A stretch of 64,000 bases of DNA from Oligoflexales bacterium (GTDB lineage: Bacteria > Bdellovibrionota_B > Oligoflexia > Oligoflexales > RGVZ01), in assembly GCA_947494335.1 (NCBI GenBank), contig CANLUT010000002.1, positions 310,001-374,000 of the forward strand. Direction: 5' to 3'. The notes under the pieces were generated by a model that had not been told where the DNA came from, made no database searches, and saw only the letters and a program-made list of their open reading frames with translations. How positions within the stretch are numbered: the stretch's first letter is position 1; every line of letters begins with the position of its first letter. Both the position numbers and the translations under genes were made by a program. Shown piece after piece: positions 1 through 64,000 of the stretch.

Positions 1-930
1 TCCCTTTTTTAGCTCAATCACGACGCGAATGTCGTCTTCAGCAGATTCATCACGAAGATCGGAAATTCCTTCGATTTTCTTTTCACGAACCAGGTCTGCA
101 ATTCTTTCGATAAGACGTGCCTTGTTCACCTGATATGGGATTTCCGTAACTATGATTTGTTCCTTGCCCTGAGACTTGGGCACAGGCTCCACGTGGGATT
201 TGGACCTCATGATGACCGATCCGCGACCCGTCATAAACGCTTCGCGAATTCCAGCAATGCCAACAATCTGGCCCTTTGTCGGAAAGTCTGGGCCTTTGAC
301 ATAAGTCATGAGCTCTTCGATGCGCAGGGAGGGATTTTCTATTAGGGCAAGCAAAGCATCCAGCACCTCACCTAAATTGTGAGGAGGAATATTCGTCGCC
401 ATACCTACGGCAATCCCGGACGCTCCATTCACCAACAGTTGCGGCAGCCTTGTGGGAAGAACGAGTGGTTCTTCCTCCTTGTTGTCGTAGTTTGGACCGA
501 AATCAACCGTTTCCTTATCAATGTCACTCAGTAGCAATTCCGCTACTTCTTCCAAACGACACTCGGTGTAACGCATAGCGGCCGCTGAATCACCGTCGAT
601 AGATCCGAAGTTTCCTTGACCATCGATCAGCGTGTACCGCATCGCAAAATTTTGAGCCAATCGAACCATCGCCTCATACACAGGACTATCGCCATGCGGA
701 TGGAACCGGCCGATAACTTCCCCGACAACACGGGCGCTTTTAAGGTATGGGCGGTTGTGAAAGTTTTTTAAATTATGCATCGCAAACAAGATGCGGCGGT
801 GAACGGGCTTTAAGCCATCGCGGACGTCTGGAAGTGCGCGCGAAACGATAACCGACATCGAGTAATCGAGAAACGCGGTGCGCATCTCTTCTTCGATTTT
901 AATTGGAATAACACTATTTGCTTGATCCAT
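1..930 (-). CDS. gyrA: DNA gyrase subunit A (3' end outside window)
   Basis: GyrA is the breakage-reunion subunit of DNA gyrase, which introduces negative supercoils with GyrB. Translating the minus strand from the ATG at 930 gives an open frame to the window edge with the GyrA N-terminal domain: [20 protein letters not shown], then the winged-helix quinolone-determining stretch [17 protein letters not shown], then [10 protein letters not shown], which carries the catalytic tyrosine. About 310 of some 830 residues are present, so the tower, coiled coil and C-terminal beta-pinwheel lie outside. The stop of gyrB's neighbour frame is 30 bp upstream, so gyrB and gyrA are probably co-transcribed. 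At the E. coli residue-84 position it has Pro instead of Ala, and Glu replaces Asp87; Ser83 is kept. Family assignment is certain. Confidence 0.97.
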
Positions 931-960
931 GATTTATTCCTTTAAGCGAGTGGTAACCGC

Positions 961-3498
<2,538 letters not shown>

Positions 3499-3563
3499 TC
3501 ACTTTGCGAAAAGTCTTGAGCTAATTTTGTTTCAACCGAAAACACGAAAACGCCTCATCCCTG

Positions 3564-4709
3564 TTACGCGTGAGCTTCAGCTCCACCGGTAATAGGAACG
3601 AGGATATGTCTTGTGGCACAATCTGTCGGCTCACCATACGGTGTCAGGACGATTGGCTCTACCGCGTCCTTGAATTGCAAAGACATTTTCTCAGCGCCAG
3701 TCACATTAACAATATCGGTAATATATTTTCCGTTTATCGCAATGTCACATTTTGCGCCATGGTACCCTTCAAGGCCAATTCGTTCTTTGCCCTCAGAGTT
3801 CGCAGTATTCTTCGAACTAAGGGTAAGTGATGAATCGGAAAAGCTCAACTGTAAAACCCTGCTTTTATCGGCGGCTAGCAACACGCGGCGTGCAACGCCT
3901 TTCATGTGGTTTGTGGTCACTAAAACACCACGCTGTTTAAGATCAGGAATCACGGAGGAATAATTTGGGTATTTGACGGCCGAAAGCCGGACAAAAATTT
4001 GGAAGTTTGGTACTTCAGCAACCAAGGTTGTCTGATCGTCTGAAATACTCAATTTTACCTGTTCGAATCCTTCAGATGCCAGTTTCGAGAGTTCTTGAAG
4101 AGCTCTCTTTGTTAGGCTTACGCCTGTTTTTAAGAATGTATCCGGCATATCGACTCGGATATCACAAAAAGAGAGTCTAAAAGAATCCGTACCAACAAGT
4201 CTCAACGCGGATTTGTCGCTAGAGGGTCGGTGCATGAAGGCAACTGTACCGTAGTTACGGGGGGAATCGGTGGCAACACAGCTTCCAACTTGTTCAATCA
4301 TGTAGGCGAGCTTGGAGACGGAGATATTGGCCGTATTTTCATACTCCACCGATGGAGAGTCTCGCCACTGAACGTCCTCGATAAGTGGAAGTTTCATCGT
4401 GAATTCTTTGTTTGGGCCGGCGGTGACCCTGAGATTGGCTCCATCTTTTTCCAGCTGAACCAGGCCTTCTGGTAATTCTCTCGTTAAATCTGAAAAGATT
4501 TTGGCTGGAACAAAAACGAGTCCCTCGCTCTTTATCTCACATGGGAAATCGTTGAATATCGCTAACGCCTGGTCTGCGGCCGCTACGTGAAGTCTTCCCT
4601 TCCGGGCGTTCAGTCCGACGTGTGCCAGATTTCTTTCAGCCATAGCGCCTTGGACCCTATTCATTGCCAAGCCAAGTAGGTTGCGATCTATTTTCAAATT
4701 GAGGTTCAT
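3564..4709 (-). CDS. dnaN: DNA polymerase III beta subunit (sliding clamp)
   Basis: DnaN forms the dimeric ring that tethers DNA polymerase III to template and also recruits mismatch-repair and regulatory proteins. The 381-residue product has the usual family length (about 370). It shows the three-domain clamp pattern, with MNLNLKIDRNLLGLAMNRVQ at the N-terminus, VFVPAKIFSDLTRELPEG in domain 1 and YITDIVNVTGAEKMSLQFKD in domain 3. The C-terminus carries a short extension (ITGGAEAHA) after the segment LVPIT, where many clamps end in a PMRL-like tail. It lies directly downstream of dnaA with a 274-bp gap, and gyrB follows. Assignment rests on the overall pattern and the dnaA-dnaN-gyrB context and is secure. 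Confidence 0.95.
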   Translation of the reverse strand: MNLNLKIDRNLLGLAMNRVQGAMAERNLAHVGLNARKGRLHVAAADQALAIFNDFPCEIKSEGLVFVPAKIFSDLTRELPEGLVQLEKDGANLRVTAGPNKEFTMKLPLIEDVQWRDSPSVEYENTANISVSKLAYMIEQVGSCVATDSPRNYGTVAFMHRPSSDKSALRLVGTDSFRLSFCDIRVDMPDTFLKTGVSLTKRALQELSKLASEGFEQVKLSISDDQTTLVAEVPNFQIFVRLSAVKYPNYSSVIPDLKQRGVLVTTNHMKGVARRVLLAADKSRVLQLSFSDSSLTLSSKNTANSEGKERIGLEGYHGAKCDIAINGKYITDIVNVTGAEKMSLQFKDAVEPIVLTPYGEPTDCATRHILVPITGGAEAHA

Positions 4710-4983
4710 GTGAGTTCCTTTGTGAGGCCAATATTAGGTTAAAATCATTTTCTTTTAGATATATGTTTTAGTATGTCAGCTCTGGTTTTGTGGATATCTC
4801 TCCAAGTGTCTTTATTAATTGATTTTTCGGCATTTCTTCTTGTGGTTTGTCTTTGGAAATCATTTCGGTTTCTTTTTGAGTTTTATCTGAAAACTTCTGG
4901 CCCCATAATTCTGTTCATTGTCGCCTAACATCGGATTCAAGGGATTTCACAAGACTAATACACAAGATATCCACAATTGTTTG
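4710..4983. promoter_or_regulatory. dnaA-dnaN intergenic region with DnaA-box-like sites
   Basis: This is a 274-bp AT-rich spacer without an ORF of its own. It contains two 8-of-9 matches to the DnaA box TTATCCACA: ATATCCACA on the plus strand at 4967-4975, and the same word on the minus strand at 4789-4797 (read as TGTGGATAT on plus). The middle holds pyrimidine-rich runs on the plus strand. It probably carries the dnaN promoter and may be part of a bipartite origin, since many bacteria have DnaA-box clusters on both sides of dnaA. Function is inferred from position and boxes only. Confidence 0.5.
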
Positions 4984-6366
4984 TCATGAAAGATGCTCTA
5001 AATTGCGCTGCAATGAATCTACGACGGCTCGCAGATCCAGGTCCGATACGATCGCAGCTTCGATTTTCTTAACGTTATGAAGCACCGTTGTATGGTCCTT
5101 GCCGCCAAATTTTTGTCCCAGTTCTGGTAAGGAAGCTGGAGTCAGTTTGCGTGCCAGGAACATTGCAATCTGCCTCGGGTGAGCAATTGCGCTGTGTTTT
5201 TTCTTTGACTTCAGATCAGAGATTTTAATCTTAAAATGATCAGCCACTGTTTTTTGTATGTCTTCGACTGAAAGTTTTTTAGGTGACTCAGCGACGAAGA
5301 AATCTTGAAAAATCGTTTGAGCTAAATTGAGAGTAATTGGAACATTGTCGAATTCACTGAAAGCGCGCAGTCTCAACACGGCGCCCTCGAGTTCCCGAAT
5401 GTCCTTCTTTTTATGCTTTGCAATGTATTCAGCAACGTCGGATTCAAGTTTTATACCGAGCGCTTCAGCCTTCTTATTTAAGATGGCTATCCGATGTTCG
5501 ACGTCAGGTGGTTGAATGTCAGCAATCAGTCCCCATTGGAAACGATTTCTAAGCCTATCTTCAATGTCAGGTATGGCTTGCGGCAAAACGTCTGACGTCA
5601 TAACTATTTGTTTTTTAGCGCCATACAGACTGTTGAATGTGTGAAAAAACTCTTCCTGAGTTGCTTTTTTGCCACCGGAAATAAATTGTACGTCGTCAAT
5701 TAGCAGGACGTCGCAGGAGCGATACTTCTGTCGAAACTCCATTGTTTTGCCGAAACGTATGCAATAGATCATTTCGTTCATGAAACGTTCTGACGTGATG
5801 TACGCCACATTTGCGGTTGGGTTTTGCCGAAGGACTTCGTTACCAACAGCATGAAGTAGGTGAGTTTTACCAAGACCGGAACTACCACAGATAAATAACG
5901 GGTTATAGGACTGACCAGGTTTATTGGCTACTGCTTGGCAAGTGGACATTGCAAACTGGTTGCTGGAACCTTTAACAAAATTTTGAAAAGTGTAATTTGG
6001 GTTCAGACAACTTTCTGCCGAAACCTTTTTCGTTTTGGCCGAGATTTCTTGGGAGGCTGGGTCAATTGGATTTTCTTCCTCGGAGATCTCGTCGGCTTGT
6101 AGGTCCTGTCTTGGATTGTGGGTGTCGAACTGAATAAGGTACTGGTCGAGACCAAGTTCAGTTTTGATTTTCTCTATGAGTGGCAAGTAGGAATCATGGA
6201 TTCTCTGATAGAAGAGTATGTTTGGAGCCTTGATGAGAAGTTGGTTCCCAGTGACATTAACGCATTCAAGTGGTGCGACCCATGTGGTGTATTCCTGGTT
6301 TGGCACCAGTGCTTTGATAGCTTGTTTGATATTGTCCCAGGGTGTAAACGAGGATGTTGGATGCAT
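4984..6366 (-). CDS. dnaA: chromosomal replication initiator protein DnaA
   Basis: DnaA binds DnaA boxes at oriC and melts the origin as an ATP-bound filament. Domain I covers the first 80 residues (FTPWDNIKQAIKAL), followed by an acidic linker. The AAA+ domain has Walker A GSSGLGKTHLL near residue 161 and Walker B LLIDDVQFI. Domain IV ends with the DnaA signature GGKDHTTVLHNVKKIE. I chose the ATG at 6366 (MHPTSSFTPW, 460 residues) because TAGGGA precedes it at good spacing; a longer in-frame start at 6408 has no convincing ribosome site. It is transcribed away from the putative origin, followed by dnaN and gyrB. Confidence 0.97.
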   Translation of the reverse strand: MHPTSSFTPWDNIKQAIKALVPNQEYTTWVAPLECVNVTGNQLLIKAPNILFYQRIHDSYLPLIEKIKTELGLDQYLIQFDTHNPRQDLQADEISEEENPIDPASQEISAKTKKVSAESCLNPNYTFQNFVKGSSNQFAMSTCQAVANKPGQSYNPLFICGSSGLGKTHLLHAVGNEVLRQNPTANVAYITSERFMNEMIYCIRFGKTMEFRQKYRSCDVLLIDDVQFISGGKKATQEEFFHTFNSLYGAKKQIVMTSDVLPQAIPDIEDRLRNRFQWGLIADIQPPDVEHRIAILNKKAEALGIKLESDVAEYIAKHKKKDIRELEGAVLRLRAFSEFDNVPITLNLAQTIFQDFFVAESPKKLSVEDIQKTVADHFKIKISDLKSKKKHSAIAHPRQIAMFLARKLTPASLPELGQKFGGKDHTTVLHNVKKIEAAIVSDLDLRAVVDSLQRNLEHLS

Positions 6367-6408
6367 GCGAGTCCCTACAAATAATAAGCCGGCGTTAAGG
6401 CGGCGCAT

Positions 6409-6546
6409 TCTACGGTTGATTTTGGTGCGTGAACGTTAGCAAAGGGACTTGGCTTGAGCAAGTGACAATGTAAGATATTTTTATGAGTGATTTTGAATGG
6501 TTATATTGTGTTAGAACTATCGACTTTTTAGAGTTATCCACAGATT
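6409..6546. other. candidate chromosomal origin segment (oriC) with a perfect DnaA box
   Basis: This spacer separates the leftward dnaA-dnaN-gyrB-gyrA genes from the rightward atp/par genes. It contains a perfect DnaA box TTATCCACA at 6534-6542 that ends four bases before the next start codon. The stretch from about 6470 to 6535 is AT-rich and could serve as an unwinding element. Divergence of gene direction, the adjacent dnaA and the parS cluster 2 kb away all support an origin here. Only one perfect box is seen, so the functional origin may also use the weaker boxes between dnaA and dnaN. A GC-skew plot over the whole chromosome would decide. Confidence 0.6.
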
Positions 6547-6777
6547 ATGAAAAAGTTTTTATTGGGCTTTAGTTATCTAATGTTTTTATCTTTTGAGTTG
6601 ATCATCTTTTTGGTCGGCGGTGTTTATCTTTCAAAATATCTCAATTCTGTGTATTCAGTCGGCTTCGATTGGATTTTCGCAACAATGCCACTTTCGTTGG
6701 TACTGTGTGGATATGCTGTTTATAAATTTTTGGTATTAATTGTAAAAATCGACTCAAAAAAAACCACCGGTGATTAA
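6547..6777 (+). CDS. small AtpZ/AtpI-family membrane protein
   Basis: This 76-residue protein has two predicted membrane helices, roughly residues 5-27 and 42-66. The loop shows the pattern VGGVYLSKYLNSVYSVGF followed by a Gly-containing second helix, which resembles the AtpZ/AtpI family (glycine-rich helix, then a short polar loop with a hairpin return). Such proteins are encoded at the head of ATP synthase operons and are linked to F0 assembly or Mg2+ supply. The start at 6547 is forced, because an in-frame stop lies at 6529 and no other start fits. There is no clear ribosome site, and the DnaA box lies immediately upstream. It overlaps the next gene by 8 bp. Family call is moderate; the context (followed by atpB and atpE) is the main support. 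Confidence 0.6.
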   Translation: MKKFLLGFSYLMFLSFELIIFLVGGVYLSKYLNSVYSVGFDWIFATMPLSLVLCGYAVYKFLVLIVKIDSKKTTGD

Positions 6778-7174
6778 AAAAAGAGCAAAAATTTTGTTAG
6801 ATGGTTTTATTTGGCCCCGATATTTCTTATTGGCGAGTCTTCAGGCGGTTATTTTCTCGGCATGGTTGGAAGTGTTCAATTGGCTGTCACTTTCGTTGGG
6901 GCTTATCGTTTTTGGCCTGTCTTTCTCTGGTCTGGAGATGCTTTTGCGTAAGGTTTTGCTTCAGCAGTCTTTGAAGGGTGGGATTCGAAGTGGGATATTT
7001 TGGCTCGTAGTTAAATTTCTGGGTCCTCTCTCCATCATTTATATGGCTGTTGATAGGGGGTTTTCTGTTTTGTTTTTGGTTTCCGGTATTAGCCTCGGGC
7101 TGTTAAGCGTAACGGTTATTTTGGTTGCTAGAGAGCTTAATTCACGTGAAAAAACGTTGAGAGTATTGAGTTGA
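6770..7174 (+). CDS. AtpI-like integral membrane protein
   Basis: This 134-residue protein is very hydrophobic, with about four membrane helices (near residues 17-35, 38-58, 78-92 and 100-122) and basic loops. It starts with GTG at 6770, overlapping the end of the previous gene, which indicates translational coupling. Size, four-helix layout and its place just before atpB fit ATP synthase protein I (AtpI), a factor that helps c-ring assembly or associates with F0. There is no sequence motif that proves the family, so the name is based on topology and neighbours. It could instead be an unrelated small membrane protein of the same operon. Confidence 0.5.
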   Translation: MIKKRAKILLDGFIWPRYFLLASLQAVIFSAWLEVFNWLSLSLGLIVFGLSFSGLEMLLRKVLLQQSLKGGIRSGIFWLVVKFLGPLSIIYMAVDRGFSVLFLVSGISLGLLSVTVILVARELNSREKTLRVLS

Positions 7175-7240
7175 TGAGCTAAACCATAGAGTCTTAAATA
7201 AGGTGATTTAGTCTACCTTTCAGTAGGTTTGGAGTGGTTC

Positions 7241-8020
7241 ATGGTTCGTTTGCTATGCTTGCTATTCACTTTGACAGGATTTTCGTCACCCGCATTGGCG
7301 TCAGGCGGTATCGTAAATTGGTATGCTGAGCTTCATCGCGCTCTTATTGGGGGCGACCAACACAGCGAAGAGCGCTTTGTTGTTATCGGCGGCGGCCTCT
7401 TTGTGTTGCTTGTAACGTCACTGATCGGTTTGTTGTACAGATCTAGAGTCCAGGCGGCTGGGGATGTTGTGGTTCCGGAAGGTCGGTTTGGATTGAGAAC
7501 CGCAGTTGAATCCGCTATGGATCTGTGTGTGGGCCTCGCCAAGGACATCCTTGGGTCTGAGTGGAAAACATATTCCCCTCTGCTAGCCGCCATTTTTATG
7601 TATATTTTTATTAGTAATATCGGAGGCTTGGTTCCAGGTGTGATTCCGGCAACTGAGAATTTTTCCAATAATTTGGCAGTCGGCCTGATGGTGTTTGTTA
7701 TTTATAACTTCGCTGGTTTCAAGGAGCACGGTCTCCATTATCTCAAGCAATTTACTGGTCCCATGTTAGCCGTGGCGCCCTTGGTCTTTGTTATTGAGCT
7801 AATTGGCCATTCGGTTCGTCCGTTAAGTCTTAGCTTGCGTCTGATGAGCAATATTTTTGCGGACCACCTTTTGGTCAGCATTTTTTCGACCAATGTTCCT
7901 TATATTATCGTTCCCTCTGGTTTGATGTTTTTTGGTTTGCTGGTAGCGCTCGTGCAGAGCTATTTGTTTACTCTATTGACGAGTGTCTATATCTCTTTGG
8001 CTGTTTCTCACGACCACTAA
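7241..8020 (+). CDS. atpB: ATP synthase F0 subunit a
   Basis: Subunit a forms the two half-channels that feed ions to the c-ring. The key stretch SLSLRLMSNIFADHLL carries the essential arginine, and IELIGHSVRPLSLS precedes it. Several membrane helices follow the pattern of the family. The predicted start is the ATG at 7241, preceded by TTGGAG; an upstream TTG at 7229 is also in frame. From 7241 the N-terminus (MVRLLCLLFTLTGFSSPALASGG) looks like a cleavable signal peptide with an A-L-A-S cleavage site, a feature not found in E. coli AtpB. About 260 residues, normal for the family. It is followed by atpE and so forms the first part of the split atp locus. Confidence 0.95.
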   Translation: MVRLLCLLFTLTGFSSPALASGGIVNWYAELHRALIGGDQHSEERFVVIGGGLFVLLVTSLIGLLYRSRVQAAGDVVVPEGRFGLRTAVESAMDLCVGLAKDILGSEWKTYSPLLAAIFMYIFISNIGGLVPGVIPATENFSNNLAVGLMVFVIYNFAGFKEHGLHYLKQFTGPMLAVAPLVFVIELIGHSVRPLSLSLRLMSNIFADHLLVSIFSTNVPYIIVPSGLMFFGLLVALVQSYLFTLLTSVYISLAVSHDH

Positions 8021-8075
8021 GTTTGGTTCTTTGAGAGTTATTTAGCGGAATTTATTTTTTAATGAGAGGTGTTTT

Positions 8076-8384
8076 GTGAAGTTTTTGAAATTTGCAGGTG
8101 TTCTAGCTGGTTTGTTGGTAAGCGGTGTTGCTCTTGCTGAAGGCGACGCTTCTAGCGTTTCGTCTAGTGGCTTAGTTGCTATCGGCTCGGCCTTGGCGAT
8201 GGGTCTTGCTGCAATTGGTGCCAGCGGTGGTCAAGGCAAGGCTGCCGGATCTGCTTTGGAAGGTATTGCCAGAAACCCAGGAAGCAAAGACGCGGTTTTC
8301 GTTCCGCTTCTTCTCTCTTTGGCCTTCATCGAGCTTTCTGCTCTTTTGGGCTTCGTAGTCGCATTCCTGTGGCTGCAAAAGTAA
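8076..8384 (+). CDS. atpE: ATP synthase F0 subunit c
   Basis: Subunit c builds the rotor ring. The 102-residue product begins with an apparent signal peptide (first 22 residues ending ALAEG), leaving a mature chain of about 80 residues, which is the usual size. The first helix contains [21 protein letters not shown], with the polar-loop Arg-Asn-Pro. The second helix has [12 protein letters not shown], whose Glu is the ion-binding carboxylate. The Gln of GGQG matches a Na+-ligand position in sodium-type rings, but the Ser and Tyr that complete the Na+ site are Leu here, so proton coupling is more likely. The start is GTG at 8076 with GAGAGGTG upstream. A terminator follows directly, separating atpBE from the rest of the operon. 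Confidence 0.95.
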
Positions 8385-8400
8385 TTTAATCCATTACTTG

Positions 8401-8434
8401 AAAGGGCTGGCGCTTGGGCGCTGGCCCTTTTTTG
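8401..8434 (+). terminator. intrinsic terminator after atpE
   Basis: A 13-bp stem (with two G-T pairs) is formed by AAAGGGCTGGCGC and GCGCTGGCCCTTT around a 4-base loop TTGG, followed by a T run. It lies 17 bp past the atpE stop, so atpBE transcription is expected to end before parA. The T run touches the first parS site. Confidence 0.85.
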
Positions 8435-8524
8435 TTTCACGTGAAACATTGTTTTGGTTCGGTTTGTTTGTGTTCCACGTGAAACATAATGCTATGGAAA
8501 AATTTGAATGTTCCACGTGAAACA
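8433..8524. promoter_or_regulatory. parS array: three ParB-binding sites at 38-bp period
   Basis: Three 16-bp palindromes match the widely conserved parS consensus TGTTTCACGTGAAACA. Site 1 at 8433-8448 is perfect; sites 2 (8471-8486) and 3 (8509-8524) are both TGTTCCACGTGAAACA, one mismatch. The starts are spaced exactly 38 bp apart, with 22-bp spacers that do not resemble each other. ParB, encoded just downstream, is expected to load here as a CTP-dependent clamp and spread, organising the origin region for segregation by ParA. They lie between the atpE terminator and the parA promoter, so ParB loading could also affect parAB transcription. Confidence 0.95.
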
Positions 8525-8555
8525 TGAAAATGATCCTAGCCACGCGAGCAACTTT

Positions 8556-8564
8556 TGCTATACT
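8556..8564 (+). promoter_or_regulatory. extended -10 promoter for parAB
   Basis: TGCTATACT (TG, one base, then TATACT) lies 34 bp before the parA start, in the only AT-rich part of the gap. No good -35 hexamer is visible at 17 bp, which fits an extended -10 promoter. It is 31 bp downstream of the third parS site. Confidence 0.55.
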
Positions 8565-8597
8565 CCGGGACGAATAAATCAGAAAACTGGAGGAACG

Positions 8598-9434
8598 ATG
8601 GCCCGCATCATCGCCGTCTCGAATCAAAAGGGTGGAGTAGGCAAAACCACGACATCTGTAAACATTGCCGCATCATTGGCCGCAGCTGAGAAAAAGGTGC
8701 TTTTAGTAGACCTTGATCCTCAAGCTAATGCTGGCAGTGGGTTAGGGATTTCCCCCGAGAGCATTCAAACAAGCATGTATCAAGTGCTCGTTGATGAAGC
8801 CCCAATCAAATCCGCGATACTTCACACAGAGCTTAAATGTCTCAACCTGGCAGCAGCGAACCAAGATCTGATCGGTGCCGAAATAGAATTAGTTACAGCG
8901 ATAGGCAGAGAGGTTCGCCTGAAAGACGCCCTTGCCCAGGTCAATGACATCTACGATTACATCATCATCGATTGTCCACCAGCGTTGGGAATTCTAACGG
9001 TAAATGCTCTAACGGCTGCGCACTCTGTTTTAATTCCCATGCAGTGCGAATATTATGCTATGGAGGGCCTAAGCCAGCTCCTGAAGACCGTTGGTTTAAT
9101 CAAACGTCGACTAAACCCTGACCTCGAAAGAGAGGGTATTTTGTTAACGATGTATGATCGTCGCAATAACCTTTGTCACCAAGTCGAGCAGGATATTCGC
9201 ACACACTTCCAAGGCGAGGTGTTTGCGACCGTGATACCTCGTAACGTGCGCCTCTCAGAAGCGCCATCGCACGGGAAACCTGTCATCTTGTATGATATCA
9301 ATTCGACCGGAGCGATAGCCTATATGGAAGTGGCCCGCGAGCTTATTCGTCGTCAGACAGCGCGTAAGACGGACGCCAAACAGAGTCAAAACTTTGCGCC
9401 TGAGCAGGGCCAGCCCAAGGGAGTTCAGCTATGA
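8598..9434 (+). CDS. parA: chromosome-partitioning ATPase ParA
   Basis: ParA is a deviant Walker-type ATPase that binds DNA non-specifically and moves ParB-parS complexes during origin segregation. The N-terminus MARIIAVSNQKGGVGKTTT has the signature KGGVGKTT at residues 11-18, with the first Lys being the deviant intersubunit lysine. Further motifs are LLVDLDPQANAGSGLG (A') and DYIIIDCPPALGILTVNAL (B). The start at 8598 is chosen because GGAGG precedes it and the family begins here. The open frame extends 30 codons upstream, but that part runs through the third parS site and the promoter and is not coding. 278 residues, typical of chromosomal ParA/Soj. It overlaps parB by 4 bp (ATGA). Confidence 0.97.
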   Translation: MARIIAVSNQKGGVGKTTTSVNIAASLAAAEKKVLLVDLDPQANAGSGLGISPESIQTSMYQVLVDEAPIKSAILHTELKCLNLAAANQDLIGAEIELVTAIGREVRLKDALAQVNDIYDYIIIDCPPALGILTVNALTAAHSVLIPMQCEYYAMEGLSQLLKTVGLIKRRLNPDLEREGILLTMYDRRNNLCHQVEQDIRTHFQGEVFATVIPRNVRLSEAPSHGKPVILYDINSTGAIAYMEVARELIRRQTARKTDAKQSQNFAPEQGQPKGVQL

Positions 9435-10396
9435 CACAAAAAATCGACCCACGCCTGAAAAGACCCTCGCTTGGCAAGGGTATCACATCACTTTTGGGCG
9501 AATATGATCAGGAACCTTCTAACTCAACGGTAAAAACATCAACACCCACACCCTCGCGGCACGGCGCTGAAAAGACGTCAATGGCCCAAGTTGTTGCGAA
9601 GGGAAGTGTTGTGGAACTTTCTCAAGATTTGATTGAAGTAAACCCACATCAGCCGCGAAGAATATTCAAAGATGAAGAATTAAAGTCGCTGGCCGCCAGT
9701 ATCAAGGTTGACGGTGTCATTCAGCCTATTACTGTTACCAAAACGGACGTTCCAGGGCGCTATCTGCTCATTGCCGGTGAGCGTCGACTGCGAGCAAGCC
9801 GATTGGCTGGACTTGACAAAATTCCAGCCATTATCCGCGAACCGATGTCCGATCAGGAACAGCTTCGGGTTGCGCTAATCGAAAATATTCAAAGACAAGA
9901 TTTAAACGTGCTTGAAGAGGCGGAGGCATACCAGTCGCTAATTAACGATTTTGGTCTCACGCAAGAGCAATGTGCTGAAAAAGTAGGCAAAGATCGTTCT
10001 ACGGTCGCAAATATTTTGCGAATCCTACATCTTCCTAAGGAGGTTCAGGACGATCTAGTTGAGGGCCGCCTAACAATGGGCCATGGCCGAGCGCTGCTGT
10101 CAATTGATGATAGAAAGCTTATTTTAAGAGCCAGAGATATCATAATTAAAAAATCTTTAAATGTTCGTCAAACAGAGCAATTAGTTAAAAATTATAAAAC
10201 AAACCAGCAAACGCCTGGCGGTAGAACAGGAAAAGATGCTGCGGATCTGGAATATCTTGCGGATAGCCTTCGCGGAACCCTCAAGACAAAGGTAAAAATT
10301 TCCGGAAATGCGGCCAAAGGAAAGATTGAAATATCCTATTTCTCTGCCTCTGAGCTTGAGCGCTTGTTGGCCGTCTTTGGTCATAAGATTAATTGA
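9431..10396 (+). CDS. parB: chromosome-partitioning protein ParB
   Basis: ParB binds parS and uses CTP to close into a sliding clamp on DNA. The 321-residue product has a short basic N-terminus that matches ParA-stimulating peptides (LKRPSLGKGITSLLG), then the CTPase/N-terminal domain with GERRLRASRLAGLDKIPAI and ALIENIQRQDLNVLEEAEAY. The helix-turn-helix follows at about residues 175-200 (LTQEQCAEKVGKDRSTVANI), and the C-terminus is the dimerisation region. The ATGA overlap with parA implies coupled translation. Its target sites are the parS array upstream of parA. Confidence 0.97.
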   Translation: MTQKIDPRLKRPSLGKGITSLLGEYDQEPSNSTVKTSTPTPSRHGAEKTSMAQVVAKGSVVELSQDLIEVNPHQPRRIFKDEELKSLAASIKVDGVIQPITVTKTDVPGRYLLIAGERRLRASRLAGLDKIPAIIREPMSDQEQLRVALIENIQRQDLNVLEEAEAYQSLINDFGLTQEQCAEKVGKDRSTVANILRILHLPKEVQDDLVEGRLTMGHGRALLSIDDRKLILRARDIIIKKSLNVRQTEQLVKNYKTNQQTPGGRTGKDAADLEYLADSLRGTLKTKVKISGNAAKGKIEISYFSASELERLLAVFGHKIN

Positions 10397-10451
10397 TCAT
10401 CACTTGTCTGGAAACTCCATCTTCCCCGATAAATCACTGTTGCCGCAATGG

Positions 10452-10505
10452 AAAATCTAAGCTATCTCTGCCGCTTGTCGATTTGATGATAGCTTAGATT
10501 TTTTC
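10452..10505 (+). terminator. hairpin terminator between parB and the second atp block
   Basis: AAAATCTAAGCTATC and GATAGCTTAGATTTT form a 15-bp perfect stem around a 21-base loop, followed by TTTTC. It should end parAB transcription. No clear promoter is visible in the 21 bp between this hairpin and the next gene, so either transcripts read through (attenuation) or a promoter lies upstream of the hairpin, for example near 10410-10435 (TTGTCT, then GATAAA). Confidence 0.8.
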
Positions 10506-10526
10506 TCAATTAGCAGGTAGAGACTC

Positions 10527-10958
10527 ATGGCTCAATTGAACCTCACCCCAGACCCTATAGTTATTGGCGCTCAGGCAGCAATTTTTTTAGCTAACATGAT
10601 CGTCGTAAAAAAATTAATTCTCGAACCCTACCTAACGGTCAGAAGCCGCAGAGAAGCATCGACTGGTGGAAGTCAGGACGAAGCGCAAGCCCTTTTAAAG
10701 GAGGCTGATGCTCTCGGCGACAAAATCACAAGCCGCATGCGCGCAGCTCACAAAGACGCCGCAACGACTCGAGACAAAATTAAAAGCGACGCCATGACAA
10801 AACGCGCGGCACTGTTGGCGCAAGCAGAGACCGAAGCCAAAAAGGAGCAGGCTCGAATTCTATCTGAAATCGAAACAAATCTGAAAGAAGAGCGTTCAAG
10901 AAAGGACGCAACCATTAAGGAAATCGCCGAAGGCTTCTTTGCACAAGTGACCCATTGA
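10527..10958 (+). CDS. atpF: ATP synthase F0 subunit b' (first b-type subunit)
   Basis: The b subunits form the peripheral stalk that holds F1 still. This 143-residue protein has one N-terminal membrane helix (about residues 10-32) and a long charged coiled coil rich in Ala, Lys, Glu and Arg. Two b-type genes in a row, as here, are typical of bacteria with b/b' heterodimers. After the helix, LILEPYLTVRSRREAS matches the family's hinge. The segment REASTGGSQDEAQALLKEAD begins the soluble helix. It is the first gene of the second atp block, after the parB terminator. Which of the two is b and which b' cannot be settled by eye. Confidence 0.85.
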   Translation: MAQLNLTPDPIVIGAQAAIFLANMIVVKKLILEPYLTVRSRREASTGGSQDEAQALLKEADALGDKITSRMRAAHKDAATTRDKIKSDAMTKRAALLAQAETEAKKEQARILSEIETNLKEERSRKDATIKEIAEGFFAQVTH

Positions 10959-11008
10959 TTTGAATTGGTCGTCTGTTTGATGACTATTGTTATTATGTGG
11001 AGTTTAAA

Positions 11009-11512
11009 TTGGAACATCATCTAGATCTAACCAGCGCTGTTTTGATTCCTTACTTTAATTTCGCCGTATTTCTGGCGGCAGCCGTTTACCTTTTTAGAAA
11101 ACCATTGGCGGCAATGGCGCAGTCAAAGAGAGACAACTACCTCAAAGCATCAAAGGCTGCTGCTGCGGCCCTAGAAGAGGCTAAAAATACATTTGCAGAA
11201 ACTAAATCTCGTTTTGACGCGCTTGAAGACGAATTAAGATCATTCGCCGCACAAAGTGAAAAGGCCGCGCATGAAGAATCAAAACGACTGTTGGAAGATG
11301 CGGAAAAGTTTGTTCGACATCTTCGTGATGAGACCAGCCGATTGGCTGTTGATGCGATCGATCGCGCCAGACGAGAGCTTCGACACGAGATTGTATTGGC
11401 CGCAAAGCAACAGGCCGAAGAAAAAATTCAGAAAGAACTAGACTCGTCGTCAAAAGACAAAATCCTTAAGTCCAAAATTTCCGAAACGTCACACATGACG
11501 CCACCTCAGTAA
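11009..11512 (+). CDS. atpF: ATP synthase F0 subunit b (second b-type subunit)
   Basis: A second peripheral-stalk subunit of about 167 residues, with a membrane helix near residues 10-30 (LIPYFNFAVFLAAAVYLFRKPL) followed by a long charged helix. FNFAVFLAAAVYLFRKPL is a good b-subunit match. The start is uncertain. GTG at 10997 opens the frame, but GTGGAG at 10997-11002 is also a good ribosome site for TTG at 11009, so I use TTG. The C-terminal 25 residues are Ser/Lys-rich and probably flexible. It pairs with the product of the preceding gene and is followed by atpH. Confidence 0.85.
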   Translation: MEHHLDLTSAVLIPYFNFAVFLAAAVYLFRKPLAAMAQSKRDNYLKASKAAAAALEEAKNTFAETKSRFDALEDELRSFAAQSEKAAHEESKRLLEDAEKFVRHLRDETSRLAVDAIDRARRELRHEIVLAAKQQAEEKIQKELDSSSKDKILKSKISETSHMTPPQ

Positions 11513-11544
11513 CGTAGAAAAAAGGCCAAGCTCCGGAGAACAAT

Positions 11545-12084
11545 ATGAGCTCAAGTTTTATTGCAAATCGATACGCGAAAGCTCTTTTGAGCATATCAGA
11601 CAAAGAAGATGCGCTAGCTGACAAGGCTGTGACATTTCTTTCTCTCTGCGACGAGCTTTTCGCTGAGACTGAAGCGAAGAAAGTTTTGAAGAGTCCAGTC
11701 ATGCCGTCGGATCTTAAAAAAGCCGTCTTGGCGTATGCCGCAGATAAGGCCAAAGCTCCTGCCGAGTTTACCAATTTTATAAATCAAGTAGTTGACGCTG
11801 GACGCACGGCCTATATCCCGCAAATTTCCAAGGCCTACCGCGAAATGCTTGCAGCCAAGCGCGGTTTTGCTGGCGCAACCGCTGTTACGGCTGAGCCGAT
11901 GTCGGATTCGGCAAAAAAGGAACTAACAGCAGCCCTCGAAAAGCTTTTTTCCAAAAAAATCACATTGGAAAACGAAGTGAACAAAGAAGTTCTTGGCGGT
12001 GTCGTTGTACATTTAGGCAATTACACTATCGATCTGAGTCTGAAAAATCGTTTGAATTCTGTCGCCGAATTTGCGCAGCGTTAA
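11545..12084 (+). CDS. atpH: ATP synthase F1 subunit delta
   Basis: Delta caps F1 and joins it to the b stalk. The 179-residue product starts MSSSFIANRYAKALLSI, matching the family's N-terminal (Y)AxAL(F/L) motif. The C-terminus (VNKEVLGGVVVHLGNYTIDLSLKNRLNSVAEFAQ) contains the conserved GG(V/I)xxxxGxxxxDxSxxxxL pattern. CCGGAGAA precedes the ATG. Length is normal, and its place between atpF and atpA is canonical. Confidence 0.95.
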   Translation: MSSSFIANRYAKALLSISDKEDALADKAVTFLSLCDELFAETEAKKVLKSPVMPSDLKKAVLAYAADKAKAPAEFTNFINQVVDAGRTAYIPQISKAYREMLAAKRGFAGATAVTAEPMSDSAKKELTAALEKLFSKKITLENEVNKEVLGGVVVHLGNYTIDLSLKNRLNSVAEFAQR

Positions 12085-12103
12085 GAAAGGACAATGAGGC
12101 ACT

Positions 12104-13618
12104 ATGGATAAGATTAGAGTTGAGGAAGTAAGCAGGATTATCAGTGACCGTATCAAAAACTTTGGCCAAAAGGCTGAGTTGATTGAAACTGGAACCGTAT
12201 TAACCGTGGGTGACGGGATTGCTCGCGTTTATGGTTTGGAGGGCGTAAAGTCCGGAGAGCTTGTAGAATTCCAAAACGGCGTTCGTGGCGTAGTTTTGAA
12301 CCTTGAAGAAGACAACGTCGGTGTTGCTGTTCTCGGAAAAACAGACGAAATTCAAGAAGGCCACAGCGTAAAGCGTCTTAACGAAATTAACGCGGTCCCA
12401 GTTGGTCGCGGTCTTTTGGGTCGCGTTGTAGATGCGCTCGGCAATCCCATCGATGGCCAAGGTCCCATTAAGTCCGATGAGCGTGGTAAAGTCGAAGTTA
12501 AGGCGCCCGGCATTATCGCTCGTAAGTCTGTTCACGAACCTCTGCAAACAGGAATCAAAGCTATCGATGCGATGGTGCCAATTGGTCGCGGCCAGCGCGA
12601 GCTCATCATTGGTGACCGTCAGACCGGTAAGACTGCCGTTACGATCGATACGATCATCAATCAAAAGGGCAAGGGTGTTGTTTGTGTTTATGTTGCCATT
12701 GGTCAAAAAGCCTCTACGGTTGCGCAGGTTGTAGACAAGCTTAAAAAAGCCGGTGCTATGGATTACACCATCGTCGTTGCAGCGACTGCACTAGATCCTG
12801 CTCCAATGCAGTTCCTTGCTCCTTACTCCGGTTGCCGAATGGCTGAATATTTCCGCGACAAGGGTGAGCATGCCGTTATCTTCTACGATGACTTGTCAAA
12901 ACAAGCGGCAGCTTACCGTGAACTTTCGCTTCTTCTAAGACGTCCTCCGGGACGCGAAGCCTATCCAGGAGACGTGTTCTATCTTCACAGCCGCCTTTTG
13001 GAGCGCGCTTGTAAGCTGAACGATGATCTGGGTGGAGGGTCGATCACGGCATTCCCTGTAATTGAAACTCAAGCAGGTGACATTTCTGCCTATATTCCTA
13101 CAAACGTAATTTCGATTACTGACGGACAGATATTCCTCGAAGCCGACTTGTTTTTCTCCGGAATTCGCCCAGCCATTAACGCGGGCCTTTCCGTAAGCCG
13201 GGTAGGGGGTTCTGCGCAGGTGCCAGCGATGAAGTCGGTTGCCGGTAACCTTCGTCTTGAGCTTGCACAGTATCGCGAACTAGCTGCGTTTGCGCAGTTT
13301 GGTTCTGATCTTGACGCCGCAACTCAGAGAGCGCTCTCCCGCGGCGCGCGCCTTGTAGAAATTCTAAAGCAGGGTCAGTACGTCCCAATGCACGTCGGAC
13401 TTCAAGTCGCGATTATATATGCTGCTACGAAGGGCTATCTAGACAACGTCGAGGTTTCTCAGGTTTTGGCTTTTGAAAAAGGTTTGGCTGAGCATCTAAA
13501 TGCGAAGTACGCCCCTGTTCTAGCAAAAATCGAACAAAGGGCAAAACTTGCCGATGTAGAGGGCGATCTCAAAAAAGCAATCGAAGAGTTCTCGAAAGGA
13601 TTCAAAGTAAATGCCTAG
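12104..13618 (+). CDS. atpA: ATP synthase F1 subunit alpha
   Basis: Alpha forms the F1 hexamer with beta and carries the non-catalytic nucleotide sites. Seen: the beta-barrel N-terminus ([20 protein letters not shown]), Walker [11 protein letters not shown] near residues 169-178, [17 protein letters not shown], and [15 protein letters not shown], the alpha signature with its arginine finger region. 504 residues, normal. It overlaps atpG by 8 bp. Identification is certain. Confidence 0.98.
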
Positions 13619-14474
13619 TCTAAAGGACATTAAGCGTCGAATCGTCAGCGTGAAAAACACGCAGAAGATTACGCACGCGATGAAGCTGGTGTCAGCGGCC
13701 AAATTTGCGAGAGCAAATCATGCTGTCATCGCCGCTCGTCCATACGGCGATGGATTTGAGGATATGGTGGAAAAGGTCGTGGCGGCAGCTGGCGACGTTC
13801 CGTCGCGCCTAACCGAAACGAGAGGCCAGCATAAAAAAGAACTATTGGTTCTAGTGGCCACTGACCGCGGTCTTTGTGGAAGCTTAAACTCAGCACTTTT
13901 CAAAGTAACGAATCGTTACATTAAAGAGCGCCAAGAGCAGGGCGTTAAATTTGACGTCATGGCTTGGGGACGACGCTCAGGCATGTTCTGCCGTAAGGTG
14001 CGCTGGAGTCTACTTGCTGAACGCGAAAAAGTAACAGAGAAGCCTCGTTACGATGTTGCTCTGGACCTTGCTAACGAGGTTGTTACAACGTATCTCGAAG
14101 GCACTTACGACGCAGTGCACGTTGCGTTTGTTGAGTTTAAGAGCGCCCTTAGTCAGGTTCCTGTTATCAAACAAGTGCTGCCCGTAACGCCAAAGGCCAG
14201 TGCTGCTGACGATATGGGATCCAATATTATTGTGGAGCCAGTTGCTGAGAAGCTGCTTGAGCCTCTTTTGCAAAAACTCGTTGTTTCAAGAATGTTCCGT
14301 ATTCTGTTGGAGTCAGCGGCTAGCGAACATGGCGCGCGCATGACAGCTATGGATTCGGCGACTAAAAACGCAAAAGAAGTGATTCGAAAACTGACCTTGC
14401 AGTATAACCGCGGACGCCAGGCGGCTATTACCAAGGAACTGATCGAGATCACAAGCGGTGCTGACGCATTGTAG
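13611..14474 (+). CDS. atpG: ATP synthase F1 subunit gamma
   Basis: Gamma is the central rotor shaft. The N-terminal helix [20 protein letters not shown] followed by [15 protein letters not shown] is the family signature. The C-terminus ([36 protein letters not shown]) is equally diagnostic, matching the motif R-x-x-A-M-x-x-A-T-x-N-A. 287 residues, normal. The start overlaps the atpA stop, so translation is coupled. Confidence 0.97.
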
Positions 14475-14512
14475 AAATAGTGAAAATTAAATTTAATTTT
14501 GAAAAACTTTAA

Positions 14513-15946
<1,434 letters not shown>

Positions 15947-15955
15947 CACGAAGTG

Positions 15956-15981
15956 AGCCCCCGATAAAATAGCGGGGGGCT
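15956..15981 (+). terminator. GC-rich hairpin between atpD and atpC
   Basis: AGCCCCC and GGGGGCT form a 7-bp stem with an inner G-C pair and a 12-base loop. It is not followed by a T run, so it is a weak terminator or, more likely, an mRNA stability element that limits epsilon relative to beta. Its role is inferred. Confidence 0.4.
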
Positions 15982-16003
15982 TGACTAAGCTAGGAGCTAT
16001 TAG

Positions 16004-16429
16004 ATGCTACAAAGCGAATTACAAGTCAGGGTTCTTTCTCCTGAGCGAATCATTTTCCGCGGACCTGCAAAGGCGCTGGGACTTCCTGGTGAGCTTGGTT
16101 ATATGACGCTACTGCCTGGGCACACGCCCATGGTTGCCGAGCTGGGCATAGGAACCCTCGTTTTAGAGAGTGGCTCAACATCCGCAGAAAAGCTTTTTGT
16201 GTCCGGCGGTTTTGTCGATGTTTCACGTGACGCAGTGACAGTTTTGGCAAACGTAATCGAGAAGCCGACGGAAATTAATGTGGATCGTGCAAAAAAAGCT
16301 TTGGTTAGAGCTGACGAGCAACTGCTTCAGGCAAAATCTGGGGGAGTTGACGTGCCGCGCGCACTAAGCGCAAAGAAGCGTGCTGAGCACCGTCTTGAAA
16401 TCGCTGGCGCTACAAAATCGTTGCATTAA
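16004..16429 (+). CDS. atpC: ATP synthase F1 subunit epsilon
   Basis: Epsilon binds gamma and the c-ring, and in many bacteria inhibits ATP hydrolysis. The 141-residue product has the N-terminal beta-barrel (LQVRVLSPERIIFRGPAKAL, then GELGYMTLLPGHTPMVAEL) and a C-terminal helical hairpin with RAKKALVRADEQLL and ALSAKKRAEHRLEI. Length is normal. GGAGC precedes the ATG. It closes the canonical atp order. A degenerate parS-like palindrome lies inside it at 16219-16234. Confidence 0.95.
   Translation: MLQSELQVRVLSPERIIFRGPAKALGLPGELGYMTLLPGHTPMVAELGIGTLVLESGSTSAEKLFVSGGFVDVSRDAVTVLANVIEKPTEINVDRAKKALVRADEQLLQAKSGGVDVPRALSAKKRAEHRLEIAGATKSLH
16219..16234. promoter_or_regulatory. possible degenerate parS site inside atpC
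   Basis: TGTTTCACGTGACGCA matches 14 of 16 bases of the parS consensus; both mismatches are in the right half. ParB in other bacteria uses several scattered parS sites, some with one or two mismatches and inside genes. It lies 7.7 kb from the main array and about 9.7 kb from the putative origin. Confidence 0.35.
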
Positions 16430-16442
16430 CTAGGTTTTTTTA

Positions 16443-17552
16443 ATGACTACAACGCAGCAGACAGGTGTGGAGCGTGTTGGTCGTCCACAGATTGTCTGGG
16501 ATGGTCTCGGTTTGGCACACCCCAACAGCGGCGTTGGCGTTTATGGTCGCAATCTATGCGGTTCTTTGAGTGAGCTTGGTTGCCAGCCAAGTATTCTTGC
16601 GTTTACTGATGAAGCGATCGAATTTACTACTGAGGAGCAAAGGATAAAAATCCAAGCTCGCCAAGGCACATTTTTATCAAAATTGGAACGACTCAAGCCA
16701 TTTTATCCGAGCGTGACATACGCGGCCGCCAAAGAAAGATGGAATAATCAAAGCGTTATTTTTCACGGCTTAAGCAACATCAATCTACCAGTCTTCGCCC
16801 GTAAACGAACTGGTGACCGTTTTGTCGTAACAGTCCATGACTTAACACCACTTAATCTTGAAGAAATCACTCCGCTCTATCTCCAATACCTAACGTTGTT
16901 ACCAGGCGTGATTAAACGAGCTGATAAGATTCTAACCCCGTCGCAATGGACAAAAATTCAGATTCTTGAGCGTTACGGAATCGGAGTTAGTGAAAAAATA
17001 GAAATTTTAGGCTACGGCACAACGCCCTCACAGACCCCAATGAAACAATGGTCTGAGCGCTCTATTGACGGGCTTACGATTTCGCGAGGTGAAGGGTATA
17101 AGCGTCTTCATTTTATCTTGGAAATGGCTTCAGCTCTAAGTCAGAGATCTTTCACCGTTGTTACAGATGCGCTTGGTGCGAAATCATTGCAAAATTCTCC
17201 AAGAAATCTGACTGTTCTGCAAAACGTTTCAAACGTCGAAATAGAAGAGCTTTATTCGAATTCAAAAATTTTAATTCACCCATCACTTTATGAAGGGTGG
17301 TGCCTGCCAGCCTCCGATGCTTTAGCTCGGGGCCTCATATTGCTTTACTGCAGGGGATCTGGGATTGACGAGGTGGCGGGATTTGGAAAAAAACAAGCAA
17401 AAGCCATGAAGCCAGAATCTGCAGTGGATGAGTGGATTAGTGCGTTCGATGCCCTTGTAACCAAGGTCCCATCGGGAGTGGATCAAGTGCGCCTTCCCAG
17501 CTGGTTGGAAATAGCTCAAAAAACTCTCAAGATTTATGACTCCTTGCTATAA
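16443..17552 (+). CDS. GT4-type glycosyltransferase
   Basis: A predicted retaining glycosyltransferase of the GT-B fold, acting in the cytoplasm on an unknown sugar acceptor. Evidence: WDGLGLAHPNSGVGVYGRNL at the N-terminus, typical of GT4 enzymes (G-x-G-x-Y donor-side loop), VTVHDLTPL, and a C-terminal E-x7-E type motif in HPSLYEGWCLPASDALARG (about residues 280-298), which binds the nucleotide-sugar. 369 residues is normal. It starts 14 bp after atpC and may be read through from the atp operon. The usual G-x-x-x-x-K-x stretch of the second domain is weak (ISRGEGYKRLHFILEM). It may contribute to surface polysaccharide; donor and acceptor cannot be told from the sequence. Confidence 0.8.
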   Translation: MTTTQQTGVERVGRPQIVWDGLGLAHPNSGVGVYGRNLCGSLSELGCQPSILAFTDEAIEFTTEEQRIKIQARQGTFLSKLERLKPFYPSVTYAAAKERWNNQSVIFHGLSNINLPVFARKRTGDRFVVTVHDLTPLNLEEITPLYLQYLTLLPGVIKRADKILTPSQWTKIQILERYGIGVSEKIEILGYGTTPSQTPMKQWSERSIDGLTISRGEGYKRLHFILEMASALSQRSFTVVTDALGAKSLQNSPRNLTVLQNVSNVEIEELYSNSKILIHPSLYEGWCLPASDALARGLILLYCRGSGIDEVAGFGKKQAKAMKPESAVDEWISAFDALVTKVPSGVDQVRLPSWLEIAQKTLKIYDSLL

Positions 17553-17553
17553 T
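17545..17553 (+). promoter_or_regulatory. extended -10 promoter before the SDR gene
   Basis: TGCTATAAT is a perfect extended -10 element (TG, one base, TATAAT). It overlaps the stop codon of the upstream glycosyltransferase and lies 49 bp before the SDR start. No strong -35 hexamer is visible. Confidence 0.6.
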
Positions 17554-17601
17554 AGTTCAAGCAATTAGTAGCGTTAAATGCTGATTGGGGAGGCTTAGGT
17601 C

Positions 17602-18555
17602 ATGACAAATTCGTCGTCTAATCGGAGAACCGCATTTATTACCGGTTCCGCAGGACAGATTGGTCAAAAGATTTCTGAACATTTATCTGGCCAAGGAAAA
17701 CACGCAATTGGTCTTTATAGAAATCAGCTGCCAAAAGCGCTAAATAATTTTCTTCCGCTTTGCGGGGATCTGTTACAACCAGACAGCGCCACGGCTGCGC
17801 TAAAGTCCACAGATACCGTGATCCACCTTGCTTGGCAGGGCGATGTCTTGGGAGCACCCAGCCTTCAGGGCCATTATCCTTCAGATGCTCAGATTCAGGT
17901 TTCTGCGAATGTCGTGATGACACAAAATCTAGTACGGGCCATGGAACGGTCTAACGCGAGGAAAATTGTTTTCTTAAGCTGGGTTGGTGTCGACAGAAGC
18001 GCCAGTAGCACAGTTCTTAGAGAGAAGTATTGGGCTGAAAATATTATTTTAAATTCTTCAATTCCAGAAAAGATCATTATTCGTGCGGGCGTCATCAGCG
18101 GCGGGCTCCCTGACAGCGGATTTATCAAGGCCTCGGCTTCGCTTGCAAAGATGCCCTTGATATTGCCTCTTCCGCAAAAGCTTGGTGGCGTGGTGCTCAC
18201 TACGGTTCAAGATATTCTGCTGGCTGTTGATGATGCGCTAAAAATTAAGGATAGCGGCTCATACTGCCGGATCATAGATTTGACATCGACAGAGCCATTA
18301 AGTGGCGCGGCCATTATCTCTGCAATGGAATCAAAAATATGGGGTAAACGACGACTAACTATTGGCGGCTCCATTGGAGACATCCTCTTTCGTTGGGCAG
18401 AGTCAAGATTTGGCGCCGCAAAGTCTTCAGAGCCACGCCTTTCTGACTATTTTAATGCTGGAACAGTAGAAAAAAAGCCGCCAGTCGAGGGCGTACCTCC
18501 GGTCGTATTTGGCCAAGAGCGCGGTCAGAAAATGTCTCCGGTAAACGCTCTTTAA
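17602..18555 (+). CDS. atypical NAD(P)-dependent SDR (epimerase/dehydratase-like)
   Basis: A Rossmann-fold short-chain dehydrogenase/reductase relative. The nucleotide-binding motif is AFITGSAGQIGQKI at residues 11-24 (T-G-x-x-G-x-x-G). DTVIHLAWQGD gives the second strand motif. VFLSWVGVDRS followed by LREKYWAENIILNSS has the Lys-containing helix of atypical SDRs (NmrA or NDUFA9-like), but the classical Tyr-x-x-x-Lys is not present in the usual form. 317 residues. It likely binds NAD(P)H. Substrate is unknown. A promoter with perfect extended -10 precedes it and a terminator follows, so it is probably monocistronic, though the glycosyltransferase is close. Confidence 0.75.
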   Translation: MTNSSSNRRTAFITGSAGQIGQKISEHLSGQGKHAIGLYRNQLPKALNNFLPLCGDLLQPDSATAALKSTDTVIHLAWQGDVLGAPSLQGHYPSDAQIQVSANVVMTQNLVRAMERSNARKIVFLSWVGVDRSASSTVLREKYWAENIILNSSIPEKIIIRAGVISGGLPDSGFIKASASLAKMPLILPLPQKLGGVVLTTVQDILLAVDDALKIKDSGSYCRIIDLTSTEPLSGAAIISAMESKIWGKRRLTIGGSIGDILFRWAESRFGAAKSSEPRLSDYFNAGTVEKKPPVEGVPPVVFGQERGQKMSPVNAL

Positions 18556-18580
18556 AAGACCGGATTCCCTGTAAATGAAT

Positions 18581-18613
18581 AAGCCCCCAAGGATTGATGT
18601 CCCTTGGGGGCTT
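18581..18613. terminator. bidirectional terminator between SDR gene and ftsZ
   Basis: AAGCCCCCAAGG and CCTTGGGGGCTT form a perfect 12-bp stem with a 9-base loop, between two convergent genes. A short T stretch follows on plus (CTTTAT) and TTCATTTA-like AT sequence follows on the minus side, so it should end both transcripts. Confidence 0.8.
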
Positions 18614-18637
18614 TATGCTCAGTAGTCTCTTTATAAC

Positions 18638-20479
18638 TTAGCTGCCCTGACGCGCATCAGATCCATAGCGCAAGAAAGCTGGAAGATCCAGGTCATCCAT
18701 GTCTAGCTCTTGCTGCTCTGGGGATCCCGCAACCGTATTTGTCTCGGCCTTTACTTGACTCATTTTTCCGGCGAGAGCCAAAGCTTCGTCAATCCGGCGA
18801 TCTATCTCGTTGGATACGAGCTCAGGGTTTGGAGCATCGAACTCCCAAGGCGCTTCTGACGCCGCGAGTGTCGCTCCAGCGCGCTCTTCGCGGAGATCAC
18901 TAGACCACATTTCAAATTCTTGCTCAACGGACTCAATATTTGCATCAATCGAAGGCGAGGTTATATCGTCTGCAAAAACAAGCTCAGCAACGGTCTTGGT
19001 TGGTGGCGTTACAGGCGCGGAAGGAGCAAACACTGGTGTCCCAGGGGCCTCTGATCGTGAAATTTCAAGTTCAGCCAGCTCGTCTGATACGTCTGGATGG
19101 CTAATGCCCTGTTCCTCTAAAGTCCACTGCGCAAGAGCGGCAGCTTCCAAGGCAGCGTCGATGGGTTTTGCCGCGATTTCATTAGGAGTTTCGATTGCTG
19201 GAACTACTGGAGCACTGACCACAGAAGCTTGTGGGGTGATGTGGGCTGGTCGCTGAATGGGCGAAACATCGACACGCGCCGTTTGCACTGGAGCAACAAC
19301 TTGCGGCGCAATAGCCTCTTGAGTCACTGCCGCAGGTGGCGGCGTCAAGATTGAGCGAGGAACAGTCACTTGGGGCGGCGCAGCCTTCGGTGTGACAATT
19401 GACGGTGACGTAAGCCGAGGTGGGCTTACAAGTCTCTGTGGAACTGGTGTGGTGTGTCCTGTTACTCGCGGTGAGCTGGAGGAGGCAAGACTTCTAGTGG
19501 TTAGGCCTGCGCTATCATCAACAGGCAATCCCTCTTCAACAGGAAACCCTGTTGCAATAACTGTAATTCGAATTTCGTCACCCAACGTTTCATCTATGAC
19601 GGCTCCAAATATGATATTTGCGTCTTCATGGGCCGCTTCCTGGATGACCATACAAGCGTTATTTACCTCCATGATAGAAACGTTTGTCCCCGCCGTGATG
19701 TTGATCAGGATGCCGGTGGCGCCCTCAATATCTACATCCTCAAGAAGGGGTGACGATATAGCCTGCTTTGCTGCTGACAGGGCCCTCTCAGTGCCAGAGC
19801 CGTAACCGATACCCATAAGGGCGTGACCCATGCTACTCATCACTGTTTTAACGTCTGCAAAATCGACGTTAATTAAGCCAGGAGTATTGATAATGTCACT
19901 AATGCCGCGAACCGCATTTACCAGAACATTGTCAGCGAGTTTAAAGGCGTCGAGCATGCTTAAGTCGGGAGTTGCTACCTGAAGAAGTCTCTGGTTTGGA
20001 ATTGTAATCAGCGTGTCGACACACTCGCGAAGTCTAGCAACGCCTTGCTCAGCATGCTTGCGTCGTCTTTTTCCTTCGAAAGCAAAAGGTTTTGTTACGA
20101 CGGCAACCGTTAAGGCGCCGAGCTCTCTAGCGATTTGAGCGACAACAGCTGCAGCTCCGGTTCCTGTGCCGCCACCCATGCCAGCTGTGATAAAAACCAT
20201 GTCGGCATCACTTAAATAATCTTGCAGTTCCATGCGGTCTTCCAGGGCGGCGTCACGTCCGATATCTGGATCTGCACCGGCTCCAAGGCCCTTTGTCAGG
20301 TCTTTACCTAGTTGAATCTTATGTGGAGCAAGAGATGCCTTGAGCGCCTGAGCGTCAGTATTTGCAACGATAAAGTCAACGCCTTCAAGACCAGAGCGAA
20401 TCATTGTGTTGACGGCGTTACCGCCACCTCCGCCGACGCCAATTACCTTTATTTTTGCTCCAAAAGCGTTGAATGACAT
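18638..20479 (-). CDS. ftsZ: cell division protein FtsZ with unusually long linker
   Basis: FtsZ is the tubulin-like GTPase that forms the division ring. The GTPase motif GGGTGTG lies at residues 102-108; [19 protein letters not shown] and ITIPNQRLL are also typical. The GTPase core ends around residue 320. Then comes a linker of about 270 residues, rich in Pro, Ala, Val, Ser and Thr, followed by the conserved C-terminal peptide [10 protein letters not shown] (residues 596-605) that binds FtsA or membrane partners. At 613 residues it is far above the usual 380-400; long linkers occur in other alphaproteobacterial and deltaproteobacterial FtsZ proteins. GGAGG precedes the ATG. It is last in the dcw cluster and has its own promoter. 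Confidence 0.97.
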
Positions 20480-20569
20480 GGTCAGCCTCCTTGCAGACGT
20501 TAATCTCTAAGTGGTCCTAGGATTAACAACCGTCCGATTAGTAAACAGATAAAACAAAATATAAGTAAA

Positions 20570-20599
20570 ATTATAAGGACTGCTGAAACAGCGTGTCAA
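20570..20599 (-). promoter_or_regulatory. consensus sigma-70 promoter for ftsZ
   Basis: On the minus strand TTGACA (20599-20594) and TATAAT (20575-20570) are both perfect, with an 18-bp spacer, about 90 bp before the ftsZ start. A strong dedicated promoter lets FtsZ be made in excess of FtsA and FtsQ, whose genes lie upstream without a comparable promoter in this gap. Confidence 0.8.
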
Positions 20600-20633
20600 C
20601 TTTTTGACTGTAAATGATTACTTTTAAAAAAGC

Positions 20634-21812
20634 TTATCTCGACAACTCAGACAGCCATGTCCACAAAGGTCTCAGTTTCGCAAGCGGACCCGATTCGCGT
20701 TCAAATCGTCGAACCGCCTCTTCCTCGTTTCTGAATCTCGCGTGAGCAAGAATTGCAAGCCAGCTTGAGTCAATACGGGTGGAGTTCGTCGTAACCTTCA
20801 TATCCAGAAAGGCCGCGGCCGATTTATTTGAAAGATTGCAGATAAAAGGAGATGAAACGCCGATCGCTTTCTCTGCAAAGCTCGAGAAACCAGTAAGCTG
20901 GGAGCCGCCTCCGCAGAACATAAGTCCACCATCAAGTGCTTTCGCGTAAATGGCAAAATGTTTTAGGCTAAGAGCGAAAAGCTCCGCGACTCGCGGACGA
21001 ATGAACTTTGAAAAATTTGAACTGCCGCCCTCCAGAGAGACCCCCACCTGCCTCTTGGTTAACTCTGCCTCGGCGGCCTCAACACCAAGACCGACGGCAA
21101 GGTCCTTGGTAATGTGGTGACTTCCAGCTCCGACAGAGAAAACTTGTTGCGCCGACCCACCGATAATCATCACGCCAGATGTAGTGCTGTGCCCGACGTC
21201 AATCAAAACAGCGTTTTCAATCCCAGGGCGCAGCGCGAAGACAGCCCGAAACAGTCCAAAAAAACCTGATCGGAATTCTGAGACTTCAAGACCAACAGAG
21301 TTCATACAGGAAATAATATCTGCCAGTAGGGTTTTCGGGTGAGTCGCCAGTAGAGCTTGAGCTCGGAGATGACGTCCTTGATGTCCAAACGATAAGGGGT
21401 CAATGCTCTTTTGATCAAGCCAAGCCTGAGTTAAAAGAACGTCAACAACTTCGTCAAGCTCGCTTGTACAGGAGTCAATAGCGGCGTCATGCAAGCTTTG
21501 ATAGTCCGTAGACCTATAGTGTCCGCTACAACGGTGTTCTATAGTCCTTCGGGTGATGCGTGTGTGGAGCGTGGGCACAGAAACGATGACGCGCAGGCCA
21601 TCCCCTGAGATATCAGCGGATTTCAAAAGCTGGCCGATCGACGCAGAAAAAGAGGATAGATCTGTTATTTTTCCTTTGGCTAAACCAAGACAAGGCGCCT
21701 CATAGGCCGACACTTCTAACTCGTCACTCTTCGTGACGAGCATGCGCAGCGTCCCGTGCCCGATGTCGATAAAGGCCAAGCGCTTGTCTTTTCTTGAAAG
21801 CCGGCCTGTCAT
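20634..21812 (-). CDS. ftsA: cell division protein FtsA
   Basis: FtsA is an actin-like ATPase that anchors FtsZ to the membrane. The 392-residue product has phosphate-1 motif FIDIGHGTLRMLV (residues 13-25), phosphate-2 LIDVGHSTTSGVMI, and the adenosine motif LMFCGGGSQLTGF. The SHS2/1C domain lies between. The C-terminus PLAKLRPLWTWLSELSR is an amphipathic helix, the membrane-targeting sequence of FtsA. The identity is supported by the ATGA overlap with ftsQ and by ftsZ downstream. Overall similarity to model FtsA looks low, and the phosphate-1 loop has His-Gly in place of the common Gly-Ser/Thr, so the protein is divergent. Confidence 0.9.
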   Translation of the reverse strand: MTGRLSRKDKRLAFIDIGHGTLRMLVTKSDELEVSAYEAPCLGLAKGKITDLSSFSASIGQLLKSADISGDGLRVIVSVPTLHTRITRRTIEHRCSGHYRSTDYQSLHDAAIDSCTSELDEVVDVLLTQAWLDQKSIDPLSFGHQGRHLRAQALLATHPKTLLADIISCMNSVGLEVSEFRSGFFGLFRAVFALRPGIENAVLIDVGHSTTSGVMIIGGSAQQVFSVGAGSHHITKDLAVGLGVEAAEAELTKRQVGVSLEGGSSNFSKFIRPRVAELFALSLKHFAIYAKALDGGLMFCGGGSQLTGFSSFAEKAIGVSSPFICNLSNKSAAAFLDMKVTTNSTRIDSSWLAILAHARFRNEEEAVRRFERESGPLAKLRPLWTWLSELSR

Positions 21813-22723
21813 AGCTTTTTTTCCTTTATAAAGGCTTTGCCTTCATAGTCGAGCTCGATGCGCGCGGCTACCGAGCCATCCTTCTTTAAGTTTTCAAGAA
21901 TTCCTCGCAGTTTTTTTAACTTGTAATCGAATGGCTTGATTCCCAGAACGACCTCCGTTCCGTCGGAAAGCGTGATGGAGTATCCGCGAAATTTCTGAAA
22001 ATTAATCTGGCGAAGCTCAATCATCGACTCATTTGATTTCTGCCAAACCTCCAAAGCGTCCGCAAGATGCCGGCGCTCATCGGTTGTTGTAAGAACGCGC
22101 ATGGAATCATCGACAGTTGGATTTTGGCGTTGATCGAATACGCCAGTCACGATAACCGCTGGGCTCGCGCCAGATGGGTTTCCAGAGCTGTCTGCGCTGT
22201 CTCCAAAGACAGTGGCATCCAAGGATAAGTATCTGTTCTTTGCTCCTGTATTAACTAAAAGCACGGGGCGCCGAAGCTGGGCCGAGAGTATAACCGTGTC
22301 TGCAACCGGACGAATGACTCTTACGTGGTCAACCATTCCTAAGGATTCAACAAGCTTGGAGAGCTTTTTCAACTCACCAGCGGCACCAGTTTTTAAAGCT
22401 CTGCCAGCAACCTTGTATACTTCCTTTTTGACGTCTTCGGGCAGCGGTAACCCACCGTCAGAAACAACTTCAATTTTCCATTCGGTTGGCGAAAGGACGA
22501 TCAGGGAGTTTACATAGGAAAGAACACCATTAATCTTGTCAAGCACCCTGATTGAAAGTGCGGCGATAACAACAAAAAACAGCACAGCGAGTAAAGACTT
22601 TGCTCCGAGCGACCACGAGAATGAAGTGTCGAGTAGGCCTTTTTTTCCAGCATTTTTAGAAATACGTTGTTTTTCGAGAACCGACCGTTTCTTTCCGCTC
22701 TTACGCTTTAGAAAACGAATCAT
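21809..22723 (-). CDS. ftsQ: cell division protein FtsQ/DivIB-type
   Basis: FtsQ is a bitopic protein that links early and late divisome parts. The 304-residue product has a basic cytoplasmic N-terminus (first 27 residues rich in Lys and Arg), one membrane helix at about residues 38-62 (SLLAVLFFVVIAALSIRVL), and a periplasmic POTRA-like domain (about 85-155) with the beta domain VDHVRVIRPVADTVILSAQLRRPVLLV. Its position between murC and ftsA, with a 4-bp overlap to ftsA, is canonical. The family is poorly conserved; name rests on topology, pattern and place. Missing ddl and murB upstream is discussed under findings. Confidence 0.85.
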   Translation of the reverse strand: MIRFLKRKSGKKRSVLEKQRISKNAGKKGLLDTSFSWSLGAKSLLAVLFFVVIAALSIRVLDKINGVLSYVNSLIVLSPTEWKIEVVSDGGLPLPEDVKKEVYKVAGRALKTGAAGELKKLSKLVESLGMVDHVRVIRPVADTVILSAQLRRPVLLVNTGAKNRYLSLDATVFGDSADSSGNPSGASPAVIVTGVFDQRQNPTVDDSMRVLTTTDERRHLADALEVWQKSNESMIELRQINFQKFRGYSITLSDGTEVVLGIKPFDYKLKKLRGILENLKKDGSVAARIELDYEGKAFIKEKKL

Positions 22724-22747
22724 ATGGTTCCTCTCAAAAATTATTAT

Positions 22748-24142
22748 CTAGAGATCCAGGGATAGAAGCCTCGCGACTTTCCATATATCGCCGGCCCCAA
22801 TCGTAACTACGACGTCATTTTTTGGGTCTAACATTGATGTTATCAATTCGGCGCAGCCTTTAAAAGTCGACTCAGAAAAAGTTTCGGCCCCTGAAACTCT
22901 GGCAATGTCTGAGGCGATGCGGGAGGCCTCAAACCCCTTTATGGGCGCCTCGCCAGATGCGTAAACGGGCAGAACTACAACCACAATGTCTCTACCCTTG
23001 AAGGATGCAATAAATTCACCGTAGAGGCTTGAAATTCTAGAAAATCTATGTGGCTGAAAGCAGGCGATAATTCTGCGTCCTGGGAAGGCCTCTTCAAGAC
23101 CCCTTATGCAACTTTGAATTTTCTGGGGATTATGGGCGTAATCATCAAATATAATTGCATTTGAGCTGCATGGATATCGTTGAAGCCTACGCTGGACACC
23201 TGGAAAGTTGCCGAGAGCGGTAGCAAGCATGGAAAGAGAGTGTCCGATAGTAAGTCCTACCCCAATAGCTGCCAACGCGTTGGACGTGTTGTGTTTGCCG
23301 GGCAGTGGCAATGTAAGTTCAGCGCGTTCTTCTTTAAAACTTATGGATGATCTGGCTGACAAGCCTGAGACAAGGTAGTTTTCGGCCCGCAAGTCAGCGT
23401 CGTTCGAAAGCCCATAGGATATTTTGAAGCCCCTGTAGTTAGCGGCCGCTACCGCGGTTGAGCCATGATCAGCAGAGAATACAATGCCTCCTCGAGTACT
23501 GGTCTGGCCTAAATATTTCTTAAAAGCTTCGTTAAGCCTATCAACCGTTTGGTAGTAGTCCATATGATCGGCATCAATATTGGTAACAACGGATACATGT
23601 GTTTCGTAGCGCAAAAAGGACCCGTCCGACTCATCGGCCTCAATGACTAACCAAGGACCAGAGCCGATGCGAACAGAATCTTCTCCTGAAGCAAATGGCG
23701 CTCCGATTATCCATGAGGGTTCATCGCCAATCTGCTTCAAAACATGCGCCACCATTGCAGATGTCGTTGATTTTCCATGGGTACCCGCCACCGAAATGGT
23801 CTGATAAAACCTACAAATAATTGCCAGTAACTCGCTTCGATGTAGGGTGCGTTTATCCGAATTTTTAGCTGCCATAAAAGCAGGATGACTAGGACCAATA
23901 GCGCTAGAATAAACGATCGTTTTTGCCAACAGCTGCCGCTCTTGATCCTCAGGTGTTCCTTCAATATGTAATGGAAAACTAGCCCCAATACCGTCAGCTT
24001 TGGAGTCACTTCCAGAAACTTGAATGCCGAGGCCCGCAACAAACTCGGCCAGAGGCCTCATGCCACTACCCGCAGCACCAATAAAATGAATTGGCGAAAT
24101 AGATGCCAGTTCTACTTTAAGATCGTCGCTTTTGTTCGTCAT
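22748..24142 (-). CDS. murC: UDP-N-acetylmuramate-L-alanine ligase MurC
   Basis: MurC adds L-Ala to UDP-MurNAc, the first of the Mur ligase steps in the cytoplasm. The 464-residue product has the N-terminal UDP motif IHFIGAAGSGMRPLAEF, Walker A AGTHGKSTTSAM at about 119-130, VTNIDADHMDYYQTVD and the third-domain FQPHRFSRISSLYGEF, all of which are MurC-specific. Family members often have GIGGxGM where this one has GAAGSGM. It overlaps ftsW by 26 bp, so the two are translationally linked. murG, which normally lies between ftsW and murC, is absent here. Confidence 0.95.
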   Translation of the reverse strand: MTNKSDDLKVELASISPIHFIGAAGSGMRPLAEFVAGLGIQVSGSDSKADGIGASFPLHIEGTPEDQERQLLAKTIVYSSAIGPSHPAFMAAKNSDKRTLHRSELLAIICRFYQTISVAGTHGKSTTSAMVAHVLKQIGDEPSWIIGAPFASGEDSVRIGSGPWLVIEADESDGSFLRYETHVSVVTNIDADHMDYYQTVDRLNEAFKKYLGQTSTRGGIVFSADHGSTAVAAANYRGFKISYGLSNDADLRAENYLVSGLSARSSISFKEERAELTLPLPGKHNTSNALAAIGVGLTIGHSLSMLATALGNFPGVQRRLQRYPCSSNAIIFDDYAHNPQKIQSCIRGLEEAFPGRRIIACFQPHRFSRISSLYGEFIASFKGRDIVVVVLPVYASGEAPIKGFEASRIASDIARVSGAETFSESTFKGCAELITSMLDPKNDVVVTIGAGDIWKVARLLSLDL

Positions 24143-25271
24143 GATCTTCGACCGTCAGTCGCCAAAGAAGAGCGGTCGCTACGAGACTCATCAGAAGACT
24201 GCTAGCTCCACTGCTGATAAATGGAAGTGGAATTCCCTTTGTAGGTAGCATTCCCATCGCGACGCACATGTTAATTGCCCCCTGAAACCCGATCATGGAG
24301 GTGAGTCCGAACGCAAGGTACATCCTAAACGGGTGGGCCTGCAAGAAGGCAATGCGAAAGCCAAGAAAGCAGTAGTACGCAAACGCAAGGCAAATGAATG
24401 TCACTCCGAGAAATCCAAGCTCCTCTGCCAGCACGGCCAAAATAAAGTCCGTGTGAGCTTCCGGAAGGAAGAAAAGCTTCTGCCGGCTTTCTCCTAGCCC
24501 GGACCCCATAAGCCCGCCATTTTGAAACGCCAAGTAGGACTGAATAATTTGAAATCCGCCGCCTTTGATTTGAGCCCAAGGATCCAAGAAACTTGTGAGC
24601 CGTGCTAGACGGTAAGGTGCAACTAAAATAGCAGCAACGACTGCGGCCAAAGCTGCAAAAAAAGCACCGATAATGAGGCGAAAGTCTAATCCTGCGACAA
24701 AAAGCATTCCAACCATGACGGTGCCCATCAGAACTGTAGAGCCGAAATCTGGCTGTTTCATCATGAATAGAGCAAACAGACCAAACACAAAAACATTCGG
24801 CAAAACGCCCGACTTGAATGAATTTATATTGAAACCTTTTCGCGAAAGATTTTTAGCCAAGAAAAAAACTAGGGCTAATTTGGCACATTCAGATGTTTGA
24901 AATCTAAAGCCGGCCAGTGAGATCCAACGGGCCGCACCGCCGCCGGTCTTATAAACGCCGGGCACAAAAATTAATGCTAACAAAATAAGTGAACCCACTA
25001 GCAAAGGAAGAGTCATGCGCTCTATGAATCGCATAGGCACCTTTGCGATCAAAGCTACTGACGCAAATCCAGCCAGCGCAACGGCTCCTTGCTTGCGAAT
25101 GAAGAAGAACGCATCATTAAACTGCTGTTCGCCCTTCAGAGCGCTGGCCGCATAGACCATGATCAATCCAGACATAACGAGCAAAAGTGTGGTGGCAAAT
25201 AGAAGTTGTCCAGCGCTTTGAAGTTTATTCACTTCGCAAGTGGTCGAGCTTGGTTTGGCTACACTAAGCAT
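24117..25271 (-). CDS. ftsW: lipid II polymerase FtsW (SEDS)
   Basis: FtsW is a SEDS-family membrane glycosyltransferase that polymerises lipid II at the septum with FtsI. The 384-residue product has about ten membrane helices, the SEDS stretch LFFLPEAHTDFILAVLAEELGFLG with its catalytic-type Asp, and the C-terminal GLTSMIGFQGAINMCVAMGM followed by LPTKGIPLPFISSGASSLLM, both typical. The ATG at 25271 is preceded by AAGGAG at 9 bp; a TTG at 25280 abuts the same site and is unlikely. The gene follows murE::murD after 35 bp and overlaps murC. Could be RodA in principle, but the dcw context favours FtsW. Confidence 0.93.
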   Translation of the reverse strand: MLSVAKPSSTTCEVNKLQSAGQLLFATTLLLVMSGLIMVYAASALKGEQQFNDAFFFIRKQGAVALAGFASVALIAKVPMRFIERMTLPLLVGSLILLALIFVPGVYKTGGGAARWISLAGFRFQTSECAKLALVFFLAKNLSRKGFNINSFKSGVLPNVFVFGLFALFMMKQPDFGSTVLMGTVMVGMLFVAGLDFRLIIGAFFAALAAVVAAILVAPYRLARLTSFLDPWAQIKGGGFQIIQSYLAFQNGGLMGSGLGESRQKLFFLPEAHTDFILAVLAEELGFLGVTFICLAFAYYCFLGFRIAFLQAHPFRMYLAFGLTSMIGFQGAINMCVAMGMLPTKGIPLPFISSGASSLLMSLVATALLWRLTVEDHDEQKRRS

Positions 25272-25306
25272 ACTTGGCAACTCCTTCTGCCATTATACAG
25301 AATTCT

Positions 25307-28162
25307 CTACACATGTGCATGGTCTGCAACCATTTGTGTGAAGACAGCGCCGCGATGCTCGAAGTTTCTAAACTCGTCAAAACTCGCACAGCCAGGACTA
25401 AAGATGACGTCAAGATTATGATGTTTCGCCAGATTTAGTGCGCGCAAGACGGCCGGAGCCATTTTGTCGAATGATTCGACCGGAACCCCGCTTGGGGACT
25501 GATCAGCGATGATTCGACCGGAGTGTCCGAATGTAATCAAAGTGGCGATCCTATCCTTAACCTGGCTAAGGTCATCGTATGGCTCACCCTTTCCTTGGCC
25601 GCCCATCATAAGGATGACTGGGCGTTTTGCCATGCTCATGGCGGCCAAGGTGCTCTCTAGATTTGTCGATTTACTGTCGTTTATGATTGATCGCTGACCA
25701 TCTTCAAAAACAACCTCGCATCGATATGGTAATCCCTTGTATTGACGCAAAATTGGCATGAGCTCTTGTGGTGAACTACCCATCACGTGGCTTGCTAGAA
25801 TGACTGATGCGAAAGCATTAAACTGGTTGTGCTCTCCCTGGATTCCTAGGTGGTTAAATTGAAGTTGCCACCCACCAAACTCCAACTGTCCCCCGATGAT
25901 CTCCGCAAATTCGCAACCGGATGGCGCATCGATGATGTGGTTATTTTTGCGGACAATAATTGTACGGCAGCTAGGCCAAAGCGAGCCTTCTCGGAGCGCA
26001 AATTCTGCAACATCTTGCGCCAACACCAGTACGGATGACGGCTCTAACCACTTCGTGAGCCGCCACTTGGCAGCGAAATAGCCGGACATGGTCTTGTGTC
26101 TCGTCAGGTGATCTGCCGAGAAGCTTGTGATCGCAGCCGCGCTTGTTGGCCAGACAGAGCTGCCATCTAGCTGGTAACTTGATAGTTCCACCACGCAGAC
26201 GTGGCGGTCAGGCTTTCTCCAAATAGGAATCGATGATGGTGGTATGCCGATATTTCCGCAGGCATCAGCATCGATTCCTTTACTGCGCAAAATAAATTCA
26301 ATCATAGAGACGGTAGTCGACTTGCCATTTGTTCCAGTGACTCCGATGATTGACCCGCGGTAGCGGTCAAGACCCAAGTCGATTTCAGAAATTATTTCCT
26401 TGTTGTTTTCAGCGGCCGCCACCAGTATCGGATGCTCTCTAGAAAACCCTGGACTGCTAACAACTAGATCCACATTAGACCACGGGATATCTTCAGCCGT
26501 GACAACTGAAGTTAAGTCTTTGAGATATTCAGGAATCTGAATTGGTTTGTCGTCGTAAAGATAAACCTTCTCCTTTGCCTGACTCAGCAATTTTGCCGCA
26601 GCAAAACCGGTGACCCCTGCTCCCACCACAAGCCAACTTTTTGCCTCCTCAAGAACGGTAAGTGCCTCTTTTTGATCGCTGAAAGGAAACGATTTTGAGC
26701 CGATGATCTGATATGGTTCATGCCCTTTTCCAGCGATCAAAATTGGTGTTTGTGCTGTGCCTCCAGTAATGGATTGTCTAATGGCAACCCGGCGGTCGAT
26801 AATCGAGTCGACGTTAGACTTGTCCGCTATACCTGTCAGAATGTCCTCAATGATCGTCGCCGGATCCTCGGATCTTGGGTTGTCGCTAGTGATGGTGACC
26901 TTTGATGATAATCTTGCAGCGATGTCACCCATGATCGGGCGCTTGGTTTTGTCCCGGTCACCCCCGCATCCGAAAACGGTAATGATCGACTTCGGGGTAG
27001 AAGATAGGTTGGCAATACTTTTTTCAAGAGCGTCAGGCGTGTGGGCATAATCTACATAAACGGATGGGCGCCACGGTTTTTGCGACGTACGTACAAGCTC
27101 TAATCGCCCTGGAACTGGTTTTATTTGAGATAGGCCGATTCTTTGACTAATGATCGAAAGCTTTGAATTAAGTAATTGTGTGGCGAGTACCAAGCCAGCT
27201 GAGAAGTTTTCACAAAAGACATCTCCGACCATTGGTAATGTCAAAGTGTTTGACATGTCGTCAGCGCTCTCGACGGCTACGCGCGAAAAACCTTGTTTGA
27301 AATTCGAATCTGAGCGCACGCGAAAGTCCGCGCGTGTTGAATAGTGACCATAAGAAAGATAGCCGTGCGGCAACCGAGTCATTTCCATTTTGGCTGCGGG
27401 CCATTCGAGAACCTGTTGGTGTACTAAAGGGATGCCGCCGTCTTTGAGGTGCCTAGAAAAAAGTAAGAGTTTAGCGCTCAGGTACTCATCCATAGAGGAG
27501 TGAAAATCAAGGTGGTCCTGGCTAAAACTGGTAAAGGCGCAGGCATCGAACATGATTGGCCAAACCTTGCCTTGCGCCAAGCTATGACTGGATACTTCCA
27601 TCACCACGTGCGTTAAGCCTTTTGTGACAAATGACGCAAGCATTGGATACAACACATCTGGGTCTGGTGTTGTGTGCGCACTTTCTATGTGCTCTTCTCC
27701 AGCAAAAAACCCAAGGGTTCCGATGCTTCCTGATTTTATCCCAAGTCCCGTGAAAATTTCTCGAAGCAACCATGTTGTGCTTGTTTTGCCATTTGTTCCT
27801 GTAATCCCAACCATAATGAGTTTATTGGCGGGGTGATCTGCGAAGAAAGATGCCAAAGTGGCCCATGCTCCGCGCGTAGATTTAACCTTTATAATGCTCG
27901 TATTAGCAAGCGGTGGAACGTCGACGGCCCTTTCAACGATCAAAAGGGAGGATTTTTCGGCGACGTCTTGAAGTAGGGCGTGGCCGTCGTTTTTCGCGCC
28001 TTTTATGGCGCAGAAAATATCATCCTTCGTAACACGTCGGGAGTCTGCGGCTACTCCCGAATAAAGCGGTCGCCCGCCCACTTTGGATAGAGTTTCTGGC
28101 TCAAGGCCGACACTATCAAGCTCACGAAAAATTTGATCAAAATCTGCGCGAAGGTTTTTCAT
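25307..28162 (-). CDS. murE-murD: MurE-MurD fusion protein (two Mur ligases in one chain)
   Basis: One 951-codon frame joins two full Mur ligases. The MurE half (about 1-505) adds the third peptide residue: Walker A GTNGKTSTT at 122-130, carbamylated-Lys candidate K231 in YLSAKLLLF, DNPR at 427-430, the signature of meso-diaminopimelate ligases, and GKGHEPYQ. The MurD half (about 510-951) adds D-Glu to UDP-MurNAc-L-Ala: dinucleotide-like LVVGAGVTGFAAA at 511-523, Walker A GTNGKSTT at 610-617, carbamylated-Lys candidate K699, SKSTN at 830-834 and SPGCASFDEFRNFEHRG at 922-938. There is practically no linker. The chain order is reversed with respect to the pathway (MurD acts first). It overlaps ftsI by 26 bp. 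murF and mraY, normally between murE and murD, are missing. Confidence 0.95.
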   Translation of the reverse strand: MKNLRADFDQIFRELDSVGLEPETLSKVGGRPLYSGVAADSRRVTKDDIFCAIKGAKNDGHALLQDVAEKSSLLIVERAVDVPPLANTSIIKVKSTRGAWATLASFFADHPANKLIMVGITGTNGKTSTTWLLREIFTGLGIKSGSIGTLGFFAGEEHIESAHTTPDPDVLYPMLASFVTKGLTHVVMEVSSHSLAQGKVWPIMFDACAFTSFSQDHLDFHSSMDEYLSAKLLLFSRHLKDGGIPLVHQQVLEWPAAKMEMTRLPHGYLSYGHYSTRADFRVRSDSNFKQGFSRVAVESADDMSNTLTLPMVGDVFCENFSAGLVLATQLLNSKLSIISQRIGLSQIKPVPGRLELVRTSQKPWRPSVYVDYAHTPDALEKSIANLSSTPKSIITVFGCGGDRDKTKRPIMGDIAARLSSKVTITSDNPRSEDPATIIEDILTGIADKSNVDSIIDRRVAIRQSITGGTAQTPILIAGKGHEPYQIIGSKSFPFSDQKEALTVLEEAKSWLVVGAGVTGFAAAKLLSQAKEKVYLYDDKPIQIPEYLKDLTSVVTAEDIPWSNVDLVVSSPGFSREHPILVAAAENNKEIISEIDLGLDRYRGSIIGVTGTNGKSTTVSMIEFILRSKGIDADACGNIGIPPSSIPIWRKPDRHVCVVELSSYQLDGSSVWPTSAAAITSFSADHLTRHKTMSGYFAAKWRLTKWLEPSSVLVLAQDVAEFALREGSLWPSCRTIIVRKNNHIIDAPSGCEFAEIIGGQLEFGGWQLQFNHLGIQGEHNQFNAFASVILASHVMGSSPQELMPILRQYKGLPYRCEVVFEDGQRSIINDSKSTNLESTLAAMSMAKRPVILMMGGQGKGEPYDDLSQVKDRIATLITFGHSGRIIADQSPSGVPVESFDKMAPAVLRALNLAKHHNLDVIFSPGCASFDEFRNFEHRGAVFTQMVADHAHV

Positions 28163-30017
28163 TTGACTCGTTAGCTGGCGTTGGCTTTGCAGTGGAGACT
28201 TTCGCTGCCTGTGCCTGCGAGGTTATCTTAGTTGGCTTTTTATCGGGCGCTACATTTAAATATCTTAAACTTCTTTCCGCAATATCTGCGAATACGGGTG
28301 CCGCCCAGAGACCGCCATAAGCCGGCTTTACTCCTGGCTCATCGATGATGACGAAAATTGTCAGGTAAGGATCTGCAACAGGTGCAAATCCAGCAAAGCT
28401 GGCAATACGTTTGTCTGGTGAATAAGCTTTTAAGACTGGATCAACTTTTTCGGCGGTTCCGGTTTTTCCCCCAGTTGTGTAGTCATCAGTGGCAGCCTTC
28501 GAAGCGGTTCCTTTTTTGTCGGTGACGACACGCGCCAGGATGTCTCTCATTTGTCGAGCGTGATCAATTGATAGAACATGGGCACTTGCTTCGGGCGTTG
28601 CAGCGTATACGATTTCACCGCTTGGACTTGTGATGCGATCCACTAAGATTGGACGCATTAGATTGCCCCCATTGGCTAATGCGCCGTATGCCATGGCAAT
28701 TTCGATTCCAGTGGTTGTAAATCCCTGTCCAAATGCCACATTTGCAAATCTAATCGGCTTCCAGGACCCTGGCTTTGCAATGCTTCCTCGCATGGTAGGA
28801 GGGAAAAACTCAGAAATTGAGATGCCACCGGCGAAACCAAATTTTTGTAAAATGTCGTAGAGACCTTGCTTGCCAAGCCGCTCTGCGATTTTAAAAGTAC
28901 ATATATTGCTCGACCTGACGAGCGTTTCGACGGTAGACAGCATCGGTGCCGGGTGGTCGTCCCGGAAAACAACGCCGCCCGCTCGATATACACCATTTTC
29001 GCAATTATGAAGTTCATGGGGGGATGTTTTTTTCATCTCCAGGGCTCCGGCTACGACAAATGGCTTAATGATCGATCCGGGTTCAAAGAGATCTAGGAGC
29101 GCATAATTTCTGGTGTGTTCCGTTTTAGCTTTACTAATCTGATTGGGATCAAATGTCGGATAGTTTGCTAGAGCAAGGATTTTTCCGGTGTGAGGATCGG
29201 TTACAACCGCAAATCCGCTTTTAGCTCGTGCAGCAATTACGCCAGAGGTTAAAGCCTCTTCAGTGATTTCCTGGATGGCGTGATCAATGCTGAGTTGAAT
29301 CGTATGACCGGGAAGATCCGGTGCAGCCATATCACTCGAATATAGAATAGTTCTTCCTCTGGCGTCCTTTGAAGGACTGACAGCGGAGGTTTTACCGGCT
29401 AGGAGTTGCTGGAATTGGCGCTCAATCCCAAGCAAACCCTGATTTTCACTGCCGACAGCTCCGAGTAGATGGGCGGCCGTTGACTGCAGAGGGTAGAGGC
29501 GGGTGGCCTCATTGACAAGATAGAGCCCCTTCAGCTCCAGCCCTTCTACCTTTTGCGCCACGGCAGGGTCGATTTTTCGTTTAAGCCATGCAAAATACGC
29601 GTCCTTGGAAGCGACGTCTTTTATTTTTTCGCGAGGTAGATCAAGAAGTAGTGCCAGTTGTTTCATTTGTTGGGCATTTGGCCTGAACACGCGCGGGTTT
29701 ATGGCGACGGATGGTTTTTTTACACTTATGGCCAGGGGGTGGCTGTTGCGATCTAGAACCGGGCCTCGGTAAGGGGCTAGCTCTAGATGTTGCTCATATT
29801 GACGGGCCGCTATGCGTCGAAGCGCTTCCGCGGATGGGGGAAATAACTGAATAATTGCAGCGCGCCCAATCAAAACACCGAAGATACCAAGTAAAATTAA
29901 CGCAAGAAAAGATGCCCTCGTTATATCAAACCCTCCCGGGGACTCTTTTGTCTCAAAGGATTTTTTGAGGAGTTTTTGCAGTTTTGCCAAACTGTACCTA
30001 GACCCATTTGCAGTCAC
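28137..30017 (-). CDS. ftsI: septal peptidoglycan transpeptidase FtsI (PBP3)
   Basis: FtsI is the class B penicillin-binding protein that crosslinks septal wall. The 626-residue product has a cytoplasmic basic start, one membrane helix at about residues 34-56, a pedestal domain, and the transpeptidase domain with SIIK at 315-318 (active-site Ser; consensus S-x-x-K), SSN at 369-371 and KTGTAEK from 518. After the domain is an Ala/Lys/Pro-rich tail of about 40 residues. ATGA overlap with ftsL and 26-bp overlap with murE show tight coupling. FtsW is its expected polymerase partner. Confidence 0.96.
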   Translation of the reverse strand: MTANGSRYSLAKLQKLLKKSFETKESPGGFDITRASFLALILLGIFGVLIGRAAIIQLFPPSAEALRRIAARQYEQHLELAPYRGPVLDRNSHPLAISVKKPSVAINPRVFRPNAQQMKQLALLLDLPREKIKDVASKDAYFAWLKRKIDPAVAQKVEGLELKGLYLVNEATRLYPLQSTAAHLLGAVGSENQGLLGIERQFQQLLAGKTSAVSPSKDARGRTILYSSDMAAPDLPGHTIQLSIDHAIQEITEEALTSGVIAARAKSGFAVVTDPHTGKILALANYPTFDPNQISKAKTEHTRNYALLDLFEPGSIIKPFVVAGALEMKKTSPHELHNCENGVYRAGGVVFRDDHPAPMLSTVETLVRSSNICTFKIAERLGKQGLYDILQKFGFAGGISISEFFPPTMRGSIAKPGSWKPIRFANVAFGQGFTTTGIEIAMAYGALANGGNLMRPILVDRITSPSGEIVYAATPEASAHVLSIDHARQMRDILARVVTDKKGTASKAATDDYTTGGKTGTAEKVDPVLKAYSPDKRIASFAGFAPVADPYLTIFVIIDEPGVKPAYGGLWAAPVFADIAERSLRYLNVAPDKKPTKITSQAQAAKVSTAKPTPANESNEKPSRRF

Positions 30018-30286
30018 TGCCGTGTCGCTCCGGATTCACTGTTACTCGTCTTTGCTGGCTTTATTGCTGATTGAGCTAAATCCTCAAGTTTTTTCTTTGT
30101 GGTCAGACGCGCTAGTTCACCGCGTAGCTCGCTTCGCTCTTCAAGGAGTTTGCCCTCGCGGGTCTTTAGTTGACCCAGGTCGTAGGCGACTCCCGTTGTA
30201 ACACTGCGAAAGTGTACGCGGGCGAATGCCGACATAGAAAGAACAAAGGTCCAAAGAATTGCTAAGCGAATAGTTAAGGTTCGCAT
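30014..30286 (-). CDS. ftsL: cell division protein FtsL-like
   Basis: FtsL is a small bitopic divisome protein that forms a coiled coil with FtsB and activates FtsWI. From ATG at 30286 the product has 90 residues: one membrane helix at residues 3-20, then a heptad-like charged helix (LKTREGKLLEERSELRGELARLTTKKKLEDLA) ending in the family's (L)xTxxxxExxA-like tail. A run GGGGGG three bases before the ATG may serve as the ribosome site; an in-frame TTG at 30310 is less likely. Identity is based on size, topology, coiled coil and its place between rsmH and ftsI; the sequence itself is weakly conserved. Confidence 0.8.
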   Translation of the reverse strand: MRTLTIRLAILWTFVLSMSAFARVHFRSVTTGVAYDLGQLKTREGKLLEERSELRGELARLTTKKKLEDLAQSAIKPAKTSNSESGATRQ

Positions 30287-30353
30287 AGACCCCCCAGAAA
30301 AATGTGCCAATCAATGTAATTTTTAAATCTCTCAAAACCATTATACGCATTTA

Positions 30354-31343
30354 TTACTGGAAACGGATAGCCCTTAACTTTGCGCTTCGTGCACGAGGGT
30401 TGTCCCGAATCTCTTGTTCGTTGGGAGCAACTGGAAAAGGTTTAAGGATTGTTCCTTGGCTGGCACTCATTTGGCTGACTTGCGCATCCGTCAGGGGAAG
30501 ATCTCGCGGTATCGACTGTCGTTTGGTTTTTCCGCTCATTTCTAACATGGACTCCTTAACCAGCCGATCTTCAAGGGAATGAAAAGTGATAATTGCGAGA
30601 ATTCCACCGGGGGCCAAAATCTTGGGCGCGTCTTTCAGTAGTTGTTTGAGTTGTCCGAGCTCGTCGTTGACATGGATTCGGAGGGCTTGGAATGTTCGTG
30701 TTGCAGGATGCTTTCGACTAGCCTCCTTCCAAATAACTTTCGACGAAATGAGGTCCGCCAATTGTTTTGTCGTTGTAAGGGGAGACTTTGTTCGTATCTC
30801 GCAAATGAGCCGAGCGATGAAACGAGATTTGGGTTCTTCACCATATTTCCAAATGACATCCGCAATATCTTTTTCGTCGGCATGACGAAGAAATTCGGCT
30901 GCAGTGATTCCACTTGTCTGATCCATGCGCATGTCGAGGGGGCCATCGTGCATAAAGGAAAACCCACGAGAATCCTCATCCAAGTGGTGACTGGACACTC
31001 CAATATCGGCAAGTACACCAGAAACGGCTCCGACTAAATTAAGTTTTTCGGCATGTTTAAGGATGTCACCAAATGTTGCGTGAACAATTTCAAGTGTCCC
31101 TGACGCCAGGGAGCTCGACAATTTTGCTTTTGCGTTATCGATCGCCTTGAGGTCTCTGTCAAAAGCTACCACCCGACCGGTAGGGCCAACTTTTTCTAGC
31201 ATAAGAGACGTGTGACCACCGCCACCAAGCGTGCAGTCAATGAGTGTAGAGCCAAGCATCGGACTCAAGATATCCACCGACTCATGGAATAGAACAGATG
31301 TGTGTTGATAAGTTTTTTGTTCTGAATGGTTTGCCAAAATCAA
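30354..31343 (-). CDS. rsmH: 16S rRNA (cytosine(1402)-N(4))-methyltransferase RsmH
   Basis: RsmH (MraW) methylates C1402 of 16S rRNA at N4. The 329-residue product begins YQHTSVLFHESVDIL, then has the SAM-binding motif LIDCTLGGGGHTSLMLE and the family motifs GVSSHHLDEDSRGFSF and GPLDMRMD. ILAIITFHSLEDRLVKESM and RARSAKLRAIRF at the C-terminus are also typical. Length is normal (about 310). It is the first gene of the dcw cluster here; mraZ, its usual upstream neighbour, is absent, and the 359 bp upstream are non-coding. Confidence 0.97.
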   Translation of the reverse strand: MILANHSEQKTYQHTSVLFHESVDILSPMLGSTLIDCTLGGGGHTSLMLEKVGPTGRVVAFDRDLKAIDNAKAKLSSSLASGTLEIVHATFGDILKHAEKLNLVGAVSGVLADIGVSSHHLDEDSRGFSFMHDGPLDMRMDQTSGITAAEFLRHADEKDIADVIWKYGEEPKSRFIARLICEIRTKSPLTTTKQLADLISSKVIWKEASRKHPATRTFQALRIHVNDELGQLKQLLKDAPKILAPGGILAIITFHSLEDRLVKESMLEMSGKTKRQSIPRDLPLTDAQVSQMSASQGTILKPFPVAPNEQEIRDNPRARSAKLRAIRFQ

Positions 31344-31702
31344 TATGCCTGAATTGAAATCTGTTTAATGAGGACAAGCTCCCTGTGATTTTCAAAAAAA
31401 ATCATAGCTGATAAAAAAATTTTTTTAGATGTTTTTCCGTTTGGCTGTAAAAAAAATGCCTAGTAGAGACCCAATTTGTGGTTAATCAGACCCATCACCA
31501 GGCTCTGGATCCCTTGGCTTCGAATGGTTTTAAGGTGATTAGACGTGAACAGGGTCGTTAGTTTAATTTTGTGGCCACACAGAACGTGAAAGCCTTGCCC
31601 ATTGCTGCTGACTTGGCTCTATTTCAAAATTAAAGCAGGAAAGAAATTTGCCGACGTCCATACTGTGGATTTGTTTTCAAAAACTTTTTATGGAGGTAAA
31701 CG
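31344..31702. other. divergent intergenic region with A-tract palindrome
   Basis: 359 bp between divergent rsmH and the LysM lipoprotein gene, with no coding sequence that I can support. It holds a 16-bp palindrome TAAAAAAATTTTTTTA at 31412-31427 (A7T7) near other A/T runs, which should bend DNA, and probably the promoters of both flanking genes. No clear -35/-10 pair stands out on either strand. TATGGAGGTAA at 31689-31699 is the ribosome site of the LysM gene. Nothing resembling mraZ or its operator repeats is visible. Confidence 0.5.
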
Positions 31703-32722
31703 ATGAGGTTTAATTGGAGACGTCGCTTAGTGCTGACGGCCTTCGCCACCGCTTCGTTGCTGTCTTTTGCTGGATGTTCAAGCCAGCAAGAACAGCAAGG
31801 CATGGACGAAGAAGTCAGTGCTCAGGGACAAGAACAAGGTGAGGGCCAGGAGGACAGCCAAACGGCTGAGGCTCAAGGTCAACAGCAAGAGGAGGCCACC
31901 CAAGGTGGCGGTGACGAAGTTGCCGCGAGCGAAGAAGGTGGTGCTGAAGGAAACAATGCTGGCGAAACCGCAAATGTCGGCAATGGTTCAAACGTTACAA
32001 CTAATGAAGCGGTCGCGGGAGCAGAGACGACTCCAAACGGTGATGTAGCCGGTATCATTTCAGAAATGAGTAATACTCCTTCTGAAGGTCAAGCCGCCCC
32101 TGAGGCAGCCCCAGCCGAATCCGCACCAGCGATTGCGGAAGCGGCCCCAGCACCAGCTGAGGTAGCACCCGCACCAGCCACTGCTGAGGCAGCCCCAGCT
32201 CCAGCAGCTTCAGCATCTGGTATGCCGCAAAACGGCTCCAAGATGGCTTATGTTGTGGAGGCGGGAGACACACTAGGTAAGATTGCTCAGAAGATTTACG
32301 GCGATCAAAAGCGCTGGAGGGATATCGCAAGCCTTAGCGGCCTCGATAACCCGAACCAAATCTATCCAGGCGATCTGATTTACTACACCCTTGAAGATGC
32401 AAGCATGAACTTTGCTCAGACTTATGAAAACATTCGTCGAGCCAAAGAAACTGTTCGCGAAGGCGACACGCTAGCTGCCATCTCCAAGAGAGTTTATGGT
32501 AAATCCAATCTCTGGAAACACATCTGGCGTCAAAATGACAATATCGACAATCCAGATGTATTGCAGGCGGGTATGACCGTCTATTACGTAGAAGCAGGTT
32601 CAATCAAGACAGCTTTCAACACTCTGAAAAATTTAAATGTTAACAAGGTAGTAGCGAAAAAAGTCAATAAAACTATCAACCTGATGACTCAGGCGTTCTT
32701 TACACCGGTTCCAGCAGTCTAA
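31703..32722 (+). CDS. LysM-domain lipoprotein with low-complexity linker
   Basis: A predicted envelope protein that binds peptidoglycan. The N-terminus MRFNWRRRLVLTAFATASLL ends in the lipobox SFAGC, with Cys25 as lipidation site. Residues 26 to about 120 are rich in Gln, Glu, Gly and Asn, and about 130-170 are Pro-Ala-Glu repeats. Two LysM modules follow (about 180-226 and 248-296), each with the E-G-D-T-L start and a Y-G near position 15. The tail (about 300-339) is basic. The ribosome site GGAGGTAAACG is strong. The long disordered stretch may span the periplasm. It stands alone between rsmH and a gene-poor region. No enzymatic domain is seen. Confidence 0.85.
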   Translation: MRFNWRRRLVLTAFATASLLSFAGCSSQQEQQGMDEEVSAQGQEQGEGQEDSQTAEAQGQQQEEATQGGGDEVAASEEGGAEGNNAGETANVGNGSNVTTNEAVAGAETTPNGDVAGIISEMSNTPSEGQAAPEAAPAESAPAIAEAAPAPAEVAPAPATAEAAPAPAASASGMPQNGSKMAYVVEAGDTLGKIAQKIYGDQKRWRDIASLSGLDNPNQIYPGDLIYYTLEDASMNFAQTYENIRRAKETVREGDTLAAISKRVYGKSNLWKHIWRQNDNIDNPDVLQAGMTVYYVEAGSIKTAFNTLKNLNVNKVVAKKVNKTINLMTQAFFTPVPAV

Positions 32723-33186
32723 TAACTTACAACTACGCGCGACAACGCTAAAACTGTCACCAGGGCTCAAGAGAAAAGACGGGAAGACAACCAGAGCGCC
32801 TTAAGTTAATGAACCAACCGATACTTAAGAGCCACTCGTCAAAAGACCTGGAAAGAAGATGATTGAGACGATTCGAGCATTTGGTGTTTTAGTAGAGCTT
32901 AAAGGTTTAGCCATTGTTTCAACGAGCCGCAGAAAAAGGCGCCACCCGGGCAAAGGCTCGCAGAAAAAAAGCAGAAGCTTAAACCTCACCGAAACACCCA
33001 ACGCTCTTTCATTCAGATAAGTACCTGTGTTTAGTCCATGTTTTTGAATAGTCATCACTATTGTTCACCTGCCTAATCAGGCTAAGTGTTAAGAATGACC
33101 GACATCTTGTGAGCAAGTGCCTAGTCAATAAATTTGAATAGGCAGGTTAGAGTCTAGTCACTTCGAGTGAATGTTCCACTGGCTCT
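32723..33186. other. gene-poor spacer with long inverted repeat
   Basis: 464 bp between two convergent genes, with no coding sequence I can support. Seen: a 9-bp inverted repeat ACCTGCCTA (33067-33075) and TAGGCAGGT (33139-33147), 63 bp apart, with a smaller hairpin GCCTAATCAGGC inside the left end; a purine-rich, A-run stretch at 32930-32975; and a 77-codon minus-strand frame (33058-32825) preceded by AGGTGA that has no recognisable content. It may hold terminators or a small RNA, but nothing is conclusive. Confidence 0.4.
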
Positions 33187-34161
33187 CTAAAATTTAATTT
33201 TAAAATTTGGCCCCAGAAGGGATCTGTCGACGACCTCGCCCGCGGCGACGGCTGCATTCGGCAAAATGACGCTTTGAGATATGCGCGCCCCCCGACCAAC
33301 AATGGCCGATCTGCTTACGACCGAGATTTGATCAACTTGAAATTCATGACCTATCGATGAATCCTGTAATGAGGCGAGCGTTCCAAAGAGCGACTTTCTT
33401 CTGGCCTCACCGAGATGGGCTATGTCTAAATTTGTTTGCCACAGTGCCAAGGGCGTACCGACGTCAGCCCAAATATCCTCATGGAACGTCACACTGATTT
33501 GATGACCATCAGTCAGAGCCTTTTGAAATGCGACAATTACATCAAAAAACTCAGGTTTTTTGGGCAAATAGGATCTCAATTCTGGGCCTGCAACGTAAGC
33601 ACAGGCAAAGCCGCACTCGCGAAGATCATCAACCTTGAGTGATGGCGGAAGGTCTTTCTTTTCGCAGATGGCTTTAACAAATCCAGCGGAGTTCACCCAC
33701 ACCGAGCGCCCTTGGGCGGGCGGAGTCCTTGTGACAGCCATCGTCACAATGCCCTTTGACTTTCGGTGAGCGGATATCAACTGCTCAAAGCTTATATTGC
33801 TAAGAATGTCGCCATTGTAAACGAGTAGGAGGCTATCCCCCCACCAATCTGCGACCTGAGATAAAGCACCGCCGGTCCCCAAAATGTGAGGCGTTTCATG
33901 GGAAACATGGAGGCTTGAGACTCCGAGTTGGTGGTGGCGGGCCTGAACGTGATCCCCCATCTTGTTGGCAAGGTGGTGAGTATTAATGGCAACGTCAGTT
34001 ACGCCGGCTTCAACACAGCGATTGATAGCAAGATCGACAAGCGGCACATCTAAAATCGTCGCCAATGGCTTTGGAAGGACTTCCGTTAAAGGCTTCAGCC
34101 TTGTTCCATGGCCCGCACAAAGAACCAGGGCTTTCAATGGTTTACTATCATTATAGCTCAA
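33187..34161 (-). CDS. sugar-1-phosphate nucleotidyltransferase, MurU-like
   Basis: A nucleotidyltransferase that should make an NDP-sugar from a sugar-1-phosphate. The N-terminal signature LVLCAGHGTRLKPLTEVLPKPL contains the G-x-G-x-R-x-x-P-x-T and P-K-P motifs; LLLVYNGDILS contains the metal-binding Asp. The gene lies 11 bp after an AmgK-like sugar kinase, the same pairing as amgK-murU of Pseudomonas, where the products turn MurNAc into UDP-MurNAc in peptidoglycan recycling. Against a plain MurU, the product has about 324 residues against about 223 and a C-terminal left-handed-helix-like part (IVGRGARISQSVILPNAAV). A role with another hexose is thus possible. Start is TTG at 34161 with AAGGG seven bases upstream. 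Confidence 0.65.
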   Translation of the reverse strand: MSYNDSKPLKALVLCAGHGTRLKPLTEVLPKPLATILDVPLVDLAINRCVEAGVTDVAINTHHLANKMGDHVQARHHQLGVSSLHVSHETPHILGTGGALSQVADWWGDSLLLVYNGDILSNISFEQLISAHRKSKGIVTMAVTRTPPAQGRSVWVNSAGFVKAICEKKDLPPSLKVDDLRECGFACAYVAGPELRSYLPKKPEFFDVIVAFQKALTDGHQISVTFHEDIWADVGTPLALWQTNLDIAHLGEARRKSLFGTLASLQDSSIGHEFQVDQISVVSRSAIVGRGARISQSVILPNAAVAAGEVVDRSLLGPNFKIKF

Positions 34162-34172
34162 GCGGCGCCCTT

Positions 34173-35288
34173 CTAGGACTGACGCGGTGACGAGGATGCC
34201 CTCGCCAACTCGAGTTTATTGCTAGCGCCGTACCCGAGAGAGGTCCGATCTGGTAAAGTCTTGGCCAGAATCTGGAGAAGCTTACCACTAAGAAATGGCC
34301 ATCGAGCATCTTGAACTCCAGCATCAAGGAGGGTCTGCAGGGCTGGGGCAACATTTTTGATGTAGTCACCCTTGTTTTTATCGATGGTCAGGTAGCCAAA
34401 GCTTCCGATAGCCTTTAGTTGCCGCTGAAGCAACATGGGCTTCCATTCTTGCCGAGCCCGCTCCGCCACTGCGTCACTGACCGAAGACTTTATGAGATCA
34501 AGACCCTCGTTTAAAAGTTTGATCCGCGTGTCCGGACTCAGAGGTACGTAACTGTCGAAGACGAGGCTGACCAGGTCGTACGAGGGTGGGCCTAGGCGCG
34601 CATCCTGAAAATCGATAACCGCAACTTGCTGCTCGTGGATCATAATGTTGCGGCTGTGGAAGTCTCTGTGAACGAAGTACTTTGATGATTCGGACAAATA
34701 ACTTGATATCGCCTTAACATCATTAGAGAAATCTTGAGCCTCTTGCGGCGACAAAGAGTAATGGGCTATGGGGCCAAGATATTTACTGACAAAAAAATTG
34801 AGCTCCCACTCAAAACGCTCGCGGTCAAATGAGCGCGTCGTCCAGATGTCGCCAGGGTTTGCCGAAATCGAAATAAAGCGAGCGACGGTTCTGAGGGAAT
34901 CAAAATAAAGAGGTAAGCTACTGTTAACAATGCCCTTTTTTGCGAGTTCAAGAACCACGGTCTCTAGCATCAGGTCGCCATAGTCATCTATTATAAGAGC
35001 GGCATGATCAGCCAAAATCGCGGCACTTGCCGGGGCCGAAATTCCATTTAATTTCAATATGTTAGATACAGCAACCCAGTCGTATCGCCCTTTCTTCAAG
35101 TTTTCCGCATCGTTACCTGAAAGCTGCATGAGCACAAAACTTCGAGCGAGCTCTGGAGAGCGAACGCGAAAATAACAACGGTCAGACCCGTCACCCGCGA
35201 GCCATTCAATAGTTAAATGGTCAACACCGAGGGCGTCGGCCACGGCTTGAGGGGGCGGGGGGGATAATCGTCCAGGAACTTGAGACAT
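34173..35288 (-). CDS. aminoglycoside-phosphotransferase-fold sugar kinase, AmgK-like
   Basis: A kinase of the APH fold. The catalytic loop FVHRDFHSRNIMIHEQQ (about residues 202-218) and the metal motif VAVIDFQDARLGPPSYDLVSL are clear. AmgK of this group phosphorylates MurNAc or GlcNAc at the anomeric carbon, feeding a nucleotidyltransferase; the next gene downstream encodes one. Start: of the four near codons, the ATG at 35288 has AGGTGA five bases upstream, so the product has 371 residues. A C-terminal extension of about 40 residues is Ser/Arg/Ala-rich. Function is inferred from fold and neighbour; other small-molecule kinases share the motif. Confidence 0.7.
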   Translation of the reverse strand: MSQVPGRLSPPPPQAVADALGVDHLTIEWLAGDGSDRCYFRVRSPELARSFVLMQLSGNDAENLKKGRYDWVAVSNILKLNGISAPASAAILADHAALIIDDYGDLMLETVVLELAKKGIVNSSLPLYFDSLRTVARFISISANPGDIWTTRSFDRERFEWELNFFVSKYLGPIAHYSLSPQEAQDFSNDVKAISSYLSESSKYFVHRDFHSRNIMIHEQQVAVIDFQDARLGPPSYDLVSLVFDSYVPLSPDTRIKLLNEGLDLIKSSVSDAVAERARQEWKPMLLQRQLKAIGSFGYLTIDKNKGDYIKNVAPALQTLLDAGVQDARWPFLSGKLLQILAKTLPDRTSLGYGASNKLELARASSSPRQS

Positions 35289-35312
35289 CACGATCACCTG
35301 TCGAATTATGTT

Positions 35313-36251
35313 TTAAACCACAACAAATTGTACGACCGGTCCCACCTCAATCGCAAGCCGTCCCTCAGGGGCCTCAAACAATTCTCCGTCCAGGGTGTAG
35401 AGTTGACGCCCGGATGTTGTTGCCAAAATGACGGACGATGCTAGGCGTGTGACCTTGCCGAGGAAGGTCCCGGGCCGGTTTCGAAGACATGATAACGGGA
35501 GCCGCCAGGGAAGTGAGCCGGAGGTCATCTGAAGTGAAAACATTTGAAATTTTGATAAGTTATTTCTAGCGGCGGGAAAAAGTTTAAACCCAAGGGGCAT
35601 CCTTTCAACGGTGCTAGCCATGATCGCAAGGCTCATGGTCTCGTCCATGGAGGCGTGGCCATCGACAGACATGCGATAGAACTCATCGTGAACAATTTGC
35701 TGATAGCGGCTTTTGGAAAAAAGCCAATTAAAATAGATTTTTAAAATCAAAAAGATGGAGCCTGCCGGGCCTGTCTTGTTTTTATAGAACTCTGCTAAGT
35801 AACGGGCCACAAAGCCATTTCCAAACAAGAAACCATACTGCCCACCAACCGATAGGGTGGCATAGGTTTGAATCACCCTCGGGCGCAGGCCGCTTTGGCA
35901 TTCGAGCATGCGCACCAGTATCTCCTCCGGGCTTCCAAAGATGCCTAGATTATCCGCAAGCATGTTGATGGTACCTCCGCGAAGGATCAAAATCTTGGGA
36001 AGTGGAGAGTCACCATATGTGCGAATAAACGCAGTCAATGTGCGAGAGATGGTGCCATCACCGCCATTGATAGCCAGGATGTCGATGTCTTGAGTTTTAA
36101 ATAGCTCCGCCACGCGCCCAATGTCGTCAACGGAGTTTGTAATTTCTAGATTGCCAAACTGGCCGACGATGTAGCCCAAAAGGCGGCCGCGTGCAGGGCT
36201 CTTTTTATTCAGCTTTGAAAACGGGTTTGTGATGATTCCAATGCCGGGCAT
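35313..36251 (-). CDS. diacylglycerol/lipid kinase-like protein
   Basis: A DAGK-catalytic-domain protein. GIITNPFSKLNKK at the start and the nucleotide-binding motif INGGDGTISRTL (about residues 65-76) are the family's signature, with GGTINMLADNLGI as the second motif. These enzymes phosphorylate diacylglycerol or sphingoid-like lipids at the membrane. C-terminal beta domain includes LDGELFEAPEGRLAI, which matches the family's DGE. I use the ATG at 36251 (313 residues), preceded by GGGAG at 10 bases; the longer start at 36287 has no ribosome site. It lies 24 bp before the AmgK-like gene and may share its transcript. The true substrate is unknown. Confidence 0.8.
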   Translation of the reverse strand: MPGIGIITNPFSKLNKKSPARGRLLGYIVGQFGNLEITNSVDDIGRVAELFKTQDIDILAINGGDGTISRTLTAFIRTYGDSPLPKILILRGGTINMLADNLGIFGSPEEILVRMLECQSGLRPRVIQTYATLSVGGQYGFLFGNGFVARYLAEFYKNKTGPAGSIFLILKIYFNWLFSKSRYQQIVHDEFYRMSVDGHASMDETMSLAIMASTVERMPLGFKLFPAARNNLSKFQMFSLQMTSGSLPWRLPLSCLRNRPGTFLGKVTRLASSVILATTSGRQLYTLDGELFEAPEGRLAIEVGPVVQFVVV

Positions 36252-36339
36252 CTCGCAGAATCTCCCACTTCCTGATAGAAAGAACATGTAATATAGGTCT
36301 GTTTGCTCAAATAACCAAACGAGAATGTTGATTTAAGCC

Positions 36340-37272
36340 GTGGTTGAACGTAAGGGCGATAATAAATCTTTAGTTATGAAGACCGAGCAGTTACCGGCTC
36401 GGCCAACCCCTTTACAGTCCTATATGCGGGAAATTAATCGCTATCCCTTATTGTCCCCTCAGGAAGAATATGAACTTGCCGTGGCTCACTTTGAACATCA
36501 AAGCAAAGAGGCGGCTCAGCGGCTGATAACGTCCAATCTTAGGCTAGTAGTTAAAATCGCCAATGATTTTCGAACGGCATCAGCTGCCGCCCTGGATCTT
36601 ATCCAGGAAGGAAACTATGGGCTGATGCAAGCGGTCAAGAGGTTTAACCCCTATAAGGGCGTTAAACTCTCGTCCTACGCGGCGTGGTGGATCAGAGCTT
36701 ATATTTTAAAATACCTGATGGACACTCGTGGACCGGTTCGCATTGGTACAACTGCCGCGCAAAGAAAACTTTTTTATAATCTGAGAAAAGAAACTGAAAA
36801 ACTTCTGCGCGAATACGACACGGTCGATCCAAAACTTTTGGCAGAAAACTTGGGCGTGAAGGAAAAAGACGTTGTCGCCATGCAGCAGCGATTAAATGCT
36901 CGTGACGTCAGTTTTGATGCCCCCATTGCTGATGGAAGTGATCGTACTCACGCTGATGTGATCGACGTCGAAAGTACAGGAAAGGCGGCCGATGACGTTC
37001 TTGCAGACTCGGAGCTTCTGGAGATTTTTGAAGAGCATCTAATCGAGTTTCGCGCCACGCTTAAGGGGCGAGATCTCGACGTGTTCAATGATCGGTTGAT
37101 GGCAGAAAAACCTCTGACACTGCAAGAGATTGGCGACCGGTATGGAATTACCAGAGAGCGTGCCCGTCAGATTGAGGCAAGAATTCTCAAAAATCTTAAA
37201 GAATTTGTTCGCAAAAAAGGAACATTGTCCGAGTTGATGGACGAGGAATCTATGACCACCATCGACGCTTGA
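36340..37272 (+). CDS. rpoH: RNA polymerase sigma factor, RpoH (sigma-32) type
   Basis: A group-3-like sigma-70 factor of 310 residues. Region 2 has LITSNLRLVVKIANDF and LDLIQEGNYGLMQAVKRFNP, with the -10-recognising SSYAAWWIRAYILKYLM. The RpoH box QRKLFYNLRKE at 141-151 is the diagnostic feature of heat-shock sigma factors. Region 4.2 is LTLQEIGDRYGITRERARQI. There is no region 1.1. Start is GTG at 36340; an in-frame ATG at 36376 is possible. The stop codon abuts the stop of the convergent uvrD gene. It likely drives chaperone genes. A predatory or environmental lineage can have several RpoH copies. Confidence 0.92.
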   Translation: MVERKGDNKSLVMKTEQLPARPTPLQSYMREINRYPLLSPQEEYELAVAHFEHQSKEAAQRLITSNLRLVVKIANDFRTASAAALDLIQEGNYGLMQAVKRFNPYKGVKLSSYAAWWIRAYILKYLMDTRGPVRIGTTAAQRKLFYNLRKETEKLLREYDTVDPKLLAENLGVKEKDVVAMQQRLNARDVSFDAPIADGSDRTHADVIDVESTGKAADDVLADSELLEIFEEHLIEFRATLKGRDLDVFNDRLMAEKPLTLQEIGDRYGITRERARQIEARILKNLKEFVRKKGTLSELMDEESMTTIDA

Positions 37273-39336
37273 TCAAATTCTCGCGTTCGGTTTGAGATTT
37301 GCTCGAAGGTTCTTCAAAGCGGACACCGTTTTCTTCTGGCGATCTGCAGTTTCTTCAGAGGCAGTCCTCGCGGACTGGTTTGACTGAAACACTTCGGAGG
37401 GAAGTTCAGATAAAAACCGACTGGGCAGGCGTAACGATTTCATAGTCCCAACACCGCGCTCGGCAGCCCATGTAAGTGTGAGTCTCAATTTTGCCCTGGT
37501 CAAAGCTACGTAAAATAGCCTTCGCTCTTCCATCACGCCGTGGGAGTTTGAAGACGAGTTTTTGTGCGGAAAAAGATCTTCTTCCAAGCCACAAACCAAG
37601 ACCGCCGGAAATTCCAGGCCTTTGGAGGCGTGGATTGTCATGAGTGAGACCCGATTAGGACGACCGTTTTCATCGCGGTCACTGATATCACGATCATTTA
37701 GAGTCAGTCGATCAAGAAGGTCATGAATATTGGCCGTGCCGGTTTCGTTCAAAACGTCTTTGGCTGCGCTATGAAGCCACTTCGGCAGGCTTTTAAGTGC
37801 ATCAATTTTACGTTCTTGGCTGGCCGGGTCTTTTGTGTGCGCTCGGATGTCTTGAGCCAAAGAAAATCTTTTTATGATCTCGTGACCAAGGGACTCTATG
37901 TCCTCAGGAGTTGTTAGGTTTCGAGAGGCGAGCTCCTCCATATCAGAAACAAATTGCTGAAGACTTTGTTGGGACTTCCCGGTTAAGCCCAACTTGTCAC
38001 CAGAGGTTCGTGCAACTGACCATGGTGACTCGTTTGCTTTATTGGAATGCTCCTCAATTTTTTCTAGTGACCTTATGCCAATGCCACGATTAGGAGTGTT
38101 GATAATTCTGTAGAACGCGATACGGTCATGAGGCCTTGCCAGTACGCGAACGTAGGCTAAAAAATCTTTAACCTCTTTTCTTTCAAAAAAACTTCCGCCA
38201 CCAAATGTTTCGTAGGGAATGTTTACTTCCCTTAATGCTAGTTCAATGCCGCGCGCTTGATTGTTAGCACGATACAACACCGCGATGTCTGCTGGTCTAA
38301 ACCCTTCGCCAATAAATGACATACATTTGTCGGCAATAAATCTCGCCTCTTCCTCATCAGAGGCTAAAGTTTGAACTTGGATCGGCCATGATCCATCATT
38401 GGCGCTCCAAAGGGTTTTATCTTTTCGTTTCGTATTATTTTTTATAACGGCATTGGCAGCATCAAGAATCACATTAGTACACCGATAATTCTGCTCGAGC
38501 TTGATGAGGCGCGTTCCTGGAAACATGGTCTCAAACTTTTCGAGAGTCTCATACAAAGCTCCGCGCCAGCTGTAAATAGATTGGTCATCATCACCGACGA
38601 CACAAACATTTTTGTGCCGGCTGCCGAGAAGCTCCAAAATTTTCAGCTGGGCCGCGTTTGTGTCCTGGAATTCATCGACCATAAAATAACGATAGCGATT
38701 TTCTAGTTGTCCTCTGACTTCTGGAAACTGTTCAAGAATCTGGACGGCTTTGAAAATACAGTCATCAAAATCGATCATGCGATTTAGTTTTAGTTGTCTT
38801 TCGTATAGTTCGTAGGCTTTGACCATCAGCTCGGCTTCGACACCAATGGCGATGTGCAGGGCCCTCTTTGAAAAGTCTTCTGGAGTAAGTAGCGCGTTCT
38901 TCGCGCGGCTGATCTCTGCATGCAGTGCTTCGACGTTGACGGCGGCAAGAGCGAGCTCTTCTTGAAGGGCGCGCCGAAGTAAATCAAGCTGGTCGCCGGT
39001 TCCTGCCAAAGAAAATTTCTTAGGAATTCCGATGCGGTCACCAAACTCACGAAGAATATTAAGACAAAAACTATGAAACGTCCCAAGCCTTACCTTGGAA
39101 GCAGTTTTTTCACCGACCAGCTGCCGAAGGCGCTCGGCCATCTCGCGAGCTGCCTTGTTGGTAAACGTCATGGCGGCGATCGCCTCCGGTGCAATGCCCA
39201 TGGAGATCATGTAGGCCATACGCATGGTTATAGCTTTAGTCTTGCCTGTGCCAGCCCCCGCAAGCACCAGGACTGGGCCGTCGATAGTCTCGACAGCGGT
39301 CCTTTGCTCGGGATTTAACGTGCCTAAATCAATCAT
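37273..39336 (-). CDS. UvrD/PcrA-type DNA helicase
   Basis: A superfamily 1A 3'-5' DNA helicase used in repair and replication-conflict resolution. Motifs seen: LNPEQRTAVETIDGPVLVLA (Q motif), Walker A GAGTGKTKAI, AMTFTNKAAREMAERL, Walker B MVDEFQDTNAAQ, VVGDDDQSIYSWRGA, and C-terminal LMTIHASKGLEFPAVLVCGL and ALTRAKLRLTL. I use the ATG at 39336 (MIDLGTLNPEQ), where the family begins; 23 more codons are open to ATG at 39405 but look unconserved. 687 residues. Whether UvrD, PcrA or Rep is meant cannot be settled by eye. Its stop abuts the rpoH stop. Confidence 0.92.
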   Translation of the reverse strand: MIDLGTLNPEQRTAVETIDGPVLVLAGAGTGKTKAITMRMAYMISMGIAPEAIAAMTFTNKAAREMAERLRQLVGEKTASKVRLGTFHSFCLNILREFGDRIGIPKKFSLAGTGDQLDLLRRALQEELALAAVNVEALHAEISRAKNALLTPEDFSKRALHIAIGVEAELMVKAYELYERQLKLNRMIDFDDCIFKAVQILEQFPEVRGQLENRYRYFMVDEFQDTNAAQLKILELLGSRHKNVCVVGDDDQSIYSWRGALYETLEKFETMFPGTRLIKLEQNYRCTNVILDAANAVIKNNTKRKDKTLWSANDGSWPIQVQTLASDEEEARFIADKCMSFIGEGFRPADIAVLYRANNQARGIELALREVNIPYETFGGGSFFERKEVKDFLAYVRVLARPHDRIAFYRIINTPNRGIGIRSLEKIEEHSNKANESPWSVARTSGDKLGLTGKSQQSLQQFVSDMEELASRNLTTPEDIESLGHEIIKRFSLAQDIRAHTKDPASQERKIDALKSLPKWLHSAAKDVLNETGTANIHDLLDRLTLNDRDISDRDENGRPNRVSLMTIHASKGLEFPAVLVCGLEEDLFPHKNSSSNSHGVMEERRLFYVALTRAKLRLTLTWAAERGVGTMKSLRLPSRFLSELPSEVFQSNQSARTASEETADRQKKTVSALKNLRANLKPNARI

Positions 39337-39536
39337 GAAATTAATAAAACCGCCGCAATGATTGCTCATCAAATTAAGATCTGCCGCCTGCCTTCGTGAA
39401 GACATGTTGGCCTGGACGGAAAATCTTATGTTTAAGGCTTTTTATGCCACATTAGGATTGATCTTGCACCCGCTCATCAGTAGTTTTGAGCCCGGTCTAA
39501 AAATACTTAGTCACCCTTGGGAGTAACATTTCAGCC

Positions 39537-39896
39537 ATGTCCAGATTAGCTACTTTTTTCGCAATGATTCTAATGAGCACAGCGGCCGCCGCCCAAGCCC
39601 AGGGTCAACCGGGGCCTTCAACTTTAGAGATGCTGGTTATGCCATTGGGATTTTTATTGATAATGTACTTTTTTATGATTCGACCACAGCAACGCCGGGC
39701 TAAGGATCATCAGGCTTTTTTGGCAAGTCTTAAGGCTGGCGACGAAGTGATTACCTCGGGCGGAATCATTGGTCGTGTGAAATCGGTCGCCGACAGCTTT
39801 GTCAGCGTTGAAGTTGCGGGCGACACTGTCATTAAAGTTTTGAAAAGTGCCATCGAATCACAGAGCCCGAAGGCTGCAGGCATTAAGTCCGAGTAA
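39537..39896 (+). CDS. yajC: preprotein translocase subunit YajC
   Basis: YajC is a small membrane subunit associated with SecDF-YidC. The 119-residue product has an apparent signal or first helix (residues 3-20), a membrane helix MLVMPLGFLLIMYFFMIRPQ and then the conserved cytoplasmic part QQRRAKDHQAFLASLKAGDE, followed by VITSGGIIGRVKSV. The motif IRPQQRR is highly typical. secD/secF do not follow; an outer-membrane protein gene does. A tri-Ala NotI palindrome (39582-39589) lies in the leader. Confidence 0.95.
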   Translation: MSRLATFFAMILMSTAAAAQAQGQPGPSTLEMLVMPLGFLLIMYFFMIRPQQRRAKDHQAFLASLKAGDEVITSGGIIGRVKSVADSFVSVEVAGDTVIKVLKSAIESQSPKAAGIKSE

Positions 39897-39941
39897 AAGT
39901 CTTAATTCATCGGCGCGTCAGGTGAACCTTACCGTCAATCT

Positions 39942-39950
39942 TGCTAGAAT
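39942..39950 (+). promoter_or_regulatory. extended -10 promoter before the outer-membrane protein gene
   Basis: TGCTAGAAT (TG, one base, TAGAAT) lies 81 bp before the next start codon. Only a poor -35 (GTGAAC) is found at 17 bp. It has the same design as the elements before parA, the SDR gene and sdhC. Confidence 0.5.
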
Positions 39951-40031
39951 GTTGAAAGACGTTCGCGGCACGGCTTTTTATTTTAAAGTTTTTTGACCAA
40001 AAGCGCAGCGTGGAAGTAAGGGGGGTGACTC

Positions 40032-41048
40032 ATGGTTCAATATCGACCAAGACGAGCGATATGTTTTATTTTTTTCCTCACAGCTTTTGGCGCAAAGTTT
40101 GCCATGGCAGCTAGCATGAAAGTTCCCGAAGAGTATGAGTCAACGGGCGGCCATTCGCTTGCCTTTGGTGGAACTGTGGCGACGGGATTAGGCGGGGTCT
40201 CCGCTGTGCGCGCAAATCCGGCAGTACTTGGCATGGACCGTGAGTACTCTGTAAACGCCTCATATCATTGGCCGGTAGCTGGTCGGGACTTCTATCAGCT
40301 CGGTGTAGTCGATGGGAAGACAAGCTCCATAGCCGCCGGTGTGCTTTATACAAGTGCCATGGATCAATACCAAGGTTTAGTCGATACCAAGGCAACAAGT
40401 GCAGGGAGTGAGGAGACCTCTCTTTCGATGGACTCACCTGTGGTGCGCAGGGGAAGTCTTGCGTTTGCTGTGCCCGTGGGAAAAGCATTTCTTGGCGCGT
40501 CAGGAAGTTATGTGGAGGCACGCCCACCAGAAGACAGTCTTTTGTCTGACGATTCAAAGCCAGTGAAGAGTTTTACGCTTGGCCTTGGTCTGGCTGCTCA
40601 GGTATCTAGCGCAATGCGAGTTGGGATTTCGGCCGAAAATTTGGCCAACAAAAAAATTCAATTCGCTGCCCCGACCTTTTACCGAGCAGGCGCTAGTTTT
40701 TTTCTCGGAGACATTGCCACGTTGAATCTAGATTATCGCCGTCGCGAGTCTGTTAGTGTCTACGAAGGTGCAACACCAGGTTTATCTATGGCTAGCACTG
40801 CAGAAAACTCGCAGAGTGTCCCAGAAAATTTATTAGTCGGTAGCGCTGTGGTTAAAGTCTACGATTTGCTTCGTCTGATTGCTTCTGTTGGGCAAGAAGT
40901 TACGGGAAAAGAATCGGCAACAAGAGTCGCCGGTGGCGTGTCCTTAATAAACCAGCAATTTAATTTCAGCTATCAAGCGATGAGACCGAATACAAGTGTT
41001 GAATCGGTTCATCACGCTGTAGCATTGGGCCTTGAAATCGCTATGTAA
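40032..41048 (+). CDS. predicted outer-membrane beta-barrel protein
   Basis: A 338-residue secreted protein with a signal peptide (residues 1-27, ending FAMAAS). It shows repeated amphipathic strands, including LAFGGTVATGLGGVSAVRANPAVL near the N-terminus, which resembles the start of FadL/PorV-type barrels (G-G-x-x-x-A-x-x-x-N-P-A). The strands recur every 10-14 residues through LGLGLAAQVSSAMRVGISAENL, and AASGxxx motifs are frequent. Start ATG 40032 is preceded by GGGGTGA. It is followed 32 bp later by an M16 peptidase gene. Substrate or role unknown; PorV-like proteins shuttle secretion substrates, so an alternative is a secretion-related barrel. Confidence 0.65.
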   Translation: MVQYRPRRAICFIFFLTAFGAKFAMAASMKVPEEYESTGGHSLAFGGTVATGLGGVSAVRANPAVLGMDREYSVNASYHWPVAGRDFYQLGVVDGKTSSIAAGVLYTSAMDQYQGLVDTKATSAGSEETSLSMDSPVVRRGSLAFAVPVGKAFLGASGSYVEARPPEDSLLSDDSKPVKSFTLGLGLAAQVSSAMRVGISAENLANKKIQFAAPTFYRAGASFFLGDIATLNLDYRRRESVSVYEGATPGLSMASTAENSQSVPENLLVGSAVVKVYDLLRLIASVGQEVTGKESATRVAGGVSLINQQFNFSYQAMRPNTSVESVHHAVALGLEIAM

Positions 41049-41080
41049 TGATCTGGCGATATTTTTGAGAAAGTCTAATT

Positions 41081-43663
41081 ATGCGCGATCGTTTTGCTAA
41101 TGGCCTCGAATATGTAGTCTGCCCACGAGCGGGGGCCAATGTTGTCTCGATTCAGTGCATTGTTTGGGCAGGATCTCTCGATGAGCGCGCTAACGAGAGA
41201 GGGGTTGCCCATTTTCTTGAACACATGCTTTTTAAGGGAACGCAGAGAAGAGGGGTTGGACAGATCGCCTCGCTCGTCGAGGGTGCTGGTGGAGACATTA
41301 ATGCCTACACCACCTTTGATAAGACCGTTTTTTATCTGACCATGCCTTCCTCTCAGGCAGAGCTTGGATTTGATATTTTATCGGACGCGATTTTTCACAG
41401 CTCGTTTGACGAGGTTGAATTCGCGCGAGAGCGAGATGTAATTCTTGAGGAGATAAAGCGCGGCAATGATGATCCAGGCGCACAGATGGGGCGAAAGATT
41501 TTTTCGACTCTCTATGCAGGCACAGAGGCAGGTCGACCTGTTATTGGTTTTTCTGACGAGGTTAAAAACTTTTCTCGTGACACACTCGTTGGGTTTTGGC
41601 GACGGTGGTATCGTCCGGAAAACATGTCGCTTGTTGTTGTTGGCAATCTTCCAGAGGATGACGCTCTAAAATATGCAAAAAAATATTTTGGTCAGAACGT
41701 ATCTGCAGATTTGCCAGAAATAAGTTGCGGGCCTGCTCGGCACCGCAGTCTTTCCCGCGCAAAGAGTGGTGACGTGCGAGCTATTGTCATAACCGGTGAC
41801 TTTGAGCAAACACGTTTGGACGTGGCTCTGGGTGCTCCGCCGATGGACTCACCAGACTGTCCGCTAATTGATTTAGCCGCATATGTCCTTGGTGGAAGTG
41901 ATGTGTCAAGGCTCCAGCGTCGACTCAAAGAGAAAGAGGGAATCGTCAACGCGATTGGTGCCTCGGCCTATACACCGGTGTTTGAGGGCGTATTTGAAGT
42001 AAGTGCTGCGTTGGAGCCTTCTAATTTTGAGGCGGCAACATTCGCAATAGCTCGGGAGTTGTCCCTACTAACAAGTTCAGAGCCACCAACTCAGCAGGAA
42101 GTCGATCGAGCGAGAGCGGCTTCTAGGATTGGAAAAATTCACAGAGAAGAAACGGTTGATGGCGTGGCCAGAGCCTTAGTATCCGGTCTTGCTACCACTA
42201 TGAAAGACAAGTTTGAGGATGTGTATGATCGTTTGTTGAACGAAAGTCCGCTGGATGAGTTGCCTCCAGCTATGCGCAGAGACTGGAACTTCAACGATGC
42301 ATTGATTGTTGTTCTTTGCGACAAAGCCCATGCTCCGAGCGAGCAGAGGCTGGTGGAAAAATTCAGAGCAGGTGTTGCTGAGGGGCAAAAAAAAGCAGTG
42401 ACTAAGCCAAAGATGGCGTCAGCCAATTCTGCCGTCTCAGTTCATCGATTTACGATTGGCTCTGACGTTCCTGTTATTTACCGTCATATTGATGGTGCAA
42501 AAATGTTTAGTGTGTCCGCATCGACTGAGGGAGGCCTTCGTGGTGAGGACATGGCGAGTGCCGGAATTTTCCATGCTTTGGCAACGCTATTGGGTCTTGC
42601 AACAAAGACAAAGCCATTTGAAATTTTTTCTGGGCGTATCGAAGATCTTGGATCTGTCTTGGGCGGCTTTAGTGGCAAAGACAGCGTAGGCTTTGAGATG
42701 CATTGCACTGAAGATCAAGTGGAGGAGATGGTCGAGTGTCTTGCACATGCGATTCTTGAGCCGTCGTTTCCTGAAGAGCAGTGGGACGCCTATCGAAGGG
42801 AAACATTGGAATCTTTGAAACTGCAGCAAGACAGCGCGTCCTGGATATGTATGCGTAGATTGCATCAGGAGGTGTTTGGAAAACATCCCTATGCACTCCC
42901 TGTGACCGGTATTGAGCGCACCGTTAAGGACTTTACGGCTGCCAAGTTAGAGACCTTTTTTGAATCGTGGCGCGACCGAGGACCGTGGGTGATAGCCATC
43001 GCAGGTGGTGTCCCGGTTGATCGCGTCCAAAGGGTCATGACAAAATCATTCGCTGGATTTTCACCAAAAAAATCCCGTCGGGATTTTGCCGCTACGCTTA
43101 CAGAAGATCTCTCTGTGCTGGGCGTGCCCTTAAAGCCCAGGCGAAACCAAGAGCAGGCGCACCTTGCTCTGGCCGGTAGCGGCCCTAAGTGGGGAGACCC
43201 TTACCGGGCAGCGATTGACGTGTTGACCAATATTATGGGTGGACACGGTGGTCGGCTTTTCAGCTCCCTCAGGGAAAAGGAGAGTTTAGCCTACTCCGTC
43301 TCCCCGCTGCATTCACAGGGAGTGCTTGGCGGTATGATTGGGGCCTACATTGCCACCAGTCACGACAAGACAGAGCAGGCCCTTGATGGCTTGAAGCGGG
43401 AGCTGCGCAAAATTTCAACAGAAGGCCCTACAGAGGAAGAGATTACCAGGGCAAAGGCCTATATTTTAGGTAGCCATGAGATTGGCTTGCAGCGGACGAG
43501 CTCCCAGTCAATGACTATGGCGCTCATGGAACTTTACGGTCAGGGTTGGGATGACTTTATGAAATATCCCCAGTCCGTTCAGAGTGTGGACGCCGCCACT
43601 ATTAGGCAGGCCGCTGCAAAATATTTTAACCCGGAAAAAATGCGGAAAGTCCTTGTAGGATAA
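41081..43663 (+). CDS. M16 family zinc metallopeptidase (two-domain)
   Basis: A pitrilysin/PqqL-type zinc protease of 860 residues. The inverted zinc motif HFLEH at residues 44-48 with the third ligand Glu in ILEEIKR (123-124) is present. The second half (from about residue 430) is a non-catalytic M16 repeat with LTNIMGGHGGRLFSSLREKE and LAYSVSPLH, the substrate-chamber motif. No signal peptide is seen, so it appears cytoplasmic. It follows the barrel protein closely, so both may be on one transcript. Substrate unknown; such enzymes degrade peptides or mitochondrial-type presequences. Confidence 0.9.
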   Translation: MRDRFANGLEYVVCPRAGANVVSIQCIVWAGSLDERANERGVAHFLEHMLFKGTQRRGVGQIASLVEGAGGDINAYTTFDKTVFYLTMPSSQAELGFDILSDAIFHSSFDEVEFARERDVILEEIKRGNDDPGAQMGRKIFSTLYAGTEAGRPVIGFSDEVKNFSRDTLVGFWRRWYRPENMSLVVVGNLPEDDALKYAKKYFGQNVSADLPEISCGPARHRSLSRAKSGDVRAIVITGDFEQTRLDVALGAPPMDSPDCPLIDLAAYVLGGSDVSRLQRRLKEKEGIVNAIGASAYTPVFEGVFEVSAALEPSNFEAATFAIARELSLLTSSEPPTQQEVDRARAASRIGKIHREETVDGVARALVSGLATTMKDKFEDVYDRLLNESPLDELPPAMRRDWNFNDALIVVLCDKAHAPSEQRLVEKFRAGVAEGQKKAVTKPKMASANSAVSVHRFTIGSDVPVIYRHIDGAKMFSVSASTEGGLRGEDMASAGIFHALATLLGLATKTKPFEIFSGRIEDLGSVLGGFSGKDSVGFEMHCTEDQVEEMVECLAHAILEPSFPEEQWDAYRRETLESLKLQQDSASWICMRRLHQEVFGKHPYALPVTGIERTVKDFTAAKLETFFESWRDRGPWVIAIAGGVPVDRVQRVMTKSFAGFSPKKSRRDFAATLTEDLSVLGVPLKPRRNQEQAHLALAGSGPKWGDPYRAAIDVLTNIMGGHGGRLFSSLREKESLAYSVSPLHSQGVLGGMIGAYIATSHDKTEQALDGLKRELRKISTEGPTEEEITRAKAYILGSHEIGLQRTSSQSMTMALMELYGQGWDDFMKYPQSVQSVDAATIRQAAAKYFNPEKMRKVLVG

Positions 43664-43686
43664 AGATTTAGGCCCGTTCAAAGCTG

Positions 43687-43695
43687 TGCTAAACT
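43687..43695 (+). promoter_or_regulatory. extended -10 promoter for sdhCAB
   Basis: TGCTAAACT (TG, one base, TAAACT) lies 35 bp before the sdhC start, in the 66-bp gap after the M16 gene. A weak -35 (TTAGGC) sits 16 bp upstream of TAAACT. Confidence 0.45.
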
Positions 43696-43729
43696 ACAGC
43701 CCTGTTATCTTTCTTTTCAGGAGAGGGTC

Positions 43730-44395
43730 ATGAAACTTTGTGACAGGCTTTTCAACTCATCCGTCGGCGCGAAGATGCTTATGGCAGTCACCGGACTCAT
43801 GCTAACGGGTTTCGTTCTTGCGCACCTTTCCGGCAATTTGCTTATTTTTGCCGGGGCTGAAAAATTTAATGCCTATGCCGCAGGGTTGAAGTCATTGGGC
43901 GCTCTGTTGTGGGTCGCTCGTCTTGGTCTTTTAGGCGCATTTGTGTTGCATGTTTATCTAGCGGTTAAACTAACCGCTGAAAACAGATCAGCACGCCCTG
44001 TTAAGTACGCGCACGAGGCGACAATACAAGCCTCGTTTGCGTCCAGATATATGATTCATACGGGCTTAATGATGGCAGCGTTTATCGCATTTCATTTGGC
44101 TCATTACACATTTCGCTGGACGGATCCTAGTTTTGCATCTCTTCCCGAAGGAGATATTTATGCGATGGTTATCGCTGGATTTTCATCACCAGCGGTGAGT
44201 GGATTTTATGTCCTGGCAATGTTGGCGTTGTCGTTTCACTTGTGCCACGGCGTCAGCAGTGTGTTTCAAACATTGGGCCTTTATCATGGAAATTTAAACC
44301 CCATGACAGAAAAATTAGGACCCATCGTAGCGACCATTGTCTTTGTTGGTTTTTCAAGCATTCCGCTGGCGGTACTAGCTGGCTTAGTGAAATAA
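43730..44395 (+). CDS. sdhC: succinate dehydrogenase/fumarate reductase cytochrome b subunit
   Basis: The membrane anchor of complex II of the B type: a single five-helix subunit with two hemes b. The 221-residue product has helices starting VGAKMLMAVTGLMLTGF, HLSGNLLIFAG, LWVARLGLLGAFVLHVYLAV, MIHTGLMMAAFIAFHLAHYT and SGFYVLAMLALSFHLCHGV. Several conserved His residues lie in them, including those in FVLAHLSG, FHLAHY and FHLCHG, which fit heme ligands. The start has GGAGAGGG upstream. It is followed 12 bp later by sdhA. Confidence 0.93.
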   Translation: MKLCDRLFNSSVGAKMLMAVTGLMLTGFVLAHLSGNLLIFAGAEKFNAYAAGLKSLGALLWVARLGLLGAFVLHVYLAVKLTAENRSARPVKYAHEATIQASFASRYMIHTGLMMAAFIAFHLAHYTFRWTDPSFASLPEGDIYAMVIAGFSSPAVSGFYVLAMLALSFHLCHGVSSVFQTLGLYHGNLNPMTEKLGPIVATIVFVGFSSIPLAVLAGLVK

Positions 44396-44407
44396 GGGGG
44401 GCCTCTC

Positions 44408-46321
44408 ATGAATTTAGATTCGAAAATCCCGTCAGGGCCGCTAGAAGGAAAATGGGAAAAACACAAGTTTGACATGAAGCTCGTCAATCCGGCGAACCGT
44501 AGAAAATATGATGTCATTGTCGTTGGTAGTGGGCTGGCCGGTTCGTCAGCGGCGGCAACGCTTGGTGGTTTAGGTTATAACGTCAAATGCTTCTGCTTCC
44601 AGGATAGTCCAAGGCGCGCTCATTCGATTGCGGCTCAGGGTGGAATCAATGCGGCTAAAAATTATCAAGGTGACGGCGACTCTGTACGACGACTTTTTTA
44701 CGACACAATCAAAGGTGGAGACTTCAGGGCGCGTGAAGCAAATGTTCACAGGCTTGCTGAGGTCAGTCGCAATATCATCGATCAGTGTGTTGCGCAAGGC
44801 GTACCATTTGCTCGCGACTACGGTGGTTTGCTTGATAATCGCTCCTTCGGTGGAGCACAGGTGAGTCGAACATTTTATGCGCGCGGCCAAACTGGACAAC
44901 AGCTGCTTCTCGGGGCCTATTCGGCTCTAAACCGTGAAATAAATCGTGGCTCAGTTAAAATGTATCCCAGAACAGAGATGCTTGAGCTGGTCATGGTAGA
45001 TGGTAAGGCCCGCGGGATCGTCGTAAGAAATCTGGTAACAGGAGAGATTTCATCTCATGCAGCGCATGCCGTTATTCTTGCAACCGGTGGCTACGGCAAT
45101 GTTTTTTTCCTGTCCACAAATGCAAAAGGCTGCAACGTGACGGCGACCTGGCGCGCGCACAAGAAGGGCGCAGGCTTTGCCAATCCTTGCTATACGCAGA
45201 TCCATCCAACATGCATTCCGGTGAGTGGTGATTATCAGTCAAAGCTGACACTCATGTCAGAGTCTTTAAGAAATGATGGTCGCGTGTGGGTTCCAAAGAA
45301 TAAGGGCGATACGCGTCCTGCGCACCAAATTCCAGAAGAGGAAAGAGACTATTACCTAGAGCGCAAGTATCCGAGCTTTGGCAACCTTGCTCCGCGTGAT
45401 ATTGCATCAAGATCAGCGAAAGAGGCATGTGACGCAGGGCTTGGCGTTGGTCCTGGAGGATTGGGTGTCTATCTTGATTTCGCAGATTCTATCAAGCGGG
45501 TTGGGGAAGATGGTATCAAGAAAAAGTATGGCAACCTGTTTCACATGTATCAAAAAATCACAGCGGAAAATCCATACAAGACTCCGATGCGAATCTATCC
45601 GGCTGTTCACTATACGATGGGTGGTCTCTGGGTTGACTATAACTTGATGAGCAACATTCCAGGGCTATTCGTTTTGGGGGAGGCGAACTTCTCTGATCAC
45701 GGTGCAAACCGCCTTGGTGCATCCGCTTTAATGCAAGGGTTAGCTGATGGATACTTTGTCATTCCTTACACGCTGCCAAATTATTTTGCTGGAGAAAAGT
45801 TTGATAAAGTAACAGCAGAAAACGCAGCATTTAAAGAGGCGGAAAATGAAGTCCGTTCGAGAACCAAAGCATTTCTTTCCATTAAAGGATCAAGAACGGT
45901 CGATAGCTTTCATAGAGAGCTTGGTAAGATCATGTGGGACAAGTGCGGAATGGAGCGGGACAAGGCCGGCCTGGAGGAAGCGCTTGTCAAGATTCCGAAG
46001 CTACGCGACGAGTTCTGGCAGTCAGTTAAGGTTCTTGGAGATGGTGAGTCACTGAACCAGTCTCTTGAAAAAGCTGGACGCGTGGCTGATTTCCTTGAGT
46101 TCGGAGAACTCATGTGTCGTGACGCCCTGCATCGCGAAGAAAGTTGCGGTGGGCACTTCCGGACCGAGCACCAAACCGAAGACGGCGAGGCCAAACGTAA
46201 CGACGAGCAGTTCTGCTATGTGGGAGTTTGGGAGCATAAAGGGATGGGCCAGAAGTCGGCAGTGCATAAGGAGCCACTTGTCTTTGAAAATGTGAAGCTT
46301 GCAACAAGGAGTTATAAATAA
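44408..46321 (+). CDS. sdhA: succinate dehydrogenase flavoprotein subunit
   Basis: SdhA oxidises succinate to fumarate with covalent FAD. The FAD Rossmann motif GSGLAG lies at residues 40-45. The flavinylation stretch [20 protein letters not shown] holds the covalent His at 72. [20 protein letters not shown] and the catalytic-domain [27 protein letters not shown] are typical. At 637 residues it is the long form of the B-type enzyme. Overlaps sdhB by one base (TAATG). Direction of the reaction (SDH or fumarate reductase) cannot be told from sequence alone. Confidence 0.96.
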
Positions 46322-47094
46322 TGGACCTGACACTACACGTTTGGCGCCAAAAAAATTCCAAAGACGCCGGCAAAATGGAGACTATCGAAGCCAAAGGCAT
46401 CAGCGAGAATGCCTCGTTTTTGGAAATGCTGGATACAGTCAATGAGAACCTTCAAAAAAATGGGAAAGAGCCCATTGCATTTGATCACGATTGTCGTGAG
46501 GGAATTTGCGGAAGCTGTTCGCTAGTTATCAATGGAGAGCCCCACGGTCCAGAGTATGGGACAACGTCATGTCAGCTACACATGCGAAGCTTTAAGAGCG
46601 GACAAAATATCTTCATCGAGCCTTGGCGCGCGAAGGCATTCCCAGTCCTAAAAGACCTTGTTGTGGATCGCAGTGCATTTGACAGAATTCAGCAGGCAGG
46701 TGGATTCATAAGCGTTAACACTGGTTCGCCTCAGGATGCCAATAGTATCCCGGTTCCAAAGCAGGATGCTGACAAAGCATTTGACGCGGCGGTTTGCATC
46801 GGCTGTGGCGCTTGTGTAGCTGCATGTAAGAACGCGTCCCCAATGCTTTTTATGTCAGCAAAAGTTAGTCAGTTAAGCCTTTTACCCCAAGGTAAACCTG
46901 AGCGAGAGCGCAGGGTTCTCGCTATGGTTGATCAAATGAAAAAGGAAGGCTTTGGAAACTGTACCAATCAATACGAGTGCGAGGCTGCTTGTCCAAAAGA
47001 AATCTCGGTCGAGCATATTGCTCGTATGAATCGAGAATACTTTAGAGCGGCTCTGAGAGAAGAGACGCCCAAAGAGGGCCATGGCGGCGAATGA
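46321..47094 (+). CDS. sdhB: succinate dehydrogenase iron-sulfur subunit
   Basis: SdhB passes electrons from FAD to quinone. The [2Fe-2S] cluster is held by Cys58, Cys63, Cys66 and Cys84 ([14 protein letters not shown] and TTSCQLHM). [16 protein letters not shown] carries the [4Fe-4S] ligands and [15 protein letters not shown] the [3Fe-4S] ligands. 257 residues, normal. A strong terminator follows at once. Confidence 0.96.
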
Positions 47095-47097
47095 ATG

Positions 47098-47124
47098 AAG
47101 GCGGGTAAATTGCCCGCCTTTTCT
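47098..47124 (+). terminator. intrinsic terminator after sdhB
   Basis: AAGGCGGG and CCCGCCTT form an 8-bp stem with a 7-base loop, followed by TTCTTTT. It starts four bases past the sdhB stop. Confidence 0.85.
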
Positions 47125-47179
47125 TTTGTTAAATCTTTGTTAAGCTTCAAAACAATTACGATTTCCATCCGTCCAGACA

Positions 47180-47209
47180 TTGACAACATGATAGCCTATG
47201 GACCATAAG
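47180..47209 (+). promoter_or_regulatory. candidate promoter for purSQLF
   Basis: A perfect -35 TTGACA at 47180-47185 is followed at 18 bp by CATAAG (47204-47209), a 4-of-6 match to TATAAT, 43 bp before the purS start. This is the only clear -35 in the gap. No PurR-type or riboswitch element was recognised. Confidence 0.45.
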
Positions 47210-47252
47210 TGCCTATCGTCAAACTGCACATCCCACATGGAGGGGTCGGCAA

Positions 47253-47495
47253 ATGGAGTACGAGGTTCTTGTCCAGCTTAAGGCTGAAGTTCTTGACCCG
47301 GAGGGCCGGGCCATCCATGAAACTTTGAAAACCCACGGCATCTCTGCAATTAACTCTGTGACGGTAGCAAAACGCTATGTCGTCTCCATCTCGAAAGATG
47401 TGCCTGCACCTGAATCCATTGTTCAAGATGTTGCCAGCCGCTATCTTGCCAACCCTGTGTCTGAAACATTTACGATTAAGAGGCTACATGCATGA
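47253..47495 (+). CDS. purS: phosphoribosylformylglycinamidine synthase subunit PurS
   Basis: PurS is the small accessory subunit that bridges PurQ and PurL in the FGAM synthase complex of purine synthesis. The 80-residue product matches the family: MEYEVLVQLKAEVLDPEGRA followed by the Gly-rich turn and SVTVAKRYVV; length is normal. GGAGGGGTCGGCAA precedes the ATG. It overlaps purQ by 4 bp (ATGA), so purS and purQ are coupled. Confidence 0.93.
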   Translation: MEYEVLVQLKAEVLDPEGRAIHETLKTHGISAINSVTVAKRYVVSISKDVPAPESIVQDVASRYLANPVSETFTIKRLHA

Positions 47496-48178
47496 ATAAG
47501 CGCATCTCGCCCGTTGGAACTCCGCGCATAGGTGTCATGCAATTTCCGGGGTCCAACTGCGACGCAGATTGCGTTGATGCTTTAAGCCGACATTTTAAAA
47601 TTGAGGTCGAGGTTGTGTGGCATCAGACGGCGGAGCTTCCGTCTTTGGATGCAGTCATTATACCTGGAGGATTTAGCTTTGGTGATTACTTGCGCTCTGG
47701 GGCCTTGGCTGCACATTCACCCATAATGAATGACGTCAAACGTTTCGCGGAACGAGGAGGCGCTGTTCTTGGGATATGTAATGGATTTCAAATATTAGTT
47801 GAAACGGGTCTGCTACCCGGGGTCTTACTCAAAAACAATTCGCGAACATTCATTTGTAAAAAGACGGCCCTAATTAACCATAATAAAAAAATTCTAAAAA
47901 TGCCAATTGCACACGGCGAAGGGCGATATTGGATCGATGAAGAAGGACTTCTTCGTCTGGAGGGGGACGGGTTGGTTGCCTTCAGATATTCCGATGATTA
48001 TGGAGCCACTGGTCATGCACAAAATCCTAATGGCTCTGTGGCAAATATTGCTGGAGTATTTTCACAAAACAAAAAAGTTTTGGGCTTGATGCCGCATCCA
48101 GAACGAGCAACAGACAAAATCATGGGCGGAAGTGACGATGGTTTAGTGGTCCTGGAAGAGTTTATTCGGCGGATTTAA
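47492..48178 (+). CDS. purQ: phosphoribosylformylglycinamidine synthase subunit PurQ
   Basis: PurQ is the glutamine amidotransferase that delivers ammonia to PurL. The class I triad is visible: nucleophile Cys96 in VLGICNGFQILVE and the C-terminal MPHPERAT with His and Glu. The oxyanion strand IPGGFSFGDYLRSG is typical. 228 residues, normal. It starts within the last codons of purS and is followed by purL. Confidence 0.96.
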   Translation: MNKRISPVGTPRIGVMQFPGSNCDADCVDALSRHFKIEVEVVWHQTAELPSLDAVIIPGGFSFGDYLRSGALAAHSPIMNDVKRFAERGGAVLGICNGFQILVETGLLPGVLLKNNSRTFICKKTALINHNKKILKMPIAHGEGRYWIDEEGLLRLEGDGLVAFRYSDDYGATGHAQNPNGSVANIAGVFSQNKKVLGLMPHPERATDKIMGGSDDGLVVLEEFIRRI

Positions 48179-48199
48179 ATTCACAAAAAGGCTCTCAAA

Positions 48200-50539
48200 A
48201 TGTCCGGTTCAAATAGTAGAGACAGTAATGCTGGTGCAGTCGTCACTTTGGATCATGCCTGTATTGCTCAAAAAATGAATCGACCTAGCAAAATAAACCT
48301 AGAGAACGAGGTGGAGCTTCGGTCTCTGCTAACCCGGCATAAGATAAGTGAAGAAGAGTTTCGCACCATCCTATCGATCACTAAAGATCCACCAACTCTG
48401 GCAGAGCTCGGTGTTTTCTCAGCGATGTGGTCGGAGCATTGTAGCTATAAGAGTTCAAGATATCACTTAAAGCGCTTTCCAACCAAGGGAGAGCGCGTCG
48501 TGGTTGGACCAGGTGAGAATGCTGGAGTGGTAAGACTACACGGCAAGCTTTGTCTAGCTTTTAAGATGGAAAGCCACAATCACCCAAGCTACATCGAGCC
48601 CTATCAAGGGGCTGCAACGGGTGTTGGTGGAATTCTGAGAGACGTGTTCTGCATGGGGGCGCGCCCCATCGCAAATTTAAATTGTCTGAGATTTGGAGGC
48701 CGCAAGCATCCTCGCACAAGATATCTAGTACCTAGAATTGTCAAAGGGATCGGAGACTACGGTAACTGTGTTGGAATTCCGACAGTCGGTGGAAGCGTTG
48801 CATATGACGATAGCTACAATGGAAACTGTCTTGTCAACGCAATGACAGTTGGTTTGATATATGACGATAAGATATTTAAAGGATTTGCCTCCGGTGTTGG
48901 TAATCTAGTGGTTTATGTTGGTAGCGCTACGGGTCGTGATGGAATCCACGGGGCCACAATGGCATCGGACTCTTTTGCTACACAAACTGTAAAGCAAGAA
49001 ACGACCGTTCAAGTTGGCGATCCATTTGCTGAAAAGCTTTTGCTAGAAGCGACTTTGGAAGTCTTGGAAAAAAACCTGGTCGTAGGCATTCAAGATATGG
49101 GCGCTGCAGGACTGACGTCCTCATCCTTTGAAATGGCTGGAAGAGCTGGTAACGGTGTCTATATAGATTTAGACCGTATTCCCGTGCGCGCCGCTAATAT
49201 GAATGCTTACGAAATTCTTCTTTCGGAAAGTCAGGAAAGAATGCTGATGGTGATTGAGCCGAGCCGTTGGCAGGATCTCTCCTCGGTTCTACAGAAGTGG
49301 CAGTTAGCGCATGCTGTTGTTGGTGTAGTAACAGATAACGGCCGCATGCAGATTTCTCATAAAAATTATTTGGAAATTGATCTACCGGTGGCGCCACTCA
49401 CAGACGAGGCTCCAGTTTATCAGCGTCCGATGGCGGACCGAAAAAGAAATGACGAGGAATCGAGCGAGCTCAAAATCTTAGAAGATCGTCTAAAGTCTGA
49501 TGCCTCATTTGCAATCGATACTTTTCTAAAGGCCCTGAACGATACGGGCTCCAAGGAAATAATTTACAGCCAGTATGATCGACACATTGGTGCGAGATCT
49601 GTTTTGGGCCCGGAGCACGGAGGTGCGGCTGTTATGTGGCTTCGTGACGACGCGGCCAAAGACCTGCCCTTTCTAGGGGCCGTAATGACTGCTGGATGCA
49701 ATGAGCGCCGCGTTAAAAATAATCCGCTTGTTGGTTCTGCTGAAGCTGTTTTGAAGTGTGCTCGGCAGATTTGGGCGGCTGGAGGTCAGCCTCTTGCCAT
49801 AACAGATTGCCTGAATTTCGGTAGTCCAGAAATTCCTGATGTCATGCGAGAGTTTAGTGATAGTGTTGATGGAATTACGATAGCTTGCCGCGAGCTCGAT
49901 GTTCCCGTAGTCAGTGGTAACGTAAGTCTTTACAACTCAACCGGATCAGTCAGTATTCATCCGACGCCGATGATTGGAATGGTTGGTCGAATGAATGACG
50001 TGCGGCTTGCAACGCCAGCAGTGTGCAATGAGGATCAAAATTTAAATCTTTATGTGCTGTCAGCGGAGCAAGATGATCTTTCGTGGGCTGCAAGCCTTTG
50101 CGCTAAGGTTCATAATATCGCTCCGGACCTCGGCATGATAAACGATATAAATTGGTCTCAAGAGATTTTGCTTAGTGAGTGTTTGAACTCATTAAGACAG
50201 TCAGGTTTATTAGTAGCAGTCCGCGAAGTTGGAGACGGTGGGCTCGGCGTTACCGGTGTGAAAATGCTTGCCTCTCTTATGCTAGAAAAGGTCAGCATTG
50301 ACTTCGATGTAAAAGACGCTAGTGAACTTTTGGGAGAAGGCGAGCCTAGGTACCTTATTCAGCTTACGAATGACGGTCAGGAGCTTGCACACAAAATCGC
50401 AGGCGAGCATAAACTTGTCCTAAGAATGATTGCTAAAGTTAAGCCAGGCGATAACCGGATATTTAAAACCTGTCTTGGAGAGATAGATCTAGATCGCATT
50501 AATGAGGCGCTGGTAACCTCTCAGCCGATTGGAGGCTAA
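48200..50539 (+). CDS. purL: phosphoribosylformylglycinamidine synthase subunit PurL (small type)
   Basis: PurL converts FGAR to FGAM using ATP and ammonia. The 779-residue product is the small PurL (compared with about 1300 in E. coli), which fits the separate PurS and PurQ. MWSEHCSYKSSR near residue 85, the Mg-site FKMESHNHPSYIEPYQGAATG, and the second domain's GAVMTAGCNERR and VVSGNVSLYNST are typical. The first 45 residues extend beyond the family start. Next gene purF begins four bp after its stop. Confidence 0.96.
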   Translation: MSGSNSRDSNAGAVVTLDHACIAQKMNRPSKINLENEVELRSLLTRHKISEEEFRTILSITKDPPTLAELGVFSAMWSEHCSYKSSRYHLKRFPTKGERVVVGPGENAGVVRLHGKLCLAFKMESHNHPSYIEPYQGAATGVGGILRDVFCMGARPIANLNCLRFGGRKHPRTRYLVPRIVKGIGDYGNCVGIPTVGGSVAYDDSYNGNCLVNAMTVGLIYDDKIFKGFASGVGNLVVYVGSATGRDGIHGATMASDSFATQTVKQETTVQVGDPFAEKLLLEATLEVLEKNLVVGIQDMGAAGLTSSSFEMAGRAGNGVYIDLDRIPVRAANMNAYEILLSESQERMLMVIEPSRWQDLSSVLQKWQLAHAVVGVVTDNGRMQISHKNYLEIDLPVAPLTDEAPVYQRPMADRKRNDEESSELKILEDRLKSDASFAIDTFLKALNDTGSKEIIYSQYDRHIGARSVLGPEHGGAAVMWLRDDAAKDLPFLGAVMTAGCNERRVKNNPLVGSAEAVLKCARQIWAAGGQPLAITDCLNFGSPEIPDVMREFSDSVDGITIACRELDVPVVSGNVSLYNSTGSVSIHPTPMIGMVGRMNDVRLATPAVCNEDQNLNLYVLSAEQDDLSWAASLCAKVHNIAPDLGMINDINWSQEILLSECLNSLRQSGLLVAVREVGDGGLGVTGVKMLASLMLEKVSIDFDVKDASELLGEGEPRYLIQLTNDGQELAHKIAGEHKLVLRMIAKVKPGDNRIFKTCLGEIDLDRINEALVTSQPIGG

Positions 50540-50543
50540 TCGA

Positions 50544-52007
50544 GTGGATCTGTCAGATTTAAAAAGTGATAAATTGCGAGAAGAGTGTGGTGTTGCCGGA
50601 GTTTTTGGCCTGCAGGATGCCAGTAAGCTTTTATATCTCGCTCTTTTTGCTCTCCAACATCGTGGTCAAGAGGCAGCAGGCCTTGTAACTTTTGACAGAT
50701 CTCAGGATCGATCGGAAGGGGTAAAGCTACATCTTCATAAAGATTTTGGTTTGGTGGCAGACGGTGTTAACGAGTCGGTCATTGCTCGCCTGCAAGGAGA
50801 TTGTGGTGTTGGCCATGTCCGCTACTCCACTCAAGGCGGAGCAATACAGGAAAACATTCAGCCGTTTCAATTCAAAACGGTGTTAGGACCAGTTGCGATC
50901 GCACACAATGGAAATTTGACAAATGCGCGCGAAATCCGAAAGCAGCTTGAGGAGAGCGGATCTGTGTTTCACAGCACCTCAGACACGGAAGTGTTTGTAC
51001 ATTTGATCGCTCGTAGTACGTCAAGCTCTATGCGAGAGCGAATTGGGGATGCTCTAAGACAGGTGCGCGGAGCCTATTCTCTTTCAATCATGACGGCCGA
51101 AGCAATGTATGCGGCAAGAGATCCCCGCGGCCTTCGTCCTTTAGTTTTAGGAAAACTCGATCATGGTCATGTCGTTGTCAGTGAAACTTGCGCATTGGAT
51201 TTGATGGGCGCGGAGTTTCTCAGGGATGTCAATCCCGGTGAAGTTATAGAAATCACATCTGAAGGCTTATCTTCTTGGTATCCCCAAGAGCGGCGTCCGT
51301 TGGCATTTTGTAGCTTTGAGCCAATTTACTTTGCAAGGCCTGATAGTCTTCTTTTTGGTGAGTCTATTTATCTTAGGCGTCGACGAATCGGAGAGGTCTT
51401 GGCAACAGAGTGCCCCGCCGAAGGGGATGTTGTCATACCGATACCAGATAGCGGCGTAGCCATGGCCGAAGGATTTTCAAATGCATCAGGAATACCGATG
51501 GCGATGGGTTTAGTGCGCAATCACTACATAGGGCGTACCTTCATAAAGCCTAAGCAAGCCGATCGCGATTTTGGTGTTAGGCTTAAATTGAACCCGGTCA
51601 AGAGTGTCCTTAGCGGCAAGAAAGTGATTGTCGTCGATGACTCACTTGTGAGAGGCACAACAGCCGCAAGGATATTACGCCTTTTAAAAGATGCCGGTGC
51701 CCGCGAAATTCACTTTAGAATTGGCGCACCACCAATAACCCATAGCTGTTATTATGGTGTCGACACGCCAAATCGTCAAAATCTAATGGCCGCCCAAAAC
51801 TCCACTGACGCTATTCGACGCGCACTTGAAGCTGATAGTTTGGGCTTTATTTCCCAGGCCGGACTGCGTAAAGCTCTGGAGGAAAGTGAAGGAAAGTCGT
51901 ATTGTATGGCGTGTTTTAATGGCGACTATCCGGAAGAGACCGGTGTCGTAACAATTGAAAAACAGCCGACAGATGTGGATGGGCCTGGGTTGTTTTCCAA
52001 AAAGTAG
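50544..52007 (+). CDS. purF: amidophosphoribosyltransferase PurF
   Basis: PurF makes phosphoribosylamine from PRPP and glutamine, the first committed purine step. The predicted start GTG at 50544 has GGAGG upstream and gives a 14-residue leader before Cys15 (REECGVAGVFG), which is the N-terminal nucleophile after propeptide cleavage. ALQHRGQEAAGLVTF and the PRPP motif VIVVDDSLVRGTTAARI follow. Cys residues in LAFCSFEPIYFARPDS, THSCYYGVDTP and SYCMACFNGDYP match the four [4Fe-4S] ligands of B. subtilis-type PurF. 488 residues, normal. Confidence 0.95.
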   Translation: MDLSDLKSDKLREECGVAGVFGLQDASKLLYLALFALQHRGQEAAGLVTFDRSQDRSEGVKLHLHKDFGLVADGVNESVIARLQGDCGVGHVRYSTQGGAIQENIQPFQFKTVLGPVAIAHNGNLTNAREIRKQLEESGSVFHSTSDTEVFVHLIARSTSSSMRERIGDALRQVRGAYSLSIMTAEAMYAARDPRGLRPLVLGKLDHGHVVVSETCALDLMGAEFLRDVNPGEVIEITSEGLSSWYPQERRPLAFCSFEPIYFARPDSLLFGESIYLRRRRIGEVLATECPAEGDVVIPIPDSGVAMAEGFSNASGIPMAMGLVRNHYIGRTFIKPKQADRDFGVRLKLNPVKSVLSGKKVIVVDDSLVRGTTAARILRLLKDAGAREIHFRIGAPPITHSCYYGVDTPNRQNLMAAQNSTDAIRRALEADSLGFISQAGLRKALEESEGKSYCMACFNGDYPEETGVVTIEKQPTDVDGPGLFSKK

Positions 52008-52033
52008 CCCTCCCTATCTTAAAAGGGTATCCG

Positions 52034-52765
52034 ATGCGCAAAGATGGACGCACCTCTCGGCAAATGAGGCCGGTTCGTATCACTCCTGATTTTACAAAAA
52101 ATGCAACGTCCAGCGTCTTAGTTGAATTTGGTGAAACCAAAGTCTTGTGCACTGTTTTTGCAGAGGATGGTGTGCCAGGATTTCTACGACATGCATCGCC
52201 AGCGCAAGGTTGGTTAACAGCAGAATATTCCATGCTTCCAGGAGCAACGTTGTCGCGGTCTAAGCGTGAGCGTCAAAGTGTGGGTGGCCGTACCCAAGAG
52301 ATCCAGCGACTTATCGGCCGCTCACTGCGTGGAGTGATTGATCTTACTGCCTGCCCCGAAGTTACATTTACGATTGATTGCGATGTTTTGCAGGCTGACG
52401 GCGGAACCCGCACGGCGTCAATTACCGGTGCTTATGTCGCTCTCAAGATGGCTTGTGACCGTCTTCTTCGCCAAGGAAGGTTAAAGCGTAATCCTCTTAC
52501 AGATGGCGTCGCAGCGGTGTCCATTGGGATATCGGAAGGAAATCTTCTCTGTGATTTAAACTACGTAGAAGATAGTACCGCAGAACTAGATATGAACGTT
52601 GTGATTACACACAGTGGCAAATTTTTGGAGATCCAAGGTACTGCAGAAAAAGGGTCTTTTACTAAAGACCAGGTTATGGCGATCATGGATCTGGCCGAGG
52701 AGGCGTTGGCCTCGGTATTTACAGCGCAGTCCCAGGCTGCTGATGGTCAAGTTGGAGAAGCTTAA
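52034..52765 (+). CDS. rph: ribonuclease PH
   Basis: RNase PH is a phosphorolytic exoribonuclease that trims tRNA 3' ends. The 243-residue product has MRPVRITPDFTKNATSSVLV, the phosphate-binding and catalytic part CDVLQADGGTRTASITGAYV, and ISEGNLLCDLNYVEDSTAELDMN. TGRTQEIQRLIGRSLRGVIDL is also typical. Length is normal. It is 26 bp after purF and may be read with it. The opposing gene ends only three bp after its stop. rdgB, a common neighbour, is not present. Confidence 0.96.
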   Translation: MRKDGRTSRQMRPVRITPDFTKNATSSVLVEFGETKVLCTVFAEDGVPGFLRHASPAQGWLTAEYSMLPGATLSRSKRERQSVGGRTQEIQRLIGRSLRGVIDLTACPEVTFTIDCDVLQADGGTRTASITGAYVALKMACDRLLRQGRLKRNPLTDGVAAVSIGISEGNLLCDLNYVEDSTAELDMNVVITHSGKFLEIQGTAEKGSFTKDQVMAIMDLAEEALASVFTAQSQAADGQVGEA

Positions 52766-52768
52766 GAC

Positions 52769-53239
52769 TTATTGACTTGGGCCCGTCAATGACTCAGCAC
52801 CGGCAAAATATATCCACAGAAACATGATAATGCCTGCGACGAGTGTTCCGACAAGAATTCTTCGAATGCGTCGACCCACTGTTGTTTGGCCCAGAAGCTG
52901 GCGCAACTCTTCTGTTGCAAGAGGCGCCTCTGGTTTTCGGAGGCCATGGTTAGTTTTCGGAGTTAAAGATAAATTTGAAGAGCGAGGCGTGTCGGATCCC
53001 GATAAGTTTGCAGCTTGATTATTGGCCGCGTCGTTTGCATCAGGTGAGCTTCCCGAGCTAACAACATTGTCGATGCGAGTTGATTCGCCGGCGTGATTAG
53101 TTAGTACCGTTTTTGTAAATTGCCGAGCAGATGGGTTTGCCCCAGGAAAATTGATATCAATAGCCTGATGCAGCTCTACCAATACGCGCGCCACGACGGT
53201 CTGCTCATCTGTTGGTTGAAACTCAAGAATCCGCGTCAT
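52769..53239 (-). CDS. small tail-anchored membrane protein, unknown function
   Basis: A 156-residue protein that I do not recognise. Residues 1-30 form a compact polar part (MTRILEFQPTDEQTVVARVL and LVELHQAIDI) with beta/alpha character. Residues 50-100 are Ser/Asn/Asp/Pro-rich and probably disordered. Residues 105-127 form a basic helix (EELRQLLGQTTVGRRIRRI), followed by one membrane helix at about 128-146, and a short polar tail. The layout suggests a C-terminally anchored cytoplasmic protein. It lies 85 bp downstream of secA, on the same strand. The stop is 3 bp from the convergent rph stop. Confidence 0.55.
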   Translation of the reverse strand: MTRILEFQPTDEQTVVARVLVELHQAIDINFPGANPSARQFTKTVLTNHAGESTRIDNVVSSGSSPDANDAANNQAANLSGSDTPRSSNLSLTPKTNHGLRKPEAPLATEELRQLLGQTTVGRRIRRILVGTLVAGIIMFLWIYFAGAESLTGPSQ

Positions 53240-53324
53240 CTTTTTAGAAACTCCGGCCGTGTCGAAAAAATGCTCATCAATAGTGTAGCATTACATCGCC
53301 AAGAATGCCCAGACGGCAGCGGAG

Positions 53325-55964
53325 TTATTCAACTGCCTCGAGGGCGCCGTGACATTTTTTAAATTTTTTACCGGATCCACAGGGACAGGGGTCGTTGCGT
53401 CCGACCTTTTCGCCAGCTCTGCGATGGGGTTGCGCAGCCGTGCGCTCTGGCTCAGAGCCAGTGCGGGATCCGTGATAAATCATGCCGTCTTCCGAGGCAA
53501 CCTCTTCTGCTGCAGGCGATTGCGCAGTGGACGACTGGGGTGCATCTGGATGCCTAAATGTAAGAGACTCTTCATCGGGTTCGTCTGCCTCCATGTCCAT
53601 TTGGTTAGGCGCCTTCGGGGCCTCCAAGTGGAGCATGGCTTGAGCTGTTTCGTCGTATATGCGCGTCATCATAGTTTCAAAAAGCCTAAACGCTTCTTTT
53701 TTATATTCCTGGAGTGGATCGCGCTGGCCATAGCTTCGAAGACTAACGCTGTCACGGAGGTGATCCATGGCAAGAAGGTTATTTTTCCAAGCACGGTCAA
53801 TGATCTGAAGGAACACGTAGCTCTCGAGTCTGCCGAGATTTTCTTTGCCGAGGTGCCTAAACTTACTGTCATAAGCTTCAACAACCTGCTTTGTTAGTAG
53901 ATCAACCAGTTCGTTTTCCGAAATTCCGTCTCCTTTTACTTGGAGTAAGTCGACTTTTTGTCCAAGCTCAGATTTGATCTGGTCATAAATCCCGTCCAGG
54001 TTAAACCCACCACCTTTTTCCAAGGCGGCGTGGCTTGCAACAATGGCATCAATTAATTTACGAGTCGTATCCTGAATGAACTCCAGTTGATGGCCATCTT
54101 TATTGTGAAGTGCTTCATTGCGAAGGCCGTAAATAACTTGTCGTTGCTGATTCATGACGTCGTCATATTCTAGAAGATGTTTTCGACTGGAGAAATTTTG
54201 CTCTTCGACCCTTTTCTGAGCGCGCTCAATCGAACGCGTTACCATTGGGGAAATGATGGCTTCGCCTTCTTGCATGCCGAGGCGCTGCATGATGGCCCCA
54301 AGGCGATCACTGGCAAATATGCGCATGAGGTCATCTTCAAGGCTTAAAAAGAATTTTGATTCACCTGGATCACCCTGACGTCCTGAGCGCCCGCGCAACT
54401 GATTATCAATCCGTCGTGAGTCATGTCGCTCGGTGCCAATGACAAAAAGTCCTCCGGCCTCTCTTGAGCCAGGGCCAAGAATAATATCAGTACCACGACC
54501 AGCCATGTTCGTCGAAATTGTGACACGACCCGATTGACCGGCTTCTTTGATAATATCTGCTTCGCGAGCGTGATTTTTTGCATTCAAAATTTCATGCGGA
54601 ATGCCGCGCTTCTTGAGGAGGGCCGACAACAGCTCACTTTTCTCGACAGAAACCGTACCCACGAGGATGGGTTGGCCCTTCTTTTGCGCCTTCTCGATTT
54701 CGTCAGCGATCACATTAAATTTTTCACGGGCCGTTCGGTAAACTTCATCCTGGTGATCTTTTCGGATCATGTTTTTGTTTGTTGGAATACAGATGACATC
54801 CAAATTATAGATCTTCTTGAACTCGACAGCCTCGGTGTCGGCAGTTCCTGTCATCCCAGCAAGTTTGGAGTATAAACGGAAATAGTTCTGAAACGTTACT
54901 GTTGCCATTGTCTGTGTTTCATTTTGCACGGCAACATGTTCTTTTGCTTCCAGCGCCCCGTGTAGTCCGTCACTATACCTGCGTCCTGGCATTAGTCGGC
55001 CAGTAAATTCATCGACGATGACCACCTTGCCATCTCGCACAACGTAATCGACGTCCTTTTTGAAAATGACGTGGGCCTTCAATGCTTGCTGAACGTGATG
55101 GAGATAGTCGATGCTTTTTGGGTCGTAAAGATTTTCAACCCGAAGTCTCTTTTCGAGCTTACTCATTCCGTCTTCGGTTAACGATACGACGCGACTTTTC
55201 TCGTCGACAATATAGTCCACGTCTTTCTGCAGTCCAGGGATCGCCGCGTTGACCTTGACGAAAAGCTCCAAATTACTTTCCGCTGGCCCGCTGATGATCA
55301 ACGGCGTGCGCGCTTCATCAATGAGAATAGAATCCACTTCATCAACGATGGCAAAGTTATGTCCACGTTGAACAAACCGACCTAAATCGGTTTTCATATT
55401 GTCGCGCAAGTAATCAAAACCAAATTCGTTATTGGTTCCGTAAGTAATATCGGCGGAATAGCTCTGGCGTCGCTCGCTGTCAGTTAAACCATGGACAATC
55501 ACTCCAGTCGTCATCCCCAAAAACGAATAGACTTGGCCCATGGTCGCGGCGTCGCGTTGAGCAAGGTAGTCGTTCACCGTAACAACGTGAACACCCTTGC
55601 CTGAAAGAGCGTTCAAATAAACGGGAGCTGTCGCGGTGAGGGTTTTACCTTCACCAGTTTTCATTTCCGAGATTTTTCCTTCATGAAGGACAACACCGCC
55701 TACGAGCTGAACATCATAATGACGCTCACCACGGACTCGGAGCGCAGCTTCGCGAACCAAAGCAAATGCCTCGGGAATTAAACTATCAATCGATGCGCCC
55801 TTGGCTAGGCGCTCCCGGAAATCAGCAGTCTTTTTCGGAAAGTCGCTGTCGGCAAGAGACTTCATGGAAGGTTCGAGCGCATTGACTTGATCGATGAGTC
55901 CGCGGATGCGTTTAATCTCGCGGTCATTTTTGGTGCCAAAGATTTTTTTTGCAAACGTAAGCAT
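53325..55964 (-). CDS. secA: protein translocase ATPase SecA
   Basis: SecA drives preproteins through SecYEG. Nucleotide motifs: [20 protein letters not shown] (Walker A), [20 protein letters not shown] (Walker B), and the DEAD-type [39 protein letters not shown] is the family signature. The C-terminus [19 protein letters not shown] is the zinc-binding SecC motif that binds SecB and lipid. I use ATG 55964 ([10 protein letters not shown]), preceded by AGGT at 8 bases; the longer frame to 56012 lacks support. 879 residues, normal. The M23 peptidase gene is upstream. Confidence 0.97.
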
Positions 55965-56039
55965 GTGCAATGACCTCGTACAATAAGCATGGCGCGGCAT
56001 TGAACCACGCAAGCTGGGGTCATCTATTATATACTTTTC

Positions 56040-57005
56040 TTAGTGAGCTGCTATTGCTAAGTCGTCGATATTTAGAATGAATTTCTTTGGGTCGACAACT
56101 CTGCCGTTCACAGCAATTTCATAGTGAAGGTGAGGACCGGTTGATCGACCAGACTGGCCGACCGTTGCAATTTGATCGCCGCGGCGAATGACCTGGCCTG
56201 GGCTGACCAAGTTTTGAGCATTGTGTCCATAGCCGGTCACAATCCCGTAACCATGGGCAATCATAACAAAGTTACCAAAACCATTACGTTTTCCAGAGAA
56301 AATCACGACGCCATCGGCGGGCGCATAGATAGGTGTTCCAACGGGAGCGGCGACATCAAGACCCTTGTGATTGGAGGGCTCTCCTGTGAACGGGCTCGAT
56401 CGTGAGCCAAAATTACTCGTGATCCAACCATCGACGGGAGTCATGGACGGGATTGAAGATAAAAGTGTCTTCTGTTGAGACAGACGGCTAATGATCTGCT
56501 GAAGCTCGAGAGCCCCTTTTTGACTGTTTAGAGTAATGGAGTCGAGGCGTGCAAAAACTGGTTTAAAGACTAATCGATCCAAGTCAACATTTCCTGGAAC
56601 AGATGAGTGGTGGTCAATCTTTGGCTCAATCGGACCTGAGCTGGTTTGATTTGGACTCGTAATCGATGAAAGACCAGTTCTTTTTGTCAGAGACTGGGTT
56701 TGTAGATTCGTGATCTCGGCAAGTTTGGCTGAGTACTCTTTGACCTTGCGAAGCGATGAACGAACTTCATCCAAGCTGGACATGAGAATGCGAGCCTCTC
56801 CCTTTAACGCTCGGTCATCCTGAATTGCTTGTAAGTATGATGAGCGCAGACTTCTCATATGGAAATAGTCGGCGATGCCATAACCTAAAAATATGAGCGC
56901 GACTGCCATCATAAACTTCAATAAAGATACGGAGCGATACGTGATGCTGTACCGCTTGGATCCTGATTTGCTATCTGGAATGATGACAATTGTATATCGA
57001 CGCAC
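56040..57005 (-). CDS. M23-family murein endopeptidase-like membrane protein
   Basis: A membrane-anchored LytM-domain protein. From GTG 57005 (GAGGTG six bases upstream) the product has 321 residues. A short cytoplasmic start, one membrane helix at about residues 30-48 (LLKFMMAVALIFLGYGI), a coiled coil of about 60 residues, a Ser/Pro-rich linker, then the M23 domain: ITSNFGSRSSPFTGEPSNHK, metal motif H-x-x-x-D in NHKGLDVAAP, and GPHLHYEI with HxH. All zinc ligands seem present, so it may be an active D,D-endopeptidase, or regulate amidases like EnvC. It lies between the PP2C gene and secA. The periplasmic target is peptidoglycan. Confidence 0.9.
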   Translation of the reverse strand: MRRYTIVIIPDSKSGSKRYSITYRSVSLLKFMMAVALIFLGYGIADYFHMRSLRSSYLQAIQDDRALKGEARILMSSLDEVRSSLRKVKEYSAKLAEITNLQTQSLTKRTGLSSITSPNQTSSGPIEPKIDHHSSVPGNVDLDRLVFKPVFARLDSITLNSQKGALELQQIISRLSQQKTLLSSIPSMTPVDGWITSNFGSRSSPFTGEPSNHKGLDVAAPVGTPIYAPADGVVIFSGKRNGFGNFVMIAHGYGIVTGYGHNAQNLVSPGQVIRRGDQIATVGQSGRSTGPHLHYEIAVNGRVVDPKKFILNIDDLAIAAH

Positions 57006-57078
57006 GTTACACACCTCATGGAACAAAAATTCCGTAGAGTGTGATTCGGCTCAGTGCAGAGAAACTTAACTGGGCAAA

Positions 57079-57840
57079 TTATTTAGCCTTAGCTAGGCAG
57101 ATAATGACAGAAATGTTGTCATCGCCACCGCGTTGATTGGCTTCGGCAATGAGGTGGTCTACGGCCAAAATACCATACTTTTGGCAGCAATTTGCGATGA
57201 CTTCCTCAGGAACCCGGCCATGTAGTCCGTCGCTACATATAATGAGCAGGTCACCGTCTTCGACGTCTACGGTGTAGGTGTCGACGTCCTCTTGCTCCTG
57301 GTAGCCAACACTACGAGTGATTACGTTGCGAAGGTGGTGGTTCTCCGCTTCTTCTTTCGTAATAACGCCCGCTCTGATTTGTTCGCTCACCAAGCTGTGG
57401 TCTGTCGTGATTTGATAAATATAACCACACCTGATGAGATAAAGGCGGCTATCTCCTACATGGGCGCATGCAACCGATCTGCCCAATACTCTGATAGCAG
57501 TAGCGGTAGTTCCCATGCCCTTCAATGTAGGCTCTTCTAGGGCGCGCTCATAAATCTTCATTGACGCATGGTTGATAGCCTCGGCCACCCGAGATGCGGT
57601 GGCACCCGTGTTTTCATCAGACGAAGCATCAGCTTTGTTTGAATTTGAATCAAGAAAGGCTCGAATATTCTGCACGGCCAAACTGCTCGCAACTTCGCCG
57701 CCGGCATGTCCGCCCATGCCGTCAGCAACAATGTAAAGGCCGCGCTTGTTGTCACAAAGGTAGCTGTCTTGGTTCGTTGAACGAACTCGTCCAATATGAG
57801 TGTTTCCGTTTCCGTTAATCTGAAACTGCGGAATTGCCAT
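57079..57840 (-). CDS. PP2C-family serine/threonine phosphatase
   Basis: A Mn/Mg-dependent phosphatase (PPM family). Motifs: VRSTNQDSYLCDNKRGLYIVADGMGGHAGGEVAS (motifs I-II, metal Asp residues in DGMGGH), VACAHVGDSRLYLIRCG, and GDLLIICSDGLHGRVPEEVI, with GGDDNISVIIC near the end. The Asp that binds metals are in place. Start is ATG 57840 with GGGGAGG five bases upstream; a GTG one codon earlier is out. 253 residues, close to bacterial Stp. It may reverse Ser/Thr kinases elsewhere in the genome. No kinase gene is in the window. Confidence 0.92.
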   Translation of the reverse strand: MAIPQFQINGNGNTHIGRVRSTNQDSYLCDNKRGLYIVADGMGGHAGGEVASSLAVQNIRAFLDSNSNKADASSDENTGATASRVAEAINHASMKIYERALEEPTLKGMGTTATAIRVLGRSVACAHVGDSRLYLIRCGYIYQITTDHSLVSEQIRAGVITKEEAENHHLRNVITRSVGYQEQEDVDTYTVDVEDGDLLIICSDGLHGRVPEEVIANCCQKYGILAVDHLIAEANQRGGDDNISVIICLAKAK

Positions 57841-57880
57841 CACTGCCTCCCCGTCACTCGCTTATTATAACACAAGATTT

Positions 57881-58426
57881 TTATGGTGACTTAGCCAGAT
57901 AGCGACCGCCGAGCAAAAGGCATAAGCAAGCTAACGCGTGATTAATCTGACCTGTCCTTATTAAGGAGTCAATATCCTGAGGATTTACAAACTCAAGAGA
58001 GATGCGTTCATCTGGGTCAGGAAAATGTTTTCGCTGCGTTGCGGGTAGGCAGCCCAGAGCTATGAAGAAATGACACCGATTCGTCATAATTGCAGGATTT
58101 GGGTTTACGGTCCCAAGCGGCAAAAAGCGTTGGCTAATAAAGCCCGTCTCCTCTTCTAACTCGCGAGCGGCGGCCATTGTTGGGTCCTTTTCGCCAGGAT
58201 CAATGACGCCTCCCGGTGTTTCCAAGACATAAGACATTGTTCCCACGCGGGGCTGTTTTACTAAAATGATCTGTCCATTTGCAGCCACAGGTAAAACATT
58301 GACCCAGTCTGGCGCTGCCAGCCGAAAGTATCCCTCGATGGTGTGATCGTTTTCGAGACGAAAGCCCACCTCCTCAACTTCGAACGGTCGCGTTTTAAGA
58401 ACAGATTTTTTATTAGTAATTTGCAT
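57881..58426 (-). CDS. Nudix hydrolase, ADP-ribose pyrophosphatase-like
   Basis: A Nudix phosphohydrolase of 181 residues. The Nudix box is GGVIDPGEKDPTMAAARELEEETGF (G-x5-E-x7-R-E-x-x-E-E-x-G). The N-terminal barrel (residues 1-60) with IILVKQPRVGTMSYVLETPG, matching E-x-P-x-G, is of NudF/NudE type, so ADP-ribose or a related nucleoside diphosphate sugar is a likely substrate. It begins two bp after the next gene upstream ends, and the PP2C gene follows. The exact substrate cannot be predicted. Confidence 0.85.
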   Translation of the reverse strand: MQITNKKSVLKTRPFEVEEVGFRLENDHTIEGYFRLAAPDWVNVLPVAANGQIILVKQPRVGTMSYVLETPGGVIDPGEKDPTMAAARELEEETGFISQRFLPLGTVNPNPAIMTNRCHFFIALGCLPATQRKHFPDPDERISLEFVNPQDIDSLIRTGQINHALACLCLLLGGRYLAKSP

Positions 58427-58427
58427 T

Positions 58428-59027
58428 CTAACTCCAACGACGTCCCATAACTTTCATTTCATTTGCTAAAAAATTCGCAGTTAAAGTTGCTGCGTCGCGA
58501 AAATTATCCTTCCACTGCTGATGGGCGTCTGGGCCCACAGCATTAGTCACAGCCACGACGCAAGTAAAAGACTTTGCTACAGGTAGCCAGTTTCTGGCGA
58601 CGGCGTATAATTCAAGCGTTTCTACAACGGGCAGGTCCTTGGTAGATTTTTCCGTCTTCAGAGAAATCGACGCACTATTATGAACCCAGCAGGCAGGAAG
58701 CGGAAGCTGCAAGCTGGTCAACATGAGTTTCTCCTCAGAATTTGTTACGAGATAGCCCTGACCGGTACGAACGTCCACTGGCGCAAAGTCAACTCCTAAA
58801 GATGTAAACAACTCAACGTTACAAAAGTCACCCAAAATTCCAGCGGTACAGCAAAAAAACACGTCTCTGCCAGCGACTAGGTCTCGCAAGCGAGCTGAGA
58901 TAATTGCTGACTGCGTTAATCCGACGCCAACGACAAGTTGGGTGGCGTTGACTCCCGAACCTCGCAATCTATCGACAAGCTCGATTGTTTCAAACTGTGC
59001 AGCACTGGCGATAATTGGATGACCCAT
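58428..59027 (-). CDS. nucleoside phosphorylase-fold protein (nucleosidase or futalosine hydrolase-like)
   Basis: A 200-residue protein that resembles the PNP/UDP/MTAN fold. NATQLVVGVGLTQSAIISAR is the usual G-x-G substrate-site loop; VETLELYAVARNWLPVAKSF holds the Glu of the ribose-binding V-E-(M)-(E) motif, and VVAVTNAVGPDAHQQWKDNF is the typical late-strand motif with the conserved Asn/Asp region. The common members hydrolyse methylthioadenosine/S-adenosylhomocysteine or futalosine. Start is ATG 59027, two bases after the RNase J stop; a TTG at 59051 overlapping that gene has no ribosome site. Substrate unresolved. It sits between RNase J and the Nudix gene. Confidence 0.7.
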   Translation of the reverse strand: MGHPIIASAAQFETIELVDRLRGSGVNATQLVVGVGLTQSAIISARLRDLVAGRDVFFCCTAGILGDFCNVELFTSLGVDFAPVDVRTGQGYLVTNSEEKLMLTSLQLPLPACWVHNSASISLKTEKSTKDLPVVETLELYAVARNWLPVAKSFTCVVAVTNAVGPDAHQQWKDNFRDAATLTANFLANEMKVMGRRWS

Positions 59028-59029
59028 AG

Positions 59030-60727
59030 TCAGATTGATACCAAGTTGCAAATTACTACAGGTTTTTTTCTCATCATTTGGAACAGATAGCGACGCACCT
59101 CAACGCGCATACTCTCCTCGAGGTCTTCCAGCCTGCTATCACGTCCGTCAACTGAATGTTTGAATCCTTTAACTGCTGCTTTGCGTATGGCGGACTCAAA
59201 TTCAGAAACTTCAATTCCTGATGGGGGCACAAGGCCTTGTACTGTTATTTTCATATTCCCAATAAGACTCTGATCGGCAAGATCGCAGCAGGCAGCGACA
59301 ATAACAAGACCAAGCTCCCCAACGCGCAAGCGCTCACGCAAAACATCATAGGGCAGGAGGTCCATCGATCCACTGTCTACAAACAGGTGATCAATGTCAA
59401 TTCTGTCCGAGATCGTGATTTCACTCGCGTCTACATCAATGACGTCACCGTTTTCGATCACGTACGATCTCGTATCGGATAAGCCGGCTTCTCCTGGAAC
59501 TTTGGAATTACTAGTCAAGTGACTGAAAGTTCCATGAACCGGTATGAAATTTCTTGGGCGAAGGGCAGAAACAAGTTGCTTTAACTCTTCACGATATCCA
59601 TGACCACTCACATGGATATTTGGGTCATTACGAACGGAAAAAATTCGTGCTCCACGCCTTTCAAGCAGGCTCATCATATACTGAATGACGCGCTCATTAC
59701 CTGGGATTGTTCTACTGCTAAATATCACAAGATCACCCGGGCAAATACTAAACTGGCGGTGCTCGCCGTTTGCAAGGCGCATTAAAGCCGAACGCCATTC
59801 CCCCTGACTTCCTGTAGCGATGACGCAAAGCTTTGAGCGGTCCATATTCATGGCAATGCTTGAATCGATAATCAATCCAGGAGCCGGCTGAAAAAGACCA
59901 AGTTCACTGGCGACTCGAATGCAATTATCGAGGCCACCACCAAGAATTAAGGCTTTGCGACCGGATGCTTCACAGACGTCGAGTATAGTTTTGATCCGCC
60001 AAAAGTTACTACTAAATGTACTGACCACGACGGCGCCGGATGGACATTCAGCGAAAGCCTTTTTCATTGGTTCAACCACGGTTGCTTCAGAGGGGCAAAA
60101 GCCAGGAATGTGGGAGTTGGTGCTGTCGGCTAACAGCAAATGAATACCCTCGCGACCGAGTTTTTCAAGATGCTTTATGTTGACGGGCTCTTCAAGCACC
60201 GGCGTAAAGTCAAACTTAAAATCGCCCGTGTGAAAAATATTAAGCTTTTCGGCGCGAATCATCAGTCCACAGGCGTTTGGGATGCTGTGGTTAAATGGAA
60301 CAAACTCTAATGAGAAATCTTCACACTCAACGCGGTCTCCGGGATTGACGCGATGAATTGGATATCTGACGCTGATGCCACGTCTCGCCAACTTGTTGTC
60401 AATCAGCGCCGCCGTCCAGGGTGTTGTGTAGACCGGTCCAGGCCAGCGGTCTAACATAAAGGAAAGGGCGCCAATATGATCCTCATGCCCATGTGTCATA
60501 ATGTAGGCGTATACACCGCCAAACTGTTCAATCCAAGGCGCCATATCTGGGAATAGCGATTCGACACCTAGCTTAGATGAATCTGGGAAGCTTATTCCGG
60601 CATCAACGATATAAAGTCTATCGTCGCAGATGTAGCCGGTCATATTCATGCCGAATTCGCCACAGCCGCCAAAAGGTATGATTCTTATCGCATTATTTTT
60701 GAAAAACGTGATCGGTGGATTTTGCAT
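59030..60727 (-). CDS. rnj: ribonuclease J-type metallo-beta-lactamase nuclease
   Basis: RNase J is an endo- and 5'-3' exoribonuclease with a metallo-beta-lactamase/beta-CASP fold. IIPFGGCGEFGMNMTGYICD near the N-terminus and the metal motif THGHEDHIGAL (H-x-H-x-D-H, about residues 78-88) are clear, and FHTGDFKFDFTP carries another ligand. SGHGYREELKQLVSALRPRNFIPVHGTFSHL is the beta-CASP end. 566 residues from ATG 60727, normal. The conserved C-terminal domain ends at VICNLVSI. It starts 38 bp after the AgmX-like gene. RNase J in a Gram-negative is known in some deltaproteobacterial and other lineages. Confidence 0.93.
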   Translation of the reverse strand: MQNPPITFFKNNAIRIIPFGGCGEFGMNMTGYICDDRLYIVDAGISFPDSSKLGVESLFPDMAPWIEQFGGVYAYIMTHGHEDHIGALSFMLDRWPGPVYTTPWTAALIDNKLARRGISVRYPIHRVNPGDRVECEDFSLEFVPFNHSIPNACGLMIRAEKLNIFHTGDFKFDFTPVLEEPVNIKHLEKLGREGIHLLLADSTNSHIPGFCPSEATVVEPMKKAFAECPSGAVVVSTFSSNFWRIKTILDVCEASGRKALILGGGLDNCIRVASELGLFQPAPGLIIDSSIAMNMDRSKLCVIATGSQGEWRSALMRLANGEHRQFSICPGDLVIFSSRTIPGNERVIQYMMSLLERRGARIFSVRNDPNIHVSGHGYREELKQLVSALRPRNFIPVHGTFSHLTSNSKVPGEAGLSDTRSYVIENGDVIDVDASEITISDRIDIDHLFVDSGSMDLLPYDVLRERLRVGELGLVIVAACCDLADQSLIGNMKITVQGLVPPSGIEVSEFESAIRKAAVKGFKHSVDGRDSRLEDLEESMRVEVRRYLFQMMRKKPVVICNLVSI

Positions 60728-60765
60728 AGATACTTTCTTCGGTGGTTGCCCAAGCAACCTGTGAA

Positions 60766-62397
60766 CTATCCTTTGTCTCGCGAGAATTCGAATGGGTAGC
60801 GGACTTCAACACTGCCACCCTTTGGCTTTGGAAACTTCCAATTGGCGATTTTATTATAAACGCAGCGTACCAGTTCGTCGTCCTTAATCGAAGTCTGAAG
60901 CAAATCAAGATTTGATATCTGTCCTTGTGTATTAATTTGCCAACGCCACTCCATGGAGCCCCGAAGAGCCTGATTTCTGCGAAGTGCTAGCTCGTAACAG
61001 AGTCGCAGCTGGTAGCGCCCCGCAGTGATGGTTTTTTCTACCAAACTAGGCTCAATCTTTCCAGCTAATGGCTCGACAATCTTTGTATCATCGCTAGGTT
61101 GAGATCCCCATGTTGAGGCTTTGAGACTAGCGACTGTTGTCGACCCTCGCTCACGCCTTCCGCCCTCGGCCATCCACGTCAGACCAGCCTGATAAATTGG
61201 TGAACCCGCGGGCAAGTCGCAACATTTGATTGGACCAAAAAGAAGTCTATCATCTCCAAACAGATCTATCTGTGCTAAAGCTGCTCTGGCCGCGGATGAC
61301 TTTGCAAGGGATTCTTGCATCTTGTCGTCACTTTCAATTCCGAGATAGCCTTGTGCAATTTTTTCAAACGCCTCGTTGTTGGGCTTCTCCTCTTTTTCTT
61401 CTTTAACGAGTCCCATGTCTTTTTCGAATGTTTCCGAGACCGAGACCCGACTTTGCTCAAGATCCTTAGATGACGCTGCAATGATGGATATTTTATCGAG
61501 AAGACGAAGCACTTTACCGTCGACAGACTCACCAGAGACGGTCGGTATAGAGATGAGTCCGCGCTCAACCCGTGCGGATTGAGCGTCCAATGCTTGTTTT
61601 GCTTCAGCAGCATGAATTTTTTTGGCTTGATCATCAAAATGACTTTTATACTCCGCAGCCACAGACGGAAAGAGTTTTGGATTGTCAGTGGCCGTCTCTC
61701 CGTAACCCAGCGTCTTGGAAAATTCTGAATAATATCTCCAGACGTCGTGTACATAATCAAAGCGGTCTAGTGAAAACTGAACGACCGCAGGCCCGTCTGC
61801 CAGATGTTTTGTGGAGATGAATGGCAGAAGATTCACATCTGGAAGCTCCGATAGACCGCTGTATAGATCGTTGTCTCGAGATTTAAGTGTCGATCTCGCG
61901 CTGAGTGCAATGACTCCGGCTGCAAAGAATGCAACTGTAAGAGCTGTCCACTCAACTTTTTTATCGGCAACTAATGATAGGGGAGAGGCCAGGTAGCCAC
62001 GGGCCGGCTTTAATCGTTTTTCTGATTTCTTTAGCACTGGGCCTACTCTGATGGCGATGGATAGCTCTTCTATGCGAAGGCTTGCAGACGTTCCGGGACC
62101 GATTTCGAAAATCTTGCGACTTGGTTTTGCCGCTTGTAACACATAAGAGCCTCTGCTATTGGCAATAACACCGTTCCATGCCACGTTTGGATTTAGGATC
62201 AGTCCGGACTTTGTATTTTGAATAATTTCTAATTGATCCCACCGCGGCCACACCACGGATCTGATATTCGAAAACCAGCCCTTACCGGCCGTCACACCGC
62301 GAGCCCTAGATAGAGGCCTAGAGTAAGAACCAAGCTCTGCGCCGCCCCAGAAGACAGTTACCTGAAGAAAGTTTTTGCGATCTTTTTGCGAGGTCAT
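60766..62397 (-). CDS. AgmX/PglI-type TonB-family protein
   Basis: A 543-residue membrane protein with an N-terminal beta-rich domain (about 1-120), one membrane helix at about 149-167 (EWTALTVAFFAAGVIAL), a long periplasmic, partly coiled-coil part (about 215-345) and a C-terminal TonB-like AgmX/PglI domain (about 440-540). There, AGRYQLRLCYELALRRNQAL and RGSMEWRWQINTQGQISNLD are typical, followed by an aromatic-rich end (ANWKFPKPKGGSVEVRYPFEF). AgmX is GltJ of the Myxococcus adventurous gliding machinery, where it works with TolQ/TolR-like AglR/Q/S. The zinc-finger and GYF parts of GltJ are not seen. Neighbours are ExbD-like genes, so a complex that spans the envelope is plausible. Confidence 0.7.
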   Translation of the reverse strand: MTSQKDRKNFLQVTVFWGGAELGSYSRPLSRARGVTAGKGWFSNIRSVVWPRWDQLEIIQNTKSGLILNPNVAWNGVIANSRGSYVLQAAKPSRKIFEIGPGTSASLRIEELSIAIRVGPVLKKSEKRLKPARGYLASPLSLVADKKVEWTALTVAFFAAGVIALSARSTLKSRDNDLYSGLSELPDVNLLPFISTKHLADGPAVVQFSLDRFDYVHDVWRYYSEFSKTLGYGETATDNPKLFPSVAAEYKSHFDDQAKKIHAAEAKQALDAQSARVERGLISIPTVSGESVDGKVLRLLDKISIIAASSKDLEQSRVSVSETFEKDMGLVKEEKEEKPNNEAFEKIAQGYLGIESDDKMQESLAKSSAARAALAQIDLFGDDRLLFGPIKCCDLPAGSPIYQAGLTWMAEGGRRERGSTTVASLKASTWGSQPSDDTKIVEPLAGKIEPSLVEKTITAGRYQLRLCYELALRRNQALRGSMEWRWQINTQGQISNLDLLQTSIKDDELVRCVYNKIANWKFPKPKGGSVEVRYPFEFSRDKG

Positions 62398-62415
62398 ATT
62401 CTATTGCTCCAGAGC

Positions 62416-62934
62416 CTATCGCAGAATCCGTGTCTCAAATCCATATTTTGTAAATCCCGCCTCTGCAAGTGCGTAAATAACTGGGCGAATATGATGGAAG
62501 TTCAGGTGTTGATCGACCGAGAGCGCGACGATGGTGTCGTTCTTTGTGATCTGACCTTTTAAGATCGATTTTTCAACGACGTCTCTAGCGGCCAACGTGA
62601 GATAATCGCGAAGAGGGCGAAGTTGGTCTTGAGAGGGACCTGAAAGAGACCATGAAAAGGTTAGACCATTAGTCGTCCTAACGACAATCTGTTCTTTCTT
62701 AGTCCCAATACTTAGCCAAACACCTGAGTGATTCGAAATATCTGTCTGATGTTCAAGTGGACTGGCTACCCCAAATAGCCGTGTAGATAGTTCCAAGTTG
62801 GTATAAATAGTGAGTACCGTTACGGCCATAAAAGGTATAATCAACGTATAGATTTTGAACGAGCCATCGTCGAATAGCCTTTCCTTTTGCCGCAAAAATG
62901 CAGATATGGCTTTGCCGAGCTTGTGAGTCCTCAT
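62416..62934 (-). CDS. ExbD/TolR-like protein without the membrane Asp
   Basis: A 172-residue bitopic protein: basic cytoplasmic start, one membrane helix at about 27-47 (FKIYTLIIPFMAVTVLTIY) and an ExbD/TolR-like periplasmic domain. The domain's last part, NDTIVALSVDQHLNFHHIRPVIYALAEAGFTKYGFETR, matches the family's beta-alpha-beta unit with the A-G-F/I-x-x motif. The family normally has an Asp near the start of the membrane helix that carries protons; here the helix has none (two Asp lie before it, at residues 22-23). It overlaps the next gene upstream by 4 bp (ATGA). Paired with a second ExbD-like and a TolQ-like protein. Confidence 0.7.
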   Translation of the reverse strand: MRTHKLGKAISAFLRQKERLFDDGSFKIYTLIIPFMAVTVLTIYTNLELSTRLFGVASPLEHQTDISNHSGVWLSIGTKKEQIVVRTTNGLTFSWSLSGPSQDQLRPLRDYLTLAARDVVEKSILKGQITKNDTIVALSVDQHLNFHHIRPVIYALAEAGFTKYGFETRILR

Positions 62935-63500
62935 AAAAGACCTCCGCCGATCATCACGTGGCTAAATTTTTTCGCCCTCTTTAGAGATTCGACGACACCT
63001 GCAACGACAGCTACAGGGACCTCCGGATCCGGCACGACAACAACAAGCCCGTCAGATCGAATAGACCTCTTTCTCGTTCGTTCTTCGGACCACTGCTCCA
63101 CTTGACGAAGTAAGCTATCAGTCTGAGGCGAGCCAGAAATATGTGGGATGATAAATTTATTTCGAACATCGTCGCGTTCGTTGGAAAATGAATTCATATC
63201 GCCAAAAATCATTTCACTTGTTGTTATGCCAATGGCCAGCGTCTGCGGACTTATGGTGTTCGCAGTGGTTTCCCTTAATGTGTGGAGCCCCTTGTCTTCA
63301 ATGGGAAACTGGGCCACAGGGATGTCAAGAGAGATGATTCCGTACACTCCGCCTACAGAAATAACTCGGATTGAATAGGATAAGAAAAGTAGTAAACCGC
63401 AAACAGCAAGTGTCAGCAGCACCGACTCGTTAATGATCGATTCAGATAATCTCTTCTTCGTCCTTGATATTTTGGACGACAGCGTCTGCGACGTTTGCAT
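62931..63500 (-). CDS. second ExbD/TolR-like protein
   Basis: From ATG 63500 (AGGAG nine bases upstream) the product has 189 residues, with a basic start (SKISRTKKRLSES), a membrane helix at about residues 26-50 (SVLLTLAVCGLLLFLSYSIRVI) and a periplasmic domain. Its end, SDGLVVVVPDPEVPVAVVAGVVESLKRAKKFSHVMIGGG, matches the TolR-type unit with D-P-x-V-P and a Gly-rich terminus. No Asp lies in the membrane helix, only a Glu just before it. The frame is open for 47 more codons upstream (to 63641), but that part is out-of-register translation of the upstream gene. The coding sequences of this and the previous gene overlap by 59 bp. Confidence 0.7.
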   Translation of the reverse strand: MQTSQTLSSKISRTKKRLSESIINESVLLTLAVCGLLLFLSYSIRVISVGGVYGIISLDIPVAQFPIEDKGLHTLRETTANTISPQTLAIGITTSEMIFGDMNSFSNERDDVRNKFIIPHISGSPQTDSLLRQVEQWSEERTRKRSIRSDGLVVVVPDPEVPVAVVAGVVESLKRAKKFSHVMIGGGLL

Positions 63501-64000
63501 CCGATGGTGCTCCTTGCGTTGTGGCGATAGGCTGGGCTGCCAGTGCTGGTTCTGCTGGACTTGATACTGGCATCTGCATGTGCATTTGCATCGGCTCTGC
63601 CATGGCGACTGGCATGACGCTAGCCACCTCGGCAGGTACAAGTATGTTGCCTAAAACGGTCACGCCGTAGTGCATTTTTTCCGTAAGTCGGATTGCCATT
63701 CCTTTCACGAGATAATAGCCAACCAGAATGAGCATACTCAAAAGCACACCGAAAGCGGCCGGATTAAGTGACCTAGCCACTTCACTACCAAGACTTGCCT
63801 GCTTTTGAGCCGTATCAAGTACACTGACGGCGTGAAATGTATTCCAAAGAGAGTCGATGGCGCCAAGGATACCGGTTAACATAATGAGCGTTGATAGAGC
63901 TACGAGTGCTCCGACGCGAGCTTCGATGCGTGGGAGAAAATCTATGGTCTCCTCTTCAATAGTGCCGCGAATTGTTGTTGGATCAACTTCGGCTGCTTCA
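63442..64000 (-). CDS. TolQ/ExbB/MotA-like membrane protein (5' end outside window)
   Basis: Reading the minus strand from the window edge gives an open frame with a TolQ-like pattern: TIDFLPRIEARVGALVALST, a membrane helix LIMLTGILGAIDSLWNTF, a spacer, and a second helix FGVLLSMLILVGYYLVKGM followed by a Met/Pro/Ala-rich cytoplasmic tail. It lines up with the second and third helices of TolQ, but the conserved threonines expected there (in G-L-L-G-T-V and A-L-x-x-T-A) are replaced: TGILGA, and SLNPAAFG. It has no complete N-terminus in the window. It overlaps the second ExbD-like gene. A proton-channel role is therefore doubtful; the family assignment is moderate. Confidence 0.65.
   Translation of the reverse strand, partial: EAAEVDPTTIRGTIEEETIDFLPRIEARVGALVALSTLIMLTGILGAIDSLWNTFHAVSVLDTAQKQASLGSEVARSLNPAAFGVLLSMLILVGYYLVKGMAIRLTEKMHYGVTVLGNILVPAEVASVMPVAMAEPMQMHMQMPVSSPAEPALAAQPIATTQGAPSDANVADAVVQNIKDEEEII

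Follow-up and report, generated by a model that had tools for sequence, protein, structure and literature searches.

It has long been asked whether the cytoplasmic Mur enzymes form a physical complex, and gene fusions have been cited as genomic evidence for one. The fusions listed so far are MurE-MurF, MurB-MurC, MurG-MurC, MurC-Ddl, MraY-MurG and FtsW-MurG (PMC6420597, PMC4929429, PMC4803751). The closest to the locus described here is MurE-MurF (Bordetella and others; family model NF008896/PRK11929, structure 8f5d), in which two consecutive Mur ligases share one chain with MurE at the N-terminus. The Bordetella enzyme, of these the best studied, is elongated, with active sites ~35 Å apart (PMC6420597). 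MurB-MurC (Verrucomicrobium spinosum), MurC-Ddl (Chlamydia), MurG-MurC, MraY-MurG and FtsW-MurG are likewise lineage-restricted fusions of peptidoglycan-precursor enzymes, although they join other partners and several of them pair enzymes that do not act consecutively. Two Mur-type ligases are also joined in the Mur-alpha/Mur-beta fusion of some methanogenic archaea (PMC11915815), which differs in that its halves are archaeal paralogues belonging to another pathway (pseudomurein).

Here we describe a different pairing, MurE-MurD, encoded in a window of 64,000 nucleotides (the whole stretch of DNA analysed) from an Oligoflexales bacterium. The pairing has not been described before, so far as the open-licence literature shows: those matches that could be judged by title or content were unrelated (e.g. 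dual inhibitors), which agrees with the first-pass annotation, where no such fusion was known. Among the NCBIfam matches shown for the fusion protein there are MurE-MurF and MurF-racemase models and no MurE-MurD model. Our main reading, to which we assign a probability of about 0.88, is that the protein is a bifunctional Mur ligase of single origin, and that the main effect of the fusion would be a fixed 1:1 stoichiometry with both active sites on one chain.

The fusion gene (25307..28162, minus strand) is a single open frame that begins with an ATG at 28162 and reaches its stop at 25307-25309, giving 951 codons without an internal stop and a protein of 951 aa, whose length predicts a mass of ~104 kDa. 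The first-pass annotation had named no strand. The plus strand of the same interval is interrupted by many stops. Two NCBIfam families match the protein at full length, namely murE (TIGR01085; residues 34-504, 485 bits against a cut-off of 257.3) and murD (TIGR01087; residues 511-945, 384.6 bits against a cut-off of 211.95), and Pfam adds two copies each of Mur_ligase_M and Mur_ligase_C. The original claim of MurE and MurD in one polypeptide is therefore borne out by both family scores and the uninterrupted frame. The MurE half covers residues 1-506 (26645..28162, minus strand) and is of the meso-diaminopimelate-adding type; the MurD half covers residues 510-951 (25310..26635, minus strand). 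As a single frame holds both Mur enzymes in full in six genomes of the genus, the locus belongs to the Mur-ligase fusions in the broad sense.

The likeness to MurE-MurF extends beyond the consecutive reactions and the N-terminal position of MurE, as neighbouring dcw genes have been joined in both cases and the N-terminal halves are homologous (475 bits). The C-terminal partner, on the other hand, is MurF there and MurD here, the acting order here is opposite to the chain order, and the linking residues number ~3 in this protein versus ~20 in MurE-MurF (PMC4929429). An identity as MurE-MurF, a first guess from the known fusions, was ruled out. Its second half scores as MurD (385 bits), and the highest-scoring murF stretch of the protein falls at residues 40-137, within the N-terminal half. 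With the whole-protein model NF008896/PRK11929 the score is 475, short of the 1023 required, and the match stops at residue 510. A separate murF is also present elsewhere in the same genome.

Catalytic residues are conserved in both halves. We mapped them onto the E. coli enzymes in the numbering of the literature; all coordinates that follow are on the minus strand. In the MurE half, the ATP loop TGTNGKT occupies residues 121-127 (K126; 27782..27802), K231 (27470..27472) stands at the position of the carbamylated E. coli K224, the DNPR motif for meso-diaminopimelate recognition lies at residues 427-430 (26873..26884), and G478 and E482 are equivalent to E. coli G464 and E468. In the MurD half, the ATP loop TGTNGKST occupies residues 609-616 (K614; 26315..26338), K699 (26066..26068) is the counterpart of the carbamylated K198, and the NDSKSTN motif (residues 828-834; 25661..25681) contains K831 and T833, the counterparts of K319 and T321. 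The residues that bind D-Glu in E. coli MurD (H183, K348, T321, S415 and F422) become H685, K858, T833, S927 and F934.

Conservation of these positions extends to the other fusions. K126, K231, H374, R403, DNPR, G478 and E482 are kept in this protein and in the four other fusions whose MurE half is complete, while K614, N637, E659, H685, K699, R814, K831, T833, K858, S927 and F934 are kept in all six. Both ligases are complete, as the first reading had proposed; both P-loops (K126, K614) and both carbamylated-lysine positions (K231, K699) are there, and the MurE residue set is, as judged from sequence, the meso-diaminopimelate pattern. Some nucleotide-contact positions are unlike E. coli (for example MurD T36 and R37; MurE R192, replaced by Lys), and they depart from E. 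coli in unfused relatives as well. The two halves are 60.8 and 60.7% identical to their counterparts in one fused relative (G002), which points to equal constraint.

The 3.34 Mb genome (97% complete) contains six Mur-ligase central domains: two in the fusion and one each in MurC, MurF, an Mpl-like ligase and a 437-aa frame. MurF (TIGR01143, 352 bits) lies on contig C2 at 429-430.6 kb, ~90 kb from the fusion and outside the window. The 437-aa frame, on contig C3, is taken to be FolC from a weak match and its length. No second MurE or MurD was found in this 97%-complete genome, and as the sole copies of both the fusion must perform both essential steps. Both activities (D-Glu addition and meso-diaminopimelate addition) are thus most likely present: UDP-MurNAc-L-Ala would be extended by D-Glu at the C-terminal MurD half, and the product would then be extended by meso-diaminopimelate at the N-terminal MurE half. 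The Mpl-like ligase, on contig C2 at ~425.5-427.1 kb (L131:10549-12087, minus strand) and also ~90 kb from the fusion, scores 344 bits against a cut-off of 388.7 and suggests murein tripeptide recycling.

To place the fusion among relatives, 58 genomes of the phylum (one class) were searched, six in the genus and 52 outside it. All six genus genomes carry it, the five others being ~40-61% identical to this one (61, 52, 51, 51 and 41%); in one of them (G003) a contig end truncates the MurE half and the junction is still covered. The fusion is fixed in the genus and is not a one-off. It occurs in none of the 52 other phylum genomes, where MurE and MurD matches fall in separate frames, so the caveat that such a fusion might prove common in relatives holds inside the genus and not elsewhere in the phylum. 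A cross-phylum sample consisted of the 80 best-scoring among at least 592 loci, covering many phyla and biased toward close MurE relatives. Both murE and murD were found at 64 of these best 80 loci and at none of them as a one-frame pair, while one MurE-MurF fusion was caught among the same best 80 and served as a positive control. Given how small and biased this sample is, a rare MurE-MurD fusion may exist outside the genus. Two long frames deserve mention in their own right. A Pseudomonadota MAG (L077:7179-10385) has a MurE-MurF fusion in a 1069-aa frame that scores 983 bits with PRK11929, just below the cut-off of 1023, and a Myxococcales MAG (L057:8420-11422) encodes a 1001-aa frame with MurE from residue 521 onward, preceded by 520 residues without a match to any NCBIfam family at 1e-30.

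The gene order of related genomes probably shows how the fusion arose. Between ftsI and ftsW, the order is murE-murF-mraY-murD in G031, G026 and G022, murE-mraY-murD in G024, G010 and G045, and murE-murF-murD in G038; across families, murF and mraY are gone from this interval in differing combinations. In the sister genus, murE and murD are adjacent between ftsI and ftsW in four of four genomes (G006-G009). These genes share operon position, adjacency and domain content with the fusion, but they are two genes with an ATGA overlap (the murD ATG one base ahead of the murE TGA, again in 4/4), which places them in different frames. The fused junction is ~six residues shorter than the summed sister-genus ends (counted by eye from alignments), which fits the loss of a stop and a start through a small deletion or indel. 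In both trees the fused members form one clade (support 93/91 for MurE and 97/96 for MurD). The sister genus adjoins this clade in the MurD tree (92/95); in the MurE tree it is not beside the fused MurE halves, and branches there are long.

We picture a single origin of the fusion in the ancestor of the genus. First the division/cell-wall operon would have shed the two genes that separated murE and murD, namely murF and mraY (either loss could have come first), after which murE and murD would have come to overlap as ATGA, the state kept in the sister genus. A small deletion or indel that took out the stop of murE together with the start of murD would then have given one frame; we infer these mutational steps from the series. 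Because murE precedes murD in the dcw operons examined, the fusion inherited that order. The first-pass annotation was right that the chain order is opposite to the acting order of the two consecutive reactions, yet the reversal carries no functional message, and it cautions against taking domain order as a guide to function.

The junction itself (residues 505-510, the LEEAKSW region; 26633..26650, minus strand) lies where it had been placed at first sight, in window positions 26650-26633, and leads from the C-terminal helix of MurE into strand 1 of MurD. Only ~3 residues separate the two, so the description of the protein as essentially lacking a linker was accurate. Across the six fusions the junction is identical in length, with zero indels in the alignment, whereas loops elsewhere vary. 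Over residues 481-525, differences from G002 amount to 0.20/0.11/0.67 at codon positions 1/2/3, a bias which implies that the junction is translated and selected in this frame. An assembly or frameshift artefact is effectively refuted by this in-frame constraint and by the recurrence of the fusion in six genome assemblies (this one and five others of the genus), and nothing was found in its favour. It is also very improbable that the gene yields two proteins, with translation starting again at the junction to give a free MurD besides the fusion. This genome does have a GTG two codons past W510 with an AGGAGG 14 nt ahead of it, but the spacing is poor, and just past the junction none of the other five fusions has a start preceded by a ribosome-binding site of similar quality: G003 and G005 have zero in-frame starts within the scanned stretch, and the nearest candidate in G002 is an ATG nine codons ahead of the W. 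Such a start is, on these sequences, not conserved among the six fusions. Cleavage of the fusion into two enzymes by proteolysis may occur.

With both sites of a bifunctional enzyme on one chain, any kinetic gain would come from proximity, a benefit that we assume. A stronger proposal is that the linker-less helix-to-strand joint is rigid and holds the two halves in a fixed geometry, such that MurE receives UDP-MurNAc-L-Ala-D-Glu preferentially from MurD, without the intermediate being set free; that the fusion could channel the dipeptide had already been suggested in the first-pass annotation. The consecutive reactions, the missing flexible linker and the same junction length in six genomes speak for such channelling, as does the AlphaFold2 model of the full chain (mean pLDDT 88.3, pTM 0.81). 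In the model, a turn of three residues connects the last MurE helix (496-505) to the first MurD strand (509-513), with pLDDT ~90-95 near the junction, and the pTM suggests a defined arrangement of the halves. The input had 20 rows, of which six were fused, so that six rows inform the MurD half; this fold alignment combined fused and MurE-only rows, a separate alignment was used for the MurD analysis, and a mixed alignment of fused and MurD-only rows was discarded since the MurD rows collapsed onto the MurE half. Against channelling, the top Foldseek match, the MurE-MurF ligase 8f5d (859 columns, rmsd 22.9 A, TM 0.39/0.46), is one in which each half matches the model and the overall arrangement does not. 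Moreover, the ~35 Å between the sites of the elongated Bordetella MurE-MurF (PMC6420597) leaves channelling of the dipeptide possible yet unsupported, and it counts against a proximity benefit too. We regard channelling as unlikely; if true, the protein would be a natural case of channelling between two cytoplasmic steps of peptidoglycan synthesis. A neutral origin accounts for much of what was observed and is a more serious contender, though we hold it to be less probable than not. On this view two genes that overlapped and were translationally coupled would have lost the stop between them, a change that was tolerated and fixed, with no catalytic consequence. The single origin fits this, as does the ATGA overlap of the sister genus, by which the two enzymes were probably made at close to 1:1 even before they were joined. 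The fusions show no reversal or linker growth down to 40% identity, which weighs against neutrality, but a neutral one-way change would persist too. Neutrality is compatible with the bifunctional enzyme that we favour, and the sole difference between the two is whether the fusion brings a benefit.

MurE-MurD adds a pair beyond the listed fusions that bears on the question of a Mur complex. Gene-order stages that start with four genes and end with the fusion are still seen among related genomes, which makes spaced, overlapping and fused versions directly comparable, and the fusion allows one to test whether coupling the two consecutive steps matters.

The neighbourhood is that of a dcw cluster, all on the minus strand. 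It starts with rsmH (mraW; 30354..31343; TIGR00006, 332 bits); ftsI (28137..30017) is the upstream neighbour of the fusion gene and overlaps it by 26 nt, and ftsW (24117..25280; TIGR02614, 369 bits) is the downstream neighbour. Then come murC (22748..24142; TIGR01082, 361 bits) and, at 18638..22723, ftsQ, ftsA and ftsZ, which make up the rest of the cluster (NCBIfam/Pfam matches). The MurG gene lies on contig C4, and no mraY was found in the dcw interval in any of the ten family genomes examined. The best MraY candidate of this genome (G000 contig C1:1018854-1019699; L152) sits outside the dcw cluster and is divergent, with 123-129 bits against a cut-off of 192 and the motifs NATNCTDGVDGLSG and PLHDHVRKN. 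In G038 (contig C368; L143:8158-11139), murE and murF share a frame with one TAG stop between the open stretches, so by its sequence that locus is a single step from a MurE-MurF fusion. Within the cluster of this window, FtsQ (21809-22723) is hardly recognisable at 25.6 bits, FtsA (20634-21812) is divergent, at 85 bits where the cut-off is 176, and FtsZ (18638-20479), at 613 aa, matches its family over residues 7-320 and carries a C-terminal extension of ~290 residues.
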